A stretch of 64,000 bases of DNA from Maricaulis maris. GTDB taxonomy: Bacteria > Pseudomonadota > Alphaproteobacteria > Caulobacterales > Maricaulaceae. This document shows positions 1 to 64,000 of this stretch, piece after piece. Each line of letters starts with the position of its first letter. The first letter of the stretch is position 1. The translations under genes and the position numbers were made by a program. Where the stretch lies: contig NZ_AP027270.1 of NCBI RefSeq assembly GCF_036322705.1, positions 1,551,501 through 1,615,500 of the forward strand, in the 5' to 3' direction. The notes below the pieces were generated by a model. That model worked only from the letters and a program-made list of their open reading frames with translations. It searched no databases and had not been told where the DNA came from.

Positions 1-675
1 ACGCAGTGCGCCATCGGGTCCAAGGTCGGCGAAGGTGCCGGACACGGTCTCGTTTTCCAGCCGTGCCTCGCAGCGCTGCCCGAGGCCATGGGCACGGGTC
101 AGCCAGCGATCACGGATCGGGCCAAAGCCACCGAGATGCCAGTCCTCCCGCTCGCGCTCGAAGGCGGTAATCAGGGTCACCAGCGCGTCTTCAGGAGCCA
201 GGGACCGGCCATGCCGGGCGAGTGCCGTCGCCGGCCGCTCGGCGTCGTCGGGCGCTTCCGCGAGATTGATGCCGATACCGATCGCCAGCCAAAGTCCACC
301 GCCCGGCGCGGCACCACTCTCGAGCAGGATGCCAGCCACCTTGCGGCCGCCGACAAGCGCATCATTCGGCCATTTCAGGCGGGTCAGCGCCGGATCGCGT
401 GTCGCACTGTCACAGACCGCAGCGACCGCCAGCGCCGCCGCGAAGGACAGCTCGGCGGCTCGCGCCGGTTCGCACTGAAAGGTGTAGAGGCCGGTGGCAA
501 AGAGATTGCCGCCATGACCGCTCCAGACCCGCCCGCGACGGCCGCGACCGGCGGTCTGGCGACGGGCCGCGAGCCAGAGCGGGCCGCGCTCGCCGGCAGC
601 GGCCCGGTCACGGATATCGGCATTGGTCGAGCCTGTTTCCTCGACCCACTCAATTCGGGGCTGGATATCCGGCAA
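1..675 (-). CDS. birA: Biotin--[acetyl-CoA-carboxylase] ligase (partial, 3' end beyond window)
   Basis: BirA activates biotin with ATP to biotinyl-AMP and attaches it to the lysine of the carboxyl carrier protein in the cytoplasm. The 225 codons present start directly in the catalytic domain: TGSTNADIRD, then RQTAGRGRRGRVW (biotinyl-AMP loop) and KWPNDALVGGRKVAGILLE. The N-terminal helix-turn-helix of E. coli-type BirA is absent, so this is a group I, non-repressor ligase. An in-frame TGA at 685-687 lies just upstream and the only start codon nearby is TTG at 675, 4 bases after the nuoN stop; no good Shine-Dalgarno is seen, which suggests translation coupled to nuoN. The last gene of the visible nuo operon; the C-terminal domain is cut off by the window edge. 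Confidence 0.9.
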   Translation of the reverse strand, partial: MPDIQPRIEWVEETGSTNADIRDRAAAGERGPLWLAARRQTAGRGRRGRVWSGHGGNLFATGLYTFQCEPARAAELSFAAALAVAAVCDSATRDPALTRLKWPNDALVGGRKVAGILLESGAAPGGGLWLAIGIGINLAEAPDDAERPATALARHGRSLAPEDALVTLITAFEREREDWHLGGFGPIRDRWLTRAHGLGQRCEARLENETVSGTFADLGPDGALR

Positions 676-679
676 GACG

Positions 680-2122
680 CTAGGTCAGCGACAGCCCGAC
701 CGAATAGGCCCGGAAGACCAGCCAGCCGAGCACGGGCAGCAGCAGCACCGTGGCCAGACCGGCAATGCGGGCAACCCAGTAAGTGCTGGCCGCAGCCGGC
801 ACGAACTCGACTTCCGAGGTGTCGAACCAGATCACCTTCACAATGCGCAGATAATAGGCCGCGCCCACCACCGAGAAGAGCACCGCGAGGACAGCGAGGA
901 TCATCAGATCGGCCTGGACCGCGGCAAAGACGACGAAGAACTTGCCGAAGAAACCGACCATGAAGGGCAGCCCCCCGATCGAGAACATCAGCGCCGTCAT
1001 CGACCAGCCGAGACCCGGGTTCTTCTGGGCCAGGCCGGCCAGATCGGAAATCTGCTCGACCATGCCTTCACGGGTGCGCATCGACAGGATGCCGGCGAAA
1101 GAGCCGATCACGCCGACCATGTAGAGCGACATGAAGACCAGCAGCGCCCACAGCCCCGTCTGGCTGGCCGCCGCAACGGCCACCAGCGCATAGCCCATAT
1201 TGCCGATCGAGGAGTAAGCCATCAGACGCTTGATGTTCTGCTGGGTCAGGGCGCCGAAAGCCCCGATGCCCATCGACAGGACAGCGATCATCCAGATCAC
1301 GTCACGCCACTGGTCGACCACGGCGCCGAAGGGCTCCATCAGGACCCGCGCCAGCAGCACGATCGCGGCGAATTTGGGGGCGGTCGCAAAGAAGGCGGTG
1401 ACCGGGGTCGGAGCGCCCTCATAAACGTCCGGCGTCCACATGTGGAAGGGAGCGGCCGAGACCTTGAAGGCCAGGCCGCAGATCACAAAGACCAGACCCA
1501 CCGTCAGGCCGACATTGCTGCCGCTCTCGACGGCCAGGGCGATATCGGAGAACCCGGTCGAACCAGCAAAGCCATAGACCAGCGACGCGCCGTAAAGCAG
1601 CAGACCCGAGGACAGCGCACCGAGCACGAAATACTTCAGGCCGGCTTCCGAGGCCCGCAGGCTGTCGCGGTTGAAGGCGGCCAGCACATAGAGGGCCAGC
1701 GACATCAACTCGATGCCCATATACATGGCAATGAGGTCGTTGGCGGAGACCATCATCAGCATGCCGGTGACGGCCAGTCCGACCAGGACCGGGTATTCGA
1801 TCTTGCCGAGCTTTTCCGCTTCCAGATACGGCATGGCAAGCAGCATCGCGATGGCCGCGACCAGGGCGATCGCGGTCTTCGAGAAGCGGGCCAGGCTGTC
1901 ATAGACAAAGCTGTCATTGAAGGCCGTGCCTTCGCCGGGAACCAGAAGCAGGGCCGCGAGACCGGCAGCCACCAGCAGAGCGATGGTCAGCCACTGGACC
2001 AGCCGTGTGGTCCCCGCGCCCGTCAGGAAAACGCCGAGCATCAGCATGGCCATGGCGCCACACGCCAGCACCAGCTCGGGAATGAGAAGCGACAAATCCT
2101 GGGAAAGCATGTCGGCCGTCAT
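680..2122 (-). CDS. nuoN: NADH-quinone oxidoreductase subunit N
   Basis: Antiporter-like membrane subunit of complex I, one of three proton-pumping modules in the cytoplasmic membrane. The protein is 480 residues, the usual length, and almost entirely hydrophobic with about 14 membrane segments. Conserved charged residues of the pump channel are visible: Glu138 in MGIELMSLALY, Lys220 in GLAFKVSAAPFHMW and Lys250 in FFATAPKF. It follows nuoM by 12 bases and precedes birA by 4, so it is the last nuo gene of the operon. Nothing unusual in the sequence. Confidence 0.97.
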   Translation of the reverse strand: MTADMLSQDLSLLIPELVLACGAMAMLMLGVFLTGAGTTRLVQWLTIALLVAAGLAALLLVPGEGTAFNDSFVYDSLARFSKTAIALVAAIAMLLAMPYLEAEKLGKIEYPVLVGLAVTGMLMMVSANDLIAMYMGIELMSLALYVLAAFNRDSLRASEAGLKYFVLGALSSGLLLYGASLVYGFAGSTGFSDIALAVESGSNVGLTVGLVFVICGLAFKVSAAPFHMWTPDVYEGAPTPVTAFFATAPKFAAIVLLARVLMEPFGAVVDQWRDVIWMIAVLSMGIGAFGALTQQNIKRLMAYSSIGNMGYALVAVAAASQTGLWALLVFMSLYMVGVIGSFAGILSMRTREGMVEQISDLAGLAQKNPGLGWSMTALMFSIGGLPFMVGFFGKFFVVFAAVQADLMILAVLAVLFSVVGAAYYLRIVKVIWFDTSEVEFVPAAASTYWVARIAGLATVLLLPVLGWLVFRAYSVGLSLT

Positions 2123-2134
2123 GGCTGGCTTCTC

Positions 2135-3649
2135 CTACTGGGCGGATGCGGCAAGCGCCGCATCGTAATTGGAAATCAGATGGCCGACCGCGGTGGCGGT
2201 GACATCCGTGATCAGGGTCGAGAACACGCCGAGCACGAGCGCACCGATGATCAGCGGAATGAAGATCAGCCACTCCATCCGGTTGAGATCGGTGATGGTC
2301 TCGAGCTTGGGATTGGTCATCTCGCCGAACACGACATCGCGATAGACGGTCAGCATGTACATGGCCGACAGGATGACGCCGACCGCCGCACCGGTGGCGA
2401 TCCACCAGCTGACCTGGAAGGCCCCGACCATGGTCATGATCTCGCCGACGAAGCCGGACGTGCCCGGCAGGCCGACATTGGCCATCGCGAACAGGCCGAA
2501 GATCGCAGCGAACACCGGCATGCGGTGCACGAGGCCACCATAGAAGGCAATCTCGCGGGTATGCATGCGGTCGTAGATCACGCCGACGCACAGGAAGAGC
2601 GCGCCGGAGATCACACCATGCGAAATCATCTGGAAGATCGCGCCCTGCACGCCCGTCTCGTTCATCGCGAACAGGCCCATCGTCACGAAGCCCATGTGGG
2701 CGACCGAGGAATAGGCGATCAGCTTCTTGATGTCGGTCTGACGGAAGGCGACCAGGGAGGTGTAGATGATCGCAATGATCGAGAGCGCGAAGACCATCGG
2801 CGCGAAATAGGCGCTCGCCTCCGGGAACATCGGCAGGGAGAAGCGCAGGAAGCCGTAACCGCCGAGCTTAAGGAGCACACCGGCGAGGATCACCGAACCG
2901 GCGGTCGGCGCCTGCACGTGCGCGTCGGGCAACCAGGTATGGACCGGCCACATCGGCATCTTCACCGCGAACGAGGCAAAGAAGGCCAGCCACATCCACA
3001 TCTGCACATCGCGCGCAAACTCGGTCTCCAGCAGCACCGTGATGTCGGTCGTGCCGGCCTGCAGGAACATCGCGATCATCGCGACCAGCATCAGCACCGA
3101 GCCGAGCAGGGTGTAGAGGAAGAACTTGAACGCGGCATAGACGCGGTTCTGGCCGCCCCAGACGCCGATGATGATGAACATCGGGATCAGCCCACCTTCG
3201 AAGAAGATGTAGAAGACCACGATGTCGAGCGCGCAGAAGACGCCGATCACCAGGGTTTCCAGCAGCAGGAAAGCGATCATGTAGTCCGCGACGCGGTTCT
3301 TGATCGAGCCCGACGCCATGATGCAGAGCGGCATCAGGAAAGCGGTCAGCAGGACGAAGAGCACCGACAGGCCGTCGACACCCATGCGGTAACCCAGACC
3401 GATCTGCTCCAGCCACGTCACCTCATGGACGAACTGGAAGCCGGTCACACTGGTATCGAAATTGGCCACCAGCAGGATCGACATGCCGAGCGTCACCATG
3501 GTCGCCAGCCAGGCGACCCACCGCGAATTGCGGTCGATCAGACCCTGGTCTTCGGACCGGGCGGTGAAGCGGAAGATCGCGATAACCAGGGCCCCGAGCG
3601 CCGGGACAAAGGTCAGGATCGACAGGAAGGCTTCAAATTCGCCGAACAT
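2135..3649 (-). CDS. nuoM: NADH-quinone oxidoreductase subunit M
   Basis: Second antiporter-like proton-pumping subunit of complex I, in the cytoplasmic membrane. It has 504 residues and about 14 membrane helices. Key residues are present: Glu151 in [13 protein letters not shown], Lys230 in [20 protein letters not shown], and Lys261 in [14 protein letters not shown]. These match the Glu/Lys pairs of the E. coli subunit by motif position. The start codon is immediately next to the stop of nuoL (no gap), consistent with coupled translation. The full family length is kept. Confidence 0.97.
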
Positions 3650-5830
3650 TTAAAGACCCCCTTGCCCGATCAGGATCCAGAGCGAGAAGCCCAGAACACC
3701 GATCAGCATGACGAATGCGTAGTGATAGAGGAAACCGGACTGGCCCTTGGCCAGACGGCGGGCCGCGGCCAGTGTCGTACCGGCGACGCCATTGGGACCG
3801 AGCCCGTCGATCAGCTTCACGTCCCCGATCTTCCAGAACAGGTCACCGAGTGCCTTGGCGCCGCGGACGAAGACGAAGTGATAGATCTCGTCCACATACC
3901 ACTTGTTGTAGAGGAAGGAGTGCAGCGGACCTCCGCGGGCCGCGATCCGGGCGCCCATGCCTTCATTGATCAGGTAGAACCAGATCGCCAGCAGGAAGCC
4001 GAACACGGTCGCGATGAAGGGCGACAGGATCACCCAGGTCGGCGGGTGGTGCCCGCCGCCATGATCGTCATAGGCCGCCTCACCATGACCGTCACCGGCT
4101 GCCGCATAAGCCGTCTCGCCAGCATGCCCGGCGTCTTCGCCATGCGTGTCGACGGTCGCGGCATGGTCACCATCGGCGGCATAACCCTCGCCATGGTCGC
4201 CCGCGGCGGCATAATCGCCCGTCTCGCCATGATCAACGGCAGCGCCATAATCGCCCGCCACAGCCGGACCATGCGATGCGGCCGGAACCGCGCCATGCCA
4301 GAAGTGTCCGGCATTGTCGCCAATGAAGTCCTTCTTGAAGACGCCACCGGCAAAGACCGCACCAATGGCCAGCACCACCAGCGGCATCGCCATGGCGAAC
4401 TTCGGATCATGCGCGTGATCATACACATCCTTGGGACCGCGGAACTTGCCGTGGAAGGTCATGAAGATCAGGCGCCAGGAGTAGAAGCTCGTCAGCAGCG
4501 CTGCGACCACACCGATCCAGAAGGCCGGGATACCGAAGAAGACACCTTCGCGGCCAGCCATGAAGGCGCCCTCGATGATGGCATCCTTCGAGAAGAAGCC
4601 GGCAAAGCCGAGATCCCAAGGCAGAAGACCGAGCAGGCCGAAGGAGAAGCCGACCCCGGTCAGCGCTACCGTGCCGATGATCATCATCAGCCACGTCATC
4701 GGCATCATCTTGTACAGGCCGCCCATCTTGCGCATGTCCTGCTCGTCATGGACGCCGTGGATCACCGCGCCGGAGCCGAGGAACAAGAGCGCCTTGAAGA
4801 AGGCGTGCGTGAACAGGTGGAACATGGCGGCGCCATAGAGGCCGAGGCCGGCAGCGAAGAACATGTAGCCAAGCTGCGAACAGGTCGAATAGGCGACCAC
4901 GCGCTTGATATCGTTCTGGGCCATGCCGACCGTCGCCGCGAACAATGCTGTGGTCGCACCGATCACGGTCACAAAGGCCGAAGCCGCCTCGGCATTCTCG
5001 AAGATCGGGAAAGCGCGGCAGACCAGGAAGACACCGGCCGTGACCATGGTCGCAGCGTGGATCAGGGCGGAGACCGGCGTCGGGCCTTCCATCGCGTCCG
5101 GCAGCCAGACGTGCAGGAAGAATTGCGCCGACTTGCCCATCGCCCCGATGAAGAGGAGGAAGGCGATCAGCTCGATCGCGTTGAACTCCATGCCGGCAAA
5201 GGCCAGCACCGCGTCGGCGTGATCAGGCACAGCCGCGAACACGTCGTCGAAGGTCACCGACCCGAAGACATGGAAAATCGCCATGATGCCGAGGGCAAAG
5301 CCGAAATCGCCGACCCGGTTGGTCACGAAAGCCTTGATGGCAGCGTCATTGGCGGACTTCTTCTTGTACCAGAAGCCGATCAGCAGATAGGAGGCCAGTC
5401 CCACGCCTTCCCAGCCGAAGAAGAGCTGGAGGAAGTTGTCGGCGGTCACCAGCGACAGCATCGCGAAGGTGAAGAGCGACAGGTAGGAGAAGAAGCGCGC
5501 CTTGTGCGGGTCGTGCTCCATATAGCCCCAGGAATAGATGTGCACGAGCGAGGAGACCGAGGTCACCACGACCAGCATCACCGCGGACAGGCTGTCCAGC
5601 TTGATCGCCCAGGACACGTCGAACGCGCCGACGCTCATCCAGGTCGCGAGGTGGATGGTCTGGGCATTGCCGCCATAGGTCACGTCGAAGAAGACGATGA
5701 CCGAGAGGACGAAGGACAGCAGCACCGAGGCCGTTGTCACCACCTGGGCCGTGCGGTGTCCGACATGATTGCCGAGAAGGCCGGCAAAGGCCGATGCGAG
5801 GAGCGGCCCGAAGACGATAATGGGTGCCAT
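3650..5830 (-). CDS. nuoL: NADH-quinone oxidoreductase subunit L with His/Asp/Gly-rich insertion
   Basis: Distal proton-pumping subunit of complex I, carrying the long amphipathic helix that braces NuoM and NuoN. Conserved pump residues are Glu141 (FFGWEGVGLASYLL) and Lys233 (GAMGKSAQFFLHVWLPDAM). At 726 residues it is over 100 longer than E. coli NuoL. The extra length lies mainly at residues 508-597 (about 4040-4306), a low-complexity stretch of Asp, Gly, Ala, Tyr and 12 His with repeated DHGE, GDH and AYAAAGD units. It sits between the helical bundle and the C-terminal part that starts at PPTWVILSP. The reading frame is uninterrupted, so this is not a sequencing frameshift. What the insertion does is unknown. 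Confidence 0.96.
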   Translation of the reverse strand: MAPIIVFGPLLASAFAGLLGNHVGHRTAQVVTTASVLLSFVLSVIVFFDVTYGGNAQTIHLATWMSVGAFDVSWAIKLDSLSAVMLVVVTSVSSLVHIYSWGYMEHDPHKARFFSYLSLFTFAMLSLVTADNFLQLFFGWEGVGLASYLLIGFWYKKKSANDAAIKAFVTNRVGDFGFALGIMAIFHVFGSVTFDDVFAAVPDHADAVLAFAGMEFNAIELIAFLLFIGAMGKSAQFFLHVWLPDAMEGPTPVSALIHAATMVTAGVFLVCRAFPIFENAEAASAFVTVIGATTALFAATVGMAQNDIKRVVAYSTCSQLGYMFFAAGLGLYGAAMFHLFTHAFFKALLFLGSGAVIHGVHDEQDMRKMGGLYKMMPMTWLMMIIGTVALTGVGFSFGLLGLLPWDLGFAGFFSKDAIIEGAFMAGREGVFFGIPAFWIGVVAALLTSFYSWRLIFMTFHGKFRGPKDVYDHAHDPKFAMAMPLVVLAIGAVFAGGVFKKDFIGDNAGHFWHGAVPAASHGPAVAGDYGAAVDHGETGDYAAAGDHGEGYAADGDHAATVDTHGEDAGHAGETAYAAAGDGHGEAAYDDHGGGHHPPTWVILSPFIATVFGFLLAIWFYLINEGMGARIAARGGPLHSFLYNKWYVDEIYHFVFVRGAKALGDLFWKIGDVKLIDGLGPNGVAGTTLAAARRLAKGQSGFLYHYAFVMLIGVLGFSLWILIGQGGL

Positions 5831-5836
5831 GATCCC

Positions 5837-6148
5837 CTAGCCCTTCATCAGGTTGACGCCCTCAACCGAGATATCACCCCGGTTGCGGAAGTAGACGACG
5901 AGAATGGCCAGACCGACCGCCGCTTCCGCGGCCGCCACAGTCAGGACGAAAAGTGCGAAGACCTGCCCGGCGAGATCGCCGAGGAAGGCCGAGAAGGCCA
6001 CCAGGTTGATGTTGACGGAGAGCAGGATGAGCTCGACCGACATCAACAGGATGATGACATTCTTGCGGTTCACGAAAATGCCGAAGACGCCAATGGTGAA
6101 GAGCACACCGGCGACGGCGAGATAATGTCCCAGTCCGACGTCCATCAT
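5837..6148 (-). CDS. nuoK: NADH-quinone oxidoreductase subunit K
   Basis: Small membrane subunit of complex I (103 residues, three helices) that lies on the proton path between NuoH/A/J and the antiporter-like subunits. The two membrane glutamates of the family are present: Glu39 in [13 protein letters not shown] and Glu75 in [12 protein letters not shown]. It overlaps the end of nuoJ by 4 bases (ATGA-type overlap) and precedes nuoL by 6, so the three are almost certainly translated from one message. Confidence 0.97.
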
Positions 6149-6756
6149 TCCCCGATCCCCTGTCCCGGCTTGATATCATGCATGCTGATCGCGTCCTTGC
6201 GGTCACGACCAACCTGGGCGCTGACGCTCTGGCGACGCACACCCGGCTTGTGGCGCAGGGTCAGCACGATGGCGCCGATCATGGCGACCAAAAGCACAAG
6301 GCCCGCGGCCTGGAAGAAGTAGACATACTGGTCGTAGATCACGAGCCCGAGCGCTTCGACATTGGTCAGGCCTTCGGGCATGGCCGCGTCACGCAGCGCC
6401 ATCGCCTGCTCGGAGGCCTGCCAGGTCATGCCGATCATGCCCAGCTCGACCGCGAGGATGATGGCGACCAGCCCGCCCAGCGGCAGATAGCTCAGGAAGC
6501 CTTGCTTCAGCTCGGTGAAGTCAACGTCCAGCATCATCACCACGAAGAGGAACAGCACCGCGACCGCGCCGACATAGACAACGATCAGCAGCATCGCCAG
6601 GAATTCGGCGCCGAGCAGCACGAAAAGCCCCGCCGCCGAGAAGAAGGCCAGGATCAGGAACAAGACTGACCGCACCGGGTTGCGCGCAATCACGACCATC
6701 AAGGCCGAAAAGATCGCCACTCCGGAAAAGGCCCAGAAAGCCAGGTTAGCGAGCAT
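6145..6756 (-). CDS. nuoJ: NADH-quinone oxidoreductase subunit J
   Basis: Membrane subunit of complex I, about five helices, 203 residues. The family signature is the third helix region, seen here as [20 protein letters not shown]. The C-terminal 40 residues are hydrophilic and end in KPGQGIGE. A good Shine-Dalgarno (GAGGACGAGG) precedes the ATG. The 44 bases between nuoI and nuoJ are the longest gap inside the operon and hold no obvious terminator. It overlaps nuoK by 4 bases. Confidence 0.96.
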
Positions 6757-6800
6757 GGTGCCCTCGTCCTCTCAAATGCGTCCCAGACACGTCCACCGCA

Positions 6801-7289
6801 TCAGCGGTAAGGCGCGTCAAGTTCCAGGTTCTTGGCAATTTCCCGTTCCCAGCGATCGCCGTTCTCGAGCAGTTTTGCCTTGTCGTAGAAAAGTTCTTCG
6901 CGGGTTTCGGCGGCGAACTCGAAATTCGGGCCTTCCACGATGGCATCGACCGGGCATGCTTCCTGGCAATAGCCACAATAGATGCACTTGGTCATGTCGA
7001 TGTCGTAGCGCGTCGTGCGGCGCGATCCGTCAACCCGCGGCTCGGCCTCGATCGTGATCGCCTGAGCCGGGCAGATGGCTTCACAGAGCTTGCAGGCGAT
7101 GCAGCGCTCCTCGCCATTGGCATAGCGGCGCAGGGCGTGCTGACCGCGGAAACGCGGGCTGAGCGGACCCTTCTCGAACGGGTAGTTAATCGTCGCTTTC
7201 TTGGCGAAGAAATACCGCATGCCCAGTCCGAAGGCGGACCAGAAATCCATCAGCAGCGCGCCGCGAAAGGCTTGTTGAATTCGGCCCAT
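6801..7289 (-). CDS. nuoI: NADH-quinone oxidoreductase subunit I (two 4Fe-4S clusters)
   Basis: Ferredoxin-like subunit of complex I that carries clusters N6a and N6b between NuoG and NuoB. It has 162 residues, the short mitochondrial-like (TYKY) form. Both CxxCxxCxxxCP motifs are intact: [16 protein letters not shown] and [16 protein letters not shown]. It follows nuoH by 3 bases. The N-terminal segment FKKAT-like basic region is followed by [15 protein letters not shown], typical of alphaproteobacterial and mitochondrial versions. Confidence 0.97.
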
Positions 7290-7292
7290 GAC

Positions 7293-8363
7293 TTACCCCT
7301 GAGGTCCGTAAACGACGGAAGCACCGACCAGCGCCACCGCGACCAGGGAGATGGGCAGGAAGATCTTCCAGCCCAGCCGCATCAGCTGGTCGTAGCGGTA
7401 GCGCGGCACCAGGGCCTTCACCATCGCGAACATGAAGAAGAAGAAGACGATCTTGGCGGCGAACCAGAAGAAGTACCAGGCATGCGAGGCCAGGTAGGGC
7501 CAGCCGGACACGTCCAGTCCGAACGGATCATTCCAGCCACCGAAGAAGAGGATCGCCGTCATCGCGCACATCAGCACGATATTGAGATACTCGCCGACCA
7601 TGAAGAGCAGGTAGGGCGTCGAGGAATACTCGACCTGGTAACCGGCGACGAGTTCGGACTCGGCTTCGGGAAGGTCGAAGGGCGGGCGGTTGGTCTCGGC
7701 CAGGGCGGAGATGAAGAACATCACCGTCATCGGGATCATGACCAGGAACATCGGCATCGGCCAGGCGTGGAAAGACAACACGTTCCAGTTCCAGAAGCCG
7801 CCGCCCTGCATCTCGATGATGGTGGACAGGTTCATCGAGCCGGCAAACAGCAGAACGGTCACGATGATGAAGCCGATCGAGACCTCGTAAGAGACCATCT
7901 GGGCGGCCGAGCGCAGCGCGCCGAGGAAGGGATATTTCGAGTTCGAGGCCCAGCCGCCAATGATGATGCCGTAAACACCCAGACTCGACATCGCGAACAG
8001 GTAGAGAATGCCGACATTGAGGTCGGCAATCACCCAGCCCGGCGCGGCCGGCACCACGGCCCAGGTCACGAAAGCGAGGATCAGCGTGATCAGCGGAGCC
8101 AGCAGGTAGAGTGTCCGATCCGCTCCGGCCGGGATCACGACTTCCTTGAAGACGAATTTGAAGAAGTCGGCGAAGGACTGCAGCAGGCCGAACGCGCCAA
8201 CCACGTTCGGTCCCTTGCGCATCTGCACCGCCGCCCAGACCTTGCGGTCCATCAGCAGCAGGAAGGCCAGCGAGATCAGCAGGACAATCGCGAATGCCAG
8301 AATCTGGGCCACGGCCAATCCAAGCCCGCCCCAGACACCGAATTGTTCGATGAAATCCGTCAT
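7293..8363 (-). CDS. nuoH: NADH-quinone oxidoreductase subunit H
   Basis: Membrane subunit of complex I that forms the quinone entry chamber with NuoB and NuoD. It has 356 residues and about eight helices. Conserved loop motifs are visible: [18 protein letters not shown] after the first helix and [20 protein letters not shown], the acidic quinone-site loop. It lies 3 bases after nuoG and 3 before nuoI. No deviation from the family is seen. Confidence 0.97.
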
Positions 8364-8366
8364 CGC

Positions 8367-10454
8367 TTACTCCGCAGCCATCTGGGCCGGACCGGACGCG
8401 AGGGCGGAGCATTCCGCCAGCGTCTTGGACGCCCGCACGATCGGGTTGGTGAAGTAGAAATTGCCCACAGCCGGGACAAAGTCCGTGGCCTCGACATCGC
8501 CGGCCGCACCGGCAGCCGATGCGTCATAACCCTCACCTGCGCCCGGTGCGTGATCGATTCCCGCCAGGACGGGAACATCGGCGAACAGTTTGTGACGCAG
8601 TTCGGTGAGGTTATTGTACGGCAAGGTCTTGCCGAGACGCTCGGACAGGGCGCGGAAGATGGCCCAGTTTTCCTTCGCCTCGCCCTTCGGGAAGGTCGCG
8701 CGATAGGCGAGCTGAACCCGGCCCTCGGTATTGGCGAAGATGCCGTCCTGTTCGGTCCAGGCGGCGCCCGGCAGGATGAGGTCGGCGCGGTGGGCACCGG
8801 CATCGCCATGGCTGCCGACATAAATCACGAAGGCGTCGCCGAACTTGTCCATGTCGAGCTCGTCGGCGCCCAGCAGGACGACGGTGTCGAGCGCGGTCGA
8901 CTGCATGCCGGCCACATCATGCCCGCCCTCACCCGGCAGGAAGCCGAGATCAAGACCGGCGACCCGGCTGGCGGCCGTGTGCAGGATGGAGAGACCATTC
9001 CACTCGGCGCTGACAGCCCCGACGGCATCGGCCAGCTCGCCGGCTGCGCGCAGGACCTGGGCGCCATCGGCGCGGGTCAGGGCACCGGACCCGACGAGGA
9101 TCAGGGGGCGCTTGGCGTCCTTCAGCGTCTTGATGAAGCCGGAGCGCTTCTTCTTGAGACCGGCAAGGACATCGGCGGACGTGCCGACATGCTCATACGG
9201 GTAGGTCAGGTCAACCGCTTCGCCAATCAGGCCGACCTGGGTATCATTGTGCAGCCAGGTTTTGCGAATGCGGGCGTTGATAATGGCCGCTTCGGTCCGC
9301 GGATTGGCACCGACGATGAGGATGGCATCGGCCTCCTCGATCCCGGCGATGGTCGCGTTGAAGAGATAATCCTCGCGCGCGCCGTTTCCGACCTTGGCAC
9401 CATCCTGCCGACAATCGATGGAGGTCACGCCGAGTGCGTCGGCGAGATCCTTGGCGGCCTTCATTTCCTCGGCCGAGCAGAGATCACCCGCGATCATGCC
9501 GATCTTGCCGGCGTCGCCACCCAGCTTGTCAGCCGCGATGGTGAGCGCTTCCGACCAGTCAGCCGGACGCAGCTTGCCATTCTCGCGGACATAGGGCTTG
9601 TCGAGGCGCTGACGGCCCAGGCCTTCCCAGGCGTAGCGCGTCTTGTCGGAAATCCACTCCTCGTTCACACCCTCATGGATGCGCGGCAGGATACGCAGCA
9701 CGGCAGCGCCACGGGCATCGACGCGGATGTTCGAGCCGACCGCATCCATCACATCAATGGTCTCGGTCTTCTTCAGCTCCCAAGGGCGGGCGTTAAAGGC
9801 GTAGGGCTTGGAGGTCAGCGCGCCGACCGGGCAGAGATCGATGACATTACCCGACAGCTCGGACGTCACGGCGCTTTCCAGATAGGTGGTAATCTCGGCA
9901 TCCTCGCCGCGACCGATCATGCCGATCTCTGGCACGCCGGCGACTTCGGTGACGAAGCGAACGCAGCGCGTGCACTGGATGCAGCGCGTCATCTCGGTGG
10001 CGATGATCGGGCCCATCTCCTTGTCCTCGACCGCGCGCTTGTTCTCCGGGAAACGGGAACCGGTGCGGCCATAGACAAGCGACTGGTCCTGCAGGTCGCA
10101 CTCACCGCCCTGGTCGCAGATCGGGCAATCGAGCGGGTGGTTGATGAGCAGGAACTCCATCACCCCTTCGCGGGCCTTCTTGACCATGGGCGACAGCGTA
10201 TTCATCGCCGGCGGCTCGCCATTCGGTCCGCCGCGCATGTCACGCACATTCATCGCGCAGGAGGCAGCCGGTTTCGGCGCGCCGACCAGCTCGACCAGGC
10301 ACATCCGGCAATTACCGGCGACCGACAGGCGCTCATGATAGCAAAAGCGCGGGATTTCCCGGCCTGCCGCTTCCGCCGCCTGCAACAGCGTATAGGAATT
10401 CGGAACCTCGATTTCCTCGCCGTCGATGATGATTTTGCGGAGATCTTCGCTCAT
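8367..10454 (-). CDS. nuoG: NADH-quinone oxidoreductase subunit G
   Basis: Largest peripheral subunit of complex I, which carries electrons from NuoF/E to NuoI. It has 695 residues, the mitochondrial-like length. Domains in order: a 2Fe-2S ferredoxin fold (CYHERLSVAGNCRMCLVE, with a further Cys in PAASCAM), a His/Cys cluster site (HPLDCPICDQGGECDLQDQ), a 4Fe-4S motif (CIQCTRCVRF with the distant CPVGAL), then a long molybdopterin-oxidoreductase-like domain without cofactor residues that I can identify. It lies 12 bases after nuoF and 3 before nuoH. Confidence 0.97.
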   Translation of the reverse strand: MSEDLRKIIIDGEEIEVPNSYTLLQAAEAAGREIPRFCYHERLSVAGNCRMCLVELVGAPKPAASCAMNVRDMRGGPNGEPPAMNTLSPMVKKAREGVMEFLLINHPLDCPICDQGGECDLQDQSLVYGRTGSRFPENKRAVEDKEMGPIIATEMTRCIQCTRCVRFVTEVAGVPEIGMIGRGEDAEITTYLESAVTSELSGNVIDLCPVGALTSKPYAFNARPWELKKTETIDVMDAVGSNIRVDARGAAVLRILPRIHEGVNEEWISDKTRYAWEGLGRQRLDKPYVRENGKLRPADWSEALTIAADKLGGDAGKIGMIAGDLCSAEEMKAAKDLADALGVTSIDCRQDGAKVGNGAREDYLFNATIAGIEEADAILIVGANPRTEAAIINARIRKTWLHNDTQVGLIGEAVDLTYPYEHVGTSADVLAGLKKKRSGFIKTLKDAKRPLILVGSGALTRADGAQVLRAAGELADAVGAVSAEWNGLSILHTAASRVAGLDLGFLPGEGGHDVAGMQSTALDTVVLLGADELDMDKFGDAFVIYVGSHGDAGAHRADLILPGAAWTEQDGIFANTEGRVQLAYRATFPKGEAKENWAIFRALSERLGKTLPYNNLTELRHKLFADVPVLAGIDHAPGAGEGYDASAAGAAGDVEATDFVPAVGNFYFTNPIVRASKTLAECSALASGPAQMAAE

Positions 10455-10466
10455 TGGATGATGCCC

Positions 10467-11783
10467 CTACTCGGCCGCTACAGCTTGGCTGACAAAGACA
10501 GGCTTGCCGGCACGGTAATTGTTGATGCGGTCCTCGATCTCGGACCGGAAATGGCGGATCAGGCCCTGGACCGGCCAGGCGGCCGCGTCACCCAGGGCGC
10601 AGATCGTGTGACCTTCGACCTGGCCGGCGACGTCGAGCAGCATGTCGATCTCGGCGATCTCGCTCTCGCCGCGCGACATGCGCTCCAGCACGCGCCACAT
10701 CCAGCCGGTGCCTTCGCGGCACGGCGTGCACTGGCCGCAGCTTTCGTGACGGTAGAAGTAGGAGATGCGGGCAATCGCCTTCACCACGTCGGTGGACTTG
10801 TCCATGACGATGACGGCAGCCGTGCCAAGACCCGACTTGTGCGCGGAGAGCGCGTCAAAATCCATCAGCACGTCGTCGCAAATGTCTTTCGGCAGGAGCG
10901 AGACCGACGAGCCGCCCGGAATGACCGCCTTGAGATTGTCCCAGCCACCGCGCACGCCGCCGGCATGGGTCTCGATGAGGGTCCGCATCGGGATCGACAT
11001 CGCCTCTTCGACATTGCACGGATTGTTCACATGGCCGGAGATGGAGAAGATCTTGGTGCCGACATTGCGCTCGCGGCCGAAGCTGGCGAACCATTCGGCG
11101 CCGCGGCGCAGGATGGTGCCGGCAACGGCGATCGACTCGACATTATTGACCGTGGTCGGGCAGCCATAGAGGCCGGCATTGGCCGGGAATGGCGGCTTCA
11201 GGCGCGGTTGCCCCTTCTTGCCTTCCAGACTTTCCAGCAGGGCGGTCTCTTCACCGCAGATATAGGCGCCGGCTCCGTGGTGGATATAGACGTGGAAGGG
11301 CCAGCCATGGATGTTGTCATCACCGATCAGCTTGGCCTCATAGGCCTCCTTGACGGCTTTTTCCATCGCCAGGCGTTCGGTGACGTATTCGCCGCGCAGA
11401 TAGATGTAGCAGGCGTGAGCCTGCATCGAGAATGAGGCGATCAGGCAGCCTTCGATGAGAAGGTGCGGATCGTGCCGCATGATCTCGCGGTCCTTGCAGG
11501 TGCCCGGCTCGGATTCGTCGGCATTGACGACGAGATAATGTGGGCGGGCGCCCACTTCCTTGGGCATGAAGGACCATTTCAGACCGGTCGGGAAACCGGC
11601 GCCGCCACGACCACGCAGGCCGGAGGCTTTCATCTGCTCGATGATCCAGTCACGGCCCTGTTCAAGGATTTCCTTGGTGCCGTTCCAGCAGCCGCGCTGC
11701 TTGGCACCTTCCAGATCCGGGCTGTGATGCCCGAACAGGTTGGTGAAGATCCGGTCCTTGTCCTGGAGGAGTTGCGTCGCCAT
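10467..11783 (-). CDS. nuoF: NADH-quinone oxidoreductase subunit F (FMN, NADH binding)
   Basis: Flavoprotein subunit of complex I that oxidises NADH. It has 438 residues. The NADH-binding glycine-rich loop [15 protein letters not shown] is at about residues 63-77, the FMN-region segment [19 protein letters not shown] follows, and the N3 4Fe-4S ligands are in [16 protein letters not shown] plus the later Cys of [12 protein letters not shown]. It starts 3 bases after the stop of nuoE. It forms the NADH dehydrogenase module with NuoE and NuoG. Confidence 0.97.
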
Positions 11784-11786
11784 GGA

Positions 11787-12470
11787 TTAGCCCTCCGCCT
11801 TCGCCGACTTGCCCTTGGGGGCAGCGTTCGGCAGCTTGATCTTCTTGGCGCGCGACCCATCATAGAGCGACGCGTCGGTGAGCACCTTGGTGCCGTGCGG
11901 CTCGGACGCATTGCGGTCCGATTGCGGGCCATACTTGATCTTTTTGCCGGCGGCCAGATCGTCCATCAGGGCTTCCAGCTTCTCCGCATCGAGATCCTCG
12001 ATGTAATGATCGCCATCGGCGTTGGCGAGCTGGAACATCGGGGCATTGGCGCAGGCGCCCATGCACTCGACCTCGACCCAGGTGAACTTGCCGTCGGCGG
12101 AAATCTCGTGCTGCTTGCCGATGCGCCTCTTGCAAACCTCGATCAGCGCGTCCGAACCGCGCAGCATGCAGGGCGTGGTGCCGCAGACCTGGATCAGGTG
12201 CTCACCCACCGGCTCGAGATTGAACATGGTGTAGAAGGTCGCGACTTCGTAGACGCGGATATAGGGCATCTCGAGGCGGGTCGCGATCTCGCGGATGGCG
12301 GGTTCACTGACCCAGCCATCCTGTTTCTGCGCAATCCACAGCATCGGGATGACCGCCGACGCCTTTTTGGCATCGGGGTATTTCGCGAGCCAGAACTTGA
12401 TCTCGTCTTCGCTCTTCTTGTTGAAGGCAAAGCTCTCCGGCTGCTCTTTCGCGAGACGGCGAACGCTCAT
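11787..12470 (-). CDS. nuoE: NADH-quinone oxidoreductase subunit E
   Basis: Thioredoxin-fold 2Fe-2S (N1a) subunit of complex I, partner of NuoF. It has 227 residues. The four cluster cysteines are Cys96 and Cys101 ([11 protein letters not shown]) and Cys136 and Cys140 ([10 protein letters not shown]). After about residue 175 there is a Lys/Ala-rich hydrophilic tail ending in [10 protein letters not shown], which is longer than in E. coli NuoE but resembles other alphaproteobacterial forms. Its ATG overlaps the end of nuoD by 4 bases. Confidence 0.96.
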
Positions 12471-13675
12471 CGGTCGATCTCCCCGAACACGACATCCAGC
12501 GAGCCGATGATCGCGGATACGTCGGCCAGCATGTGGCCCTTGCTCATGTAATCCATCGCGGCGAGGTGGGCGAAGCCCGGGGCGCGGATCTTCACGCGGT
12601 ACGGCTTGTTCGAGCCATCCGCGATCAGGTAGACGCCGAACTCGCCCTTCGGCGCCTCGACGGCCACATAGATCTCGCCTTCGTCGACATGGACGCCTTC
12701 GGTGTAAAGCTTGAAGTGCTGGATCAGGGCTTCCATCGAGCGCTTCATCTCGGCGCGGCGCGGCGGCGAGAACTTCGAGTCGGTGGCCAGCACCTCGCCC
12801 GCATTCTCTTCCTTCAGGAGCCAGTCACAGCACTGGATCATGATCTTCACGCTCTCGCGCATCTCTTCCATGCGGCAGAGATAGCGATCATAGCAATCGC
12901 CATTCTTGCCGATCGGAATATCGAACTTCAGCTCGTCATAGACTTCATAGGGCTGCGCGCGGCGCAGATCCCAGGCCATGCCGGACCCGCGCACCATCAC
13001 GCCGGAGAAGCCCCAGGCGAGGGCGTCTTCCTTGCTGACAATGCCGATATCGACATTGCGCTGCTTGAAGATGCGGTTCTCGGTCAGTAGGCTGTCGATA
13101 TCGTCGAGCTTGCCCGGGAACTGGTCACACCAGGCGCGGATATCCTCGACCAGCTTTGTCGGCAGGTCCTGGTGGACACCGCCGGGCCGGAAGTAATGGG
13201 CGTGCATGCGCGAGCCGGACGCCCGCTCATAGAAGACCATCAGCTTTTCGCGCTCTTCAAAGCCCCAGAGCGGCGGCGTCAGCGCGCCAACGTCCATGGC
13301 CTGGGTCGTTACATTCAGCAGGTGGCTGAGGAGACGGCCGATCTCGCAATAGAGCACGCGGACATACTGGCCGCGCTTGGGCACTTCAATGCCGCCCAGA
13401 CGCTCGGCCGCGAGGCAGAAGGCGTGCTCCTGATTCATCGGCGCGACATAGTCGAGGCGATCGAAATAGCCGATGCCCTGGAGATAGGTCTTGTGCTCGA
13501 GAAGCTTCTCGGTGCCGCGGTGCAGGAGGCCGATATGCGGGTCAACGCGCTCGACGACCTCGCCATCCAGCTCCAGCACCAGGCGCAGCACGCCGTGCGC
13601 GGCCGGGTGTTGCGGACCGAAATTGATGGTGAAATTGCGTTCGGCCTTGCCGGTTTCGATCAGGTCGTCAGCCAT
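12467..13675 (-). CDS. nuoD: NADH-quinone oxidoreductase subunit D
   Basis: 49-kDa-type subunit of complex I that lines the quinone-binding pocket with NuoB. It has 402 residues. Motifs typical of the family are [22 protein letters not shown] near the start (given here in part), [14 protein letters not shown], and the C-terminal [13 protein letters not shown]. It is a separate gene from nuoC, as in alphaproteobacteria, whereas E. coli has a nuoCD fusion. The start lies 2 bases after the nuoC stop and its end overlaps nuoE by 4 bases. Confidence 0.97.
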
Positions 13676-13677
13676 GC

Positions 13678-14295
13678 TCAGCCACCCTTCTGGCCATCTT
13701 GGGCCTTCTCATCACCCGGGATGATGTATTTGGCACCTTCCCACGGGCTCATGAAATCAAAGTCGCGATATTCCTGGACCAGCTCGACCGGCTCGTAGAC
13801 GACCCGCTTCTGCTCTTCATCCCAGCGCACCTCGACATAGCCGGTGAGCGGGAAGTCCTTGCGCAGCGGATGCCCCTCAAAGCCGTAATCGGTCAGCAGG
13901 CGACGCAGGTCCGGATGGTCGGCGAAGACGATGCCGTACATGTCGAAGGCTTCACGCTCGAACCAGTTGGCCACCGGATAGACCGGGATCACCGTCGGAA
14001 CCGGCGTTTCCTCGTCGGTCGACAGCTTCACGCGGATGCGGTGATTCTGGTGCATCGACAGCAGGTGATAGACGACCTCAAAGCGCTCGGCACGCTCGGG
14101 ATAATCGACGCCACAAATATCGATCAGCGTCGTGAAACGGCAGGCCGGCTCATCGCGCAGCCAGGTCAGCATGTCTTCAATCCGGTCGCGGTGGATCTCG
14201 ATCGTCAGATCACCATTGGCAATCGACCAGCCGGTCACCGCGGCATCCTGGGCGTTGGCAATATGCTCGCCGAGAACCTTGAGGGCTTCGCTCAT
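13678..14295 (-). CDS. nuoC: NADH-quinone oxidoreductase subunit C
   Basis: 30-kDa-type subunit of complex I, 205 residues, which docks on NuoD. The signature [17 protein letters not shown] and the C-terminal [18 protein letters not shown] are present. The open frame extends upstream inside nuoB, but I chose the ATG at 14295 because AGGAGAG lies 8 bases in front of it and it gives the family length. It lies 13 bases after nuoB and 2 before nuoD. Confidence 0.96.
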
Positions 14296-14308
14296 TTCCC
14301 GTTCTCTC

Positions 14309-14875
14309 CTAGCGCTCGATCGAGCCTTCGCGGCGGATCTTCTTCTGCAATTGCAGAATGCCGTAAACCAGAGCTTCCGCGGTCGGCGGGCAGCCCGGCA
14401 CGTAGATATCCACCGGAACGATCCGGTCGCAGCCACGCACGACCGAGTACGAGTAGTGATAATAGCCGCCGCCATTGGCGCACGAGCCCATCGAGATGAC
14501 GTAGCGCGGCTCCGGCATCTGGTCGTAGACTTTGCGCAGGGCCGGAGCCATCTTGTTGGTCAGGGTGCCGGCAACGATCATCACGTCCGACTGGCGCGGG
14601 GAGGCCCGCGGCGCAAAGCCGAAGCGTTCGACGTCGTAGCGCGGCATCGAGGCCTGCATCATTTCAACGGCGCAGCAGGCCAGGCCAAAGGTCATCCACA
14701 TCAGCGAGCCGGTACGCGCCCAGGTGACCAGATCATCGGCCGCGGCGACCACGAATCCCTTGTCGGCCAGCGCATCGCTGACGCCGTCAAAGAACGGGTC
14801 GTGTTTCTTCGGGTCATAGCCGGGGACGGTTGCGCGTCCGGCCATGCCGGCATGAGGGGTGAGATCAGATGCCAT
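14309..14875 (-). CDS. nuoB: NADH-quinone oxidoreductase subunit B (cluster N2)
   Basis: PSST-type subunit of complex I, 188 residues. It binds the terminal 4Fe-4S cluster N2, which reduces quinone. Ligand motifs are intact: [10 protein letters not shown] (tandem Cys), [16 protein letters not shown] and [14 protein letters not shown]. The first 35 residues are hydrophilic and variable, as in other alphaproteobacteria. It follows nuoA by 6 bases. Confidence 0.97.
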
Positions 14876-14881
14876 TGTGGA

Positions 14882-15250
14882 CTACTCCCAATCCAGCGCG
14901 CCTTTTTTCAGCTCGTAGACAAAGCCGATGGTCAGAATGCCGAGGAAGACCATCATCGACCAGAATTCGAACTGGCCGAGATGCTCGCGAAGGGTCACTG
15001 CCCACGGAAACAGGAAAGCGACCTCGAGATCGAAAATGATGAAGAGGATGGCGACGAGATAGAATCGCACGTCGAACTTCATGCGGGCGTCGTCGAAGGC
15101 GTTGAACCCGCACTCATAAGTCGAGACCTTCTCAGGGTCCGGCCGGGACGGCGCAATCACGAAAGCCGCCACCATGAAGCCGATGCCGATCGCTGCGGCG
15201 ATGGCAAAGAAAATCAGGATGGGCAGGTATTCCAGAAGCAATGCGTTCAT
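14882..15250 (-). CDS. nuoA: NADH-quinone oxidoreductase subunit A
   Basis: First gene of the complex I operon, a 122-residue membrane subunit with three helices. The conserved loop [22 protein letters not shown] and the motif [17 protein letters not shown] are present in full (first quoted in part by key residues Cys in YECGF). The frame stays open upstream, but the ATG at 15250 is preceded by AAGGCGAGG and gives the usual length. The 14 nuo genes A to N follow in canonical order with gaps of at most 44 bases. Confidence 0.95.
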
Positions 15251-15370
15251 CGCCAAGCCTCGCCTTGAAGAGCGTCCGGTTGGGCGCGGGAGGTCGCGTA
15301 TCGGCTGGCAGGACACGCATCGAAGCGAATCGCAAACGCCAATCGGACCCCCTGCCCGAGTTGGCGCGGA

Positions 15371-15398
15371 AGCTAGAGCGCAGTGCCGCCCGGAGCAA
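15371..15398 (-). promoter_or_regulatory. Candidate promoter of the nuo operon
   Basis: On the minus strand TTGCTC (15393-15398) and TCTAGC (15372-15377) are separated by 15 bases. They partly resemble the Caulobacter housekeeping promoter (TTGACGS, N10-14, GCTANAWC). They lie about 120 bases before nuoA. The match at the -10 is imperfect, so this is only a best candidate within the 260-base region 15251-15510, where I see no gene. Confidence 0.3.
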
Positions 15399-15510
15399 GG
15401 GCTAAAGACCGCCTGACATCAGTTGCCTGTCAGGCCATCCCGATACGCTCACCGCCAGTTGCGAACCGCTTTCAAGTGCAGCAGCGCAACGAAGCGGGCC
15501 GTTCCCGCCC

Positions 15511-15963
15511 CTAACGACGCAAGCCGAGCACCGAACGCCAGAAGTCGACCCGGAGAAAGGGCGATTGCGAGGAGAAGGCCCTGTCCGGAAAGACGTTCCA
15601 GGGCTTGTACCCCCAGCTCGCAACCAGCGCCCGAGCTTCAGCGCCGAAGCCCTCCGCCTGGGCGGCAGCGAGCGCAGCGCGGCGCGAGCACCAGGTAGAT
15701 CGGGCAGCCCGGAACCGGGCCAGCGCTTCGCCGCTGAGACCGGTCGCAACCCGGACAGAATGCCGCAGCTCACGGAACTCGCCATACCGTGCCCGACTGT
15801 CCAGCACGAGCGTCAGGGTCCCCAGCAGCCACAACCCGATCCACCAGGCCGATCCATGGGCCAGGGCCGACACCGCGCAGATCGCGGCCAGCATCAGGGG
15901 CGGCCAGGTCGCCCGGACATACCAGTGGGCGCGGTGAAGCAAGGTGGGAGTGCGCGTCTGCAT
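15511..15963 (-). CDS. Hypothetical two-helix membrane protein
   Basis: 150 residues, not recognised as a named family. After a short basic segment (MQTRTPTLLHRAHWYVRATW) there are two close membrane helices at about residues 19-55, rich in Trp, Ala and Leu, followed by a cytoplasmic-type tail with several Arg and the aromatic patch WGYKPWNVFPD. The frame opens further upstream to 16056, but AGGA lies 8 bases before the ATG at 15963. It stands alone, 260 bases upstream of nuoA on the same strand; a longer read-through transcript into nuo is possible but not shown. It could also be annotated as a conserved alphaproteobacterial membrane protein. Confidence 0.65.
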   Translation of the reverse strand: MQTRTPTLLHRAHWYVRATWPPLMLAAICAVSALAHGSAWWIGLWLLGTLTLVLDSRARYGEFRELRHSVRVATGLSGEALARFRAARSTWCSRRAALAAAQAEGFGAEARALVASWGYKPWNVFPDRAFSSQSPFLRVDFWRSVLGLRR

Positions 15964-16086
15964 GCCAGTGATCCTGCCCATGCGAGCCGCCCGCGCCAGC
16001 GGGACTGGTCCCAACCGCATCCCCCATGCGGTTGAAATCTTCACCGGCCGGGCCACGTACTAGTACAAGCCAAAAGGGAGACAGAT

Positions 16087-16215
16087 ATGACCAAGCTGAC
16101 GACCGATGAAGCTCGCCAAGCCAATAGTGGCAACCATGTCCGGTGGATACTGGGCGTCTCAATCGTCCTCGCCATCATCGCGCTCGCCCTCTCGCTCGGT
16201 TTCAGCCTGGGCTGA
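16087..16215 (+). CDS. Small single-helix membrane protein (42 aa)
   Basis: A 42-codon gene with a clear ribosome binding site: AGGGAG lies 7 bases before ATG. The protein has a polar N-terminus (MTKLTTDEARQANSGNHVRW) and one hydrophobic helix of about 20 residues to the end (ILGVSIVLAI, then IALALSLGFSLG). This is the shape of many small inner-membrane proteins; no function can be assigned. It is transcribed away from the minus-strand protein at 15511 and lies 117 bases before the DUF599 gene. Codon use is in line with the neighbours. Confidence 0.6.
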   Translation: MTKLTTDEARQANSGNHVRWILGVSIVLAIIALALSLGFSLG

Positions 16216-16332
16216 CAGCCCACGGCGCCAACAAGCTGATCATCCGCTCTGCGGCTCTGCCGGAGAGCCCCGCCGATACTTGCGTCATGACCCGCGCCGT
16301 GGCTGCATGGCCACGCAACCGGAGTCCCGCGC

Positions 16333-17076
16333 ATGCTTAACAACTATTACGGCGTTATCGGCTTCGCGCTGATTGCCTTCACCTTCTCCTGGCTCGTCGA
16401 CCATAGCCCATTGGCCAAGCACACGCTGTCGCGCCGGATGGATGAACACCGCAAGCAGTGGATGATGAACATGGCGGGCCGGTCGGTTCGGATCATGGAC
16501 AGCCAGATCATCGCCGGCCTCCAGAACGGGATCGCCTTCTTCGCCTCGACCGCCCTGCTCGGCATAGGCGCCGCTTTCACCCTCATCACCGCCCTCGACC
16601 CGGTCATGACGGCAGTCGCCGATGTCCCCTTCCTCGATACCACCTCGCGTATCCAGTGGGAGGTCATGGCGCTGGGCCTGCTGGTCATCTATGCCTACGC
16701 CTTCTTCAAGTTTGGCTGGGCCTACCGGCTGGTGAACTACTCGGCGATGCTGCTCGGTGCGACGCCGGACGTGGCACGCGACAATGATGCCAGCAGCGAG
16801 GCGCTGCGCGGCGCCTATCGCGCCGGTGCCATGAATGTTGTCGCCGGACGGCAATTCAATCGCGGGCTGCGCGCCCTCTTCCTGTCGATCGGGTATCTCG
16901 CCTGGATCGCTGGTCCCCTCGCCCAGATCGGTGTGACCCTGGTGGTGGCCGGGCTGTTGCTGTCGCGGCAGTTCTTCTCGCCCGCCCTGGCCGCGCTCGC
17001 GGCCGGCGATGATGCGATGGACGCCGTCTCGATGCCGGTCAAGACGGGGATTGCGACACCCGATCGGCCAGTTTGA
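16333..17076 (+). CDS. DUF599 family membrane protein
   Basis: 247 residues with four predicted membrane helices: about residues 5-22, 65-88, 108-130 and 185-215. The pattern matches the DUF599 family (COG3821) of integral membrane proteins of unknown function. Features seen include the segment SRRMDEHRKQWMMNMAGRSV after helix 1, the motif FKFGWAYRLVNYSAMLLGA after helix 3, and RGLRALFLSIGYLAWIAGP at helix 4. GGAG lies 8 bases before the ATG. It is in the same orientation as the transporter gene that follows after 102 bases. Confidence 0.8.
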   Translation: MLNNYYGVIGFALIAFTFSWLVDHSPLAKHTLSRRMDEHRKQWMMNMAGRSVRIMDSQIIAGLQNGIAFFASTALLGIGAAFTLITALDPVMTAVADVPFLDTTSRIQWEVMALGLLVIYAYAFFKFGWAYRLVNYSAMLLGATPDVARDNDASSEALRGAYRAGAMNVVAGRQFNRGLRALFLSIGYLAWIAGPLAQIGVTLVVAGLLLSRQFFSPALAALAAGDDAMDAVSMPVKTGIATPDRPV

Positions 17077-17178
17077 GCGGAAAAAGCGCAAAAGCTGAAC
17101 AATCCTGACCGGTTGAGGATTGCCGGGACGCTTCGAATGCGCTCAAACTCTTCCCGTTCTGACAAGGGGGAGCTCGCC

Positions 17179-18723
17179 ATGAACATCGGATCAGCCATTC
17201 TCAATTCCGTCGAGAAGGCCGGCAACAAACTGCCGGACCCGGTAACGATCTTCCTCGTCCTGATCGGCGTGGTGATGCTGGCCTCGCTGGCGCTGTCCGG
17301 TCTCGGGACTTCCGTCGAGCATCCGATCACGGGCGATACCGTGTCCGTCGTCAATCTCCTGACCGGTTCCCAGTTGCAAGCCTTGCTGGTTGGCATGCCG
17401 GGCGTGCTGACCGGCTTCGCCCCGCTCGGCATGGTTCTGGTCGTGATGATCGGCGCCGGGATCGCCGAGAAAACTGGCCTGCTTTCAGCCGGACTTCGGG
17501 TCATGGTCGCAGACGTTCCCAAGTTCCTGCTCACGCCAGCCCTCGTCTTCGCCGGGGTGATGGGCAATTTGGCGGTTGATTCCGGCTATATCGTCATGGT
17601 GCCGCTGGGCGCGGTGGTCTTCATGGCCGCGGGCCGGCACCCGATCGCCGGGATCGCCGCCGTCTTCGCCGGCGTCTCGGCCGGCTTCTCGGCCAATCTC
17701 GTCGTCACCGCGCTGGAGCCGCTCCTGTTCGGGATTACCCAAGGTGCAGCCCAGACCATCCAGCCGGACTGGACCCTCAACAATCTGGACAATTACTACT
17801 TCACGATCGCCCTCACGCCGGTGCTCGTGCTCGTGGGCACGCTCATAAATAATTATGTCGTCGAGCCGCGCCTCGGTGAATGGCAACGACCTGCCGACTT
17901 TGCGGCACCGGAAGGTGACGGCTCGCTGAGCGCAAATGAAAAGAAGGGCCTGCTTTGGGCCGGCCTGTCGCTTCTCGCAATCGTCGCGATCGTTCTTTTT
18001 CTGACAATTCCGTCCGACGGTATCCTGCGCAGCCCGACCGGTGGGCTGGGCCCGTTCTTCCAGTCCATCGTCGCCATCCTGATGATCGCCTTTCTCGTGT
18101 CCGGCACGCTCTACGGAGTCGCGGTGGGGCGCGTGAAATCCGACAAGGACGTCGTCGAGCTGGGCACCAAGTCGATGGCCGACATGGGCGGCTACATCAT
18201 TCTGGCCTTCGCCATGGCCCATTTCATCTCGCTGTTCGGCGCTTCTGAAATGGACACCGTACTGGCCATCTCGGGCGCTGAAGGCCTGCAGGCGCTGAAC
18301 CTTCCGGCGCCGCTCCTGATAGTCGGCATGGTCCTGCTGGTCGCCGTCCTGAACCTGTTCATGGGCTCCGCCTCGGCGAAGTGGGCGCTGCTCGCGCCGG
18401 TCTTCGTGCCAATGCTGATGCTGCTCGGCATCTCCCCGGAAGGCACCACCCTCGCCTACCGCATGGGCGACCAGGCTACCAATATCATCACGCCGCTGAT
18501 GCCGTACCTGCCGCTGATCCTGATCTTCTGTCAGCGCTATGTGCCCGAATTCGGGCTCGGCAGCCTGATCGCGGTGATGTTGCCCTACTCGGTGGCCATC
18601 CTGATGTCGTCGCTGGCGATGATCTTCGTATGGTTCGCCCTCGACCTGCCTCTGGGCCCCGGCGACGCGAGCTTCACCTATGAGGTACCGGCTGCTGTGA
18701 GCGCCCCGCCATCTGGCGGGTAG
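17179..18723 (+). CDS. AbgT family transporter
   Basis: 514 residues and about 12-13 membrane helices. It matches the AbgT family, whose members import p-aminobenzoyl-glutamate (AbgT) or export sulfonamides (MtrF). Family segments seen are NKLPDPVTIFLVLIGVVM near the start, GNLAVDSGYIVMVPLGA, GFSANLVVTALEPLLFG, and FMGSASAKWALLAPVFVPM with GDQATNIITPLMPYLPLIL near the end. The frame opens at 17113, but the ATG at 17179 is preceded by AAGGGGGAG and starts the conserved region. Whether it imports or exports cannot be told from sequence. Confidence 0.9.
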   Translation: MNIGSAILNSVEKAGNKLPDPVTIFLVLIGVVMLASLALSGLGTSVEHPITGDTVSVVNLLTGSQLQALLVGMPGVLTGFAPLGMVLVVMIGAGIAEKTGLLSAGLRVMVADVPKFLLTPALVFAGVMGNLAVDSGYIVMVPLGAVVFMAAGRHPIAGIAAVFAGVSAGFSANLVVTALEPLLFGITQGAAQTIQPDWTLNNLDNYYFTIALTPVLVLVGTLINNYVVEPRLGEWQRPADFAAPEGDGSLSANEKKGLLWAGLSLLAIVAIVLFLTIPSDGILRSPTGGLGPFFQSIVAILMIAFLVSGTLYGVAVGRVKSDKDVVELGTKSMADMGGYIILAFAMAHFISLFGASEMDTVLAISGAEGLQALNLPAPLLIVGMVLLVAVLNLFMGSASAKWALLAPVFVPMLMLLGISPEGTTLAYRMGDQATNIITPLMPYLPLILIFCQRYVPEFGLGSLIAVMLPYSVAILMSSLAMIFVWFALDLPLGPGDASFTYEVPAAVSAPPSGG

Positions 18724-18804
18724 CGCCACGCTACCGGACGTGAACAAGCGCTATTAACACTGATATGGTGCTCTGCCGGTCCAGCAAAAGAGGGCCGTTT
18801 GGGC

Positions 18805-19563
18805 ATGGCCAATAGCGAGTCGAAGTCAGCCTGTGACCTGTGCCGTAGCCGGGGTAACAACCGTTTTGCATCCGGCATCCGCATGGCGTTTCAGCCCATT
18901 GTGGATATCGAGGCCGGCCGGGTCTTCGCCCACGAAGCCCTTGTCCGAGGCGTAAAGGGCGAAGGGGCTGGTCATGTCCTGTCGCAGGTCACGGAAGAAA
19001 ACCGCTACAATTTCGACCAGACATGCCGGGTGACCGCGATCGAAACTGCCAGCCGGATCAACGTTCCGACCTCGATCAGCATCAATTTCATGCCCAACGC
19101 CGTCTATGAGCCGGCCAACTGCATTCGGACGACACTGAGGGCTGCCGAGAAAACCGGCTTCCCGCTCGATCGCATCATCTTCGAGTTTACCGAAGGCGAG
19201 GACATGACCGGGTCCGACAAGCTCAACGGGATCATCGAGGAATACGCGCGGCACGGTCTGCGCACCGCCATCGACGATTTCGGAGCCGGCTATTCCGGCC
19301 TCAACAAGCTGGCGCATCTGACGCCTGACTACGTGAAGCTCGACATGGATCTCACCCGGGACCTCGACACCGATCCGAAGCGCCAGGCGATCGTTCGTCA
19401 TGCCGCCCGGCTCTGCGAGGAGCTCGGCATCACGGTCATCGCCGAAGGGATCGAAACCGTCGGCGAGCTGAGCGCTGTGCGTGATGCCGGAGTTTCGCTG
19501 GTCCAGGGTTATCTGTTCAGCCAGCCGCGGCTGGAGACTTCTTCCGCGACAGCGAAATCCTGA
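18805..19563 (+). CDS. EAL domain protein, probable cyclic di-GMP phosphodiesterase
   Basis: 252 residues, a stand-alone EAL domain that would hydrolyse c-di-GMP to pGpG. The catalytic and metal-binding set is complete: Glu44 in HEALVRG, Asn94, Glu127 in FEFTE, Asp157 and Asp158 in DDFGAGYSGLN, Lys178 in VKLDMD, Glu214 and Glu217 in AEGIET, and Gln234 in VQGYLFSQP. The N-terminus has a CDLC pair (Cys10, Cys13) before the domain; no sensor domain or signal peptide is present. ATG at 18805 was chosen over TTG at 18799 because of AGAGGG upstream. It stands alone and converges with the helicase gene. Confidence 0.93.
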   Translation: MANSESKSACDLCRSRGNNRFASGIRMAFQPIVDIEAGRVFAHEALVRGVKGEGAGHVLSQVTEENRYNFDQTCRVTAIETASRINVPTSISINFMPNAVYEPANCIRTTLRAAEKTGFPLDRIIFEFTEGEDMTGSDKLNGIIEEYARHGLRTAIDDFGAGYSGLNKLAHLTPDYVKLDMDLTRDLDTDPKRQAIVRHAARLCEELGITVIAEGIETVGELSAVRDAGVSLVQGYLFSQPRLETSSATAKS

Positions 19564-19586
19564 AGGCCTTCCTTCCTGCCGGACAT

Positions 19587-19617
19587 GAAAAAGCGCCGCA
19601 GGATGAGTGCGACGCTT
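19587..19617 (-). terminator. Candidate intrinsic terminator of the RhlE-type helicase gene
   Basis: On the minus strand a 9-bp stem with one mismatch (AAGCGTCGC against GCGGCGCTT) and a 9-base loop is followed by TTTTT. It lies in the 87-base convergent gap after the helicase stop. Confidence 0.45.
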
Positions 19618-19650
19618 CTTTCAGGGCAGCCGGTTAAGGCCTGGCGAGGA

Positions 19651-21015
19651 TCAGGCACGCAGCGGTGCAGCAGACCCTGTGCGGGCACGCCTGCGGGGAC
19701 GTTTCGACCCGCCGCCGTGACCGCCACCATTGCCACCCGCATTGCGGGCACCGGACTGGCCGCGGGCCTGGCCTTGCGGTCGCCCGCCACCATCGGCCGT
19801 GAACGGACGCTTCTTCCCGGAGGGACGCGACTGCTTCTTCTGCGACGCCGCCGGCGTGGCATTCTTCGCTTCGGCCAGGAACTTGGCTTCATCACCGACG
19901 AAGACGCGCTCGATATTGAGTCCGGTCAGACGTTCGATATCACGCAGATACTCGTACTCGCCCGGCTCGCACATCGAGACAGCAACGCCGGACTTGCCGG
20001 CCCGGGCCGTCCGGCCAATGCGGTGGACATAGGCTTCCGGGATATTCGGCAGGTCGTGATTGACGACATGCGACACGTCATCAACATCGATACCGCGCGC
20101 CGCAATGTCGGTCGCGACAAGGATTTTCACGGCGCCGGTCTTGAAGCCATCCAGCGCCTTGATGCGCTGGGCCTGGGACTTGTTGCCGTGGATGGCGGCT
20201 GACTTGAGGCCGTAATCGACCAGGTGGCGGTTGATCTTGTCGGCGCCGTGCTTGGTGCGCGAGAAGACGATGGCGCGCTCGACGGCGCGGTCGGACATCA
20301 GCTCGAGCAGGAGATCCTTCTTGGACTCCTTGGGCAGCAGCACCACGGACTGTTCGATCCGTTCGATCGGACGCGAGGCCGGCGCCACCGAGACCTGCTT
20401 CGGATCGTCCAGCATTTCATGCGCCAGGGCGCGGATCGGCTTCGGCATGGTCGCCGACAGCAGCGCGGTCTGACGCTTGGCCGGCAGATGGCCGACAATC
20501 TTGCGGATGGCCGGAAAGAAGCCGAGATCCAGCATCTGGTCGGCTTCGTCGAGGATCAGGGTCCGCGTCTCGTTGAGACGGATAGCGCCGGACTGCATCA
20601 GATCGAGCAGACGGCCCGGGGTTGCGACGAGCACGTCGACGCCCTTGGACAACGCGCGGATCTGCGGACCCGGCTTCACGCCACCGACGACCAGGGTCGT
20701 GGAAATGCGCATGTGGCGGCCATAGCCACGGACATTCTCGAGGATCTGGGCGGAGAGTTCGCGCGTCGGCGACAGGATCAGGGCGCGGCACGTCTTCGGC
20801 TGCGGCCGCTGATTCTCTTCGATGATGCGATTCAGGATGGGCAGAACGAAGGAAGCTGTCTTGCCGGTGCCCGTCTGGGCGATACCGAGGACGTCGCGGC
20901 CCTCGATCATTGCGGGGATCACTTCGCTCTGGATCGGGGTCGGGCTTTCATAGCCTTCATCGGTCAATGCGCGAAGAATGGGCTCGGCCAGGCCGAGATC
21001 AGTAAACTGGGTCAA
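19651..21015 (-). CDS. DEAD-box ATP-dependent RNA helicase, RhlE type
   Basis: 454 residues. RNA helicase of the cytoplasm, likely in RNA remodelling. Motifs in order: Q motif SPTPIQSEVIP, motif I AQTGTGKT, Ia PTRELSAQ, Ib TPGRLLD, motif II LDEADQM, motif III SAT, motif IV VFSRTK, motif V VATDIAARGIDV and motif VI HRIGRTARAG. A basic Gly/Arg/Lys-rich tail follows (about residues 385-454), as in RhlE proteins. I place the start at a TTG (21015), since the homologous N-terminus begins there (TQFTDLGLAEPILRAL) and no ATG is available; the TTG overlaps the stop of a small upstream frame as TTGA. Sense of the tail is probably RNA binding. Confidence 0.93.
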   Translation of the reverse strand: MTQFTDLGLAEPILRALTDEGYESPTPIQSEVIPAMIEGRDVLGIAQTGTGKTASFVLPILNRIIEENQRPQPKTCRALILSPTRELSAQILENVRGYGRHMRISTTLVVGGVKPGPQIRALSKGVDVLVATPGRLLDLMQSGAIRLNETRTLILDEADQMLDLGFFPAIRKIVGHLPAKRQTALLSATMPKPIRALAHEMLDDPKQVSVAPASRPIERIEQSVVLLPKESKKDLLLELMSDRAVERAIVFSRTKHGADKINRHLVDYGLKSAAIHGNKSQAQRIKALDGFKTGAVKILVATDIAARGIDVDDVSHVVNHDLPNIPEAYVHRIGRTARAGKSGVAVSMCEPGEYEYLRDIERLTGLNIERVFVGDEAKFLAEAKNATPAASQKKQSRPSGKKRPFTADGGGRPQGQARGQSGARNAGGNGGGHGGGSKRPRRRARTGSAAPLRA

Positions 21016-21373
21016 ATAACAAATCTTTCTTGGGAATCGGGCACGACGAAGCGCGCGACGCGATCCTTGGGGTTTTTCTTGCGGAAGCTTGCGTAGATCA
21101 GCTGCCAGTATCTGGCGCCGAACCTGGCGCCGCGGTGGCAATGATCAATACGGACCCGTTGGGGTCGACTGTCTCGCCAACGACACCCGTTCGCAACCAA
21201 TGGGTTACCTACACGCGGTGTGCCGTGGGGACCGTGTCACACGTTTCGAGTGGGAAGGCAAATCATTTCGCGGCTGCAGCAAAGCGAAAGAATTGACAGG
21301 CCATGCCGATCCGCGCGAAAGTGAACACTGTTCACCGCGCCCGTTCAGGGCCGCCACCTGCCTGGAGCCACAC
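21016..21373. other. 358-base divergent intergenic region
   Basis: No convincing gene. It must hold promoters for the helicase (minus) and the ferritin-like protein (plus). On the plus strand TTGACA is at 21293-21298 and a perfect palindrome at 21321-21335. On the minus strand a 62-codon open frame without ATG (21012-21200) ends in TGA overlapping the helicase TTG start; its codons near the end are GC-rich at the third base, but I do not call it a gene. Confidence 0.6.
21321..21335. promoter_or_regulatory. Perfect palindrome GTGAACACTGTTCAC, probable repressor operator
   Basis: Two 7-base arms (GTGAACA, TGTTCAC) around one central base. It lies 23 bases after a consensus -35 (TTGACA at 21293) and 39 bases before the ATG at 21374, where the -10 and +1 should be. 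This size and symmetry are typical of TetR-family operators. Which regulator binds is unknown. Confidence 0.55.
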
Positions 21374-22225
21374 ATGGCCCGTACTGCCACGCCTGACGAT
21401 CTAATCATCACGCCGCGGAACCGCAAATTCACGGACCACGCCTCCCGTCCGCGCTGGTGGCTGGGCGGCGACGCTTATGCGACCGCCTGGCACAATGCGC
21501 TGTCAATCACCTTCCCGGCCGGCGAGACCTTCTTCATTGAGAGTGTCCGTCGCTTCCAGAAGGACGTCCCCGCCCCGCTTGCCGCGCAGATCAAGGATTT
21601 CGTCCGCCAGGAAGCTTTCCACACCCGCGAGCACAACAGCTTCAACAAACGGGTGATCGATGACGGCTACGACGTCACGGACGCGATCAAACAGGTCGAG
21701 GACAGTCTGGCCGAGGCCCGCGAAGGCCATCCGGTGGCACAGCTCAGCATCACCGTCTCGCTGGAGCATTTCACCGCCATCTTCGCCCACCTTGCCCTGA
21801 AGGACCCATCCCTCTACGCGAACACGGACAGCGAATCGGCGCGGATGTGGCTGTGGCACGCGATCGAGGAGATCGAGCATAAGAGCGTCGCGTTCGATAC
21901 CTATGCCCACATCATGCGCGATGTGAAACCGATCAAGCGCTGGGGCATTCGATGCGCCGTATTCGCCCGTGTCTCCAAGGATTTCGTGCTCAAGCGCTGG
22001 CGCGAAAGCCTTAACCTGCTGGCCCAGGACGGCATTACGGGTTTCAAGGCGCGGGCCGGTCTCGCCTGGTATCTCTGGGGGCGCCCGGGACTGCTGCGCC
22101 GGGTGCTGCTGCCCTGGCTGTCCTATTTCCAGCCCGGCTTTCACCCCTGGCAGATCGACGACCGGGACCTGATCGCCGGTGCCGAAGCCCAATATGATCT
22201 GGCCGAGCCGGTCGCCGCCGAGTGA
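21374..22225 (+). CDS. Ferritin-like 'metal-dependent hydrolase' (COG3687, PF10118 type)
   Basis: 283 residues. The family is annotated as predicted metal-dependent hydrolase, but the helices carry a di-iron-like ligand pattern: Glu in GETFFIESVRRF, EAFHTREHNSF, SLEHFTAIF and WHAIEEIEHKSVAFD. No signal peptide; a short hydrophobic segment lies near FKARAGLAWYLWGRPGL. The ATG at 21374 follows GGAG and begins the conserved region; the frame is open upstream to 21089. It is a single gene followed by a strong terminator and preceded by a palindrome that suggests repression by a TetR-type protein. The substrate is unknown. Confidence 0.85.
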   Translation: MARTATPDDLIITPRNRKFTDHASRPRWWLGGDAYATAWHNALSITFPAGETFFIESVRRFQKDVPAPLAAQIKDFVRQEAFHTREHNSFNKRVIDDGYDVTDAIKQVEDSLAEAREGHPVAQLSITVSLEHFTAIFAHLALKDPSLYANTDSESARMWLWHAIEEIEHKSVAFDTYAHIMRDVKPIKRWGIRCAVFARVSKDFVLKRWRESLNLLAQDGITGFKARAGLAWYLWGRPGLLRRVLLPWLSYFQPGFHPWQIDDRDLIAGAEAQYDLAEPVAAE

Positions 22226-22266
22226 CGAAACCGGACTCGCGTCCACCGGACCCTGATCCGAAACGC

Positions 22267-22296
22267 AAACGGCCGCCCCGGGGGGCGGCCGTTTTT
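22267..22296 (+). terminator. Strong intrinsic terminator
   Basis: A 13-bp perfect stem (AAACGGCCGCCCC with GGGGCGGCCGTTT) and a 2-base loop, followed by TT; the A-rich left arm makes it usable in both directions. It ends the gene at 21374 and may also stop tRNA-Asp transcription from the other strand. Confidence 0.85.
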
Positions 22297-22329
22297 GCGT
22301 CTGACCATCTTTTCCGAACCGGAAAGGAA

Positions 22330-22406
<77 letters not shown>

Positions 22407-22515
22407 AAAGGCGTCTCGCCGAAGCGAGGTGCGTTGTTTATGGGCAGAGCGCGGTCGGGTCAAGCGGGTTTCAGCACGCTTTGCAGAGGGAATGCAGATC
22501 GATTGCAGCGACGGC

Positions 22516-23811
22516 TCAAACGCGTGAAAAATGACGCCTTGCCCACGCCTCGGTCACGCGCAGGGTCGTCCGGATCAGATGTTCCAGATCTTCCGCACTG
22601 ATGACGTAGGGCGGCATCAGATAAATGATGGTGTTGAAGGGGCGAACCCAGACCCCGGCATCCACGAAACTGGCCTTCAGGATCTCGAGCTCGGGCAGGC
22701 TCTCCATCTCGATCACCCCGATGGCGCCCTGCCAGCGCACATCGACAACGCCTGGCAGCGCCCGCGCCTCGGGCAGAAGCGCGGCGAACATGGCCTCGAT
22801 GGCATGGACCTGGGCCAGACGCGGCTCCCGCTCGAACAGGTCGAGCGAGGCATTGGCCGCCGCACAGGCCGCAGGATTGCCCATATAGGTCGGGCCATGC
22901 ATCAAAGCCCGGCCGGGATCCTCGCCCCAGAAGGTCTCGAACAGGCGGGTCGAGGCGATCGTCGCGGCCAGGGGCAGTGTGCCGCCGGTGAGCGCCTTGG
23001 AGACCGTCATGATGTCTGGTGTGACGCCGGCCTTCTCCGCCGCAAACAGCGTTCCCAGTCGGCCAAAGCCGGTCATGATCTCATCAAAGATCAGTGGCAG
23101 CCCGTGCTGGTCACTCAGATTGCGCAAGGCCTGCAGCGTTGCCGCATCATGAAAGCGCATGCCGCCCGCACCCTGAACCAGCGGCTCGACGACCACACCG
23201 GCCAGCGTGTCGGCCTGTTCGGACAGCAAGACGGCGAGACTGTCGATGCGGTCGGCATCGACCGGCAGGTCGGCGATCACCTGACGGGCGATCGCGCCGG
23301 CAAACAGGGCGTGCATGCCCTCCTCCGGGTCGCACACCGACATCGTCGCCAGCGTGTCGCCATGATAACCGCCGCGAAAGGCCAGAAAGCGGGTCCGGCC
23401 CCGTTCGCCGCGATTGATGAAGGACTGGACCGCGATCTTCATGGCGATCTCGACCGAGACCGATCCCGACTCACTGAAGAAGACATGGTTGAGATCGCCC
23501 GGTGCCAGGGCCGCCAGACGGGTAGCAAGGCGTTCGGCCGGGTCATGGGTCAGGCCACCGAGCATGACGTGCGGTACGGCGTCGAGCTGACGCTTGACCG
23601 CATCGATGATGTGGGGGTGCCGATAGCCGTGGCACACCGTCCACCAGGACGAGACGCCGTCGATCAGCTGGCGCCCGTCCGCCAGCGTCAGGCGCACGCC
23701 TTCTGCACTGACCACCGGCAGGGCCGGCGGTGTGGTCTTCATCTGCGCATAGGGTCGCCAGAGCGCGTGTTCGGTGGCCACGAAACCAGGCCCGTCTGTA
23801 GTCGGCATCAT
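22516..23811 (-). CDS. bioA: Adenosylmethionine-8-amino-7-oxononanoate aminotransferase
   Basis: 431 residues, a class III PLP aminotransferase of biotin synthesis, which converts KAPA to DAPA with S-adenosylmethionine as amino donor. Seen: the N-terminal WRPYAQMKTTPP and GVSSWWTVCHGYRHP segments specific to BioA, the PLP-binding GSVSVEIAMKIAVQ region, LIFDEIMTGFGRLG and the lysine motif MTVSKALTGGTLPLA. It diverges from bioF with only 43 bases between start codons, so the two promoters must overlap or share control. Two adjacent ATG codons (23811, 23808) are possible starts. Confidence 0.96.
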   Translation of the reverse strand: MMPTTDGPGFVATEHALWRPYAQMKTTPPALPVVSAEGVRLTLADGRQLIDGVSSWWTVCHGYRHPHIIDAVKRQLDAVPHVMLGGLTHDPAERLATRLAALAPGDLNHVFFSESGSVSVEIAMKIAVQSFINRGERGRTRFLAFRGGYHGDTLATMSVCDPEEGMHALFAGAIARQVIADLPVDADRIDSLAVLLSEQADTLAGVVVEPLVQGAGGMRFHDAATLQALRNLSDQHGLPLIFDEIMTGFGRLGTLFAAEKAGVTPDIMTVSKALTGGTLPLAATIASTRLFETFWGEDPGRALMHGPTYMGNPAACAAANASLDLFEREPRLAQVHAIEAMFAALLPEARALPGVVDVRWQGAIGVIEMESLPELEILKASFVDAGVWVRPFNTIIYLMPPYVISAEDLEHLIRTTLRVTEAWARRHFSRV

Positions 23812-23854
23812 GAGGAGGCTTTAGCAGGCCCCCATTCTGTGCGACAGGCTTTGT

Positions 23855-25033
23855 ATGACACCCGCCTGTGCTTCCCTTGAGCGTTTTGCAGCTGACAAGC
23901 TGGCCAAACTGGACCGGCGCCAGTTGCGGCGTCAGACCCATGAGACGCGCCCTCTGGGCGGCGCCTTGGTCGAGCGCGACGGACAACGCCTGGTCAATGC
24001 CTGCTCCAACGATTATCTGGGCCTCAGCCAACACCCCGTGGTGATTGAGGCCGCACGCGCCGCGACCGCCACCTATGGCGCGGGCTCCGGCGCCTCGCGG
24101 CTGGTCACGGGCGGCCATCCGCTCCTGTTCGAACTCGAATCGCGTCTGGCTCGTTTCAAGGGCAGCGAAGACTGCCTCGTCTTCGGGTCAGGCTATCTCA
24201 CCAACCTCGCGGTCACGCCGGCGCTGGTCGGCCCCGGAGACCTGGTGCTCATTGACGCGCTCGCCCATGCCTGCCTGCATGCCGGTGCGCGCCTGTCCGG
24301 CGCCCGGGTCGAGATCTTTGGCCATAATGACATGGTCGATCTGGAAACCCGTCTGACCCGGCTCCGCGCTGACTGCCGCCACGCGATGATCCTGACTGAC
24401 GGCGTGTTCTCGATGGATGGCGACCTGGCGCCGCTTCCGGCCCTGCTCGAGCTGGCCGCAAAATTCGATGCCTGGGCGCTGGTTGATGATGCGCACGGGG
24501 TCGGGATTCTTGGCGAGGGGCGCGGCACTGGTCACAGCTTCCAGCCTCCGGCCCTCGCCCCGCTGCAGATGGGAACCCTGTCCAAGGCGCTGGGAAGCTA
24601 TGGAGGCTATCTGTGCGCCTCGCGCGCGGTGTGCGACCTGCTGCGCAGTCGCGCCCGCCCGCTTGTCTTCACGACGGCGCTGCCTCCGGCCAGCATCGCG
24701 GCCGCGCTTGCCGCACTCGACCTCATCGAAAGCGACACCGCCCTGCGCGAACGCCCGATGCAGCTGGCGCGCCGGTTCTGCGCCCGTCTCGGATTACCGA
24801 CCCCGACATCTCCCATCATTCCGATCGTGCTGGGTCACGCAGACAGCGCGCTGGCCGCTTCGCGGGCGCTTCAGGAGGATGGCTTCCTCGTCGCTGCCAT
24901 TCGCCCACCGACCGTGCCGGAGGGCACAGCGCGCCTGCGTATCACGATCAGCGCGGCACACAGCGAGGCGGACATGGACCGCCTGGCTGCCGCCCTTCAA
25001 TCCATTCGCCAAACGACCGAGGCTGCCGAGTAA
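23855..25033 (+). CDS. bioF: 8-amino-7-oxononanoate synthase
   Basis: 392 residues, a PLP enzyme of the alpha-oxoamine synthase family that condenses pimeloyl thioester and alanine to KAPA. Seen: LVNACSNDYLGLSQHPVV, the glycine-rich GAGSGASRLVTGGH, the Asp/His pair in DDAHGVGILGEGRGTGH and the PLP lysine in GTLSKALGSYGGYL. Length is normal. Only weak Shine-Dalgarno (AGG) precedes the ATG. Its TAA shares a base with the ATG of bioD (TAATG). Confidence 0.96.
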   Translation: MTPACASLERFAADKLAKLDRRQLRRQTHETRPLGGALVERDGQRLVNACSNDYLGLSQHPVVIEAARAATATYGAGSGASRLVTGGHPLLFELESRLARFKGSEDCLVFGSGYLTNLAVTPALVGPGDLVLIDALAHACLHAGARLSGARVEIFGHNDMVDLETRLTRLRADCRHAMILTDGVFSMDGDLAPLPALLELAAKFDAWALVDDAHGVGILGEGRGTGHSFQPPALAPLQMGTLSKALGSYGGYLCASRAVCDLLRSRARPLVFTTALPPASIAAALAALDLIESDTALRERPMQLARRFCARLGLPTPTSPIIPIVLGHADSALAASRALQEDGFLVAAIRPPTVPEGTARLRITISAAHSEADMDRLAAALQSIRQTTEAAE

Positions 25034-25698
25034 TGCGACCGCTCTTTTTTACCGGAACCGGCACCGATATCGGCAAGACCCACATCCTGTGTGCCCTCAT
25101 CCGCGCTTGGCGTGAGAGCGGTCGCACGATGCGGGTGCTCAAGCCGGTGATCTCGGGCTTCGACCCGTCCGCACTGAATGACACCGACACCATCCGGCTG
25201 ATGCGGGCCAATGGCGAACCTCTGACCGGAGAAGGCGTACAGGCCGTCTCGCCCTGGCGTTTCAGGGCGCCGGTCTCGCCGGACTTCGCCGCGCGCAAGG
25301 AACGCCGTGAGCTGGTTTTGGACCAGGTCGTCGGCTGGTGCCTCGATCATATCGATCGCGAGATGCCGACCGTGATCGAAGGCGCGGGTGGTGTGATGTC
25401 ACCGATCGCCAGTGACGGTCTGAACCTCGATCTGATCCGCGAACTGGATGCGCACCCGGTCGTGGTGGCAGGCAGCTATCTCGGGACCATCTCGCACACG
25501 CTGACAGCCCTTCGGGCACTGGACGGCCGCTGTACCGTGATCCTCAACGATCACCCGCGCAGCGACACACCCATCACCGAAACCGCCCGCACCATTGCCC
25601 GGTTTGCGCCGCGCGCCGATGTGCGAATTTTTGACGAGACCGGACCGGCAGCGCTAATCGACCTGTTCGAGCGCGCCACCGAGACCCAGCTCGACTAG
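25033..25698 (+). CDS. bioD: Dethiobiotin synthetase
   Basis: 221 residues. It closes the ureido ring of dethiobiotin from DAPA, CO2 and ATP. The P-loop FFTGTGTDIGKTHILCAL is at the N-terminus, the substrate motif LKPVISGFDP follows, and GAGGVMSPI is the second conserved loop. It starts at the TAATG overlap with bioF and is clearly cotranscribed. Its TAG overlaps the TAG of the convergent gene by 4 bases (CTAG). bioB is not in the window. Confidence 0.96.
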   Translation: MRPLFFTGTGTDIGKTHILCALIRAWRESGRTMRVLKPVISGFDPSALNDTDTIRLMRANGEPLTGEGVQAVSPWRFRAPVSPDFAARKERRELVLDQVVGWCLDHIDREMPTVIEGAGGVMSPIASDGLNLDLIRELDAHPVVVAGSYLGTISHTLTALRALDGRCTVILNDHPRSDTPITETARTIARFAPRADVRIFDETGPAALIDLFERATETQLD

Positions 25699-26678
25699 CG
25701 CCCCCATCGGGCGCGCCAGCCCCGCTCATCGACATGTACAAAGGCGCCGTGATGCGCGTTCGGTGCATATTCGCCGAGCCCGCCGGGTTGCCAGTCCTGG
25801 TCCTCTGCCGCCGCAAGCGCCTCGACCAGGTCGAACAGGGCCGCCGCGTCCCGGCGATCAAGGACGCCGTCACCATTGAGGTCATCCATCACGCCATCAC
25901 CATCGGTGTCGATGAAGATGTCTGCGGCGCCGCCATAGATGTGGCGCGAATTCTCGCCATTGCCGAGACCGGCATTGTAGGCCGGGGTCCGATAGCCGCT
26001 CATGACGGTGAAACTGTCCGTCCGCCAACCGCGCGCATTACTGGCCTCCAGAATGCGTTCAAGCTTCAGGATCAGGCGTTCGGACAGGACCAGATAGCGC
26101 GCCTCCCCCTCACCCTCCTGCTTGCACAGGAACTGGCCCAGACGGAAGTGCGGCGAGACCGCGAGGTCTTCGAGACCCGGCATGAACTCGATGAAGCTGT
26201 CCGGTGCCCGGTAGGCCTCCTCGCCGCGATAGGGTTGCTGCGGGTATTGTCCGATGGCAAAGCCATTGATGCTGTCCCCGCTATCGGCCTCGACGCGGCG
26301 CATGACAACGAGGTTGAGCTGCATCTCGTCGCCGGCCGCCGAGCGGAGCGTGACGGTGGTCAGGCTGGGTTCGTCCGGCGCCGTCCAGCGCAGATCATCC
26401 GTCGCCGCCTGTTCGCCATGCACATCAATCCAGCTCAACGCCTCGGACGCATGAAGGGCGAGCGTCTCGCCCGGCGCAAAGAACAGCGCAAAGACCGACA
26501 GGCCGATGTCCAGCCCGTCACCGGTGGTCAGGTTGAAGGCGGCATGGCCAGGGTCAAACGCGGGCGGGCTTGCCACGATGGGCCGCTCCACCGGGAGCGG
26601 GTTTACAGCATCGACCGTTGCCGGTGACGATACGAGGAGCAGTCCGGTCAGACCGACTCCGAAAAGGGTTGCGCTCAA
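25695..26678 (-). CDS. Exported M15-type (DUF882-like) peptidase with EF-hand/dockerin-like insertion
   Basis: 327 residues. The C-terminal half (about 165-327) resembles peptidoglycan D,D- or L,D-peptidases of family M15: SGYRTPAYNAGLG, then His246 and Asp253 in RHIYGGAADIFID and His315 in FVHVDERGW are the expected zinc ligands. Between Asp253 and His315 lies DTDGDGVMDDLNGDGVLD (residues 257-274), two calcium-loop-like repeats, the second followed by RRDAAAL as in dockerins. The N-terminus (LFGVGLTGLLLVSSPATVDA) is a signal peptide. Start is TTG at 26678, with GGAG 8 bases upstream; there is no nearby ATG. It lies 5 bases after the transpeptidase gene. Confidence 0.85.
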   Translation of the reverse strand: MSATLFGVGLTGLLLVSSPATVDAVNPLPVERPIVASPPAFDPGHAAFNLTTGDGLDIGLSVFALFFAPGETLALHASEALSWIDVHGEQAATDDLRWTAPDEPSLTTVTLRSAAGDEMQLNLVVMRRVEADSGDSINGFAIGQYPQQPYRGEEAYRAPDSFIEFMPGLEDLAVSPHFRLGQFLCKQEGEGEARYLVLSERLILKLERILEASNARGWRTDSFTVMSGYRTPAYNAGLGNGENSRHIYGGAADIFIDTDGDGVMDDLNGDGVLDRRDAAALFDLVEALAAAEDQDWQPGGLGEYAPNAHHGAFVHVDERGWRARWGR

Positions 26679-26683
26679 GCACG

Positions 26684-28234
26684 CTACTCCAAGGGCGGCG
26701 GAGCCATCTCCATTGCCGCGATCAAATTCCCGTCCCGCTCATATATGTCGTCCACGAAGCGGACGCCAGTCGTCTCATCGGGGACAGCGGTGAAATAAAG
26801 TATGTGTACCGGTACCGAACGTGCGAGCTGGACACGGGTCTCATTATCGGTCGCGGCGACCTGGCTGAGCCGCGCCGGGGTCCAGTCCGGGGTCTCCTGC
26901 AGCACCCATTGCGCCAAGGCCAGCGGGTCAGCGACCCGCACGCAGCCCGACGAGAAATCCCGGCGCGTCTGCGCGAACAGACCGCGGGTCGGCGTATCAT
27001 GCAGATAGACATTGTGCGGGTTGGGAAACATGAACTTGATTTCGCCCAGCGCGTTCAGCGGCCCCGGCGCCTGACGCAGCCGGTAAGGAAAGCCGCTGGC
27101 CGGCGTTTCCGCCCAGTTGATCGTCGCCGGGTCGACGATTGCGCCCGAGCGATCAATAACCTGAAAGCCGAGACGTTCCACGGCAGAGGGGTCTGCCCGG
27201 AAGGCGGGAAGCTTGTCCCGGACGGCAAGGCTGGGCGGCGTCTCCCACCAAGGATTGACCACCAGATAGGACATGCTGCCGGTAAAGACCGGCGTGCGCC
27301 GGAAAAGCCGCCCCACAATCACATCATGGCGCCGCTCCACCACGCCATCGGCGCGCGCCTCCAGGCTGAAATCGGCGATATTCACGCGGATATGGCGGCG
27401 CCCCATGTCCTCGGGCAACCAGCGCCACCGCTCCAGGTTTGCTTCAAGCTGGTCAACCCGGTCGGCAGCGGTCAGATTCAGCTGGATTAGCGAGCGCGCG
27501 CCGACCACCCCGTCGGAATCGAGCGAAGCCCGACGCTGGAAGAGCCGGACAGCAGCCTCCAGGGCGTCATCGTAGACCTCGATGTCCTGTCCCTCTTCCG
27601 CAGGCGCCACATCACCGGTAGCGACAAGACGGGCTCGCAACTGGGCAATCCGCGGACCACGCTCGCCAGGCCGCAGGGTCGGGCCGGCGTCGATTTGCGG
27701 CCAGCCCCCGGCCTCCGCAAGCTCGCGATAATGGGCAAGCGCTCCCTGTAGCGCGGCATAGCCCGGCTGGGCCGGGGCCAGCGCCTCGAGGCTCTCCTCG
27801 ATCGCCCCACTCGACAAGGCGCCCTGGAGGTAGGCAGCGAGATCACGGCCGCGCCGCGCCGCGGTCCAGTCCGGCTCGATGGCGACCGGATCGAGCCGCC
27901 CCGACAGGAGATGTGCCGCAAGGGTGAGGTAGGCATCTGTCGCAAGCTCATCGGCCTGCTGGTCGGCCATCCGGGGATCAATCGCTTCCAGCGCCGCCAG
28001 GTGATAGTCGGCAGGGTCGAGACCATGCGCAGCGGCGCCCCTCACTGCCTCCCGCAAGGCCTCGAAGAGCGGCGCATTCACGGGTCCAGTCCAAGCTGGC
28101 TGACCCTCACGGCCCGCATAAAAGCGCTCCGCTGTCTCGCAGGCGCGGCAATCGGCAAGGATGGTTGCCGAGGCGATCGGCATCGTGGCGACAGCCAATG
28201 CCGCGAAGGCGGTGCTCACGAGTATGCGGCGCAT
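26684..28234 (-). CDS. L,D-transpeptidase, LdtD (YcbB)-like
   Basis: 516 residues. It would form 3-3 cross-links in peptidoglycan in the periplasm. Order: signal peptide (MRRILVSTAFAALAVATMPIASA), an alpha-helical domain, a peptidoglycan-binding domain around residues 195-255 (LRPGERGPRIAQLRARL and LFQRRASLDSDGVVGARSL), then the YkuD catalytic domain. The active-site stretch has His in YLHDTPTRGLF and Cys in FSSGCVRVADPLALAQW. This matches the LdtD architecture. ATG at 28234 was chosen (GGAG upstream) over 28258. The M15-type peptidase follows after 5 bases, so the two are likely a cell-wall operon. Confidence 0.92.
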   Translation of the reverse strand: MRRILVSTAFAALAVATMPIASATILADCRACETAERFYAGREGQPAWTGPVNAPLFEALREAVRGAAAHGLDPADYHLAALEAIDPRMADQQADELATDAYLTLAAHLLSGRLDPVAIEPDWTAARRGRDLAAYLQGALSSGAIEESLEALAPAQPGYAALQGALAHYRELAEAGGWPQIDAGPTLRPGERGPRIAQLRARLVATGDVAPAEEGQDIEVYDDALEAAVRLFQRRASLDSDGVVGARSLIQLNLTAADRVDQLEANLERWRWLPEDMGRRHIRVNIADFSLEARADGVVERRHDVIVGRLFRRTPVFTGSMSYLVVNPWWETPPSLAVRDKLPAFRADPSAVERLGFQVIDRSGAIVDPATINWAETPASGFPYRLRQAPGPLNALGEIKFMFPNPHNVYLHDTPTRGLFAQTRRDFSSGCVRVADPLALAQWVLQETPDWTPARLSQVAATDNETRVQLARSVPVHILYFTAVPDETTGVRFVDDIYERDGNLIAAMEMAPPPLE

Positions 28235-28345
28235 GGGAGGCTCCAATCCACTGAACACAAGCCTAGGACGCCGTGCCTCTTAGAACTACCGAATTAATGG
28301 ATGCCGTTTATCGCGCCGCGATGGCGACCCGGCTGTCAGCCGGTA

Positions 28346-28421
28346 TGGTGGGCGGTGAGGGGCTCGAACCCCCGACCCTCTCGGTGTAAACGAGATGCTC
28401 TCCCAGCTGAGCTAACCGCCC
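28346..28421 (-). tRNA. tRNA-Val (TAC)
   Basis: 76 bases with encoded CCA. The acceptor stem GGGCGGT pairs with ACCGCCC, the anticodon loop is TTTACAC (anticodon TAC) on the stem TCTCG/CGAGA, and the T arm is GGGGGTTCGAGCCCC. Confidence 0.97.
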
Positions 28422-28492
28422 GGATACCGGCGCCCGTCTGACGGGCGAGTACGCGCTTCTAATGCCTAGCGGGACGCCGGCGCAAGCCCGTC

Positions 28493-29134
28493 TTACCGAC
28501 GCGCTGCAGCATCCCGGATGAAGGCACCGACAATCATCTCGATCTGCGTCAACGCCGTGGCCACCGGATCCTCATAGCTGGCATTGGGCAGAACGATCAG
28601 GACGATACCGTGCACAGCGGCCCAGATCGCTCGTGCCGACCGCTCCCGATCAGCAGGGTCCTCAAGGCCGGGCGCAGGCGCCAGCACGTCCGTGATGATG
28701 CGGAAGAGCTGGTCCTCGAAAGCGGTATAATAGCCCGGCGCCTCGGAGGCCTGACGCCGGTTGAACGCCAGCAAGGCCCGCCAGCGTGCATCATGGGTCG
28801 TCACGAACTCGACATAGGCCCGCGCCAGAACCATGATCCGGCCGTGCACATCCGCCTGGTCGAGACCGGCAGTGGCCAGAGCCTGCTGGTGGTGCGCCGC
28901 GACATCGCGATAGGTCTGCATGTTGAGCTCGCGAACGAGATCATCGATATCGCCGAAAAGCTTGTAGATCGACCCGACGCTCAACCCGGCCCGCTCGGCA
29001 ATGGTTCGCGCCTTCATGCCCTTCAGGCCCTGCTCGGCGAGCAAGGCACCGGCCGCCGCCAGTGCCTCGCCCCGGACTTCGGGAGCCAGCGCCGGGCGGC
29101 CGCGAGGCCGTGTCTTTTCCGCCAAGTCTTTCAT
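28493..29134 (-). CDS. TetR family transcriptional regulator
   Basis: 213 residues. The N-terminal helix-turn-helix is clear: GEALAAAGALLAEQGLKGMK, TIAERAGLSVGSIYKLFGD. The C-terminal ligand domain has the WHG-type pattern (residues YVEFVTTHDARWRALLAFNR, then RAIWAAVHGIVLIVLPN). The frame is open to 29170, but ATG at 29134 starts the normal N-terminus (MKDLAEKTRPRGRPA, a typical RGRP motif). It lies 77 bases downstream of pheA on the same strand and has no adjacent transporter or enzyme. Ligand and target are unknown; the palindrome at 21321 is a possible but unproven TetR site in the window. Confidence 0.9.
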   Translation of the reverse strand: MKDLAEKTRPRGRPALAPEVRGEALAAAGALLAEQGLKGMKARTIAERAGLSVGSIYKLFGDIDDLVRELNMQTYRDVAAHHQQALATAGLDQADVHGRIMVLARAYVEFVTTHDARWRALLAFNRRQASEAPGYYTAFEDQLFRIITDVLAPAPGLEDPADRERSARAIWAAVHGIVLIVLPNASYEDPVATALTQIEMIVGAFIRDAAARR

Positions 29135-29211
29135 CCCGCAACTGATACTCCGCCAGCGCGCCCGGAACAATGCCTCTCAAACCGCGCCCGGACAGGGCCG
29201 ACGGATACGGG

Positions 29212-30366
29212 CTATTCGGCGGCCGACACCTTGTCGATCGCATCCATGGCGTAGCACCCGAGCAGTTTGATCTCGCGGGTATGCTGCTCGAGGACCGACA
29301 TCGACTCGCGGATCTTGGCATCTTCCAGATGTCCCTCGACATCCATTATGAACATCTCCTCCCACGGATTGCCGGCGATCGGGCGCGACTCGAGTTTGAC
29401 CAGGTTGATGCCGTTGTCGCGGAAGCCGATCAGCGCATCGACCAGCGAACCGGGCGTGTCGCGGGTGGTGAACATCATCGAGGTCTTGCACTCCACTTCC
29501 CGTGTCGGGAGCTTGGCCTTGCGACCGATCACGATGAAGCGGGTAATGTTTTGCTCGTGGTCACCAACATTGCGCTCCAGGATATCCATGCCGAACAGGC
29601 GCGCCGCATCCTCGCCGGCGACGGCGACCGCCGTATCGTCATCTTCCAACAGCCGCTCCAGCGCCCGGGTTGTCGACGCGGCCATGTGGGTCTCAAGCTC
29701 GGGGTGCGAAGCGATATAGCGACGGCACTGGGCCAGCGCCTGCGGGTGCCCGAAGACCCGGCGAACACGCCCCTTCCCGCTCGCCCGGCCCACGAGGCAA
29801 TGGTCAACCCGAAGCAGAAACTCGCCGATAATCTGCGTGTGGGAATTGATCAGGATGTCATACACCTCATTGATCGATCCGGTCGTGGTGTTCTCGATCG
29901 GGATCACGCCGTAATCGACCTCGGCATTCTCGACCGCCCGGAAGATCGAGACGAAGTCGCGCTTGGGCGACGGGATGACCGTTGCATTGTGACGCTGGAA
30001 TACCTTCTGCGCCGCGATATGGCTGTAGCTGCCCGGCCCGCCCAGATACGCGACCGTGGCTTCGTTGAGCTCGTCATTGCGCAGGGAGTCGAATTGCTGC
30101 CGCTGACGGCGGATCGAGGCTTCGAACAGGGCATGGAAGAGCGTTTCGACGAGCTCCGCCGGAACGCCCTTTTCGGCACCCTGCTGAACCGCGTTGCGCA
30201 GGACTTCGCGCTCGCGTTCCCGGTCCCGCACCGGGCTGCCGCTGCGCGCCTTGGCCTTGAGGATTTCCTCCACCAGATCCGAGCGACGCGCGATGGCGTC
30301 AATCAGCTGATGATCGATCTCGCTGATCGCCATGCGGATATCGTCCCGCGTCATTTCCGTCGTCAT
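29212..30366 (-). CDS. pheA: Chorismate mutase / prephenate dehydratase
   Basis: 384 residues, key enzyme of phenylalanine synthesis. Domains: an AroQ-type chorismate mutase at about 1-95 (ISEIDHQLIDAIARRSDLVE, KARSGSPVRDREREREVL), prephenate dehydratase at about 105-280 (AYLGGPGSYSHIAAQKVF, GVIPIENTTTGSINEVYD, ENVGDHEQNITRFIVIG-like end) and an ACT domain at about 290-375 (KTSMMFTTRDTPGSLVDAL, LVKLESRPI) for Phe feedback. ATG at 30366 follows AAGGGA by 8 bases. Upstream lie an intrinsic terminator and a leader ORF with Tyr/Phe codons, which suggests transcription attenuation in addition to allosteric control. Confidence 0.95.
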   Translation of the reverse strand: MTTEMTRDDIRMAISEIDHQLIDAIARRSDLVEEILKAKARSGSPVRDREREREVLRNAVQQGAEKGVPAELVETLFHALFEASIRRQRQQFDSLRNDELNEATVAYLGGPGSYSHIAAQKVFQRHNATVIPSPKRDFVSIFRAVENAEVDYGVIPIENTTTGSINEVYDILINSHTQIIGEFLLRVDHCLVGRASGKGRVRRVFGHPQALAQCRRYIASHPELETHMAASTTRALERLLEDDDTAVAVAGEDAARLFGMDILERNVGDHEQNITRFIVIGRKAKLPTREVECKTSMMFTTRDTPGSLVDALIGFRDNGINLVKLESRPIAGNPWEEMFIMDVEGHLEDAKIRESMSVLEQHTREIKLLGCYAMDAIDKVSAAE

Positions 30367-30383
30367 GCTCGTCGTCCCTTCGG

Positions 30384-30418
30384 GCAAAAGAAAAGGGCCT
30401 CCCCTTGGGGGAGGCCCT
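30384..30418 (-). terminator. Leader terminator (attenuator) of pheA
   Basis: On the minus strand an 11-bp perfect stem (AGGGCCTCCCC with GGGGAGGCCCT), a 3-base loop and then TTTCTTTT. It ends about 18 bases before the pheA start codon and after the leader ORF, so it can only control pheA. The first arm can pair instead with GGGGGCGGTGGCC at 30449-30461 (GGGGG with CCCCC, GGCC with GGCC), a possible antiterminator. Confidence 0.8.
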
Positions 30419-30442
30419 GGTTACGCTGCGCTGTCGCACATG

Positions 30443-30514
30443 CTAGCCGGCCACCGCCCCCGATCGGGTCACGTTGGTAAAATAGCCAGCAAAGAGATAG
30501 GTCGCTTTGATCAT
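30443..30514 (-). CDS. pheA leader peptide (23 aa, Tyr/Phe codons)
   Basis: ATG at 30514, TAG at 30443-30445. The peptide begins MIKATYLFAGYFTNV and ends RSGAVAG; codons 6 and 11 are Tyr (TAT), 8 and 12 are Phe (TTT). No Shine-Dalgarno precedes the ATG; a weak promoter-like TTGACC at 30544-30549 would place the transcript start at or near the ATG, so it may be leaderless. The 3' part of the ORF contains one strand of the possible antiterminator. Ribosomes stalled at Phe codon 12 would leave that strand free; ribosomes reaching the stop codon would cover it. This is inferred, not proven. Confidence 0.6.
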   Translation of the reverse strand: MIKATYLFAGYFTNVTRSGAVAG

Positions 30515-30584
30515 GGGCAAACAGTGGCGACAGGCCCACGCATGGTCAATCCACTTTCACCGCATTGCCCGCATATTTTTGCAC

Positions 30585-30613
30585 AAAAATGGCCGGAGAC
30601 GTCGCCTCCGGCC
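30585..30613 (-). terminator. Intrinsic terminator of lon
   Basis: On the minus strand GGCCGGAG and CTCCGGCC form an 8-bp stem with a 7-base loop, followed by ATTTTTG. It lies 33 bases after the lon stop and separates lon from the pheA leader. Confidence 0.8.
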
Positions 30614-30645
30614 AAGATTGTTTCAAATGAAACGAGTTAGCGGGA

Positions 30646-33054
30646 CTAGTGGGCGATCGGCTGACCCGTGCCGCCATCCGGGCCCTGCTGGGCCGCCATG
30701 GCGGCCAGCGCTGCTTCGTCGGCCTCCGTCCACTCGACAGGCTCCACCGGCTCGACCAAGGCACGCATCAGAACCTCGTCAGCGGTTTCGACCGGGATGA
30801 TCTCCATTCCCTCTTTGACATTGTCCGGGATCTCGGCGAGGTCCTTTTCATTGTCCTTGGGGATGAGCACGGTTTTCACGCCACCCCGCAGGGCCGCAAG
30901 AAGCTTCTCCTTGAGGCCACCGATCGGCAGGACGCGGCCGCGCAGGGTGATCTCGCCTGTCATGGCGATGTCCTTGCGAACCGGAATTCCGGTCAGCACC
31001 GACACAATGGCTGTCATCATGCCGACACCGGCCGAGGGACCGTCCTTCGGCGTGGCGCCCTCCGGCATGTGAACATGGATGTCGGCCGCGCGGAAAATCG
31101 TCGGCTTGATACCCAGCGACGGAGCACGGGACTGGACGAAGGAATTGGCCGCGGAAATCGACTCCTTCATCACGTCGCGCAGATTGCCCGTCACCATCAT
31201 CTTGCCGCGCCCCGGCATCCGAACCGCTTCGATGGTCAGCAGGTCACCGCCAACCTCGGTCCAGGCCAGACCGGTCACGATACCGACCTGGTCATGATCC
31301 TCGGTCTCGCCGAAGCGATGTTTGCGGACGCCGGCGAATTCACCAAGGTTTTCCGACGTGATGGCGATCGAGGCCGCCGCCCCGCGCTCGATACGGACCA
31401 CCGACTTGCGAGCCAGATTGGCAATCTCGCGCTCGAGATTCCGGACCCCGGCCTCGCGGGTGTAATAGCGGATGAGATCCCGGATCGCGTCCTCGGACAG
31501 CGACCATTCGCTCTCCTTGAGCGCGTGGTTCTTCATCTGCTTGGGCAGAAGGTGGCGTTTGGCGATCTCGACCTTCTCATCCTCGGTATAGCCAGCAATG
31601 CGGATGATTTCCATCCGGTCCAGAAGCGGCTGCGGCAGGTTGAGCGTGTTGGCCGTGGTCACGAACATGATGTCCGAAAGATCGTAATCGACCTCCAGAT
31701 AGTGATCGTTGAAATTGGCGTTCTGTTCCGGATCCAGCACTTCGAGCAGGGCCGAGGCCGGGTCACCGCGATAGTCGGCGCCAAGCTTGTCGATCTCATC
31801 GAGCAGGAAGAGCGGATTGGACGAATTGACCTTCTTCATCGACTGGATGATGCGGCCCGGCATGGAGCCGATATAGGTGCGGCGGTGACCGCGGATCTCG
31901 GCTTCATCGCGCACGCCGCCAAGCGACATACGCACGAAGTCGCGACCGGTCGCCTTGGCGATCGAGCGGCCCAGTGACGTCTTGCCGACGCCCGGAGGGC
32001 CGACGAGGCACAGGATCGGTCCCTTCAGCTTCTTGGTCCGCGCCTGCACGGCCAGGTGTTCTAGAATGCGTTCCTTGACCTTCTCGAGACCATAGTGATC
32101 CGTCTCGAGCACGGTTTCGGCCCGCCCCAGGTCAGACTTCAGGCGCTTGCGCTTGCCCCACGGGACCGAGAGGATCCAGTCGAGATAATTGCGCACGACT
32201 GTGGCCTCGGCCGACATCGGGCTCATATTGCGGAGCTTCTTGAACTCGGCATCGGCCTTGGTACGGGCCTCCTTGGAGAGCTTGGCGTCGGCCAGCTTGT
32301 CTTCCAGCTCGGCCAGCTCCTCGCGGCTGTCATCGCCCTCACCCAGTTCGCGCTGGATCGCCTTCATCTGCTCGTTCAGGTAATATTCGCGCTGGGTCTT
32401 TTCCATCTGACGCTTGACGCGTGAGCGGATCTTCTTCTCGACCTGCAGTACGCCGATCTCGCCTTCCATCAGGCCGAGAATACGCTCGAGACGCCGGGTC
32501 ACATCCGGCTCTTCGAGAAGCGACTGCTTCTCCTCGATCTTGACGGCCAGATGTGCCGAGATGGAGTCGGACAGCTTGCCCGGCTCGCGAATCTGGGACA
32601 GCGAGGCCAGCGCCTCCGGCGGCACCTTCTTGTTCAGCTTGACGTAATCGTCGAACTTCGAGGAGACGGTGCGCATCAGCGCTTCCAGCTCCGAGACGTC
32701 GCCCGGATCCTCCTCGATCACGTCGCAGACGGCTTCATAGAAATCCGTGCGCTCGGTATAGGCGCTGATCTCGACACGAACGCCGCCCTCAACGAGCACT
32801 TTCACGGTGCCGTCAGGCAATTTCAGCAATTGCAGGACAGAGGCGATCACACCGGTGGTGTGGATCGCACTGGCGCTGGGTTCGTCGTCCGACGCAGTCC
32901 GCTGGGTCGCCAGCAGGATTTGCTTGTCGGCTTTCATGACCTCTTCAAGCGCCTTGACCGACTTCTCGCGCCCGACAAAGAGCGGCACGATCATGTGCGG
33001 GAACACGACGATGTCGCGCAGCGGCAGAAGGGGGAGTGTCTTCGTGGTGGACAT
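30646..33054 (-). CDS. lon: ATP-dependent protease Lon
   Basis: 802 residues. Homo-oligomeric AAA+ serine protease of the cytoplasm. Domains: N-terminal substrate domain (about 8-200), coiled-coil region (205-280), AAA+ module with Walker [10 protein letters not shown] at 352-360 and Walker B LFLLDEID at 415-422, and the protease domain with catalytic Ser674 ([10 protein letters not shown]) and Lys717 (GGLKEKLLA). ATG at 33054 was chosen, with GGAG 5 bases before it, over an upstream ATG at 33075. It follows clpX by 146 bases. The promoter region has a 13-bp palindrome (33115-33127). Confidence 0.97.
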
Positions 33055-33066
33055 GCTTGCTCCATG

Positions 33067-33127
33067 CGCGCTCACTCGGAGGGAGCGCGTTCAGACCTTT
33101 TACAGATCAGGACTCAAATCGGATTTG
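33067..33127 (-). promoter_or_regulatory. Inverted repeats upstream of lon
   Basis: Two structures lie between clpX and lon: a perfect 13-base palindrome CAAATCGGATTTG (33115-33127, shown on the plus strand), and a possible 7-bp hairpin CGCGCTC/GAGCGCG at 33067-33089 close to the lon start. I could not identify a convincing heat-shock promoter, so their role is open. Confidence 0.35.
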
Positions 33128-33200
33128 CCGAACGTGCGTGCGATGCACCACGCCCGGCGTTCCGGCCTGCCTCAAGAGGTGGCGACGCGACCCCGAAAGG

Positions 33201-34472
<1,272 letters not shown>

Positions 34473-34491
34473 GACCGCTCCATTCCAACCC

Positions 34492-34514
34492 GCAGGCATC
34501 GCAACGATGCCTGC
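34492..34514. repeat. Perfect stem-loop in the clpX 5' region
   Basis: GCAGGCATCG and CGATGCCTGC form a perfect 10-bp inverted repeat with a 3-base loop. It lies 19 bases upstream of the clpX ATG. On the coding strand it is not followed by a T-run, so it is not an intrinsic terminator for clpP. A second copy of the core GCAGGCAT occurs about 100 bases upstream, near 34612-34619. Confidence 0.6.
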
Positions 34515-34634
34515 TTTCGCTTTCAGCCTTGTGCAAAATCAAGGCCGAACTTTAGCGAAAGATTTCTGCTGCTGCGCATTCGATCACAAGGATGCAGTGC
34601 CGATCAAGCATCATGCCTGCATCCCGGTCCGGCG

Positions 34635-35270
34635 CTAGCTGTCAGAACCTTCCTTCTCGTCCGATGCGCGACGCTCGATCACCTTGTCGACCAGGCCGAA
34701 TTCAAGGGCTTCCTGCGCCGACATGAAGTTGTCGCGATCAAGCGCTGTTTCGATCTCGTCATAGGTGCGACCGGTGTGGTGCACATAGATCTCGTTGAGG
34801 CGCCGCTTGATCTTCTGGATATCGGCCGCGTGGCGCTCAATGTCCGAAGCCTGGCCGCGGAACCCGCCGGACGGCTGGTGCACCATGATCCGCGCATTCG
34901 GCGCCGCAAAGCGCATGTCCTTTTCACCGGCCGTCAGCAGCAGCGAGCCCATCGAGGCTGCCATGCCCAGACACATCGTCGACACCGGAGAGCGGATGTA
35001 CTGCATCGTGTCGTAAATGCCGAGACCAGCTGAAACCACCCCGCCCGGCGAGTTGATATACATCGAGATCTCTTTCTTCGGGTTCTCGGACTCGAGGAAG
35101 AGAAGCTGGGCGATGATCAGGCTCGCCATATGGTCCTCGATGGGACCTGTGATGAAAATGATACGCTCCTTGAGGAGGCGCGAATAGATGTCGAAAGAGC
35201 GCTCGCCGCGGCTTGTCTGCTCGACGACGATCGGAACCAGATTCATCATTACGTCCTGGGGATCATGCAT
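34635..35270 (-). CDS. clpP: ATP-dependent Clp protease proteolytic subunit
   Basis: 211 residues, serine peptidase forming the tetradecameric ClpP chamber. The catalytic triad is visible: Ser106 in [10 protein letters not shown], His131 in MVHQPSGG and Asp180 in [10 protein letters not shown]. The N-terminus ([18 protein letters not shown]) resembles the processed propeptide of other alphaproteobacterial ClpP. It lies between tig and clpX in the usual order. The 190-base gap to tig holds the tig terminator and probably its own promoter. Confidence 0.97.
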
Positions 35271-35402
35271 GTCGCGCTCCTTGGGGTGACGGCACCGGGA
35301 TCGGGCCGATTCTCATCAGACGGGATGTTCGAACTATTGCGGGCGTCGAACTATCAGGCAAGGCGCGCGGTGCAGCAGCACCTGCCAAAGGGTGCCGAAA
35401 CG

Positions 35403-35434
35403 AAAAAACGCCGGCGCTGATCAAGCGCCGGCGT
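35403..35434 (-). terminator. Intrinsic terminator of tig
   Basis: On the minus strand an 11-bp perfect stem (ACGCCGGCGCT with AGCGCCGGCGT) and 5-base loop, followed by TTTTT. It lies 26 bases after the tig stop. Confidence 0.85.
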
Positions 35435-35460
35435 TGTGTCATTGCGAAACGCGTGAGTGA

Positions 35461-36975
35461 CTACGCATCTTTCTTGGCAGCCGGCTTCTTGGCCGGTGCC
35501 TTTTTCTTCGCGGCAGGCTTCTTGGCAGCCGCCTCATCCTTCGCGTCAGCCTTCTTGGCCGGAGCTTTCTTGGCTGCGGCCTTCTTTGCTGCCGGCTTCT
35601 TGGCAGCAGCTTTCTTGGCCGGCTTCGCAGGCGCCTCGTCCTCGTCAGCGTAGAGCGCGTCCTTGGAGACCTTGGTCTCGGTCACATTGGCCAGCTCGAG
35701 GATGTAGTCGACGACCTTCTCCTCGTAGATCGGGGCACGCATCTGGGCGACGGCATTCGGGTTCTTCTGGTAGAACTCGACCACCTGACGCTCCTGGCCC
35801 GGATACTTCACCGCTTCCTGGTTGATGGCGCGGGACAGTTCTTCCTGGGTCACATCGATATTGTTGCGACGGCCGATCTCGGCGAGGACCAGACCCAGAC
35901 GCACGCGGCGCTCGGCGATCTCGCGATACTCGGCCTTGAGCTCGTCTTCCGACTTGTTCTTGTCGTCTTCCTCGAGGTGATCATGCTCAATCGCGTGAGC
36001 CACTTCGCGCCAGATATTCTCGAATTCGGCTTCCACCATTTTCGGCGGCAGGTCGAAGCTGTGCTCGGCATCGAGCTTGTCGAGCAGGTCGCGCTTGACC
36101 TTCATGCGTGACTGCTGGCCATGCTCGCCGGCAAAACGCTTGGTCAGCGCGTCCTTCAGGCTGTCGAGGTCTTCAAGACCGAGACGCTTGGCGAGCTCAT
36201 CATCAACCTTGGCGTCCTGCGGAGCCTCGAGGCCCTTCACGGTCACTTCGAACACGGCGGCCTTACCGGCCAGCTGCTTGGCCTGGTAGTTTTCCGGGAA
36301 GGTCACATTGAGTTCGCGCTCTTCGCCGACCTTGGCGCCGAGCAGCTGCTCTTCGAAACCGGGAATGAAGGCGCCATCGCCGATGGCGACACGCGCATCT
36401 TCGGCAGAACCGCCTTCGAAGACTTCGCCGTCGAGCTTGCCGACGAAATCGATGACGACGACATCGCCCTCTTCCGCCTTGGCGTTCTTGCCGCCCTTCT
36501 TGGCGGCGAACTCACGGCTCTCATTGGCCAGGCGCTCGAGCGCTTCATTGACTTCCGCATCCTCGACATCGGCGACCGGGCGGGTCACGGACAGCTTGGA
36601 CGGGTCGGCCGGCTCGAAGTCGGGCATGATTTCCAGGGCGATCTCGAACACGAAGTCGGCCTTGCCGCCCATCACGTCCTTGGCATCGCTGGTCACCGAG
36701 ATGTCCGGCTGCGAGGCCGGGCGAAGCTTCTTCTCGTCCAGGGTCTTCTGGGTGGTTTCCGGCACCAGCTCGTTGAGCAGGTCGCCCATGATGCTCTCAC
36801 CGAACATCTTGCGGATGTGGCTGGTCGGCACCTTGCCCGGGCGGAAACCCTTCAGGCGGACTTCAGGACGGATCTCTTCGATCTTCGCAGCCAGGCGAGC
36901 TTGCAGATCGTCGGCCGGAATGACGATCTCATAAGTGCGGCTCAAGCCTTCGGTAGCTTTCTCGATGACGTTCAT
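35461..36975 (-). CDS. tig: Trigger factor with Lys/Ala-rich C-terminal tail
   Basis: 504 residues. Ribosome-bound chaperone and peptidyl-prolyl isomerase. The ribosome-binding signature GFRPGKVP is at about residue 45, the FKBP-type domain spans about 155-245 (VVIDFVGKLDGEVFEGGSA), and the substrate-cradle domain follows. Usual trigger factors end near residue 440. Here a low-complexity tail (444-504) of repeated PAKKAAAKK-like units with 21 Lys follows an acidic YADEDEAP segment, similar to histone H1-type tails. The frame is continuous. It is the first gene of the tig-clpP-clpX-lon block. Confidence 0.96.
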   Translation of the reverse strand: MNVIEKATEGLSRTYEIVIPADDLQARLAAKIEEIRPEVRLKGFRPGKVPTSHIRKMFGESIMGDLLNELVPETTQKTLDEKKLRPASQPDISVTSDAKDVMGGKADFVFEIALEIMPDFEPADPSKLSVTRPVADVEDAEVNEALERLANESREFAAKKGGKNAKAEEGDVVVIDFVGKLDGEVFEGGSAEDARVAIGDGAFIPGFEEQLLGAKVGEERELNVTFPENYQAKQLAGKAAVFEVTVKGLEAPQDAKVDDELAKRLGLEDLDSLKDALTKRFAGEHGQQSRMKVKRDLLDKLDAEHSFDLPPKMVEAEFENIWREVAHAIEHDHLEEDDKNKSEDELKAEYREIAERRVRLGLVLAEIGRRNNIDVTQEELSRAINQEAVKYPGQERQVVEFYQKNPNAVAQMRAPIYEEKVVDYILELANVTETKVSKDALYADEDEAPAKPAKKAAAKKPAAKKAAAKKAPAKKADAKDEAAAKKPAAKKKAPAKKPAAKKDA

Positions 36976-37090
36976 GGGTTAGCCTTAGTGTTCAGACAAA
37001 GGGGCGGTCGAAACCGCGGGCAAAATCGAGCGCGCGTTATGTCACGCGGATTCGGCGTGTGCAACGCTGTGGAGCGGTTCGGTGTCACCG

Positions 37091-37175
37091 TGGTGCGGAT
37101 GGAGGGACTCGAACCCCCACGCCTCTCGGCACCAGAACCTAAATCTGGCGCGTCTACCAGTTCCGCCACATCCGC
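37091..37175 (-). tRNA. tRNA-Leu (TAG)
   Basis: 85 bases with encoded CCA and a long variable arm, as in class II tRNAs. The acceptor stem GCGGATG pairs with CATCCGC, the anticodon loop TTTAGGT gives anticodon TAG, and the T arm is GGGGGTTCGAGTCCCTC. Confidence 0.97.
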
Positions 37176-37330
37176 ATGTCGGGCCGGCGTTATCGCTTGG
37201 CTTTGCGGGCCAGGCAAGAGGCTGAATGCGCTTGCCGGAATACCGGCTGCACAGGGCTCTCGCCCGATCAATCCGGCCTTAAGCATTGCCGGTACACAAT
37301 GCAGCCCTCCGAGATGCTGAACGGTCCGAG

Positions 37331-38533
37331 ATGGCTGCTGACTTGAAAACCTTCATTCGCCGGGCCCTGGCCGCGGGAGAGCGTATCGATGTCGGGCAAT
37401 TCCGGCTTCTCAACCTGGCAGCCGTTCAGGAACGGGCTGGCGAGAACTGGCCGAGCGTGCGCAAGAAGGTCTTCACCGCGGCCACCCAGTTTCTCGTCAA
37501 TCGCCTGGGCGCGGACGATGCGGTGATCCCGTGCGAAGAGGGCTTTCTGGTCCTGTTCGCGAAGGCACCCGATGACCCTGCGGCGGTTCTGGCCGCCCTC
37601 AATGATGCCCTGATGACCTTCTTTCTGGGCGATCCCGAGACCCGGCCACTGGCCGTCGAGAGCACGGCAAGCCGCGTCGACGCGGATGACATCACAAACC
37701 TCGCGCAAGCGGCGAAACCTGCGCCTGCGGAGGCGCCGGCGCTGCGCCCCCTGCCCCGCACCCGGGCCACCTCGGAGTGCCGCGAGAATGAGGTGATTGC
37801 GCACTATCGACCGATCTGGGACGCGCAAAAGCAGGCCGTTGCCTTCAATGCCTGCCTGCCCAAAGTGGTCATCGGCGGCCGCGCACTCGAGGGCCGAAGG
37901 GCGATCTCGACAGGGATGGCCAAGGCCAGCCAGTTCGAGCTTGACGCCTGTGCGCTCGGCGCGGCGATCGAGATGATCCTCGCAATGGCGAGCCGACAAA
38001 AGCGCATCCGTTTGCGGGTCGCCATCCATGCCAGCTGCTGGTCAGACAGCGTGCAGAGAGCCGAGCTGATGGCGATACTGGACACCCTGCCTGTCCCCCT
38101 GCGCAAACGCCTTCTCGTGCGAATTGACGGTCTCAGCGGTCAGCTGGCCGCTCAGGCCAGCGCGCTGGCAGAGCTCGCGCCGAGCGGGGTCGGTCTGATG
38201 GCCGAGATCCCGTTTGGTGAAACAGGCCTGGAAATCTTCGACGGAGTCGGGGTCAGCCTGTTCTCCTGCTCCGCGCCGCCACCCGTCAACGCCAATTCCG
38301 AAGGTCTGCTCGATCACGATGCCAAGGCCCTGAACCGGATGGTCAAGGCCGGCATCGCGCTGAAGGCTGCAAGCTATCTTCATGATGTGCGGGACCTTCT
38401 GGTTCTGAAGGCTGGAATGACCAGCGGGATTCGTTTCTTTTCGGGCCAGGCCGTAATCCCGGACCGAACCAGCCCTTCGCCGACCCAACCCCTGTCGATC
38501 GTCGATATCTGCCGTGTGCACAAAGCAGCCTAG
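37331..38533 (+). CDS. Degenerate GGDEF/EAL-like protein
   Basis: 400 residues, not a known named protein. The C-terminal half (about 150-385) follows the outline of an EAL domain: HYRPIWDAQKQAVAFNACLP, LDACALGAAIEMI, RLRVAIHASCW, LLVRIDGLSGQLAAQ and GIRFFSGQAVIPD, at the places of the FQPIVD, LDxWVL, LSVNLS, LEITES and QGYLFSRP motifs. None of the catalytic Glu, Asp or Lys residues is kept. The N-terminal 115 residues weakly resemble a collapsed GGDEF domain. It is probably a c-di-GMP binding or protein-interaction module. ATG at 37331 was chosen over TTG at 37286; neither has a strong Shine-Dalgarno. The assignment is an inference from pattern only. Confidence 0.6.
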   Translation: MAADLKTFIRRALAAGERIDVGQFRLLNLAAVQERAGENWPSVRKKVFTAATQFLVNRLGADDAVIPCEEGFLVLFAKAPDDPAAVLAALNDALMTFFLGDPETRPLAVESTASRVDADDITNLAQAAKPAPAEAPALRPLPRTRATSECRENEVIAHYRPIWDAQKQAVAFNACLPKVVIGGRALEGRRAISTGMAKASQFELDACALGAAIEMILAMASRQKRIRLRVAIHASCWSDSVQRAELMAILDTLPVPLRKRLLVRIDGLSGQLAAQASALAELAPSGVGLMAEIPFGETGLEIFDGVGVSLFSCSAPPPVNANSEGLLDHDAKALNRMVKAGIALKAASYLHDVRDLLVLKAGMTSGIRFFSGQAVIPDRTSPSPTQPLSIVDICRVHKAA

Positions 38534-38565
38534 ACGCAGTCGCTACATCGCCGGATAGTGCCGGC

Positions 38566-39174
38566 ATGAGCCTTGACGAAGACCGCACACCGTTCGACTG
38601 GGAGACGCGCTTTCGCGACGATGACACGCCGTGGGAACGCGGTGCCCTGCATCCCGCTTTCCTCCACTGGCGCGAGACGAAAGCGTTTCGTCCCGGCGAG
38701 CATGTCCTGATACCGGGATGTGGCCGATCTCAGGAATTGCTGGCTTTTGCAGAGGCCGGGCTGACGGTCACCGGAGCGGACCTGTCCGAGACCGCCATCG
38801 CCTGGCAGTCGGAGAAGTTTGCCACCGCGGGGCAGCGCGCCGATCTGGTCACGGGCGACGTTCTCGCCTGGCAGCCCGGAACACCCCTCGATCTTGTCTA
38901 TGAGCAGACCTTTCTGTGCGCCATCCATCCGCGCCTGCGGCAAGCTTATGAGAGCGCCCTGACCCGCTGGCTCAGACCGGGCGGGCGCCTGCACGCGCTT
39001 TTCATGCAAAAGGATGAGCGCGGTGGACCGCCCTATGGCTGCCCGATCGATGTGATGCACGACCTGTTTCCCGAAACGCGATGGATCTGGCCCGCCGACG
39101 ACGAGATCAAGCCCTGGCCACACCCTCGCCTCAACGGCAAACCCGAGCTCGGAGCCGTCCTGATCCGGCGTTAG
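38566..39174 (+). CDS. SAM-dependent methyltransferase, thiopurine S-methyltransferase (TPMT) family
   Basis: 202 residues. The SAM-binding motif I is VLIPGCGRSQELLAFAEAG and the post-I acidic residue is in VTGADLSETAI. The start WETRFRDDDTPWERGALHPAF and the segment YEQTFLCAIHPRLRQAY are typical of the TPMT family, which methylates sulfur, selenium or tellurium groups. The natural substrate cannot be told. It starts 32 bases after the degenerate EAL-like gene and its stop overlaps that of the convergent MATE gene by 4 bases. Confidence 0.88.
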   Translation: MSLDEDRTPFDWETRFRDDDTPWERGALHPAFLHWRETKAFRPGEHVLIPGCGRSQELLAFAEAGLTVTGADLSETAIAWQSEKFATAGQRADLVTGDVLAWQPGTPLDLVYEQTFLCAIHPRLRQAYESALTRWLRPGGRLHALFMQKDERGGPPYGCPIDVMHDLFPETRWIWPADDEIKPWPHPRLNGKPELGAVLIRR

Positions 39175-40607
39175 GGAGTGTCTTGGACTACCGCTGGCTC
39201 GGATACCGCGGCGGCCCGCGGCTTGCGCTTGCGCCCGTGCTTGGCCGTCATCGGCGCCTTTGTGAGCACAAAGATCCCGGCGGCAGTGCCGGCCAGAATA
39301 TTGGCCAGCGCGACTCCCCAGATCACGCCGGTCGGAGCGTCCAGCCAAAGCCCGCCAATGACAACGCCGGGGATCATCAAGCCGAGGGCCCGGCCAGCGG
39401 TGATCACCATCCCATGGGCCGGACGGCCCAGCCCGTTGAACCCGGCCGAGGCCGCGATCGTGATACCATAGCCGGCAATCGTCACCGGAACGATGCGCCA
39501 ATACGCGATTGCCGCCGACTGGCCGGTCTCGCTTGGCAGGAAGAGCATGGCCAGCCAGGGCGCCGCGATCCACAGGATAACGGCAATCGTCAGGCTCCAG
39601 CCGATGCAGAAGAGAAAACTCGACCGGAAAGCCTCGCGCACCCGATCAAGACGGTCGGCACCGCCATTCTGACCGGTCACCGCGCCGATGCTCGCCGAAA
39701 GCGCGAACAGGGGCACGATGGCGAAGGCCTCGATCCGCCCCGCAACCCCGAGGCCACCGACAGCCGCATCGCCGAAGCGCGCCATCGCCAGACCGGACAT
39801 GGCGACCGTCATGGCCAGAGGATTGAAGATATTCGACAGGCAGGCCGGCATGCCGACCCGGGCAATATCGCGCCAGTGGTGCCAGACCTCCCCGAGATCC
39901 TCCGGTTTGAAATCGATCAGCTTTTCCTTCACGACCAGATACCAGCCGACCATCGCAAAGGTCACCGCATTTGCAGCCACGGTCGCCAGAGCCGCGCCCG
40001 ACACGCCCCAGCCAAGGCCCGGGAAGAGACCGAACACGTCATCAAGAATGAAGATCGGGTCGAGGATCAGGTTAACGAACGCCGCAGCGATCATCATCAG
40101 GCTCGGGATGACGGCATTGCCCAAGGCACGCAGGATATTGCTGGCGACCATGGGGCCGACGATCAGGACAATGCCGGCGAACCAAACCGTCATATAGTCA
40201 ACCACATGGGGCAACATGGTGTCGCTGGCGCCAAGCCCGCGGAATATCGGCTCGACGAAGATCACCCCCAAAAGCGAGACAACACCGACCGACACCAGCG
40301 CCAATGTCATCGCATCGGTCGAGATGCGGGCGAGGCTTGGTCCGCCCTCCTTGCGGCCCGCGGCGCGTGAAACCGCTGAAACCGCGCCGGCGCCAAGTCC
40401 GATCGAGACACTCATGACGAGCATGGTGACCGGGAAGCTCATCTGGACAGCCGCCTGCTGGGCCGTACCCAGCGTGCCGACCCAATAGGTGTCGACGATC
40501 CCGACCAGCATCATGGCCAGAATGCCGAAACTCATCGGCAGGAGCATGCGAAGGATATGGCCGAAGACCGGACCTTCGGTCATGTCACGTGCTGATCGTC
40601 CTGCCAT
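39171..40607 (-). CDS. MATE family efflux transporter
   Basis: 478 residues with 12 membrane helices in two halves, each with the MATE/NorM outline: MLLPMSFGILAMMLVGIVDT at helix 1 and GMPACLSNIFNPLAMTVAM at helix 7. It would export organic cations or metabolites with Na+ or H+. The final segment is basic (AKHGRKRKPRAAAV). GAGGGGAC precedes the ATG. It converges with the methyltransferase gene, stop codons overlapping (TTAG). Substrate unknown. Confidence 0.92.
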   Translation of the reverse strand: MAGRSARDMTEGPVFGHILRMLLPMSFGILAMMLVGIVDTYWVGTLGTAQQAAVQMSFPVTMLVMSVSIGLGAGAVSAVSRAAGRKEGGPSLARISTDAMTLALVSVGVVSLLGVIFVEPIFRGLGASDTMLPHVVDYMTVWFAGIVLIVGPMVASNILRALGNAVIPSLMMIAAAFVNLILDPIFILDDVFGLFPGLGWGVSGAALATVAANAVTFAMVGWYLVVKEKLIDFKPEDLGEVWHHWRDIARVGMPACLSNIFNPLAMTVAMSGLAMARFGDAAVGGLGVAGRIEAFAIVPLFALSASIGAVTGQNGGADRLDRVREAFRSSFLFCIGWSLTIAVILWIAAPWLAMLFLPSETGQSAAIAYWRIVPVTIAGYGITIAASAGFNGLGRPAHGMVITAGRALGLMIPGVVIGGLWLDAPTGVIWGVALANILAGTAAGIFVLTKAPMTAKHGRKRKPRAAAVSEPAVVQDTP

Positions 40608-40704
40608 GCTGTCCCCTCTTCACTCGCAGGCAAGCATAGATAGGAACGGCACAGCCTGTCTGCAGTGCCTGGCTGTCAAATCGCTGTGAAGACGTGTGGA
40701 TCGG

Positions 40705-41196
40705 TTATCGTGTTCGCGTGACGGTCCACCGTGCCATGTCATCGGCGTCCTGCAGGGGTGGCATGGCGCAGTCCGGATCGGCAAGCTGCTCGCCGATATC
40801 CGGCACGGAGAACGCGGTGCACCGCGTCTCCCCGCTCGCCGTCCCTTGCAGAGGCACGTACCCCTGGGATCCGGCCGCATAGATGAAGTCCTCGTAGGAA
40901 AACACGATGTCAGCGGTCGAGCTGCCATCGAATCCGTGATCGATACCGGTGACCGCGAACTGCGAGGCACAGGACGACTGCCCCTCCGGCGTTCCGTTCG
41001 ACCACTCGATCTCGATACACCCATTGGACTGGAAGGCGAAGGTCCAGCTCCCGCCGTCACTGAACCCGTATTCAAGCCGGACAGACCACTCCTGCCCGGC
41101 GAGCGGGGCGCCCGGCTCCTGAACGAGAACCGGAGTCGAGCCCAAAACGGCGGCAACAAAAGCGACACCGATATTGCCCGGTGCAATCATCAGCAT
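40705..41196 (-). CDS. Hypothetical secreted protein
   Basis: 163 residues, no family recognised. A hydrophobic N-terminus (MLMIAPGNIGVAFVAAVLGS) may be a signal peptide, although it lacks the usual basic residues. The rest is acidic and Trp/Tyr/Gly-rich with beta character (WSVRLEYGFSDGGSWTFAF, CIEIEWSNG) and four Cys that could form two disulfides. The nearest Shine-Dalgarno (GGGGAGGAA) is 18 bases before the ATG, which is far, so the start is uncertain. It lies alone between MATE and maeB. The plus-strand frame over the same bases is basic and Arg-rich and looks like a shadow. Confidence 0.5.
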   Translation of the reverse strand: MLMIAPGNIGVAFVAAVLGSTPVLVQEPGAPLAGQEWSVRLEYGFSDGGSWTFAFQSNGCIEIEWSNGTPEGQSSCASQFAVTGIDHGFDGSSTADIVFSYEDFIYAAGSQGYVPLQGTASGETRCTAFSVPDIGEQLADPDCAMPPLQDADDMARWTVTRTR

Positions 41197-41271
41197 TGGC
41201 AGAGCATGGCTGTTCCTCCCCGAAACTGTGCGGAGGGAGTTTGGAACACCACCCCTTAAACCAAGGTTCAG

Positions 41272-41286
41272 GGCAACCTGGTTGCC
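41272..41286. repeat. 15-base palindrome after maeB
   Basis: GGCAACC, T, GGTTGCC: perfect 7-base arms directly after the maeB stop (41293). There is no T-run, so it is not a typical intrinsic terminator. Confidence 0.5.
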
Positions 41287-41292
41287 GGGTCT

Positions 41293-43569
41293 TCAGCCAC
41301 TCGCCTTGTTCAGGTCAAATGCCGCGATGCCAGCCAGATTGACAATATCGGTCACACTGGCACCAAGCCGCGCGATCTGAACCGGTTTCTCCAGCCCCAC
41401 CAGCATCGGGCCGATCACCGTCGCTCCCCCCGCTGCCTTGAGCAGACGAACGGCGATAGACGCCGAATGGATGGCGGGCATGATCAGCACATTGGCCGGC
41501 TGGGTGAGACGCGAGAACGGGTAGAGCTTATGATGCTCCGGGTCGAGCGCGACATCGGCAGCCAGCTCCCCCTCATACTCAAAGTCGACACCCTGGCCAT
41601 CGAGGATCTCAACAGCCTGCTGGATTTTGGTGGTCCGCTCACCCGGCGGGTTGCCGAAGCTCGAATAGGACAGAAAGGCCAGGTGTGGCGTCATCCCGAA
41701 GCGGCGCGTGGCATTGGCCGTCACGACAGCAATCTCGGCCAGCGCCTCGGCATCCGGGAATTCGGTGACCGAGGTATCACCAATGACGAGGCTGCGCCCG
41801 CGCGTCACGGCAATCGTGACGCCGACCGGTCGGCTGCCCTTGATCGGGTCGAGGACCAACTCGACATCGTTCATGACGACGTTGGAGTGACGCGTCACGC
41901 CTGTGACCATGCCGTCGGCATGACCCATTTTCAGCATGCAGGCCGAGAAGACATTCCGGTCGTTATTGACCCGCCTCTGCACGTCACGACGCAAATAGCC
42001 CTGCCGTTGCAGCCGCTCATAGAGATAATCGGAATAATCCGAATTGTATTCGGACAGGCGCGCATTGCAGACCTCCAGCGATCCGGCCGGGATCCCGAGG
42101 TCTTTCATGTTCGCCGCGACAACATCCTCACGCGCCACCAGGATGGCCTTGCCGAGCCCCTGGGTTTGAAAGGCGTGAGCGGCGCGGATAACCGCCGGCT
42201 CCTCGCCCTCGGCGAAGACAATCGTCTTCTGCTCAGCCCGGATCGAGGCCGATATCCGCTGCTGGACGGCGGCGGTCGGATCAAGGCGACGCGCCAGGCC
42301 GTGCTTGTACGCCTCGACATCCTCGAGCGGCTTGCGAGCCACACCGCTATCAATCGCCGCTTGCGCCACAAAAGGGGGCACCCAGGAGATCAGCCGCGGA
42401 TCGAAGGGTGTCGGAATGATGTAATCGGGACCGTATTGAAGCCGGTCGACTTTGTAGGCCTGCGCGACCTCATCCGGCACATCCTCGCGCGCCAGGGCTG
42501 CCAGGGCACGCGCCGCCGCGATCTTCATCTCCTCATTGATCGTCCGGGCGCGCACATCGAGGGCGCCACGGAAAATATACGGGAAGCCGAGGACGTTATT
42601 GACCTGGTTCGGGTAGTCCGACCGACCGGTTGCCATGATCACATCATCGCGAACTTCCCTGACCTCCTCCGGCGTAATCTCGGGACGCGGATTGGCCATC
42701 GCGAAGATGATGGGATTGGGCGCGAGCGAGGCCACGATGGCCTTTGTGAAAACGCCTGCAGCAGAAAGTCCGAGCAGCACGTCAGCACCCTCGGCGGCAT
42801 CCGCAAGCGTGCGCTTGTCGGTCTTGATTGCGTGTTTGTTGAGACGGTCATGACCGCCCGGACGGCCTTCATAAACGACACCGTCAATATCGACGACGAT
42901 CGTGTTTTCCGACTTCACGCCCATCGACTCGATGAGTTCGAGGACAGTCAGGCCCGCGGCGCCAGCGCCACACAGGACGACCTTGAGGTCCTCCATGCGG
43001 CGACCAGTGAGGTCGCAGGCATTGATCAGACCGGCCGCCGCGATGATGGCCGTACCGTGCTGGTCATCGTGAAAGACCGGGATGTTGAGCTCTTCGCGCA
43101 GGCGCGTCTCGATCTCGAAGCATTCCGGGGACTTGATGTCTTCCAGATTGATCCCGCCGAAGGTGTCACCAAAGCCGCGAACGCAGTCTATGAACTTGTC
43201 CGGATCGGTGTAGTCGACCTCGATGTCGACCGCGTCGATATCGGCAAAACGCTTGAACAGGACCGCCTTGCCTTCCATCACCGGCTTGGAGGCTGCCGGC
43301 CCAAGATTGCCGAGGCCGAGAATCGCCGTTCCGTTCGAGACAACGGCGACCATGTTTCCCTTGGAGGTATAGTCGTAAACCGTATCCGGATCCTCCGCGA
43401 TCGCGCGGACCGGGGCCGCGACGCCGGGGCTGTAGGCCAGGGCCAGATCGCGTTGGGTCGCCATTGGCTTGGTCGCAGTGACCGCCAGCTTGCCGGGCGT
43501 CGGCTTCATGTGGAAGGCGAGCGCGTCAGCGTCGAGTTGCGTGTCTGCGCGATAAGTCGATTCAGCCAT
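41293..43569 (-). CDS. maeB: NADP-dependent malic enzyme (MaeB type, with phosphotransacetylase-like domain)
   Basis: 758 residues. Oxidative decarboxylation of malate to pyruvate in the cytoplasm. The N-terminal malic enzyme part (about 1-420) shows [49 protein letters not shown] and the NAD(P)-binding [16 protein letters not shown]. The C-terminal part (about 430-758) is a phosphotransacetylase-like domain ([26 protein letters not shown]) thought to be regulatory in MaeB proteins. ATG at 43569 is preceded by GGGGGA; the frame extends upstream to 43620. It is a single gene, 71 bases from nnr on the same strand. Confidence 0.95.
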
Positions 43570-43640
43570 GATATCCCCCGGGCGACGGACGTTGGCCGAC
43601 CATGTACCGGTCCGGCACAACTTCCAAGCCCCGCAAACGC

Positions 43641-45152
43641 TTAGCTTCCATGCGTGAGCAGATGGCTGAACGCCGCCTCGCGGCGGTGGCTGTCGGCCAA
43701 GGCTCTGAGGACTTGCGGCAGACAGTCCGGCAGATCCTCGGCCACCAATCCGGCACCCAGCCGCCGACCGGCATCCCCGTGCAGCCAGGCAGCAGACGCT
43801 GCCGCGTCATGCGGTGACATCCCGGCGGCCAGACCTGTTGCCACGATCCCCGCGAGCACATCACCACTTCCGGCGGTCGCAAGCCAGGGACTGGCATGGC
43901 GATTGATCAGGGGCACCGCGCCCGGTGACGCCACGACCGTCGCCGGTCCTTTCAGGAGAACGGTACAGGAGCAGGCCTCGGCGGCGGCCTGGGCGCGCTC
44001 GATCTTGTTGGCCTCGGCGTCGTGCTCGCCGAACAGGCGCGCGAACTCTCCCATATGGGGCGTCAGGACACAGGCCGGATGCAGGCGGGTCAGCAGCGCC
44101 TCGGGGGCCTGCTCAAAACTGGTCAGGGCATCGGCATCGAGGACCAGGGGAAGACCTGTTTCTAGCGCTGCCAGCACGGCATTGCGTGTTGCCTCGCCGA
44201 CGCCCATCGCTGGTCCGAGAACGGCCGCCTCCGCGCGCAGCTCCTCCAGAACACGGCGCGTGTCGGGACCGCCTTCCCAGCGCGCCAGCATGACCGCGGT
44301 GAGCCGCGCGGCATTGACCAGCATGGCCGCCGGCGGCGAACAGATCGTCACCAGGCCGGCACCGGCGCGCAGCGCGGCAAGGGCAGACAGGCGGGCCGCA
44401 CCGGTCGCCGAGGCCGCGCCGCTGAACACAGCGACCCGGCCACGCTGGTGCTTGTGCGTCGCAGGGGCTTCGGCAAGCTCAAGCGGTCGCCAGCGGGGCC
44501 GGAAAACCTCTTGAGCGACAGGGCTGATAGCGGCCTCCCACCCCTGCGGCACCCCGATGTCCGCGCACTCGACCTCACCGCACATTTCCGCATGAGGTTC
44601 AATCACATGAGCCGGCTTTCTACGGTGAAACGTGACCGTCAAATCGGCCTTGCTCGCCATGCCGGACAGGGGTCGGGCGTCGCCGCGAATGCCGCTTGGC
44701 AGATCAATGGCCACGACCGGACAGGATCGGGTCGACAAGGCGTCCAGCCAGCTGGCTGGAAGGCCGGCGACCGGACGCGAGAGGCCGGCACCGAACAGGG
44801 CGTCGACCACCAGAGCCGCATCGCCCCAGACCACCGGTTCGGGCGCCAGCACCGGCGCATCCCAGACGGCCAGAGCCCAGGCCGCGTCCCCGACAAGATC
44901 CTGCGGTTCCGCGAACAACACCACCCGTACCGGCCAGCCGGCCGCCCGCAAGGCGGTTGCCGCGATCAGGCCATCCCCGCCATTATTGCCGGGGCCGGCC
45001 AGCACCAGAACCGGACGCGGCGCCCAACGGGCCCGAATCGCAGACGCAACCGCGTGTCCCGCATTGCTCATAAGGGTTTGGGAGCCAATGCCGTTTTCGA
45101 CCGCATAGCGATCGCAACGGGCGCTGTCGGCGGTAGCCAGGATCTCAGTCAT
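43641..45152 (-). CDS. nnr: Bifunctional NAD(P)H-hydrate repair enzyme (epimerase/dehydratase)
   Basis: 503 residues. It repairs damaged NAD(P)HX: the N-terminal YjeF domain (about 1-210) epimerises and the C-terminal ribokinase-like domain (about 220-500) dehydrates with ADP. Seen: AGPGNNGGDGLIAATALRAA and VVDALFGAGLSRPV in the first part; TPHMGEFARLFG, LLKGPATVVASPG and ATAGSGDVLAGIVATG in the second. ATG at 45152 begins the conserved region; an open extension to 45197 would add 15 residues encoded by an 11-bp repeat. It diverges from glnB. Confidence 0.94.
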   Translation of the reverse strand: MTEILATADSARCDRYAVENGIGSQTLMSNAGHAVASAIRARWAPRPVLVLAGPGNNGGDGLIAATALRAAGWPVRVVLFAEPQDLVGDAAWALAVWDAPVLAPEPVVWGDAALVVDALFGAGLSRPVAGLPASWLDALSTRSCPVVAIDLPSGIRGDARPLSGMASKADLTVTFHRRKPAHVIEPHAEMCGEVECADIGVPQGWEAAISPVAQEVFRPRWRPLELAEAPATHKHQRGRVAVFSGAASATGAARLSALAALRAGAGLVTICSPPAAMLVNAARLTAVMLARWEGGPDTRRVLEELRAEAAVLGPAMGVGEATRNAVLAALETGLPLVLDADALTSFEQAPEALLTRLHPACVLTPHMGEFARLFGEHDAEANKIERAQAAAEACSCTVLLKGPATVVASPGAVPLINRHASPWLATAGSGDVLAGIVATGLAAGMSPHDAAASAAWLHGDAGRRLGAGLVAEDLPDCLPQVLRALADSHRREAAFSHLLTHGS

Positions 45153-45164
45153 TATCGACGCACC

Positions 45165-45196
45165 ATTGTGAGGCAGACCTGCCCGATTGTGAGGCA
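45165..45196. repeat. 11-bp direct repeat between nnr and glnB
   Basis: ATTGTGAGGCA occurs at 45165-45175 and 45186-45196, with a period of 21 bases, two turns of the helix. The distance to the glnB -35 element is about 38-70 bases, where an activator would bind. They also lie just before the nnr start. Confidence 0.6.
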
Positions 45197-45233
45197 TATT
45201 AACCCGGCGCTGCCGCGGCGTCCGGTTTCTGTC

Positions 45234-45624
<391 letters not shown>

Positions 45625-45656
45625 CCCAACCTGATCAGAAATCCGGAGCCTGGCCC

Positions 45657-47060
45657 ATGTCAGACGCAATTCTCAAGAAGCTCAAAGACGAAGACATCAA
45701 GTATGTCGACCTGCGCTTTACCGACCCGCGCGGCAAGCTGCAGCACGTCACCTTCGACCGTTCGGAAGTCAACGAAGACTTCTTTGAAGATGGCGTGATG
45801 TTCGATGGGTCGTCGATTGCCGGCTGGAAAGCCATCAACGAGTCCGACATGGTGCTCAAGCCGGACTCCAGCTATTGCGAAGTCGACCCGTTCTACCAGC
45901 AGCCGACCGCTGTGATCCTCGCCGACATTCTCGAGCCGGGCACGGGCGAAGCCTATAATCGCGACCCGCGCACGACCGCCAAGAAGGCCGAAGCCTTCCT
46001 GAAGGCCTCCGGCGTTGGCGACACCGCCTATTTCGGCCCGGAAGCCGAATTCTTCGTCTTCGACGATGTCCGCTACTCCACGAGCCAGCAGGACACCGGC
46101 TACAAGCTCGACAGCGAAGAGATGCCGCACAATACCGGTTCGAAATTCGAAGGTGGCAATATGGGCCACCGCCCGGGTCCCAAGGGCGGCTATTTCCCGG
46201 TCAACCCGGTCGATAGCGGCCAGGACATGCGCACCGAGATGCTGACCGTGCTCGAAGAGCTTGGCCTGCATCCGGAAAAGCACCACCACGAAGTGGCCCC
46301 GGCGCAGCACGAACTCGGCATGAAGTTCTCGTCCCTGACGACGATGGCCGACCGCATGCAGCTCTACAAATACACCGTCCACATGGTCGCTCATGCCTAT
46401 GGCAAGACCGCGACCTTCATGCCCAAGCCGGTCTGGAACGACAATGGCACCGGCATGCACGTGCACCAGTCGATCTGGAAGGACGGCAAGCCGATGTTCG
46501 CCGGCGATCGCTATGCCGACCTGTCGGAAACCTGCCTCCACTATATCGGCGGCATCATCAAGCACGCCCGCGCTATCAACGCCTTCGCCAACGCGTCGAC
46601 CAACTCCTACAAGCGCCTCGTGCCCGGCTTTGAAGCGCCGGTCCTGCTGGCCTATTCGGCCCGCAACCGGTCGGCGTCGATCCGCATCCCATGGGTTGCC
46701 TCCCCGAACGCCAAGCGTCTGGAGACCCGCTTCCCGGATCCGGCCGGCAATCCGTACCTGACCTTCGCCTCGCTTCTGATGGCCGGTCTCGATGGCATCG
46801 AGAACCGCATCGATCCGGGCGATCCGATGGACAAGGACCTCTACGATCTGCCGCCGCAGGAGCTGAAAGACATCCCGACCGTGTGTCGTTCGCTGCGCGA
46901 GGCACTGGAATCGCTCGACGCCGACCGTGACTTCCTCAAGAAGGGCGGTGTGATGGATGACGACCAGATCGACGCCTATATCGACCTCAAGATCGAAGAA
47001 GTGCTGCGTTACGAAATGCATCCGCACCCGGTTGAGTTCGACATGTATTATTCCTGCTAA
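45657..47060 (+). CDS. glnA: Glutamine synthetase, type I
   Basis: 467 residues. It makes glutamine from glutamate, ammonia and ATP as a dodecamer. Seen: the latch segment [14 protein letters not shown], the metal site [12 protein letters not shown], the ATP region [29 protein letters not shown] and the adenylylation site Tyr396 in [13 protein letters not shown]. The protein ends in the usual FDMYYSC. GGAG lies 9 bases upstream of the ATG. It is controlled by adenylylation through GlnE, expected from the Tyr, and by PII from the gene in front. A strong terminator follows. Confidence 0.97.
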
Positions 47061-47095
47061 ATCAAGCAGGTAGAATAGAGCTACGGCTCAAGTTG

Positions 47096-47128
47096 GCGGC
47101 CGGGCTTTTGCCCGGCCGCTTTCTTTTG
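47096..47128 (+). terminator. Intrinsic terminator of glnBA
   Basis: A 10-bp perfect stem (GCGGCCGGGC with GCCCGGCCGC) with TTTT loop, followed by TTTCTTTT. It lies 35 bases after glnA. Confidence 0.9.
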
Positions 47129-47229
47129 CGCCTCGCACACCTCACACGGTCGACGAGCGCGCAGGCTTTCGCTACAAATCGTGTCTCATTCGACCCAACC
47201 CGTTTGGGGAAGTCCTGTCAGGAGTTCGT

Positions 47230-50200
47230 ATGCGTCGCCGTTTCTTGTTCGCCAGCGCCCTTGCATCGCTGACCGTTACAGCTCCTGCCGCCTTTGCTGA
47301 CCGTGAGATCACCACGGAAACCACCTCGCCCGTGTCGACCTCGACCGCAGGCGATGGCGGGGTACCGGACAACATCGTCATCTCCAGCGGCGGCCGCGTC
47401 ACCCTTGTTCCCAATGCAACAGCGGTCACGATCGACAGCGACAACAACGTCACCAATGGCGGCACGATCATCATCGAGGGCGATGATGACGGCGGCGTCG
47501 GCATCCATGCCATCGGCGGGAATACCGGGAACATCACCCATACCGGCACCATCCAGGTGGTGTCTGAAACACGCGCTGATGACACCGATTCCGACGGACG
47601 AATTGACGGGCCAATCGCGGTGGGCTCGAACCGCGTCGCCATTCTCGTGGACGGGGCTGCAGTCTTCACCGGCGATATCGTCGCGGCGTCGGGCAGCACG
47701 CTGACAGTGATCGGCAATGACTCCGCCGGCCTGCGCGTCCTCACCGGCCTCGACGGCAATATCGACATGGCGGGCAATGTCCGTCTCATTGGCACCAATG
47801 GCTACGGCGTCGAAGTACGCGGCGACGTCACCGGCGATGTCGAGATTGACGGCCGCATCGAGATCAACGGCGAAGGCAGCGGCGGGGTCCTGATCGCCAG
47901 CGATGTCGATGGCGGTGTCAGCATTGGCGCCACCATCAACGCAACCGCATTTCGCTTCATTGGCCGCCCGGGCGAGGCCATCCGCGACGAGCTTGAGCCC
48001 GAGGACTTCGCGGACAGTGCCTCACCGGTCATGATCAATGGCAATGTCGCCGGCGGTGTCTTCTTCAGCGGCTTCTCCGCTGATCGTCCCAGCACCCCCT
48101 CGGCCAATATCGGCGTCCGTGGCTCGGCGCCAGCAGCCCATATCCTCGCCAACGCCAGTTCCGGCGATATCGTTCTGGGTGAAGTGGTCCTGGAAGCCAT
48201 TCCGGATGATCCGGACACTGCGGACGTCGACGAGAGTGTCGCGGCAGAGCTGATCGGCTATGCGTTGGTCAACCGGGGTGCCCTGAATGCCTTCGGCAAT
48301 CTCGATGGCATCGACACTGTCGCCATCCAGGTCAACGGCGAAGACGGCCACACGGTTACGCTGACCGGCGGATTTCTGAATGAGTCCGAGATCGGCGGCT
48401 CTGCATGGGCGGCAACGTCGACCGGCGTTCTGATCGGCAGCGGTGCGATCGTCCCGACATTTGCCAATACCGGCGATATTCTCATCCGGACCAATCTGGA
48501 AGGCTCTGTTGCGCGGGGGGTTTATCTCGACACCGGCGCAAACGTCCCGACCCTGATCAATAGCGGCGTGATTGATGCGACCTCGCTCAATGGCGGTGGT
48601 GCCGTCGCCCTGACCGACGCCTCCAACTCCCTCACCCTGATCGAAAACACCGGTGAGATTGCCGCCTATCATCTCAACACCGTCGTCGGCACCGACCCGC
48701 AGGTGGATGACCTGGTCGCAATCGACCTCTCCGCCAACACGGTTGGAACCACCGTGCGCCAATACCGGGCTGACGGTGCCGCCGATGACTTCGTCGAAGA
48801 GTTGATCGGCGAGGTCCGTTTCGGATCGGGTGACGATCAGCTTGTCATCGAATCCGGCATTGTGGCCGGCGATATCGCCTTTGGTGACGGTGCCGACCAA
48901 CTGTTGATCTCTGGCGGCTCGGTGACCGGAGCGCTGAGCGATACGGACGGGAATCTTTCGATCGAGGTCGATGGTGCCCAACTGGTGCTGGCGTCCAGCA
49001 CGAGCGCCAACATCACCACCGCCCGCTTCGGCGACGGCTCGGTGATCCGCTTCCAGATCGATGACGAGACCGCGACCGCAGCCAACCTGACCGCGTCGGG
49101 TGATATCACCTTTGAATCCGGCTCGCGGGTTGCCGCGACACTGGCCAACCTGATCGGTGATGGCGCTACCTTCGTGGTCGTCTCGGCTGATAACCTGGTT
49201 ATCGAGGAAAGCCTCGACATCCTCCAGGATACCGAAGCGCCCTGGCTTTATGAGTCGAACCTCGAATTCGATCCGACCAATCCCAACGCGCTCATTCTGA
49301 CCCTTCGTCGCCGGACGGCTGAGGAACTGGGCATGAACGCCAACCAGGGAGCGGCCTACACGGCTGCGCTGGAAGGCTGGCAGGGTAATGCGGAACTCGG
49401 CCAGGCGATCGCCTCCCTGCTGACGCAGGACGAATTCTTCGCTGCCTATGACCAATTGCTGCCGGAATACGCCGCCAGCGCGATCCAGTTCGCCCTGGCA
49501 GCCAATGACAGCTCGACCGGCGCTCTCGCCAACCGTCTGGAAGCGGTCCGCCGCAGCCCGGACCAGTATGGCGGTCTGTGGGTTCAGGAATTCGGCTATT
49601 TCGCGGATCGCGCCGGGACCGCCTTCGGCCCGGGTTATCGCGGACACGGTATCGGCGTCGCGGTCGGCTTTGACCGTCCGGCCGGCCCCTTCTACGCCGC
49701 CGGTGTGAACTTTGTCGGTGCCGCCAGCGAGATCTCCGAAGTTGACGGCGTTGACGATCCGATGAGCGCCCTCACCGCCCAGATCGGCGCGTATGCCGGT
49801 GCCCGCACCGACCTGTTTGATCTCGATCTATACGGCGCGATTGGCTATGACAGCTTCGAGCATAATCGCCGCGTCCTGATCGGCTCCTTTGACGCCGCAC
49901 CGAGTGCCGAATGGTCGGGCTGGCATACCTCGGCCTCGGCCCGTATCGGCCGTGACATCGCCTTTACCGATAACTGGTACATCCGGCCGGCCTTCTCGAT
50001 CGACTATCTGCGCCTGACCGAGAATGCCTATACCGAGACCGGCGGCGGCATCGGTGTCGACCTGTCGGTTGGCGATCGCGAAAGCACCAGCTTCTCGAGC
50101 ACGGCCCTCATGACCCTGGGCGCCCGCTTCGAGAACACCAATAGCTGGTGGTCGCCCACCGTGCGGGTTGGCTTCCGCAACGAGTTTGCCGACAGCAATG

Positions 50201-50400
50201 CGGAGACAACGGCCAGCTTCGCCGACTACGACCAGACCTTCACGCTGCGCTCGCAGTCCATGCCGGGATCGGGCGCGATCTTCGGGTTCGGTATTGCGGC
50301 CGGCTCTGGCTACTCGACCTTCTCCTTCGACTATGACGCTGATGTGCGCGACGACTTCATCCGCCACACCGCGCGTCTCGTCATGCGGATGGTGTTCTAG
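47230..50400 (+). CDS. Autotransporter (type Va secretion) with beta-helical passenger
   Basis: 1056 residues. Signal peptide at 1-23 (MRRRFLFASALASLTVTAPA then AFA). Residues about 30-720 are repetitive, rich in Gly, Asp, Ile, Val and Asn, with short rungs such as GDVTGDVEIDGRIEINGEGS and GNIDMAGNVRLIGTNG, as expected for a right-handed beta-helix. A C-terminal beta-barrel of about 280 residues begins near QYGGLWVQEFGYF (780) and ends in VMRMVF, with the terminal aromatic residue used for outer-membrane insertion. No protease or other enzyme motif is visible. It has its own ribosome site (GGAG) and is flanked by terminators, so it is a single-gene unit. Probable adhesin or surface protein; function not known. 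Confidence 0.9.
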   Translation: MRRRFLFASALASLTVTAPAAFADREITTETTSPVSTSTAGDGGVPDNIVISSGGRVTLVPNATAVTIDSDNNVTNGGTIIIEGDDDGGVGIHAIGGNTGNITHTGTIQVVSETRADDTDSDGRIDGPIAVGSNRVAILVDGAAVFTGDIVAASGSTLTVIGNDSAGLRVLTGLDGNIDMAGNVRLIGTNGYGVEVRGDVTGDVEIDGRIEINGEGSGGVLIASDVDGGVSIGATINATAFRFIGRPGEAIRDELEPEDFADSASPVMINGNVAGGVFFSGFSADRPSTPSANIGVRGSAPAAHILANASSGDIVLGEVVLEAIPDDPDTADVDESVAAELIGYALVNRGALNAFGNLDGIDTVAIQVNGEDGHTVTLTGGFLNESEIGGSAWAATSTGVLIGSGAIVPTFANTGDILIRTNLEGSVARGVYLDTGANVPTLINSGVIDATSLNGGGAVALTDASNSLTLIENTGEIAAYHLNTVVGTDPQVDDLVAIDLSANTVGTTVRQYRADGAADDFVEELIGEVRFGSGDDQLVIESGIVAGDIAFGDGADQLLISGGSVTGALSDTDGNLSIEVDGAQLVLASSTSANITTARFGDGSVIRFQIDDETATAANLTASGDITFESGSRVAATLANLIGDGATFVVVSADNLVIEESLDILQDTEAPWLYESNLEFDPTNPNALILTLRRRTAEELGMNANQGAAYTAALEGWQGNAELGQAIASLLTQDEFFAAYDQLLPEYAASAIQFALAANDSSTGALANRLEAVRRSPDQYGGLWVQEFGYFADRAGTAFGPGYRGHGIGVAVGFDRPAGPFYAAGVNFVGAASEISEVDGVDDPMSALTAQIGAYAGARTDLFDLDLYGAIGYDSFEHNRRVLIGSFDAAPSAEWSGWHTSASARIGRDIAFTDNWYIRPAFSIDYLRLTENAYTETGGGIGVDLSVGDRESTSFSSTALMTLGARFENTNSWWSPTVRVGFRNEFADSNAETTASFADYDQTFTLRSQSMPGSGAIFGFGIAAGSGYSTFSFDYDADVRDDFIRHTARLVMRMVF

Positions 50401-50423
50401 TCCAGACATCCGGTTTGTCAGTG

Positions 50424-50457
50424 AAACGGCCCGACTGCCCCGCAGCCGGGCCGTTTT
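50424..50457 (+). terminator. Intrinsic terminator of the autotransporter gene
   Basis: AAACGGCCCG and CGGGCCGTTT form a 10-bp stem with a 13-base loop, ending in TTTT. Confidence 0.8.
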
Positions 50458-50568
50458 CCTGTGGATGACCCGAAAAAGCGCTGTGTCGTGCTGTGCTGCA
50501 AGGCTATCCGCACCCGAATCGCTGCGTAGACTTTGCCTCCTGATCGCCGACTCGTGCAAAGTGGATAC

Positions 50569-52587
50569 ATGTCGAACCAGAACTCCGATTCCGACCTGTT
50601 TTCCGGCGCTCCCGCGCCGACGCCGTCCAAAGGACCCGGCCCGGGCTATTCCGCGGCCCATATTGAGGTCCTCGAAGGGCTCGAAGCGGTTCGCCGTCGC
50701 CCCGGCATGTATATCGGCGGGACCGATGAGCGCGCTTACCATCACCTCTTCGCCGAGATTCTCGACAACTCCATGGACGAAGCTGTCGCCGGCTGGGCAG
50801 ACCGGATCGAGGTCGCGGTCGACGAGGACGGCTATATTACGGTCACCGATAATGGCCGCGGCATCCCGATCGATCCGCATCCCAAATATCCCGACAAGTC
50901 AGCCCTCGAAGTCGTTCTGACCGTGCTGCACGCCGGCGGCAAGTTCTCAGACAGCGCCTACAAGACGTCTGGCGGACTGCATGGTGTCGGCATCTCGGTG
51001 GTCAACGCCCTGTCCGAAGTGCTCGATGTCGAAGTGGCGCGTGAAAAGACACTGTGGACCCAGTCCTATTCGCGCGGCCTGCCGCTTGGTCCGCTGGTCA
51101 AGGTGGGCCCTGCACCGAACCGGCGCGGGACGAAGATCCGTTTCCTGCCCGACACCCAGATTTTCGGCGACAAGATGTCGGTCAAGCCGGCCCGCATCTA
51201 CGCCATGGCCCGCTCCAAGGCCTTCCTGCGCCGCGGCGTGAAAATCCAGTGGCGCTGCGCGCCAAGCCTGGTCGAAGGCACCGATACTCCGGCCGAAGAC
51301 ATCCTCTGTTTCCCGGGCGGCCTCGCCGACCGAATGGCGGAAATGTCGGCGAAGCGGGCCCTGGTCACGACCGAAGCCTTCAATGGACGGGTCGAGCGTG
51401 AGGATGGCGGCGGCGGTGTCGAATGGTCGATCACCTGGTCGGCGAATGGCTATGGCGGCGATGCGGACGGTTTCTGCCAGTCCTACTGCAACACGGTGCC
51501 GACACCGCAGGGCGGCACCCACGAGCAAGGCCTGCGTTCGGCCCTGTCCAAGGGCTTGCGCGCCCACGCCGAACACACCCATGCCAAGAAAGCAGCCCAG
51601 ATCACCGCCGAAGATGTCATGGGCGGGGCCGGCGCGCTGGTCTCTGTCTTTATCGGCGACCCGGAATTCCAGGGGCAGACGAAAGAACGCCTGGCCACAC
51701 CGGAAGCTGCAAAGCTCGTGGAGACCGCCGTTCGCGACCAGTTCGACCACTGGCTTGCCGGCTCACCGAAGGAAGCGGCCAAGCTGGTCGAGTTCGCGAT
51801 CGAGCGGGCCGACGACCGGATGCGCCGCCGCAAGGAAAAGAACGTCAAGCGGCAGACCGCCTCGCGGCGGCTTCGTTTGCCGGGCAAGCTGGCGGACTGC
51901 TCGCGGGCCGATGCGGATGGCACCGAGCTCTTCCTGGTCGAGGGCGATTCGGCCGGCGGCTCCGCCAAACAGGCCCGCTCGCGCCAGACCCAGGCGATCC
52001 TGCCGCTGCGCGGCAAGATCCTGAACGTCGCTTCGGCCACAGCCGACAAGATCTCCGCCAACCAGGAGATCAGCGATCTCCTGCTCGCGCTCGGCTGTCA
52101 GACCGGCAGTCGGTTCAAGCTGGAAGAGCTGCGCTATGAACGCGTCGTGATCATGACCGACGCCGATGTCGATGGTGCCCATATCGCGGCCCTGTTGATC
52201 ACCTTCTTCTATCGTTCCATGCCGGAGCTTATTCATTCCGGTCGGCTCTTCCTAGCCCAACCGCCGCTCTATCGCCTGACCCAGGGCACCCGGACACTCT
52301 ATGCCCGCGATGACGCCCATCGCGAACAATTGATCCGCGATGAGTTCAAGGCCACAGGCAAGATCGATGTCGGTCGGTTCAAGGGTCTCGGCGAGATGAC
52401 GCCGTCACAGCTCAAGCAGACCACGATGGACCCGGCCGTCCGCACCCTCGCCCGTGTCGTGATCGACGAGGGTGACCTGCCGACGCTGGAGGCGCTGGTT
52501 GAAACCCTGATGGGCAAGAAGCCGGAAGCGCGTTTCAAGTTTATCCAGGACAATGCCAGCTTCGTTACCGAAGAGCTCGACCTCTAG
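50569..52587 (+). CDS. parE: DNA topoisomerase IV subunit B
   Basis: 672 residues. ATPase subunit of topoisomerase IV, which decatenates chromosomes. GHKL ATPase motifs: EILDNSMDEAVAG, VTDNGRGIPID, GGKFSDSAYKTSGGLHGVG. The TOPRIM domain has ELFLVEGDSAGGSAKQ and VIMTDADVDGAHIAALL, and the end is GRFKGLGEMTPSQLKQTTMD. The short length and lack of the GyrB insertion support ParE over GyrB. ATG at 50569 was chosen, since conserved sequence starts at IEVLEGLEAVRRRPGMY and the upstream extension is not conserved in type. Single gene. Confidence 0.93.
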   Translation: MSNQNSDSDLFSGAPAPTPSKGPGPGYSAAHIEVLEGLEAVRRRPGMYIGGTDERAYHHLFAEILDNSMDEAVAGWADRIEVAVDEDGYITVTDNGRGIPIDPHPKYPDKSALEVVLTVLHAGGKFSDSAYKTSGGLHGVGISVVNALSEVLDVEVAREKTLWTQSYSRGLPLGPLVKVGPAPNRRGTKIRFLPDTQIFGDKMSVKPARIYAMARSKAFLRRGVKIQWRCAPSLVEGTDTPAEDILCFPGGLADRMAEMSAKRALVTTEAFNGRVEREDGGGGVEWSITWSANGYGGDADGFCQSYCNTVPTPQGGTHEQGLRSALSKGLRAHAEHTHAKKAAQITAEDVMGGAGALVSVFIGDPEFQGQTKERLATPEAAKLVETAVRDQFDHWLAGSPKEAAKLVEFAIERADDRMRRRKEKNVKRQTASRRLRLPGKLADCSRADADGTELFLVEGDSAGGSAKQARSRQTQAILPLRGKILNVASATADKISANQEISDLLLALGCQTGSRFKLEELRYERVVIMTDADVDGAHIAALLITFFYRSMPELIHSGRLFLAQPPLYRLTQGTRTLYARDDAHREQLIRDEFKATGKIDVGRFKGLGEMTPSQLKQTTMDPAVRTLARVVIDEGDLPTLEALVETLMGKKPEARFKFIQDNASFVTEELDL

Positions 52588-52706
52588 GCCAACAGCCCGC
52601 CTGTACCGTTGCGTTGCATGACCGGACTGTCCGGCCAGTGGACAAGCGCGTGGGCCGCGCTAGCCTCACGCTCAAACGGGATAACAGAATCACCGAGGGG
52701 AAGCCG

Positions 52707-55319
52707 ATGATGAAACGACGCTCTATCCGACAGGGTCTGGCAGGCAGCGTCCTGTTGGCCGCCAGCCTGGCCGTCACGGCCGGAACGGCACACGCCGAAC
52801 CGATCGAGTTTTACCAGGTCGATGGCGTGACCTATGACGCCAGTGTTCCGGCACCGGAGGATGTCATTGGCTGGGGTGTCGGGGACCGTCCGGTCCGCCA
52901 TGACCAGCTCGTCGACTATCTGACGCAGATCGCGAACGGATCAGACCGGATCAGTGTCGAGACCATCGGCTATACCCACGAGCGTCGGCCGATCCTGTTC
53001 TTTGTCGTCACCTCGCCGGAGAACCATGCCCGGATTGACGAGATCCGAGCGAACCACCTCGCTTCGCTGCAGCCGGGGGCCGCGGCCTCTGACGGTCCGG
53101 CCATCATCTGGCTGAACTATGGCGTGCATGGCGCCGAGTCGGCCGGCATGGACGCCTCCCTGCCCACGCTCTACCACCTCGCCGCAGCGGAAGGCGCCGA
53201 GATCGAGCAGACCCTCGACGACAGCGTCATCCTGATCACCGCAATCTTCAATCCGGATGGTCATTCGCGCCGGATCAATCATGTCGAGACCTTCGGCGGC
53301 GATGTCCCGGTGACCGACCCCGACCATGAGCAGCACAATCTCTGGACCGCCGCCCGGACCAATCACTACTGGTTCGACCTCAACCGGCAATGGCTGCTGC
53401 AGACCCAGCCGGAATCCCGAGCCTGGCTTGAGCAGTGGCATGAGTGGAAGCCGCAGGTATCCGCCGATTTCCACGAGATGGGTACGGAAAGCACCTTTTA
53501 CTTCCATCCGGGCGAGCCGCTGCGCCGCAACCCGCTCATCCCCGAGCAGGCGCGTGAGCTGACGCTCGGCATCGCCCAGCACCATATCGACTTCCTGGAT
53601 AGCGAGGCACGCCTCTATACGTCCGAGGAAGGCTTCGACAATTTCTATGTCGGAAAGGGCTCGACCTACCCGCAGGTCAACGGGTCGCTGGGTATTCTGT
53701 TCGAGATTGGTGCGGCCCGGGGCGGCCTCATCGAGTCCGAGCGCGGCCTGGTCAGCCATGGCGACAATGTCCGGACCCATTTCCGGACTTCGCTGACGAC
53801 GATCGAGGGCGGCCTCGCCGCCCATGACGAAATCGCCGCCTATCAGCGCGAGTTCTTCGCCAATTCGATGAATGCGGCCGGGCGCGACCGCGACCGCGGC
53901 TTCGTCTTCACGGCAGCCGGTGACCCGGCCCGGGCCAACATGTTTGTTGACCTGCTCAACCGGCACGATATCCGGGTCAATCGCCTCGCCAGGGACGTGC
54001 GCAGCAATGGCCGCACCTATCGCGCTGGCGAGAGCTTTGTCGTTGAACTGGCCCAGCCGCAATACACGATGATCCGCTCCCTCTTCGACCGGGTTACCGA
54101 ATTCGACGAGAACATCTTCTATGATGTCTCCGGCTGGACCCTGCCGCTGGCCTATGACCTCGACTATGCCGCGCTTGGCCGGGACTGGTCGAGCGACCTG
54201 CTTGGCAGCGAAACCGGCCCGGCAGACCTCGCCGCCCCCGTCCCGCCCCGCTCGACCTATGGCTATGTCCTGCGCTGGTCGGACTATTATGCACCGCGCG
54301 GGCTCTACCGTCTGCTGGACGAAGAGATCCGGGTCCGCGTGGCCACCCAGCCGACAACGATTGCGACCCATCTCGGCGCCACCGAGTTCGGTCCCGGCGC
54401 CGTCTTCGTGCCGCTGGTCGGACAAGATGCCGACCGCGAGACGATCTACCAGCTGGTCCAGACGATTGCCCGCGAGGACGGCGTTGCTGTCCATGCCGTG
54501 ACCTCCGGTTCAACGGCTGGCGGCTCGCCGGATCTCGGCGACGGCAACGGCTTCCGAGCCGTCCGGCGTCCGGAGGTCCTTGTGCTCTTTGATGACGGGT
54601 TGGCGAGCTATGATGCCGGCGAGGTCTGGCACCAGCTTGACCACCGCATGCATGTGCCGGTGACCCTGCGCCGCAAGAATGATCTCGGGGGCCTCGACTG
54701 GTCACGCTACACCCACCTCGTGATGGTCGGTGGCGGCAATACCGGCCTGTCCGCCGGGGCTGCCGAGCGCGTTGGTCAGTGGATCCGCGAAGATGGCGGC
54801 GTACTCGTGACAATGCGCCAGGCCTCCCGCATGGCCCAGAGCACCTTCTTCGGCCTTGATCCCGTGGAAGACGCCGAGGACGAGAGCGACACCGACACGG
54901 TCGACCGGCGCAACTATGCCGAGATGGGCGTGGATGATGCCGAGCATGTAATCGGCGGAGCGATCTTCCAGACTGATCTGGATCCCTCGAACCCGATAGG
55001 CTTCGGCTATGCCGACCGCATGCTGCCGGTTCATCGCAACACCAGCTTCACGCTCCAGCGCCCGGACGACAACCCGTTCGCGGTTGTGGCCCAATACACC
55101 GATGCGCCGCTCCTGTCGGGCTACGCCTCACAGCGGCGCCAGGACGAGATTGCCGGCTCTCCGGCCATTATCGCCCAGCGCCTCGGTCGCGGAACGGTCG
55201 TCATGTTCGCGGACAACCCGACCTTCCGGGCAACCTTCCGGGGCACCGAGCGCGCTTTCATGAACGCCATCTTCTTTGGCTCGCTCATTGATCGGCCGTT
55301 TGGCGATTACGAGGAATAA
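52707..55319 (+). CDS. Exported M14-family zinc carboxypeptidase
   Basis: 870 residues. A signal peptide (MMKRRSIRQGLAGSVLLAAS, then LAVTAGTAHA) marks export. The M14 domain has the zinc ligands His141 and Glu144 in NYGVHGAESAG and His256 in SADFHEMG. Conserved NPDGHSRRINH and FDLNRQW segments lie between them. The C-terminal 450 residues are a long extra part, including a glutamine-amidotransferase-like region (MVGGGNTGLSAGAAERVGQW). ATG at 52707 (a second ATG follows) has GAGGGGAAG in front. It is followed by two exported amidohydrolases after 182 bases; all three may act on peptides. Confidence 0.88.
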   Translation: MMKRRSIRQGLAGSVLLAASLAVTAGTAHAEPIEFYQVDGVTYDASVPAPEDVIGWGVGDRPVRHDQLVDYLTQIANGSDRISVETIGYTHERRPILFFVVTSPENHARIDEIRANHLASLQPGAAASDGPAIIWLNYGVHGAESAGMDASLPTLYHLAAAEGAEIEQTLDDSVILITAIFNPDGHSRRINHVETFGGDVPVTDPDHEQHNLWTAARTNHYWFDLNRQWLLQTQPESRAWLEQWHEWKPQVSADFHEMGTESTFYFHPGEPLRRNPLIPEQARELTLGIAQHHIDFLDSEARLYTSEEGFDNFYVGKGSTYPQVNGSLGILFEIGAARGGLIESERGLVSHGDNVRTHFRTSLTTIEGGLAAHDEIAAYQREFFANSMNAAGRDRDRGFVFTAAGDPARANMFVDLLNRHDIRVNRLARDVRSNGRTYRAGESFVVELAQPQYTMIRSLFDRVTEFDENIFYDVSGWTLPLAYDLDYAALGRDWSSDLLGSETGPADLAAPVPPRSTYGYVLRWSDYYAPRGLYRLLDEEIRVRVATQPTTIATHLGATEFGPGAVFVPLVGQDADRETIYQLVQTIAREDGVAVHAVTSGSTAGGSPDLGDGNGFRAVRRPEVLVLFDDGLASYDAGEVWHQLDHRMHVPVTLRRKNDLGGLDWSRYTHLVMVGGGNTGLSAGAAERVGQWIREDGGVLVTMRQASRMAQSTFFGLDPVEDAEDESDTDTVDRRNYAEMGVDDAEHVIGGAIFQTDLDPSNPIGFGYADRMLPVHRNTSFTLQRPDDNPFAVVAQYTDAPLLSGYASQRRQDEIAGSPAIIAQRLGRGTVVMFADNPTFRATFRGTERAFMNAIFFGSLIDRPFGDYEE

Positions 55320-55472
55320 CCGGGCGTGTGACGTCGCACCTGTGTGGCGTCATACCCGCCCTCCTCGAATCGTCAATTCTTTTGCCGGCTGACCGGATCG
55401 GGGTTTGACGGCTGGCCTGTGAAGGCGTTCAATCACACCATATTTTCCGGCTGCACAGCACCGGATGCAAAC

Positions 55473-55498
55473 TGGGGAATAACCGAAGTGGGGAATAA
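55473..55498 (+). repeat. Tandem repeat that duplicates the ribosome binding site
   Basis: TGGGGAATAA occurs at 55473-55482 and 55489-55498 (period 16). The second copy is the natural Shine-Dalgarno of the ATG at 55502. The first could serve a 5-codon GTG ORF (55488) whose TGA overlaps that ATG. Confidence 0.5.
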
Positions 55499-55501
55499 GC
55501 A

Positions 55502-56929
55502 ATGACACTCAAGGCATGGATGCCGGCGCTGACGGCAACTGCCGTCCTGGGGCTGGCGGCGTGCAGCGCCGGAACCGAAACGGATGTTTCGACCGCTGCC
55601 ACAGCAGACACGGACATCGTCCGGCACAGCCTCGATCCCTATCCCTCGACCTATACGCCGCGCCCGAGCGGCGTGACCCTGATCCAGGGGGGCACGGTCT
55701 TTGACGGGCTCGGCGGTGAAATCGAGAACGGGGATGTATTGATCGAAAACGGCCGCATCACCGCGGTTGGTACCGGTCTGGAAGCCCCGGATGGCGCGAC
55801 CGTGATCGACGCCGCCGGGCGCTACATCACCCCCGGCGTCATCGATATCCACTCCCATCTCGGCGCCTACCCCTCGCCCGGCGTCAGCGCGCACAGCGAT
55901 GGCAATGAAGCCACCCAACCGGTCACGTCCGAGGTCTGGGTCGAGCACAGCGTCTGGCCGCAGGATCCGGGGTTCGACACTGCCCTCGCCGGGGGCGTTA
56001 CAACACTCCACGTCCTGCCCGGCTCGGCCAACCTGTTTGGCGGCCGCGGCGTGACCCTGCGCAACATTTCCGGCCGCACGGTCCAGGAAATGAAATTCCC
56101 TGACGCGCCCTACACGCTGAAAATGGCCTGCGGTGAAAACCCGTCGCGGGTTTATGGGAATCGCGGCCAGTCGCCGGCCACGGATATGGGCAATATGGCC
56201 GGATATCGGGCAGCCTGGATCCGGGCGTCGGATTATCGCGACAGCTGGCATGAGTACTGGGAGGCGGCCGAGAATGACGAGGATGCCACGCCGCCGACAC
56301 AAGACCTCGAACTCGACACGCTGATGGGTGTCCTCGACGGCGAAATCCTGATCCAGATGCACTGCTACCGAGCTGACCAGATGGCTTATATTATGGATAT
56401 GTCGCAGGAGTTCGGCTACCAGGTCACGACCTTCCACCACGCTGTTGAAGCCTACAAGATCCCCGATCTCCTTGCCGAGAACGGCACCTGTGCCGCGGTC
56501 TGGGCCGATTGGGGCGGGTTCAAGATGGAAGCCTATGATGCGATCCGGGAAAACCTCGCCATGACCCATGCCAATGGGGCCTGTGCGATGATCCACTCGG
56601 ACAGCGAGATGGGCATTCAGCGCCTGAACCAGGAAGTCGCAAAGGCGTTGGGTGACGGTCGTCGCGCCGGGCTTGAGATATCCGACGGCGAAGCCTGGCA
56701 ATGGCTCTCGTCCAACCCGGCCCAGGCGCTTGGCATTGCCGATCAGACCGGCAGCCTTCAGCCCGGCCTGCGCGCAGACGTCGTGCTGTGGTCCGGCAAT
56801 CCCTATTCCACCTACACGCGGGCAGACCAGGTCTGGATCGATGGCGCCATGAGCTATGATCGCCGCGATGAAAGCCTGCAGCCGGTGCGTGACTTCATGC
56901 TCGGCCAGCCCGGCGAGGGAGACCAATAA
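55502..56929 (+). CDS. Amidohydrolase, lipoprotein (imidazolonepropionase-like)
   Basis: 475 residues. The N-terminus ends in the lipobox LGLAAC with Cys21, so it is a predicted lipoprotein exported to the envelope. The amidohydrolase fold shows LIQGGTVFDGLGGEIENGDV, the metal motif GVIDIHSHLG with His117 and His119, His in QMHCYR and TFHHAV and a late MIHSDSEMG that could give the Asp ligand. A candidate promoter with TTGACGG (55405-55411) and GTTCAATC (55427-55434) precedes it. Its TAA shares a base with the ATG of the next gene (TAATG), so both are one operon. Substrate unknown; peptides or cyclic amides are typical for the family. Confidence 0.85.
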   Translation: MTLKAWMPALTATAVLGLAACSAGTETDVSTAATADTDIVRHSLDPYPSTYTPRPSGVTLIQGGTVFDGLGGEIENGDVLIENGRITAVGTGLEAPDGATVIDAAGRYITPGVIDIHSHLGAYPSPGVSAHSDGNEATQPVTSEVWVEHSVWPQDPGFDTALAGGVTTLHVLPGSANLFGGRGVTLRNISGRTVQEMKFPDAPYTLKMACGENPSRVYGNRGQSPATDMGNMAGYRAAWIRASDYRDSWHEYWEAAENDEDATPPTQDLELDTLMGVLDGEILIQMHCYRADQMAYIMDMSQEFGYQVTTFHHAVEAYKIPDLLAENGTCAAVWADWGGFKMEAYDAIRENLAMTHANGACAMIHSDSEMGIQRLNQEVAKALGDGRRAGLEISDGEAWQWLSSNPAQALGIADQTGSLQPGLRADVVLWSGNPYSTYTRADQVWIDGAMSYDRRDESLQPVRDFMLGQPGEGDQ

Positions 56930-58200
56930 TGAAAACCATTCTTCCCGTGCTCGCCCTGGCACTCGCCAGCACAGCACCCAGCCTCGCCCAGAGCTACGCG
57001 GTCACCAATGGCCGGGTCGTCACCAATTCCGACCAGGGCATTCTTGCCAACGGCACCGTCCTGGTGCGTGACGGCAATATCGTCGCGGTCGGAACCGATG
57101 TGAGCATCCCCAACGGCACCGAAATCATCGACGCCAATGGGGGATGGATCACCCCGGGCCTGTTCGCGCCCTACACCCAGATCGGTCTCATTGAAGTCGC
57201 GCTCGAGGGTTCGACCACGGATGCAGGCGCCGACGATTCGCCTTACTCGGTCGCCCTCGACGTCAGCGACGGCTTCAATCCGATGGGCACACACATTGCC
57301 TCGACGCGCATGCGCGGAATCACCCGGGCTGCCATCTATCCCTCGACCGGCCACAATATCTTTGCCGGCCAGGGTGCACTGGTGGAGACCGGCGGCGACG
57401 CTAACTCGGTATTCCAGAGCGGCAGCTTCGTGTTCGCCGATCTCAGCCAGTCCGGCGCCTCGACTGCCGGCGGCTCCCGCCCTGCTGCCTGGGCCTTCCT
57501 GGAAGCCGCCTTCAGCGATGCCCGCGGCTATCCGGGTCGGTTCTCGGCGGATCATCAAGGCGACGCGCTGAACCGCTATGATGCCCAGGCCTTGCTGCCG
57601 GTCGTTCGTGGCCGCGTGCCGCTGGTGCTCAATATCGACCGCGCCGTGGACCTGCACCGGGCCATCCGCTTCCAGGCGGAGAATGCTCCGGTTCAGATCA
57701 TCATCGAAGGCGGGGCTGAAGCCTGGATGGTGGCCGATGAACTGGCCGCAGCCGGGATCCCGGTGATGCTTGACCCGCTGCGCAACCTGCCGGCCTCCTT
57801 CGACGAGATCGCCGCGACGCTGGATGGCGCCCGCCGTCTTCACGCCGCAGGCGTGACGGTGGCCTACACCACGCTGACATCGGACGGCTATTACAACGCC
57901 CGCCTGATCACCCAGCATGCCGGCAATGCCGTCGCCAACGGTGTCGCCTGGGACCAGGCTTTCCGTTCGATCACGCTCACGCCCGCCGAAATCTATGGCG
58001 TGGGAGACCGTTATGGGGCCTTGGCGACCGGCTATGCCGGCGACGTCGTGGTCTGGGACGGTGATCCGCTGGAAGTGATGAGCTCACCGATCGCGGTGCT
58101 GATCGATGGCGAGCCGACCGAGATGGATTCGCGGCAGACCCGCCTGCGGGACCGTTACATCAATATCACGGACGACACGCCATACGCCTATCGGCGCTAG
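56929..58200 (+). CDS. Amidohydrolase-like protein lacking the HxH metal motif
   Basis: 423 residues with a signal peptide (MKTILPVLALALASTAPSLA, cut after AQS). It has the amidohydrolase outline: VTNGRVVTNSDQGILANGTV at the start, GALATGYAGDVVVWDGDPLEV at the end. But at the place of the HxH motif the sequence reads WITPGLFAPYTQIG, with Ala-Pro-Tyr instead of His-x-His, and I find no other clear ligand His set. It may be inactive as a hydrolase, or a partner of the preceding enzyme, which it overlaps by 1 base. About 110 bases after its stop lies a hairpin and then the second DEAD-box gene. Confidence 0.82.
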   Translation: MKTILPVLALALASTAPSLAQSYAVTNGRVVTNSDQGILANGTVLVRDGNIVAVGTDVSIPNGTEIIDANGGWITPGLFAPYTQIGLIEVALEGSTTDAGADDSPYSVALDVSDGFNPMGTHIASTRMRGITRAAIYPSTGHNIFAGQGALVETGGDANSVFQSGSFVFADLSQSGASTAGGSRPAAWAFLEAAFSDARGYPGRFSADHQGDALNRYDAQALLPVVRGRVPLVLNIDRAVDLHRAIRFQAENAPVQIIIEGGAEAWMVADELAAAGIPVMLDPLRNLPASFDEIAATLDGARRLHAAGVTVAYTTLTSDGYYNARLITQHAGNAVANGVAWDQAFRSITLTPAEIYGVGDRYGALATGYAGDVVVWDGDPLEVMSSPIAVLIDGEPTEMDSRQTRLRDRYINITDDTPYAYRR

Positions 58201-58217
58201 GGATCAGCCTTGTTGCG

Positions 58218-58245
58218 TTGACTTGCAGCAGGTCCCCCGTATTTT
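58218..58245 (+). promoter_or_regulatory. Candidate promoter of the second DEAD-box gene
   Basis: TTGACT at 58218-58223 and TATTTT at 58240-58245 with a 16-base spacer. Transcription would start near 58252, right before the hairpin at 58258. Confidence 0.35.
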
Positions 58246-58257
58246 GCGCTCACCAAG

Positions 58258-58282
58258 CGGCCGCGCCACTCTGGCGCGGCCG
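58258..58282 (+). repeat. Perfect 10-bp hairpin before the second DEAD-box gene
   Basis: CGGCCGCGCC and GGCGCGGCCG with a 5-base loop (ACTCT). The sequence after it, TCGTGATTTT, is a poor T-run, so it is either a weak terminator for the amidohydrolases or a 5' leader structure of the helicase mRNA. Confidence 0.65.
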
Positions 58283-58312
58283 TCGTGATTTTAATGCAAA
58301 CCAAAGGACGCC

Positions 58313-59881
58313 ATGACGTTCGCAGAACTGGGTCTGAGCCCAAAACTACTCGAAGCCATCGAACAAGCTGGCTATAGCGAACCGACCCCGATCCAGGCCG
58401 GCGCCATTCCTCCGGCGCTTGCCGGACGCGACGTGCTTGGTATTGCGCAGACGGGAACCGGCAAGACCGCGTCCTTCACCCTGCCCCTGATCGAGCGCCT
58501 GTCACGTGGCCGCGCCAAGGCCCGCATGCCGCGCTCCCTCATCATTGCACCGACCCGCGAGCTGGCGGCCCAGTGCGCCGAGAATTTCGAGACCTATTCG
58601 AAAGGTCAGAAGCTCTCGATGGCCTTGCTGATCGGCGGCGTCGCCTTCGGCCCGCAAGAAGAAATCCTCAACAAGGGCGCCGATGTCCTGATCGCGACCC
58701 CGGGTCGTCTGCTCGACCATTTCGGGCGCGGCAAACTGCTGATGAACGGTGTCCAGATGCTGGTGGTTGATGAAGCCGACCGCATGCTCGACATGGGCTT
58801 CATCCCGGATCTCGAGAAAATCTTCTCGCTCATCCCGCCGCCTCCGCGCCGTCAGACCCTTTTCTTCTCGGCCACAATGCCGAAGGAAATCCAGAGCCTG
58901 GTCGATCGGTTCCTGCGCGACCCTGTTCGCGTGGAAACCTCGCGCCCGGCGCAAACGGCGGTCAATATCAAGCAGCTGATGATCCGCCTGAAAGACAATT
59001 CCGGAAAGGCCAAGCGGGACGCCCTGCGCGCCGCCATGTCCCGCGAAGAGGTCAAGAACGGCATTATCTTCTCGAACCGCAAACGTGATGTGGACATCGT
59101 CGCGCGCTCGCTCCAGCGCCACGGTTTCTCGGCTGCGCCGATCCACGGCGATCTCGATCAATCAGCCCGCACGCAGACCCTGGCGGATTTCAAGGCGGGG
59201 ACCCTTCGTTTCCTCGTTGCCAGTGATGTCGCGGCACGCGGGCTCGATATCCCGGACGTGAGCCATGTCTTCAATTACGACATGCCGCACCACGCCGACG
59301 ATTATGTCCACCGCATCGGACGTACCGGACGGGCGGGCAAGTCCGGGGAATCCGTGACAATCTTTGCACCCGGTGATGAGAAAAACCTGGCCGCCGTGCT
59401 GAAGCTGATCAAGGAAGACATCCCGGAACTCGTCCTGGACGGCGTCAATTCCGAGGCACCGGCGAAAGCTGCGCCGGATTCTGGCGCATCCGGCGGCCGG
59501 ACCCGTGGTACATCGGCCCGTTCCGGAGCCCGCTCCGAGCGCAGTTCCGGCGGCCGCACTCGCAAGCCCGGCTCTGCGGACGCCCAGACGACAGAGGATG
59601 CGGCACCGGCAGCGTCTCCAGCGCCGACCCCGGCTCCGGCCCCGGCTGTTGAGGCCGAGGCCAAGCCAAGACCCGTCAAGTCGCGCGAAGCCCGCAAACC
59701 GGAACCAACCTCGCCCGAGCCGGCCGCTGCAAAGCCGCCTCAGCAACGGGATTCCGGTACGGCCAGCCCAAGACCATCCAACCGCAAACCCGGTCAAAGA
59801 CGCGAGCGCGGCTCTGACCAGGACCGTTCGGTTGTCGGGTTTGGCGACCATGTTCCAGGCTTCATGAATGCCGGAAAGTGA
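58313..59881 (+). CDS. DEAD-box ATP-dependent RNA helicase
   Basis: 522 residues. Motifs: Q motif SEPTPIQAGAIP, motif I AQTGTGKTASF, Ia PTRELAAQ, Ib TPGRLLDHF, II VVDEADRMLD, III FFSATMP, IV IIFSNRK, V VASDVAARGLDI and VI YVHRIGRTGRAGKSG. After about residue 375 there is a 145-residue Ala/Pro/Arg/Ser-rich disordered tail. The first 370 residues are close in type to RhlE and share the motifs of the helicase at 19651. AAAGGACGCC with AAAGGA gives a Shine-Dalgarno before the ATG. It has its own upstream region with a hairpin. Confidence 0.94.
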   Translation: MTFAELGLSPKLLEAIEQAGYSEPTPIQAGAIPPALAGRDVLGIAQTGTGKTASFTLPLIERLSRGRAKARMPRSLIIAPTRELAAQCAENFETYSKGQKLSMALLIGGVAFGPQEEILNKGADVLIATPGRLLDHFGRGKLLMNGVQMLVVDEADRMLDMGFIPDLEKIFSLIPPPPRRQTLFFSATMPKEIQSLVDRFLRDPVRVETSRPAQTAVNIKQLMIRLKDNSGKAKRDALRAAMSREEVKNGIIFSNRKRDVDIVARSLQRHGFSAAPIHGDLDQSARTQTLADFKAGTLRFLVASDVAARGLDIPDVSHVFNYDMPHHADDYVHRIGRTGRAGKSGESVTIFAPGDEKNLAAVLKLIKEDIPELVLDGVNSEAPAKAAPDSGASGGRTRGTSARSGARSERSSGGRTRKPGSADAQTTEDAAPAASPAPTPAPAPAVEAEAKPRPVKSREARKPEPTSPEPAAAKPPQQRDSGTASPRPSNRKPGQRRERGSDQDRSVVGFGDHVPGFMNAGK

Positions 59882-60034
59882 TGGCTCGCTAAGCCATCAC
59901 ACCGCCCTGATCGGGCCCGATGCAGTGCCTGTTCATACTGTATGATCGATTTTTACCACTTCTTTCCCTTTGCGGTTTAGCTTGCCAATCACCGCAGGGC
60001 GAAGTCATTCGCTTCCGCAGGAAAGGAATTTCTG

Positions 60035-61093
60035 GTGAACGGTCGACTGCTTGGTAAAGACGGACGTGAGTTCGCGCTTAAGGCGCTGGATCTCATGGAA
60101 CAATTCGGCATCGCGCCGACACCTGAAAACTATGCAGTGTGGATCTGCTTTGCCAGCGACACCAATCCGGAGCTGTGTGAGACGCTGAAGGCTCAAATCG
60201 AGTCAGGCGAGGGTTTCAACGACAGCGTTAACGCCGAGCTGTTCGAGCAGTATTTCCAGTGGAAGGCGATCCAGGATGCGATCCTGGAGAGCGGCGGCGT
60301 GATGTGCCGCGAGCTTGGCGCCGTCCAGCAGACCCTCGAAGCCGCCGAGCGCGACACCGCCGCTTATGGCAAGGCCCTTGAGGGTGCCAGCAACGAACTC
60401 TCGACCACCAATCCGGACGCACCGGGAATGAAGCGCCTGGTCGAAAGTCTGGTCTCTGCCACCGCCCGGATGCAGCGCCGCAGCCAGGCTCTGGAAGACC
60501 GCCTGCAAGCGACATCCAATGAAGTCACGCAATTGCGCTCGCACCTGGAAAAAGTGCGCGAAGAAGCCATGACCGATGCCCTCACCGGCATCGCAAACCG
60601 CAAGCGTTTTGACGAATCCTTGCGTCGCGCCCGCCGCGATGCCGAGACCAAGAAGCAGCCGCTCAGCCTGATCCTGTGCGATATCGATTTCTTCAAGCGC
60701 TTCAACGACACCTGGGGCCACCAGACCGGCGACCAGATCATTCGCTTCGTCGCCGGCTGCCTGACCCGGCATGCGGGCGAGCACCATCTCGTGGCACGTT
60801 ATGGCGGGGAGGAATTCGGCATTGTGATGCCGAACACGGCACCCAATGTCGCTGAGCAGGTCGCCGAAAAGATCCGGCGCACGGTCGAATCAAAGAAATT
60901 GCTGCGCAAGTCCACCAATGAGGACCTTGGTACGATTACCGTATCGCTTGGCATCGCGACCTACCAGGAAGGTGAGTCGATCGAGGACCTGATCGAACGC
61001 TCTGACACGAACCTCTACCGGTCCAAGACCGAAGGCCGCAACAGGACGACCACCGATGACGGTCGCAACCGCTCCCGCAGCGCCGCAGCCTGA
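60035..61093 (+). CDS. GGDEF domain protein, probable diguanylate cyclase
   Basis: 352 residues. It would make c-di-GMP from two GTP. The first 175 residues form a helical/coiled-coil region (QTLEAAERDTAAYGKALEGA, RLQATSNEVTQLRSHLEKV) without a signal peptide or recognised sensor. The GGDEF domain begins at AMTDALTGIANRKRFD; the active-site loop is RYGGEEFGIV with GGEEF at 257-261, and IDFFKRFNDTWGHQTGD holds the metal Asp. The inhibitory I-site RxxD is absent (GEHH at that place), so product inhibition through it is unlikely. Start is GTG at 60035, with AAGGAA 8 bases before it. Single gene with a terminator. Confidence 0.93.
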   Translation: MNGRLLGKDGREFALKALDLMEQFGIAPTPENYAVWICFASDTNPELCETLKAQIESGEGFNDSVNAELFEQYFQWKAIQDAILESGGVMCRELGAVQQTLEAAERDTAAYGKALEGASNELSTTNPDAPGMKRLVESLVSATARMQRRSQALEDRLQATSNEVTQLRSHLEKVREEAMTDALTGIANRKRFDESLRRARRDAETKKQPLSLILCDIDFFKRFNDTWGHQTGDQIIRFVAGCLTRHAGEHHLVARYGGEEFGIVMPNTAPNVAEQVAEKIRRTVESKKLLRKSTNEDLGTITVSLGIATYQEGESIEDLIERSDTNLYRSKTEGRNRTTTDDGRNRSRSAAA

Positions 61094-61121
61094 GACACCA
61101 CCTGACACATAACGACCGAAC

Positions 61122-61146
61122 AGGCCGCCCTCGCAGGCGGCCTTTT
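61122..61146 (+). terminator. Intrinsic terminator of the GGDEF gene
   Basis: AGGCCGCC and GGCGGCCT form an 8-bp stem with a 6-base loop, followed by TTT. It lies between convergent genes and may also work for the suf operon side, although that strand has no good T-run. Confidence 0.75.
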
Positions 61147-61156
61147 CATGTCTGCT

Positions 61157-61741
61157 TCAGCCGACGGGTCGGGTTTGCGCGAAGCTGAGCCGTTCCTCCC
61201 AAGCCTCCAAAAGCGAGGCCAGACGGGGCCGACCACTTCGCCAATCGCTCTCGGGGTAGCGGAAATCCAGATAGGAGAGCGCGACGGCCAGTGTCAGCGG
61301 TCCTTGCGCCAGCGTCGTGGCGAGTGTGCCAATGGCCGCTTCCAGCTGATCAAGCGCCCTCATGATCCCGCGCTCGCGCCGACCAATCCAGTAAGCAGAC
61401 TGGATCCCTTCGTCGCGAACCATTTCGACGCGGCGGGCCACGGACAGATCAAGCAGTCCATTGCCCAGTGCTTCCAGCCGGCGGTCGTTCCAGTCACGGG
61501 GCCAGGGGTTTCCAACCTGCTCGCACAGGTAATCGGCAATCACAGCGCTCTCGGTCAGCGCCTGACCATCATCGAGAATAAGGCAGGGAACACGGCCAAG
61601 CGGATTGGCTTTCAGCAGTTCGGGGTCATCATCAAAGGGATGGGACTCAGCCTCCTCCACCCGCTCACCCAGCCCCAGCTCACGCACCATGACGCGACAT
61701 TTGCGGGAATAGGGTGACGGGATCGAGATGATGAGCTTCAA
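61157..61741 (-). CDS. Glutathione S-transferase-like protein
   Basis: 194 residues. The thioredoxin-fold N-terminus has SPYSRKCRVMVRELGL with a Ser at the usual active site, and NPLGRVPCLILDDGQALTES, with the cis-Pro and the glutathione-binding Glu-Ser. The helical C-terminal domain follows (ALGNGLLDLSVARRVEMVRDE). Start is TTG at 61741, only 6 bases after the sufA stop, so it is probably in the suf transcript. A GSH-linked role in redox or Fe-S stress is plausible but is an inference. It converges with the GGDEF gene. Confidence 0.85.
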   Translation of the reverse strand: MKLIISIPSPYSRKCRVMVRELGLGERVEEAESHPFDDDPELLKANPLGRVPCLILDDGQALTESAVIADYLCEQVGNPWPRDWNDRRLEALGNGLLDLSVARRVEMVRDEGIQSAYWIGRRERGIMRALDQLEAAIGTLATTLAQGPLTLAVALSYLDFRYPESDWRSGRPRLASLLEAWEERLSFAQTRPVG

Positions 61742-61747
61742 AACGGA

Positions 61748-62107
61748 TCAGACTTCCTTGACCGGGACGATGGTCACGCTTTCCCCGCAGCCGCAGGCAT
61801 CGGTCTGGTTGGGATTGTTGAACACGAATTTCGCGTGCAACGGGGAGATTTCATAATCGATCTGCGTGCCAAGCAGGAAGAGCAGAGCCTTGGACTCCAG
61901 GACGATCTCCACGCCCTGGTCCTCCACGCGTTCATCCAGCGGCCCCGGCGCTTCCACGTAGGCCATCTCGTATTCCATGCCGGCGCAGCCGCCATTCTTG
62001 ACCCCGACGCGCAGGAAGCCGGCGCCACGCTGCGCCATCAGCGCCTTGACGCGATCGGCAGCGGCTTCGGTCAGGGACACAGCCTTGGGACGTTCACGTA
62101 CAGCCAC
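61748..62107 (-). CDS. sufA: Fe-S cluster assembly protein, A-type carrier
   Basis: 119 residues. It carries Fe-S clusters from the SufBCD scaffold to target proteins. The three conserved cysteines are Cys41 (GGCAG), Cys105 and Cys107 (DACGCGES). The start is GTG (62107) with AGGAGG 5 bases upstream; no in-frame ATG is near. It follows sufT by 9 bases and precedes the GST-like gene by 6, on the same strand as sufS. Confidence 0.95.
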   Translation of the reverse strand: MAVRERPKAVSLTEAAADRVKALMAQRGAGFLRVGVKNGGCAGMEYEMAYVEAPGPLDERVEDQGVEIVLESKALLFLLGTQIDYEISPLHAKFVFNNPNQTDACGCGESVTIVPVKEV

Positions 62108-62116
62108 ATTGGCCTC

Positions 62117-62545
62117 CTAGAACATGTTGAGCGCGAGACGCGCTTCGTCGGACATCCGGTCGGGTGTCCAGGGGGGATCAAAGGTCAGATCAACCAGCGC
62201 CTTCTCGACGCCATCGACCTTCTCGACAGCATCCTGAACCCAGCCGGGCATCTCGCCAGCCACCGGGCAACCCGGAGCGGTCAGCGACATCTGCACCTTC
62301 AGGGTCCGATCGTCTTCCAGGTCGACCTTGTAGATCAGCCCGAGCTCATAGATGTCGACCGGAATTTCCGGATCGTAGACGCTCTTCAGCGCCGTCACGA
62401 TATCATCCGTAATACGGGCAAGCTCGCCCGCCGGGATCGCGCCGGTTCCGTCGGCGGGCTTGGCCACAGGCTCCTCGGTAACCGGTGCCGCTGGCGCAGC
62501 CGGGGCAGACAGGTCGATCACATCGCGGTCGGTTCGGTCAGTCAT
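62117..62545 (-). CDS. sufT: SUF system assembly protein SufT (DUF59/MIP18 family)
   Basis: 142 residues. The DUF59 domain spans about 45-142: YDPEIPVDIYELGLIYKVDL, SLTAPGCPVAGEMPGWV with the conserved Cys, and VDLTFDPPWTPDRMSDEAR. An Ala/Pro-rich segment (about 10-40) is added in front. SufT proteins help Fe-S cluster maturation. It follows sufS by 8 bases and precedes sufA, the usual order in alphaproteobacteria. Confidence 0.94.
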   Translation of the reverse strand: MTDRTDRDVIDLSAPAAPAAPVTEEPVAKPADGTGAIPAGELARITDDIVTALKSVYDPEIPVDIYELGLIYKVDLEDDRTLKVQMSLTAPGCPVAGEMPGWVQDAVEKVDGVEKALVDLTFDPPWTPDRMSDEARLALNMF

Positions 62546-62553
62546 GATAGATC

Positions 62554-63795
62554 CTAGATGAGGAAGTCACGGGCCTTTTTCAATGCGTCGACAAACGCAT
62601 CGGCCTCTTCGATCGTGTTGTAGATGGCAAAACTGGCGCGGGCGGTCGATCCGACCCCCAATCGCCGCATGAGCGGTTGTGCGCAATGATGGCCGGCTCG
62701 CACGGCAACGCCGTACTTGTCGAGGATTTGTGCGACATCGTGGGGGTGGGCCCCCTCCAGCGCAAAGCTGATGATAGCCCCCTTCTCCTGGGCCGTCCCG
62801 AAGACGCGCAGACCGTCAATCTCTGCCAGGCCGGTCATCGCCCGATCAAGCAGGGTGCGCTCATGCTCCAGGATCGCCATGCGGTCGTGGCGCTCCAGCC
62901 AGCGAATGGCGGCACCAAGCCCGATGGCGTCGGCAATCGCCGGCGTGCCGGCCTCGAACTTGTTCGGGGCATCGGCAAAGGTGACATGGTCTTCAAAGAC
63001 ATCGGCGATCATCTCGCCGCCGCCCATGTAAGGCGGCAGGCGGTCGAGCCAGTCGCCCTTGGCATAGAGCGCGCCAATGCCTGACGGTCCGTAGAGCTTG
63101 TGCCCGGTAAAGACAAAGAAGTCGCATTCCAGCGCCTGAACGTCGACCGGCAGGTGGACGGCGGACTGGGAACCATCCAGCAGAACGGGGACGTCCTGCG
63201 TCTTGGCAATCGCATTGATGCGGGCCACCTCGTTCACCGTGCCGAGCACGTTTGACATGTGGGTGATGGCGATCAGCCTGGTCTTCTCGTTAACCATGCC
63301 TGCCAGCTGTGGATAATCGAGCTCACCCGATTCCGTAACCGGCGCCCAGCGCAGCTTTAATCCTTTGGAATCAGCCAGCAGTCGCCAGGGCACGATATTG
63401 GAGTGATGCTCCATCTGCGAGATAATGATCTCGTCGCCCGCGTTCAGAAGCTGGCCGAAAGAGTGGGCGACCAGATTGATGGCCTCGGTCGATCCGCGGG
63501 TAAACACGATCTCCTCGGTGCGCGCTGCGTTGAGGAAACGTCGGACGTCCTCGCGCGCGCCCTCGAAGGCCTCGGTCGTCTCATTGGCCAGCGTATGCAG
63601 GCCGCGGTGCACATTGGCGTAATGCGCCCGGTAGACGCCGGCGATGCTCTCGATCACGAATTCCGGCTTCTGGGCCGAGGCGGCATTGTCCAGATAGCGC
63701 AGCGGATAGCCGTTGATCTCGCGTTGCAGGATCGGAAATTCGGCGCGGATGGCGTCGACATTCAACGGCGCCTTGATCTGGCTCTGGACGGTCAT
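62554..63795 (-). CDS. sufS: Cysteine desulfurase, SufS type
   Basis: 413 residues. PLP enzyme that takes sulfur from cysteine for Fe-S cluster assembly. The PLP lysine is Lys233 in FVFTGHKLYGP, and the persulfide-carrying Cys371 is in RAGHHCAQPLMRRL. HHSNIVPW and LLDGSQSAVH are also present. Group II type (SufS) by the HHCAQP motif. It overlaps the end of sufD by 4 bases (ATGA). Confidence 0.96.
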   Translation of the reverse strand: MTVQSQIKAPLNVDAIRAEFPILQREINGYPLRYLDNAASAQKPEFVIESIAGVYRAHYANVHRGLHTLANETTEAFEGAREDVRRFLNAARTEEIVFTRGSTEAINLVAHSFGQLLNAGDEIIISQMEHHSNIVPWRLLADSKGLKLRWAPVTESGELDYPQLAGMVNEKTRLIAITHMSNVLGTVNEVARINAIAKTQDVPVLLDGSQSAVHLPVDVQALECDFFVFTGHKLYGPSGIGALYAKGDWLDRLPPYMGGGEMIADVFEDHVTFADAPNKFEAGTPAIADAIGLGAAIRWLERHDRMAILEHERTLLDRAMTGLAEIDGLRVFGTAQEKGAIISFALEGAHPHDVAQILDKYGVAVRAGHHCAQPLMRRLGVGSTARASFAIYNTIEEADAFVDALKKARDFLI

Positions 63796-64000
63796 GCGAG
63801 CGCCTCCAGCCTGGTCCGCAGGACGGATTTCAGGGTCTCGCGCAAGGTCTCGTCGCGGACCATGTCGAGCGGCTCGGCGAGATAGCTTTCAATCAGCAGC
63901 GCCCGCGCCTTGGCTTCGGGCAGGCCGCGCTGACGCATGTAGAAGAGCGCGGTTTCGTCCAGCGTTCCCAAGGCATTCCCATGCGCACACTGGACATCGT
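63792..64000 (-). CDS. sufD: Fe-S cluster assembly protein SufD (partial, only the C-terminus)
   Basis: The last 69 codons of a gene that begins beyond the window. The residues read QCAHGNALGTLDETALFYMR, RGLPEAKARALLIESYLAE, which match the SufB/SufD C-terminal signature (CAHG, LDE, ALFY, RG). By place in front of sufS it is SufD. It overlaps sufS by 4 bases. Not more can be said from the fragment. Confidence 0.9.
   Translation of the reverse strand, partial: DVQCAHGNALGTLDETALFYMRQRGLPEAKARALLIESYLAEPLDMVRDETLRETLKSVLRTRLEALA

Follow-up and report, generated by a model that had tools for sequence, protein, structure and literature searches.

A probable leaderless attenuator with phenylalanine and tyrosine control codons upstream of pheA in Maricaulis and related Maricaulaceae

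What could control pheA in Maricaulis, and why would a leader in front of this gene contain tyrosine besides phenylalanine codons? The question was raised by a preliminary description of a 64,000-nt stretch of DNA (the window), the source of which is Maricaulis, its nearest named relatives being Maricaulis species. A ribosome-mediated attenuator with a Tyr/Phe leader peptide had been proposed there, and each of its elements, namely the 23-codon reading frame with Tyr at codons 6 and 11 and Phe at codons 8 and 12, the TTGACC box and the 11-bp stem with T-run between reading frame and gene, was recovered at its place on the minus strand (Table 1), whereby a CACTGT hexamer was found to complete the promoter. 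Along this strand the order is lon terminator, TTGACC, CACTGT, 23-codon reading frame, hairpin with T-run, Shine-Dalgarno sequence and pheA, all of it between lon and pheA, and five terminator-like sites were counted in the 600-bp region where shuffles gave an expectation of 0.4. The assignment of the gene was likewise right, its product being a P-protein with CM_2, PDT and ACT domains, the match of which to NF007910 amounts to 325 bits (cut-off 577). As judged from the comparisons reported below, the unit is very probably a leaderless, ribosome-mediated transcription attenuator of pheA controlled by Phe and Tyr.

Table 1. Coordinates of the features of the pheA leader region (positions in the window) and of the short TyrA-like protein.
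Feature	Position	Strand	Basis
lon terminator, shielding the leader promoter from the upstream gene	30590..30614	-	11-bp stem and T-run
-35 box TTGACC of the leader promoter	30544..30549	-	TTGAC 35-37 nt before the leader ATG in 45/45 leaders
-10-like CACTGT, 17 nt after the -35 box and 6 nt before the ATG	30521..30526	-	CANNNT conservation
Leader peptide ORF MIKATYLFAGYFTNVTRSGAVAG, 23 aa, probably leaderless	30443..30514	-	ATG 30514, stop TAG 30445-30443; intact frame in 45 leaders
Control codons Tyr6 (30499-30497), Phe8 (30493-30491), Tyr11 (30484-30482), Phe12 (30481-30479)	30479..30499	-	conservation in Maricaulis leaders
5' arm of the antiterminator, GGGGGCGGTGGCC, with its end directly ahead of the stop codon	30449..30461	-	pairs with the terminator 5' arm once the upstream RNA is masked
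Intrinsic terminator hairpin, 11 bp, stem AGGGCCTCCCC-CAA-GGGGAGGCCCT (loop CAA), then TTTCTTTT	30394..30418	-	T-run to about 30384; covariation
Shine-Dalgarno sequence AAGGGA of pheA	30375..30380	-	sequence; SD core at most 40 nt upstream in 37/45 pheA genes
pheA, bifunctional chorismate mutase-prephenate dehydratase with ACT domain	29212..30366	-	PF01817 (CM_2), PF00800 (PDT), PF01842 (ACT); ATG 30366
Short TyrA-like protein	L230:298-1017, from G000:C1:1766000-1767600	-	54% identity to the G004 protein

Conservation of the leader unit

A search of 137 genomes of the family identified full-length bifunctional chorismate mutase-prephenate dehydratase (CM-PDT) in Maricaulis and seven further genera, the others possessing a monofunctional dehydratase. 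Upstream regions of 50 bifunctional genes were examined, and in 45 of them a terminator and an intact leader frame of 18-25 codons, rich in Phe and Tyr, are present: every one of the 19 Maricaulis genomes searched has the leader ORF, the 11-bp terminator and a GGGGGCGGTGGCC-type arm before its CM-PDT gene, and 7 further genera of Maricaulaceae have diverged versions of the unit. In one further case (L038) the contig ends within the leader region, a remnant of which is still visible, and in four loci the leader was lost with the bifunctional pheA kept (L040, L043, L044 and L056; three of one genus, one of another), an absence which on sequence grounds is a secondary loss of leader and attenuator. 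A 46th leader was found in G089. As the 45 compared leaders come from related genomes, they are not independent samples; they nonetheless provide the conservation in relatives that the preliminary description had named as its test, with 45 intact frames and covarying terminators. No comparable Phe/Tyr leader was found upstream of 25 monofunctional prephenate dehydratase genes of the order, and among 289 sampled alphaproteobacterial genomes no other one matched the bifunctional protein at E 1e-50.

The leader thus compared is a short reading frame rich in codons for the end products of the pathway and located upstream of a biosynthetic gene, Phe and Tyr making up 235 of the 958 residues in the compared leaders. 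Within the 16 Maricaulis leaders of 23 codons the amino acids Phe8, Tyr11 and Phe12 are invariant, whereby synonymous changes occur at Phe8 and Tyr11 (Tyr11 being found as TAT and TAC), and at codons 6 and 7 Tyr and Phe are exchanged, usually with one Tyr retained. Both kinds of codon are accordingly conserved in the manner of control codons, as judged from sequence alone. The ratio of TTT to TTC is 43:19 in Maricaulis leaders as compared to 4:35 in lon, pheA and clpX taken together. A GGGG arm at the stop codon is kept across the 45 related leaders, and residues other than the aromatic codons and those of the RNA arm vary widely between genera.

Weak full-length matches of the leader model in other families of the order were rejected as pheA leaders, being thr or ilvD leaders and 3' ends of genes. 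Two Maricaulis loci (L119, G000:C1:2799394-2799541, outside the window, and L115, G064:C1:345684-345828, with the leader peptide MTLGLLLLVLVLITSSITGAVGAPA) show a Leu/Val/Ile-rich leader and a terminator directly before an ilvD-like dihydroxy-acid dehydratase gene, which is likely a branched-chain attenuator. In another family of the order, Thr-rich leaders with a terminator precede an aspartate kinase-like gene (L108, G298:C8, MTTTTPSAGTG; L110, G401:C1, MTGTTTITAPAGNG) and are likely threonine attenuators.

Promoter spacing and alternative RNA structures

The distance of the TTGAC box to the ATG (Table 1; leader L030 was re-set to its second ATG for this count) is accompanied in 44 of 45 leaders by a CANNNT element, which follows at a spacer of 17/18 nt and precedes the ATG by 6-7 nt, the mean in shuffles being 3.8 with none of 500 as high. 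As a -10 box and the start site are separated by just this distance, transcription is expected to start at the ATG, so that the leader mRNA is probably leaderless with its 5' end at or near the A of the ATG. Shine-Dalgarno cores precede 3 of 45 leader ATGs as opposed to 37 of 45 pheA genes, and pairing to the anti-Shine-Dalgarno sequence before the leader ATG is even weaker than in shuffles (-1.6 versus -2.4 kcal/mol). The fixed distance between promoter and ATG lends strong support to the earlier suggestion of a leaderless transcript, for which a measured precedent is given by the trpL RNA of Sinorhizobium meliloti, starting with the AUG of its leader ORF (PMC7298713, PMC10117765).

An intrinsic terminator lies between reading frame and gene, and its alignment is paired in 90.8% of cells, with a covariation score of 0.451 compared to 0.199 +/- 0.016 in shuffles and 81 cells changed on both sides compared to 31 (0 of 500 shuffles in either case). 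The arm assumed to compete with it starts 20 nt past Phe12 in all Maricaulis 23-codon leaders; measured from the end of the stop codon, it is found within 11-19 nt in almost every leader compared. Considered by itself, the Maricaulis antiterminator duplex is little stronger than in shuffles (z about -0.06 to -1.5), and since the shuffle test within Maricaulis was uninformative, partners were swapped among 17 representatives across genera: native arm-to-arm duplex energies sum to -387 kcal/mol, as compared to -333 +/- 12 kcal/mol for swapped partners, with none of 20,000 permutations as low. The case for the antiterminator therefore rests on the wider comparison, by which the pairing is species-matched between genera. 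Of the competing pairing described earlier, the arm and its matching over genera stand, but in Maricaulis alone the pairing is hardly above shuffles.

Predicted folds agree with the stalling model that had been put forward. When the ribosome is placed at Phe12, the RNA left exposed as far as the terminator loop is predicted to adopt the antiterminator fold (-27.4 kcal/mol), in which GGGGG pairs with CCCCC and then GGU with GCC, plus an inner hairpin; with the ribosome at the stop codon, the terminator is obtained. Sequence and folding evidence thus describe an antiterminator that excludes the terminator, being exposed by the stall and covered at the stop. In the ribosome-free fold, the control-codon region (GCUGGCUAU...) pairs with the antiterminator arm and the terminator is formed, a pairing which would correspond to the usual protector.

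The reaction sequence that we infer from these properties for start site, stalling and termination would begin with transcription from the A of the leader ATG, or from a base directly beside it, and with translation of the leader as leaderless mRNA. Shortage of charged tRNA-Phe or tRNA-Tyr would stall the ribosome at Tyr6, Phe8, Tyr11 or Phe12 and leave the arm free, which then would pair with the 5' arm of the terminator (GGGGG with CCCCC at 30411-30407, GGU with GCC at 30415-30413), whereby the terminator is prevented and pheA transcribed. With both charged tRNAs plentiful, the ribosome would reach the stop codon and cover the arm, the 11-bp terminator would form and transcription would end near 30384.

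A different view of the 5' end is that the same attenuator is transcribed from a promoter farther upstream that escaped detection and has a conventional 5' UTR, and a simple sigma-70 scan of the region indeed found no promoter-like site. Against this stand the fixed TTGAC(C/G)-17/18-CANNNT-6/7-ATG arrangement in 44 of 45 leaders, an anti-Shine-Dalgarno pairing that stays under shuffles before the leader ATG, with pheA possessing a Shine-Dalgarno sequence, and the lon terminator just upstream, which together make a 5' UTR distinctly unlikely. Considerably less probable still is that the unit represents a small gene or a terminated sRNA acting in trans, as rnTrpL/peTrpL, with pheA control being secondary or absent. 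The terminated leader RNA would resemble the short, leaderless S. meliloti rnTrpL, for which trans functions are described (PMC7298713), but the residues outside aromatic codons and RNA arm vary too widely between genera for a functional peptide, and every strong full-length match of the leader model within the family directly precedes pheA; an added trans role of the leader beside control of pheA may exist. That a chance reading frame stands beside the terminator of an unrelated transcript has a next to negligible probability: GC-rich DNA often contains short ORFs and hairpins, but family-wide conservation and covariation refute the idea.

Relation to pheL-pheA and origin of the P-protein

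The probably leaderless attenuator of Maricaulaceae shares with enterobacterial pheL-pheA (RF01859, Phe_leader) the CM-PDT gene, a Phe-rich leader, an antiterminator arm at the stop codon and a GGCCTCCC-type terminator, and the proteins form sister clades. Unlike enterobacterial pheL, its leaders contain Tyr codons in 44 of 45 cases, lack a Shine-Dalgarno sequence and probably start at or near the ATG. An Rfam search of the window revealed no family at gathering score over the attenuator, only tRNAs elsewhere passing. At a relaxed threshold RF01859 spans 30388-30508 end to end with 23.7 bits, the gathering score of 55 not being reached, and scores two enterobacterial-type leaders with 134 and 120 bits; in a pooled search that included nine members of the Maricaulaceae family, none of these reached E 0.5. 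When 199 sampled Pseudomonadota genomes were searched with a covariance model (R1) derived from the Maricaulaceae leaders alone, its best matches outside the window were four pheL-pheA attenuators from other bacteria (E 6e-9 to 5e-7).

Phe leader, terminator and pheA are also found in two gammaproteobacterial families (f167 and f204), which we infer to be Alteromonas-like. Here TTGAC is positioned 35-37 nt before the first in-frame ATG in 6 of 7 leaders (L163, L165, L170, L173, L175 and L186), as in Maricaulaceae, so that these pheL leaders are probably leaderless too and leaderless pheL may be spread wider than the alphaproteobacteria; unlike those of Maricaulaceae, they contain no Tyr codons. 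Sinorhizobium trpL/rnTrpL resembles the Maricaulis leader as an alphaproteobacterial attenuator; its RNA starts from the leader AUG (PMC7298713, PMC10117765), as is probable in Maricaulis, and it differs in being a Trp leader of 14 aa before trpE(G) with known trans functions. In open-access full-text literature, neither a pheA attenuator in alphaproteobacteria nor a Phe/Tyr pheA leader was found, which is weak evidence of novelty. Proteobacterial attenuators were reportedly surveyed in 2004. The principle is textbook; what appears to be new is the combination of Phe and Tyr control codons and the apparent lack of a 5' UTR, in an alphaproteobacterial attenuator missed by the Rfam model.

The Maricaulaceae P-protein is about 38% identical to the enterobacterial type, with up to 297 bits as compared to up to about 195 bits with other proteobacterial P-proteins. 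In the protein tree (midpoint root, long branches flagged) the Maricaulaceae are sister to the enterobacterial-type clade, the join being supported by 100/100 and the two groups being single (96/91 and 100/98), and most of the enterobacterial-type clade carries pheL. As the Maricaulaceae protein is sister to a gammaproteobacterial, pheL-controlled P-protein, a transfer is suggested, whereby joint transfer of gene and attenuator would be the simplest reading; an independent origin of the Maricaulaceae attenuator may also apply.

Tyrosine codons and pathway wiring

Tyr is present in 44 of 45 Maricaulaceae leaders and in none of 17 gammaproteobacterial pheL leaders. Outside Maricaulis, TyrA (PDH_N) matches in leader genera do not exceed about 27 bits, G004 being the exception, and nearly all genera with monofunctional PheA have a TyrA match. 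Among leader genomes with a completeness of 80% or more, phenylalanine hydroxylase was found in all but G004, which possesses TyrA and has the sole leader without Tyr (MVSRGQFFGFSNASRPGGAA); this association has a single negative genome. G003, of the same genus, possesses the hydroxylase and lacks TyrA; its leader contains three Tyr. Most Maricaulis genomes possess the hydroxylase (TIGR01267, 342 bits) together with a short TyrA-like protein, which has 240 aa, is 54% identical to the TyrA of G004 and falls under all NCBIfam prephenate dehydrogenase cut-offs; the three Maricaulis genomes without TyrA match have 3-4 Tyr codons, the others mostly 2. In genus g15 (e.g., G083:C1:1313156-1313884) the hydroxylase matches occur in two pieces inside one longer frame (372-519 aa), as if the domain contained an insertion.

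The mix of Tyr and Phe codons, remarked upon in the preliminary description, looks selected. As Tyr in this family is probably made largely from Phe by phenylalanine hydroxylase and is in this way PheA-dependent, Tyr would be a signal besides Phe, and pheA probably senses both amino acids since both depend on PheA. The TyrA-like protein in most Maricaulis genomes counts against a firm dependence of Tyr on PheA there, and the hydroxylase may also serve catabolism (PMC1173090). An explanation by PheA being the sole chorismate mutase was dropped, as a 108-aa CM_2 protein is also present in the genome.

An attenuator responding to Phe alone, its Tyr codons being incidental (as aromatic look-alike or for reasons of RNA sequence), would be in line with the 17 of 17 gammaproteobacterial leaders that are Phe-rich without Tyr and with the TyrA-like enzyme retained in Maricaulis. 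It does not readily explain a near-universal Tyr, an invariant Tyr11 written as both TAT and TAC, the swap at codons 6 and 7 that usually keeps one Tyr, or the opposite states of G003 and G004 within one genus, and is for these reasons considered rather unlikely.

On the preferred reading of dual Phe and Tyr control, it was considered that the attenuator entered one Maricaulaceae lineage together with a gammaproteobacterial-type P-protein, that its Phe sensor was re-tuned to Phe plus Tyr as TyrA was lost or reduced and Tyr was made from Phe by the hydroxylase, and that Tyr codons disappeared where TyrA was kept and the hydroxylase lost (G004), a scenario about equally likely to be right or wrong. 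If true, the codon content of the leader would be a readable record of pathway wiring. Independently of this scenario, the probable attenuator extends attenuation of pheA to an alphaproteobacterial family where the Rfam model fails to score, and the family offers a natural series in which to ask whether the codons of a leader follow the amino acids that depend on a gene. With the Maricaulaceae leader, a second alphaproteobacterial attenuator is probably leaderless, which bears on how a ribosome may engage nascent RNA without a 5' UTR early enough to control termination.
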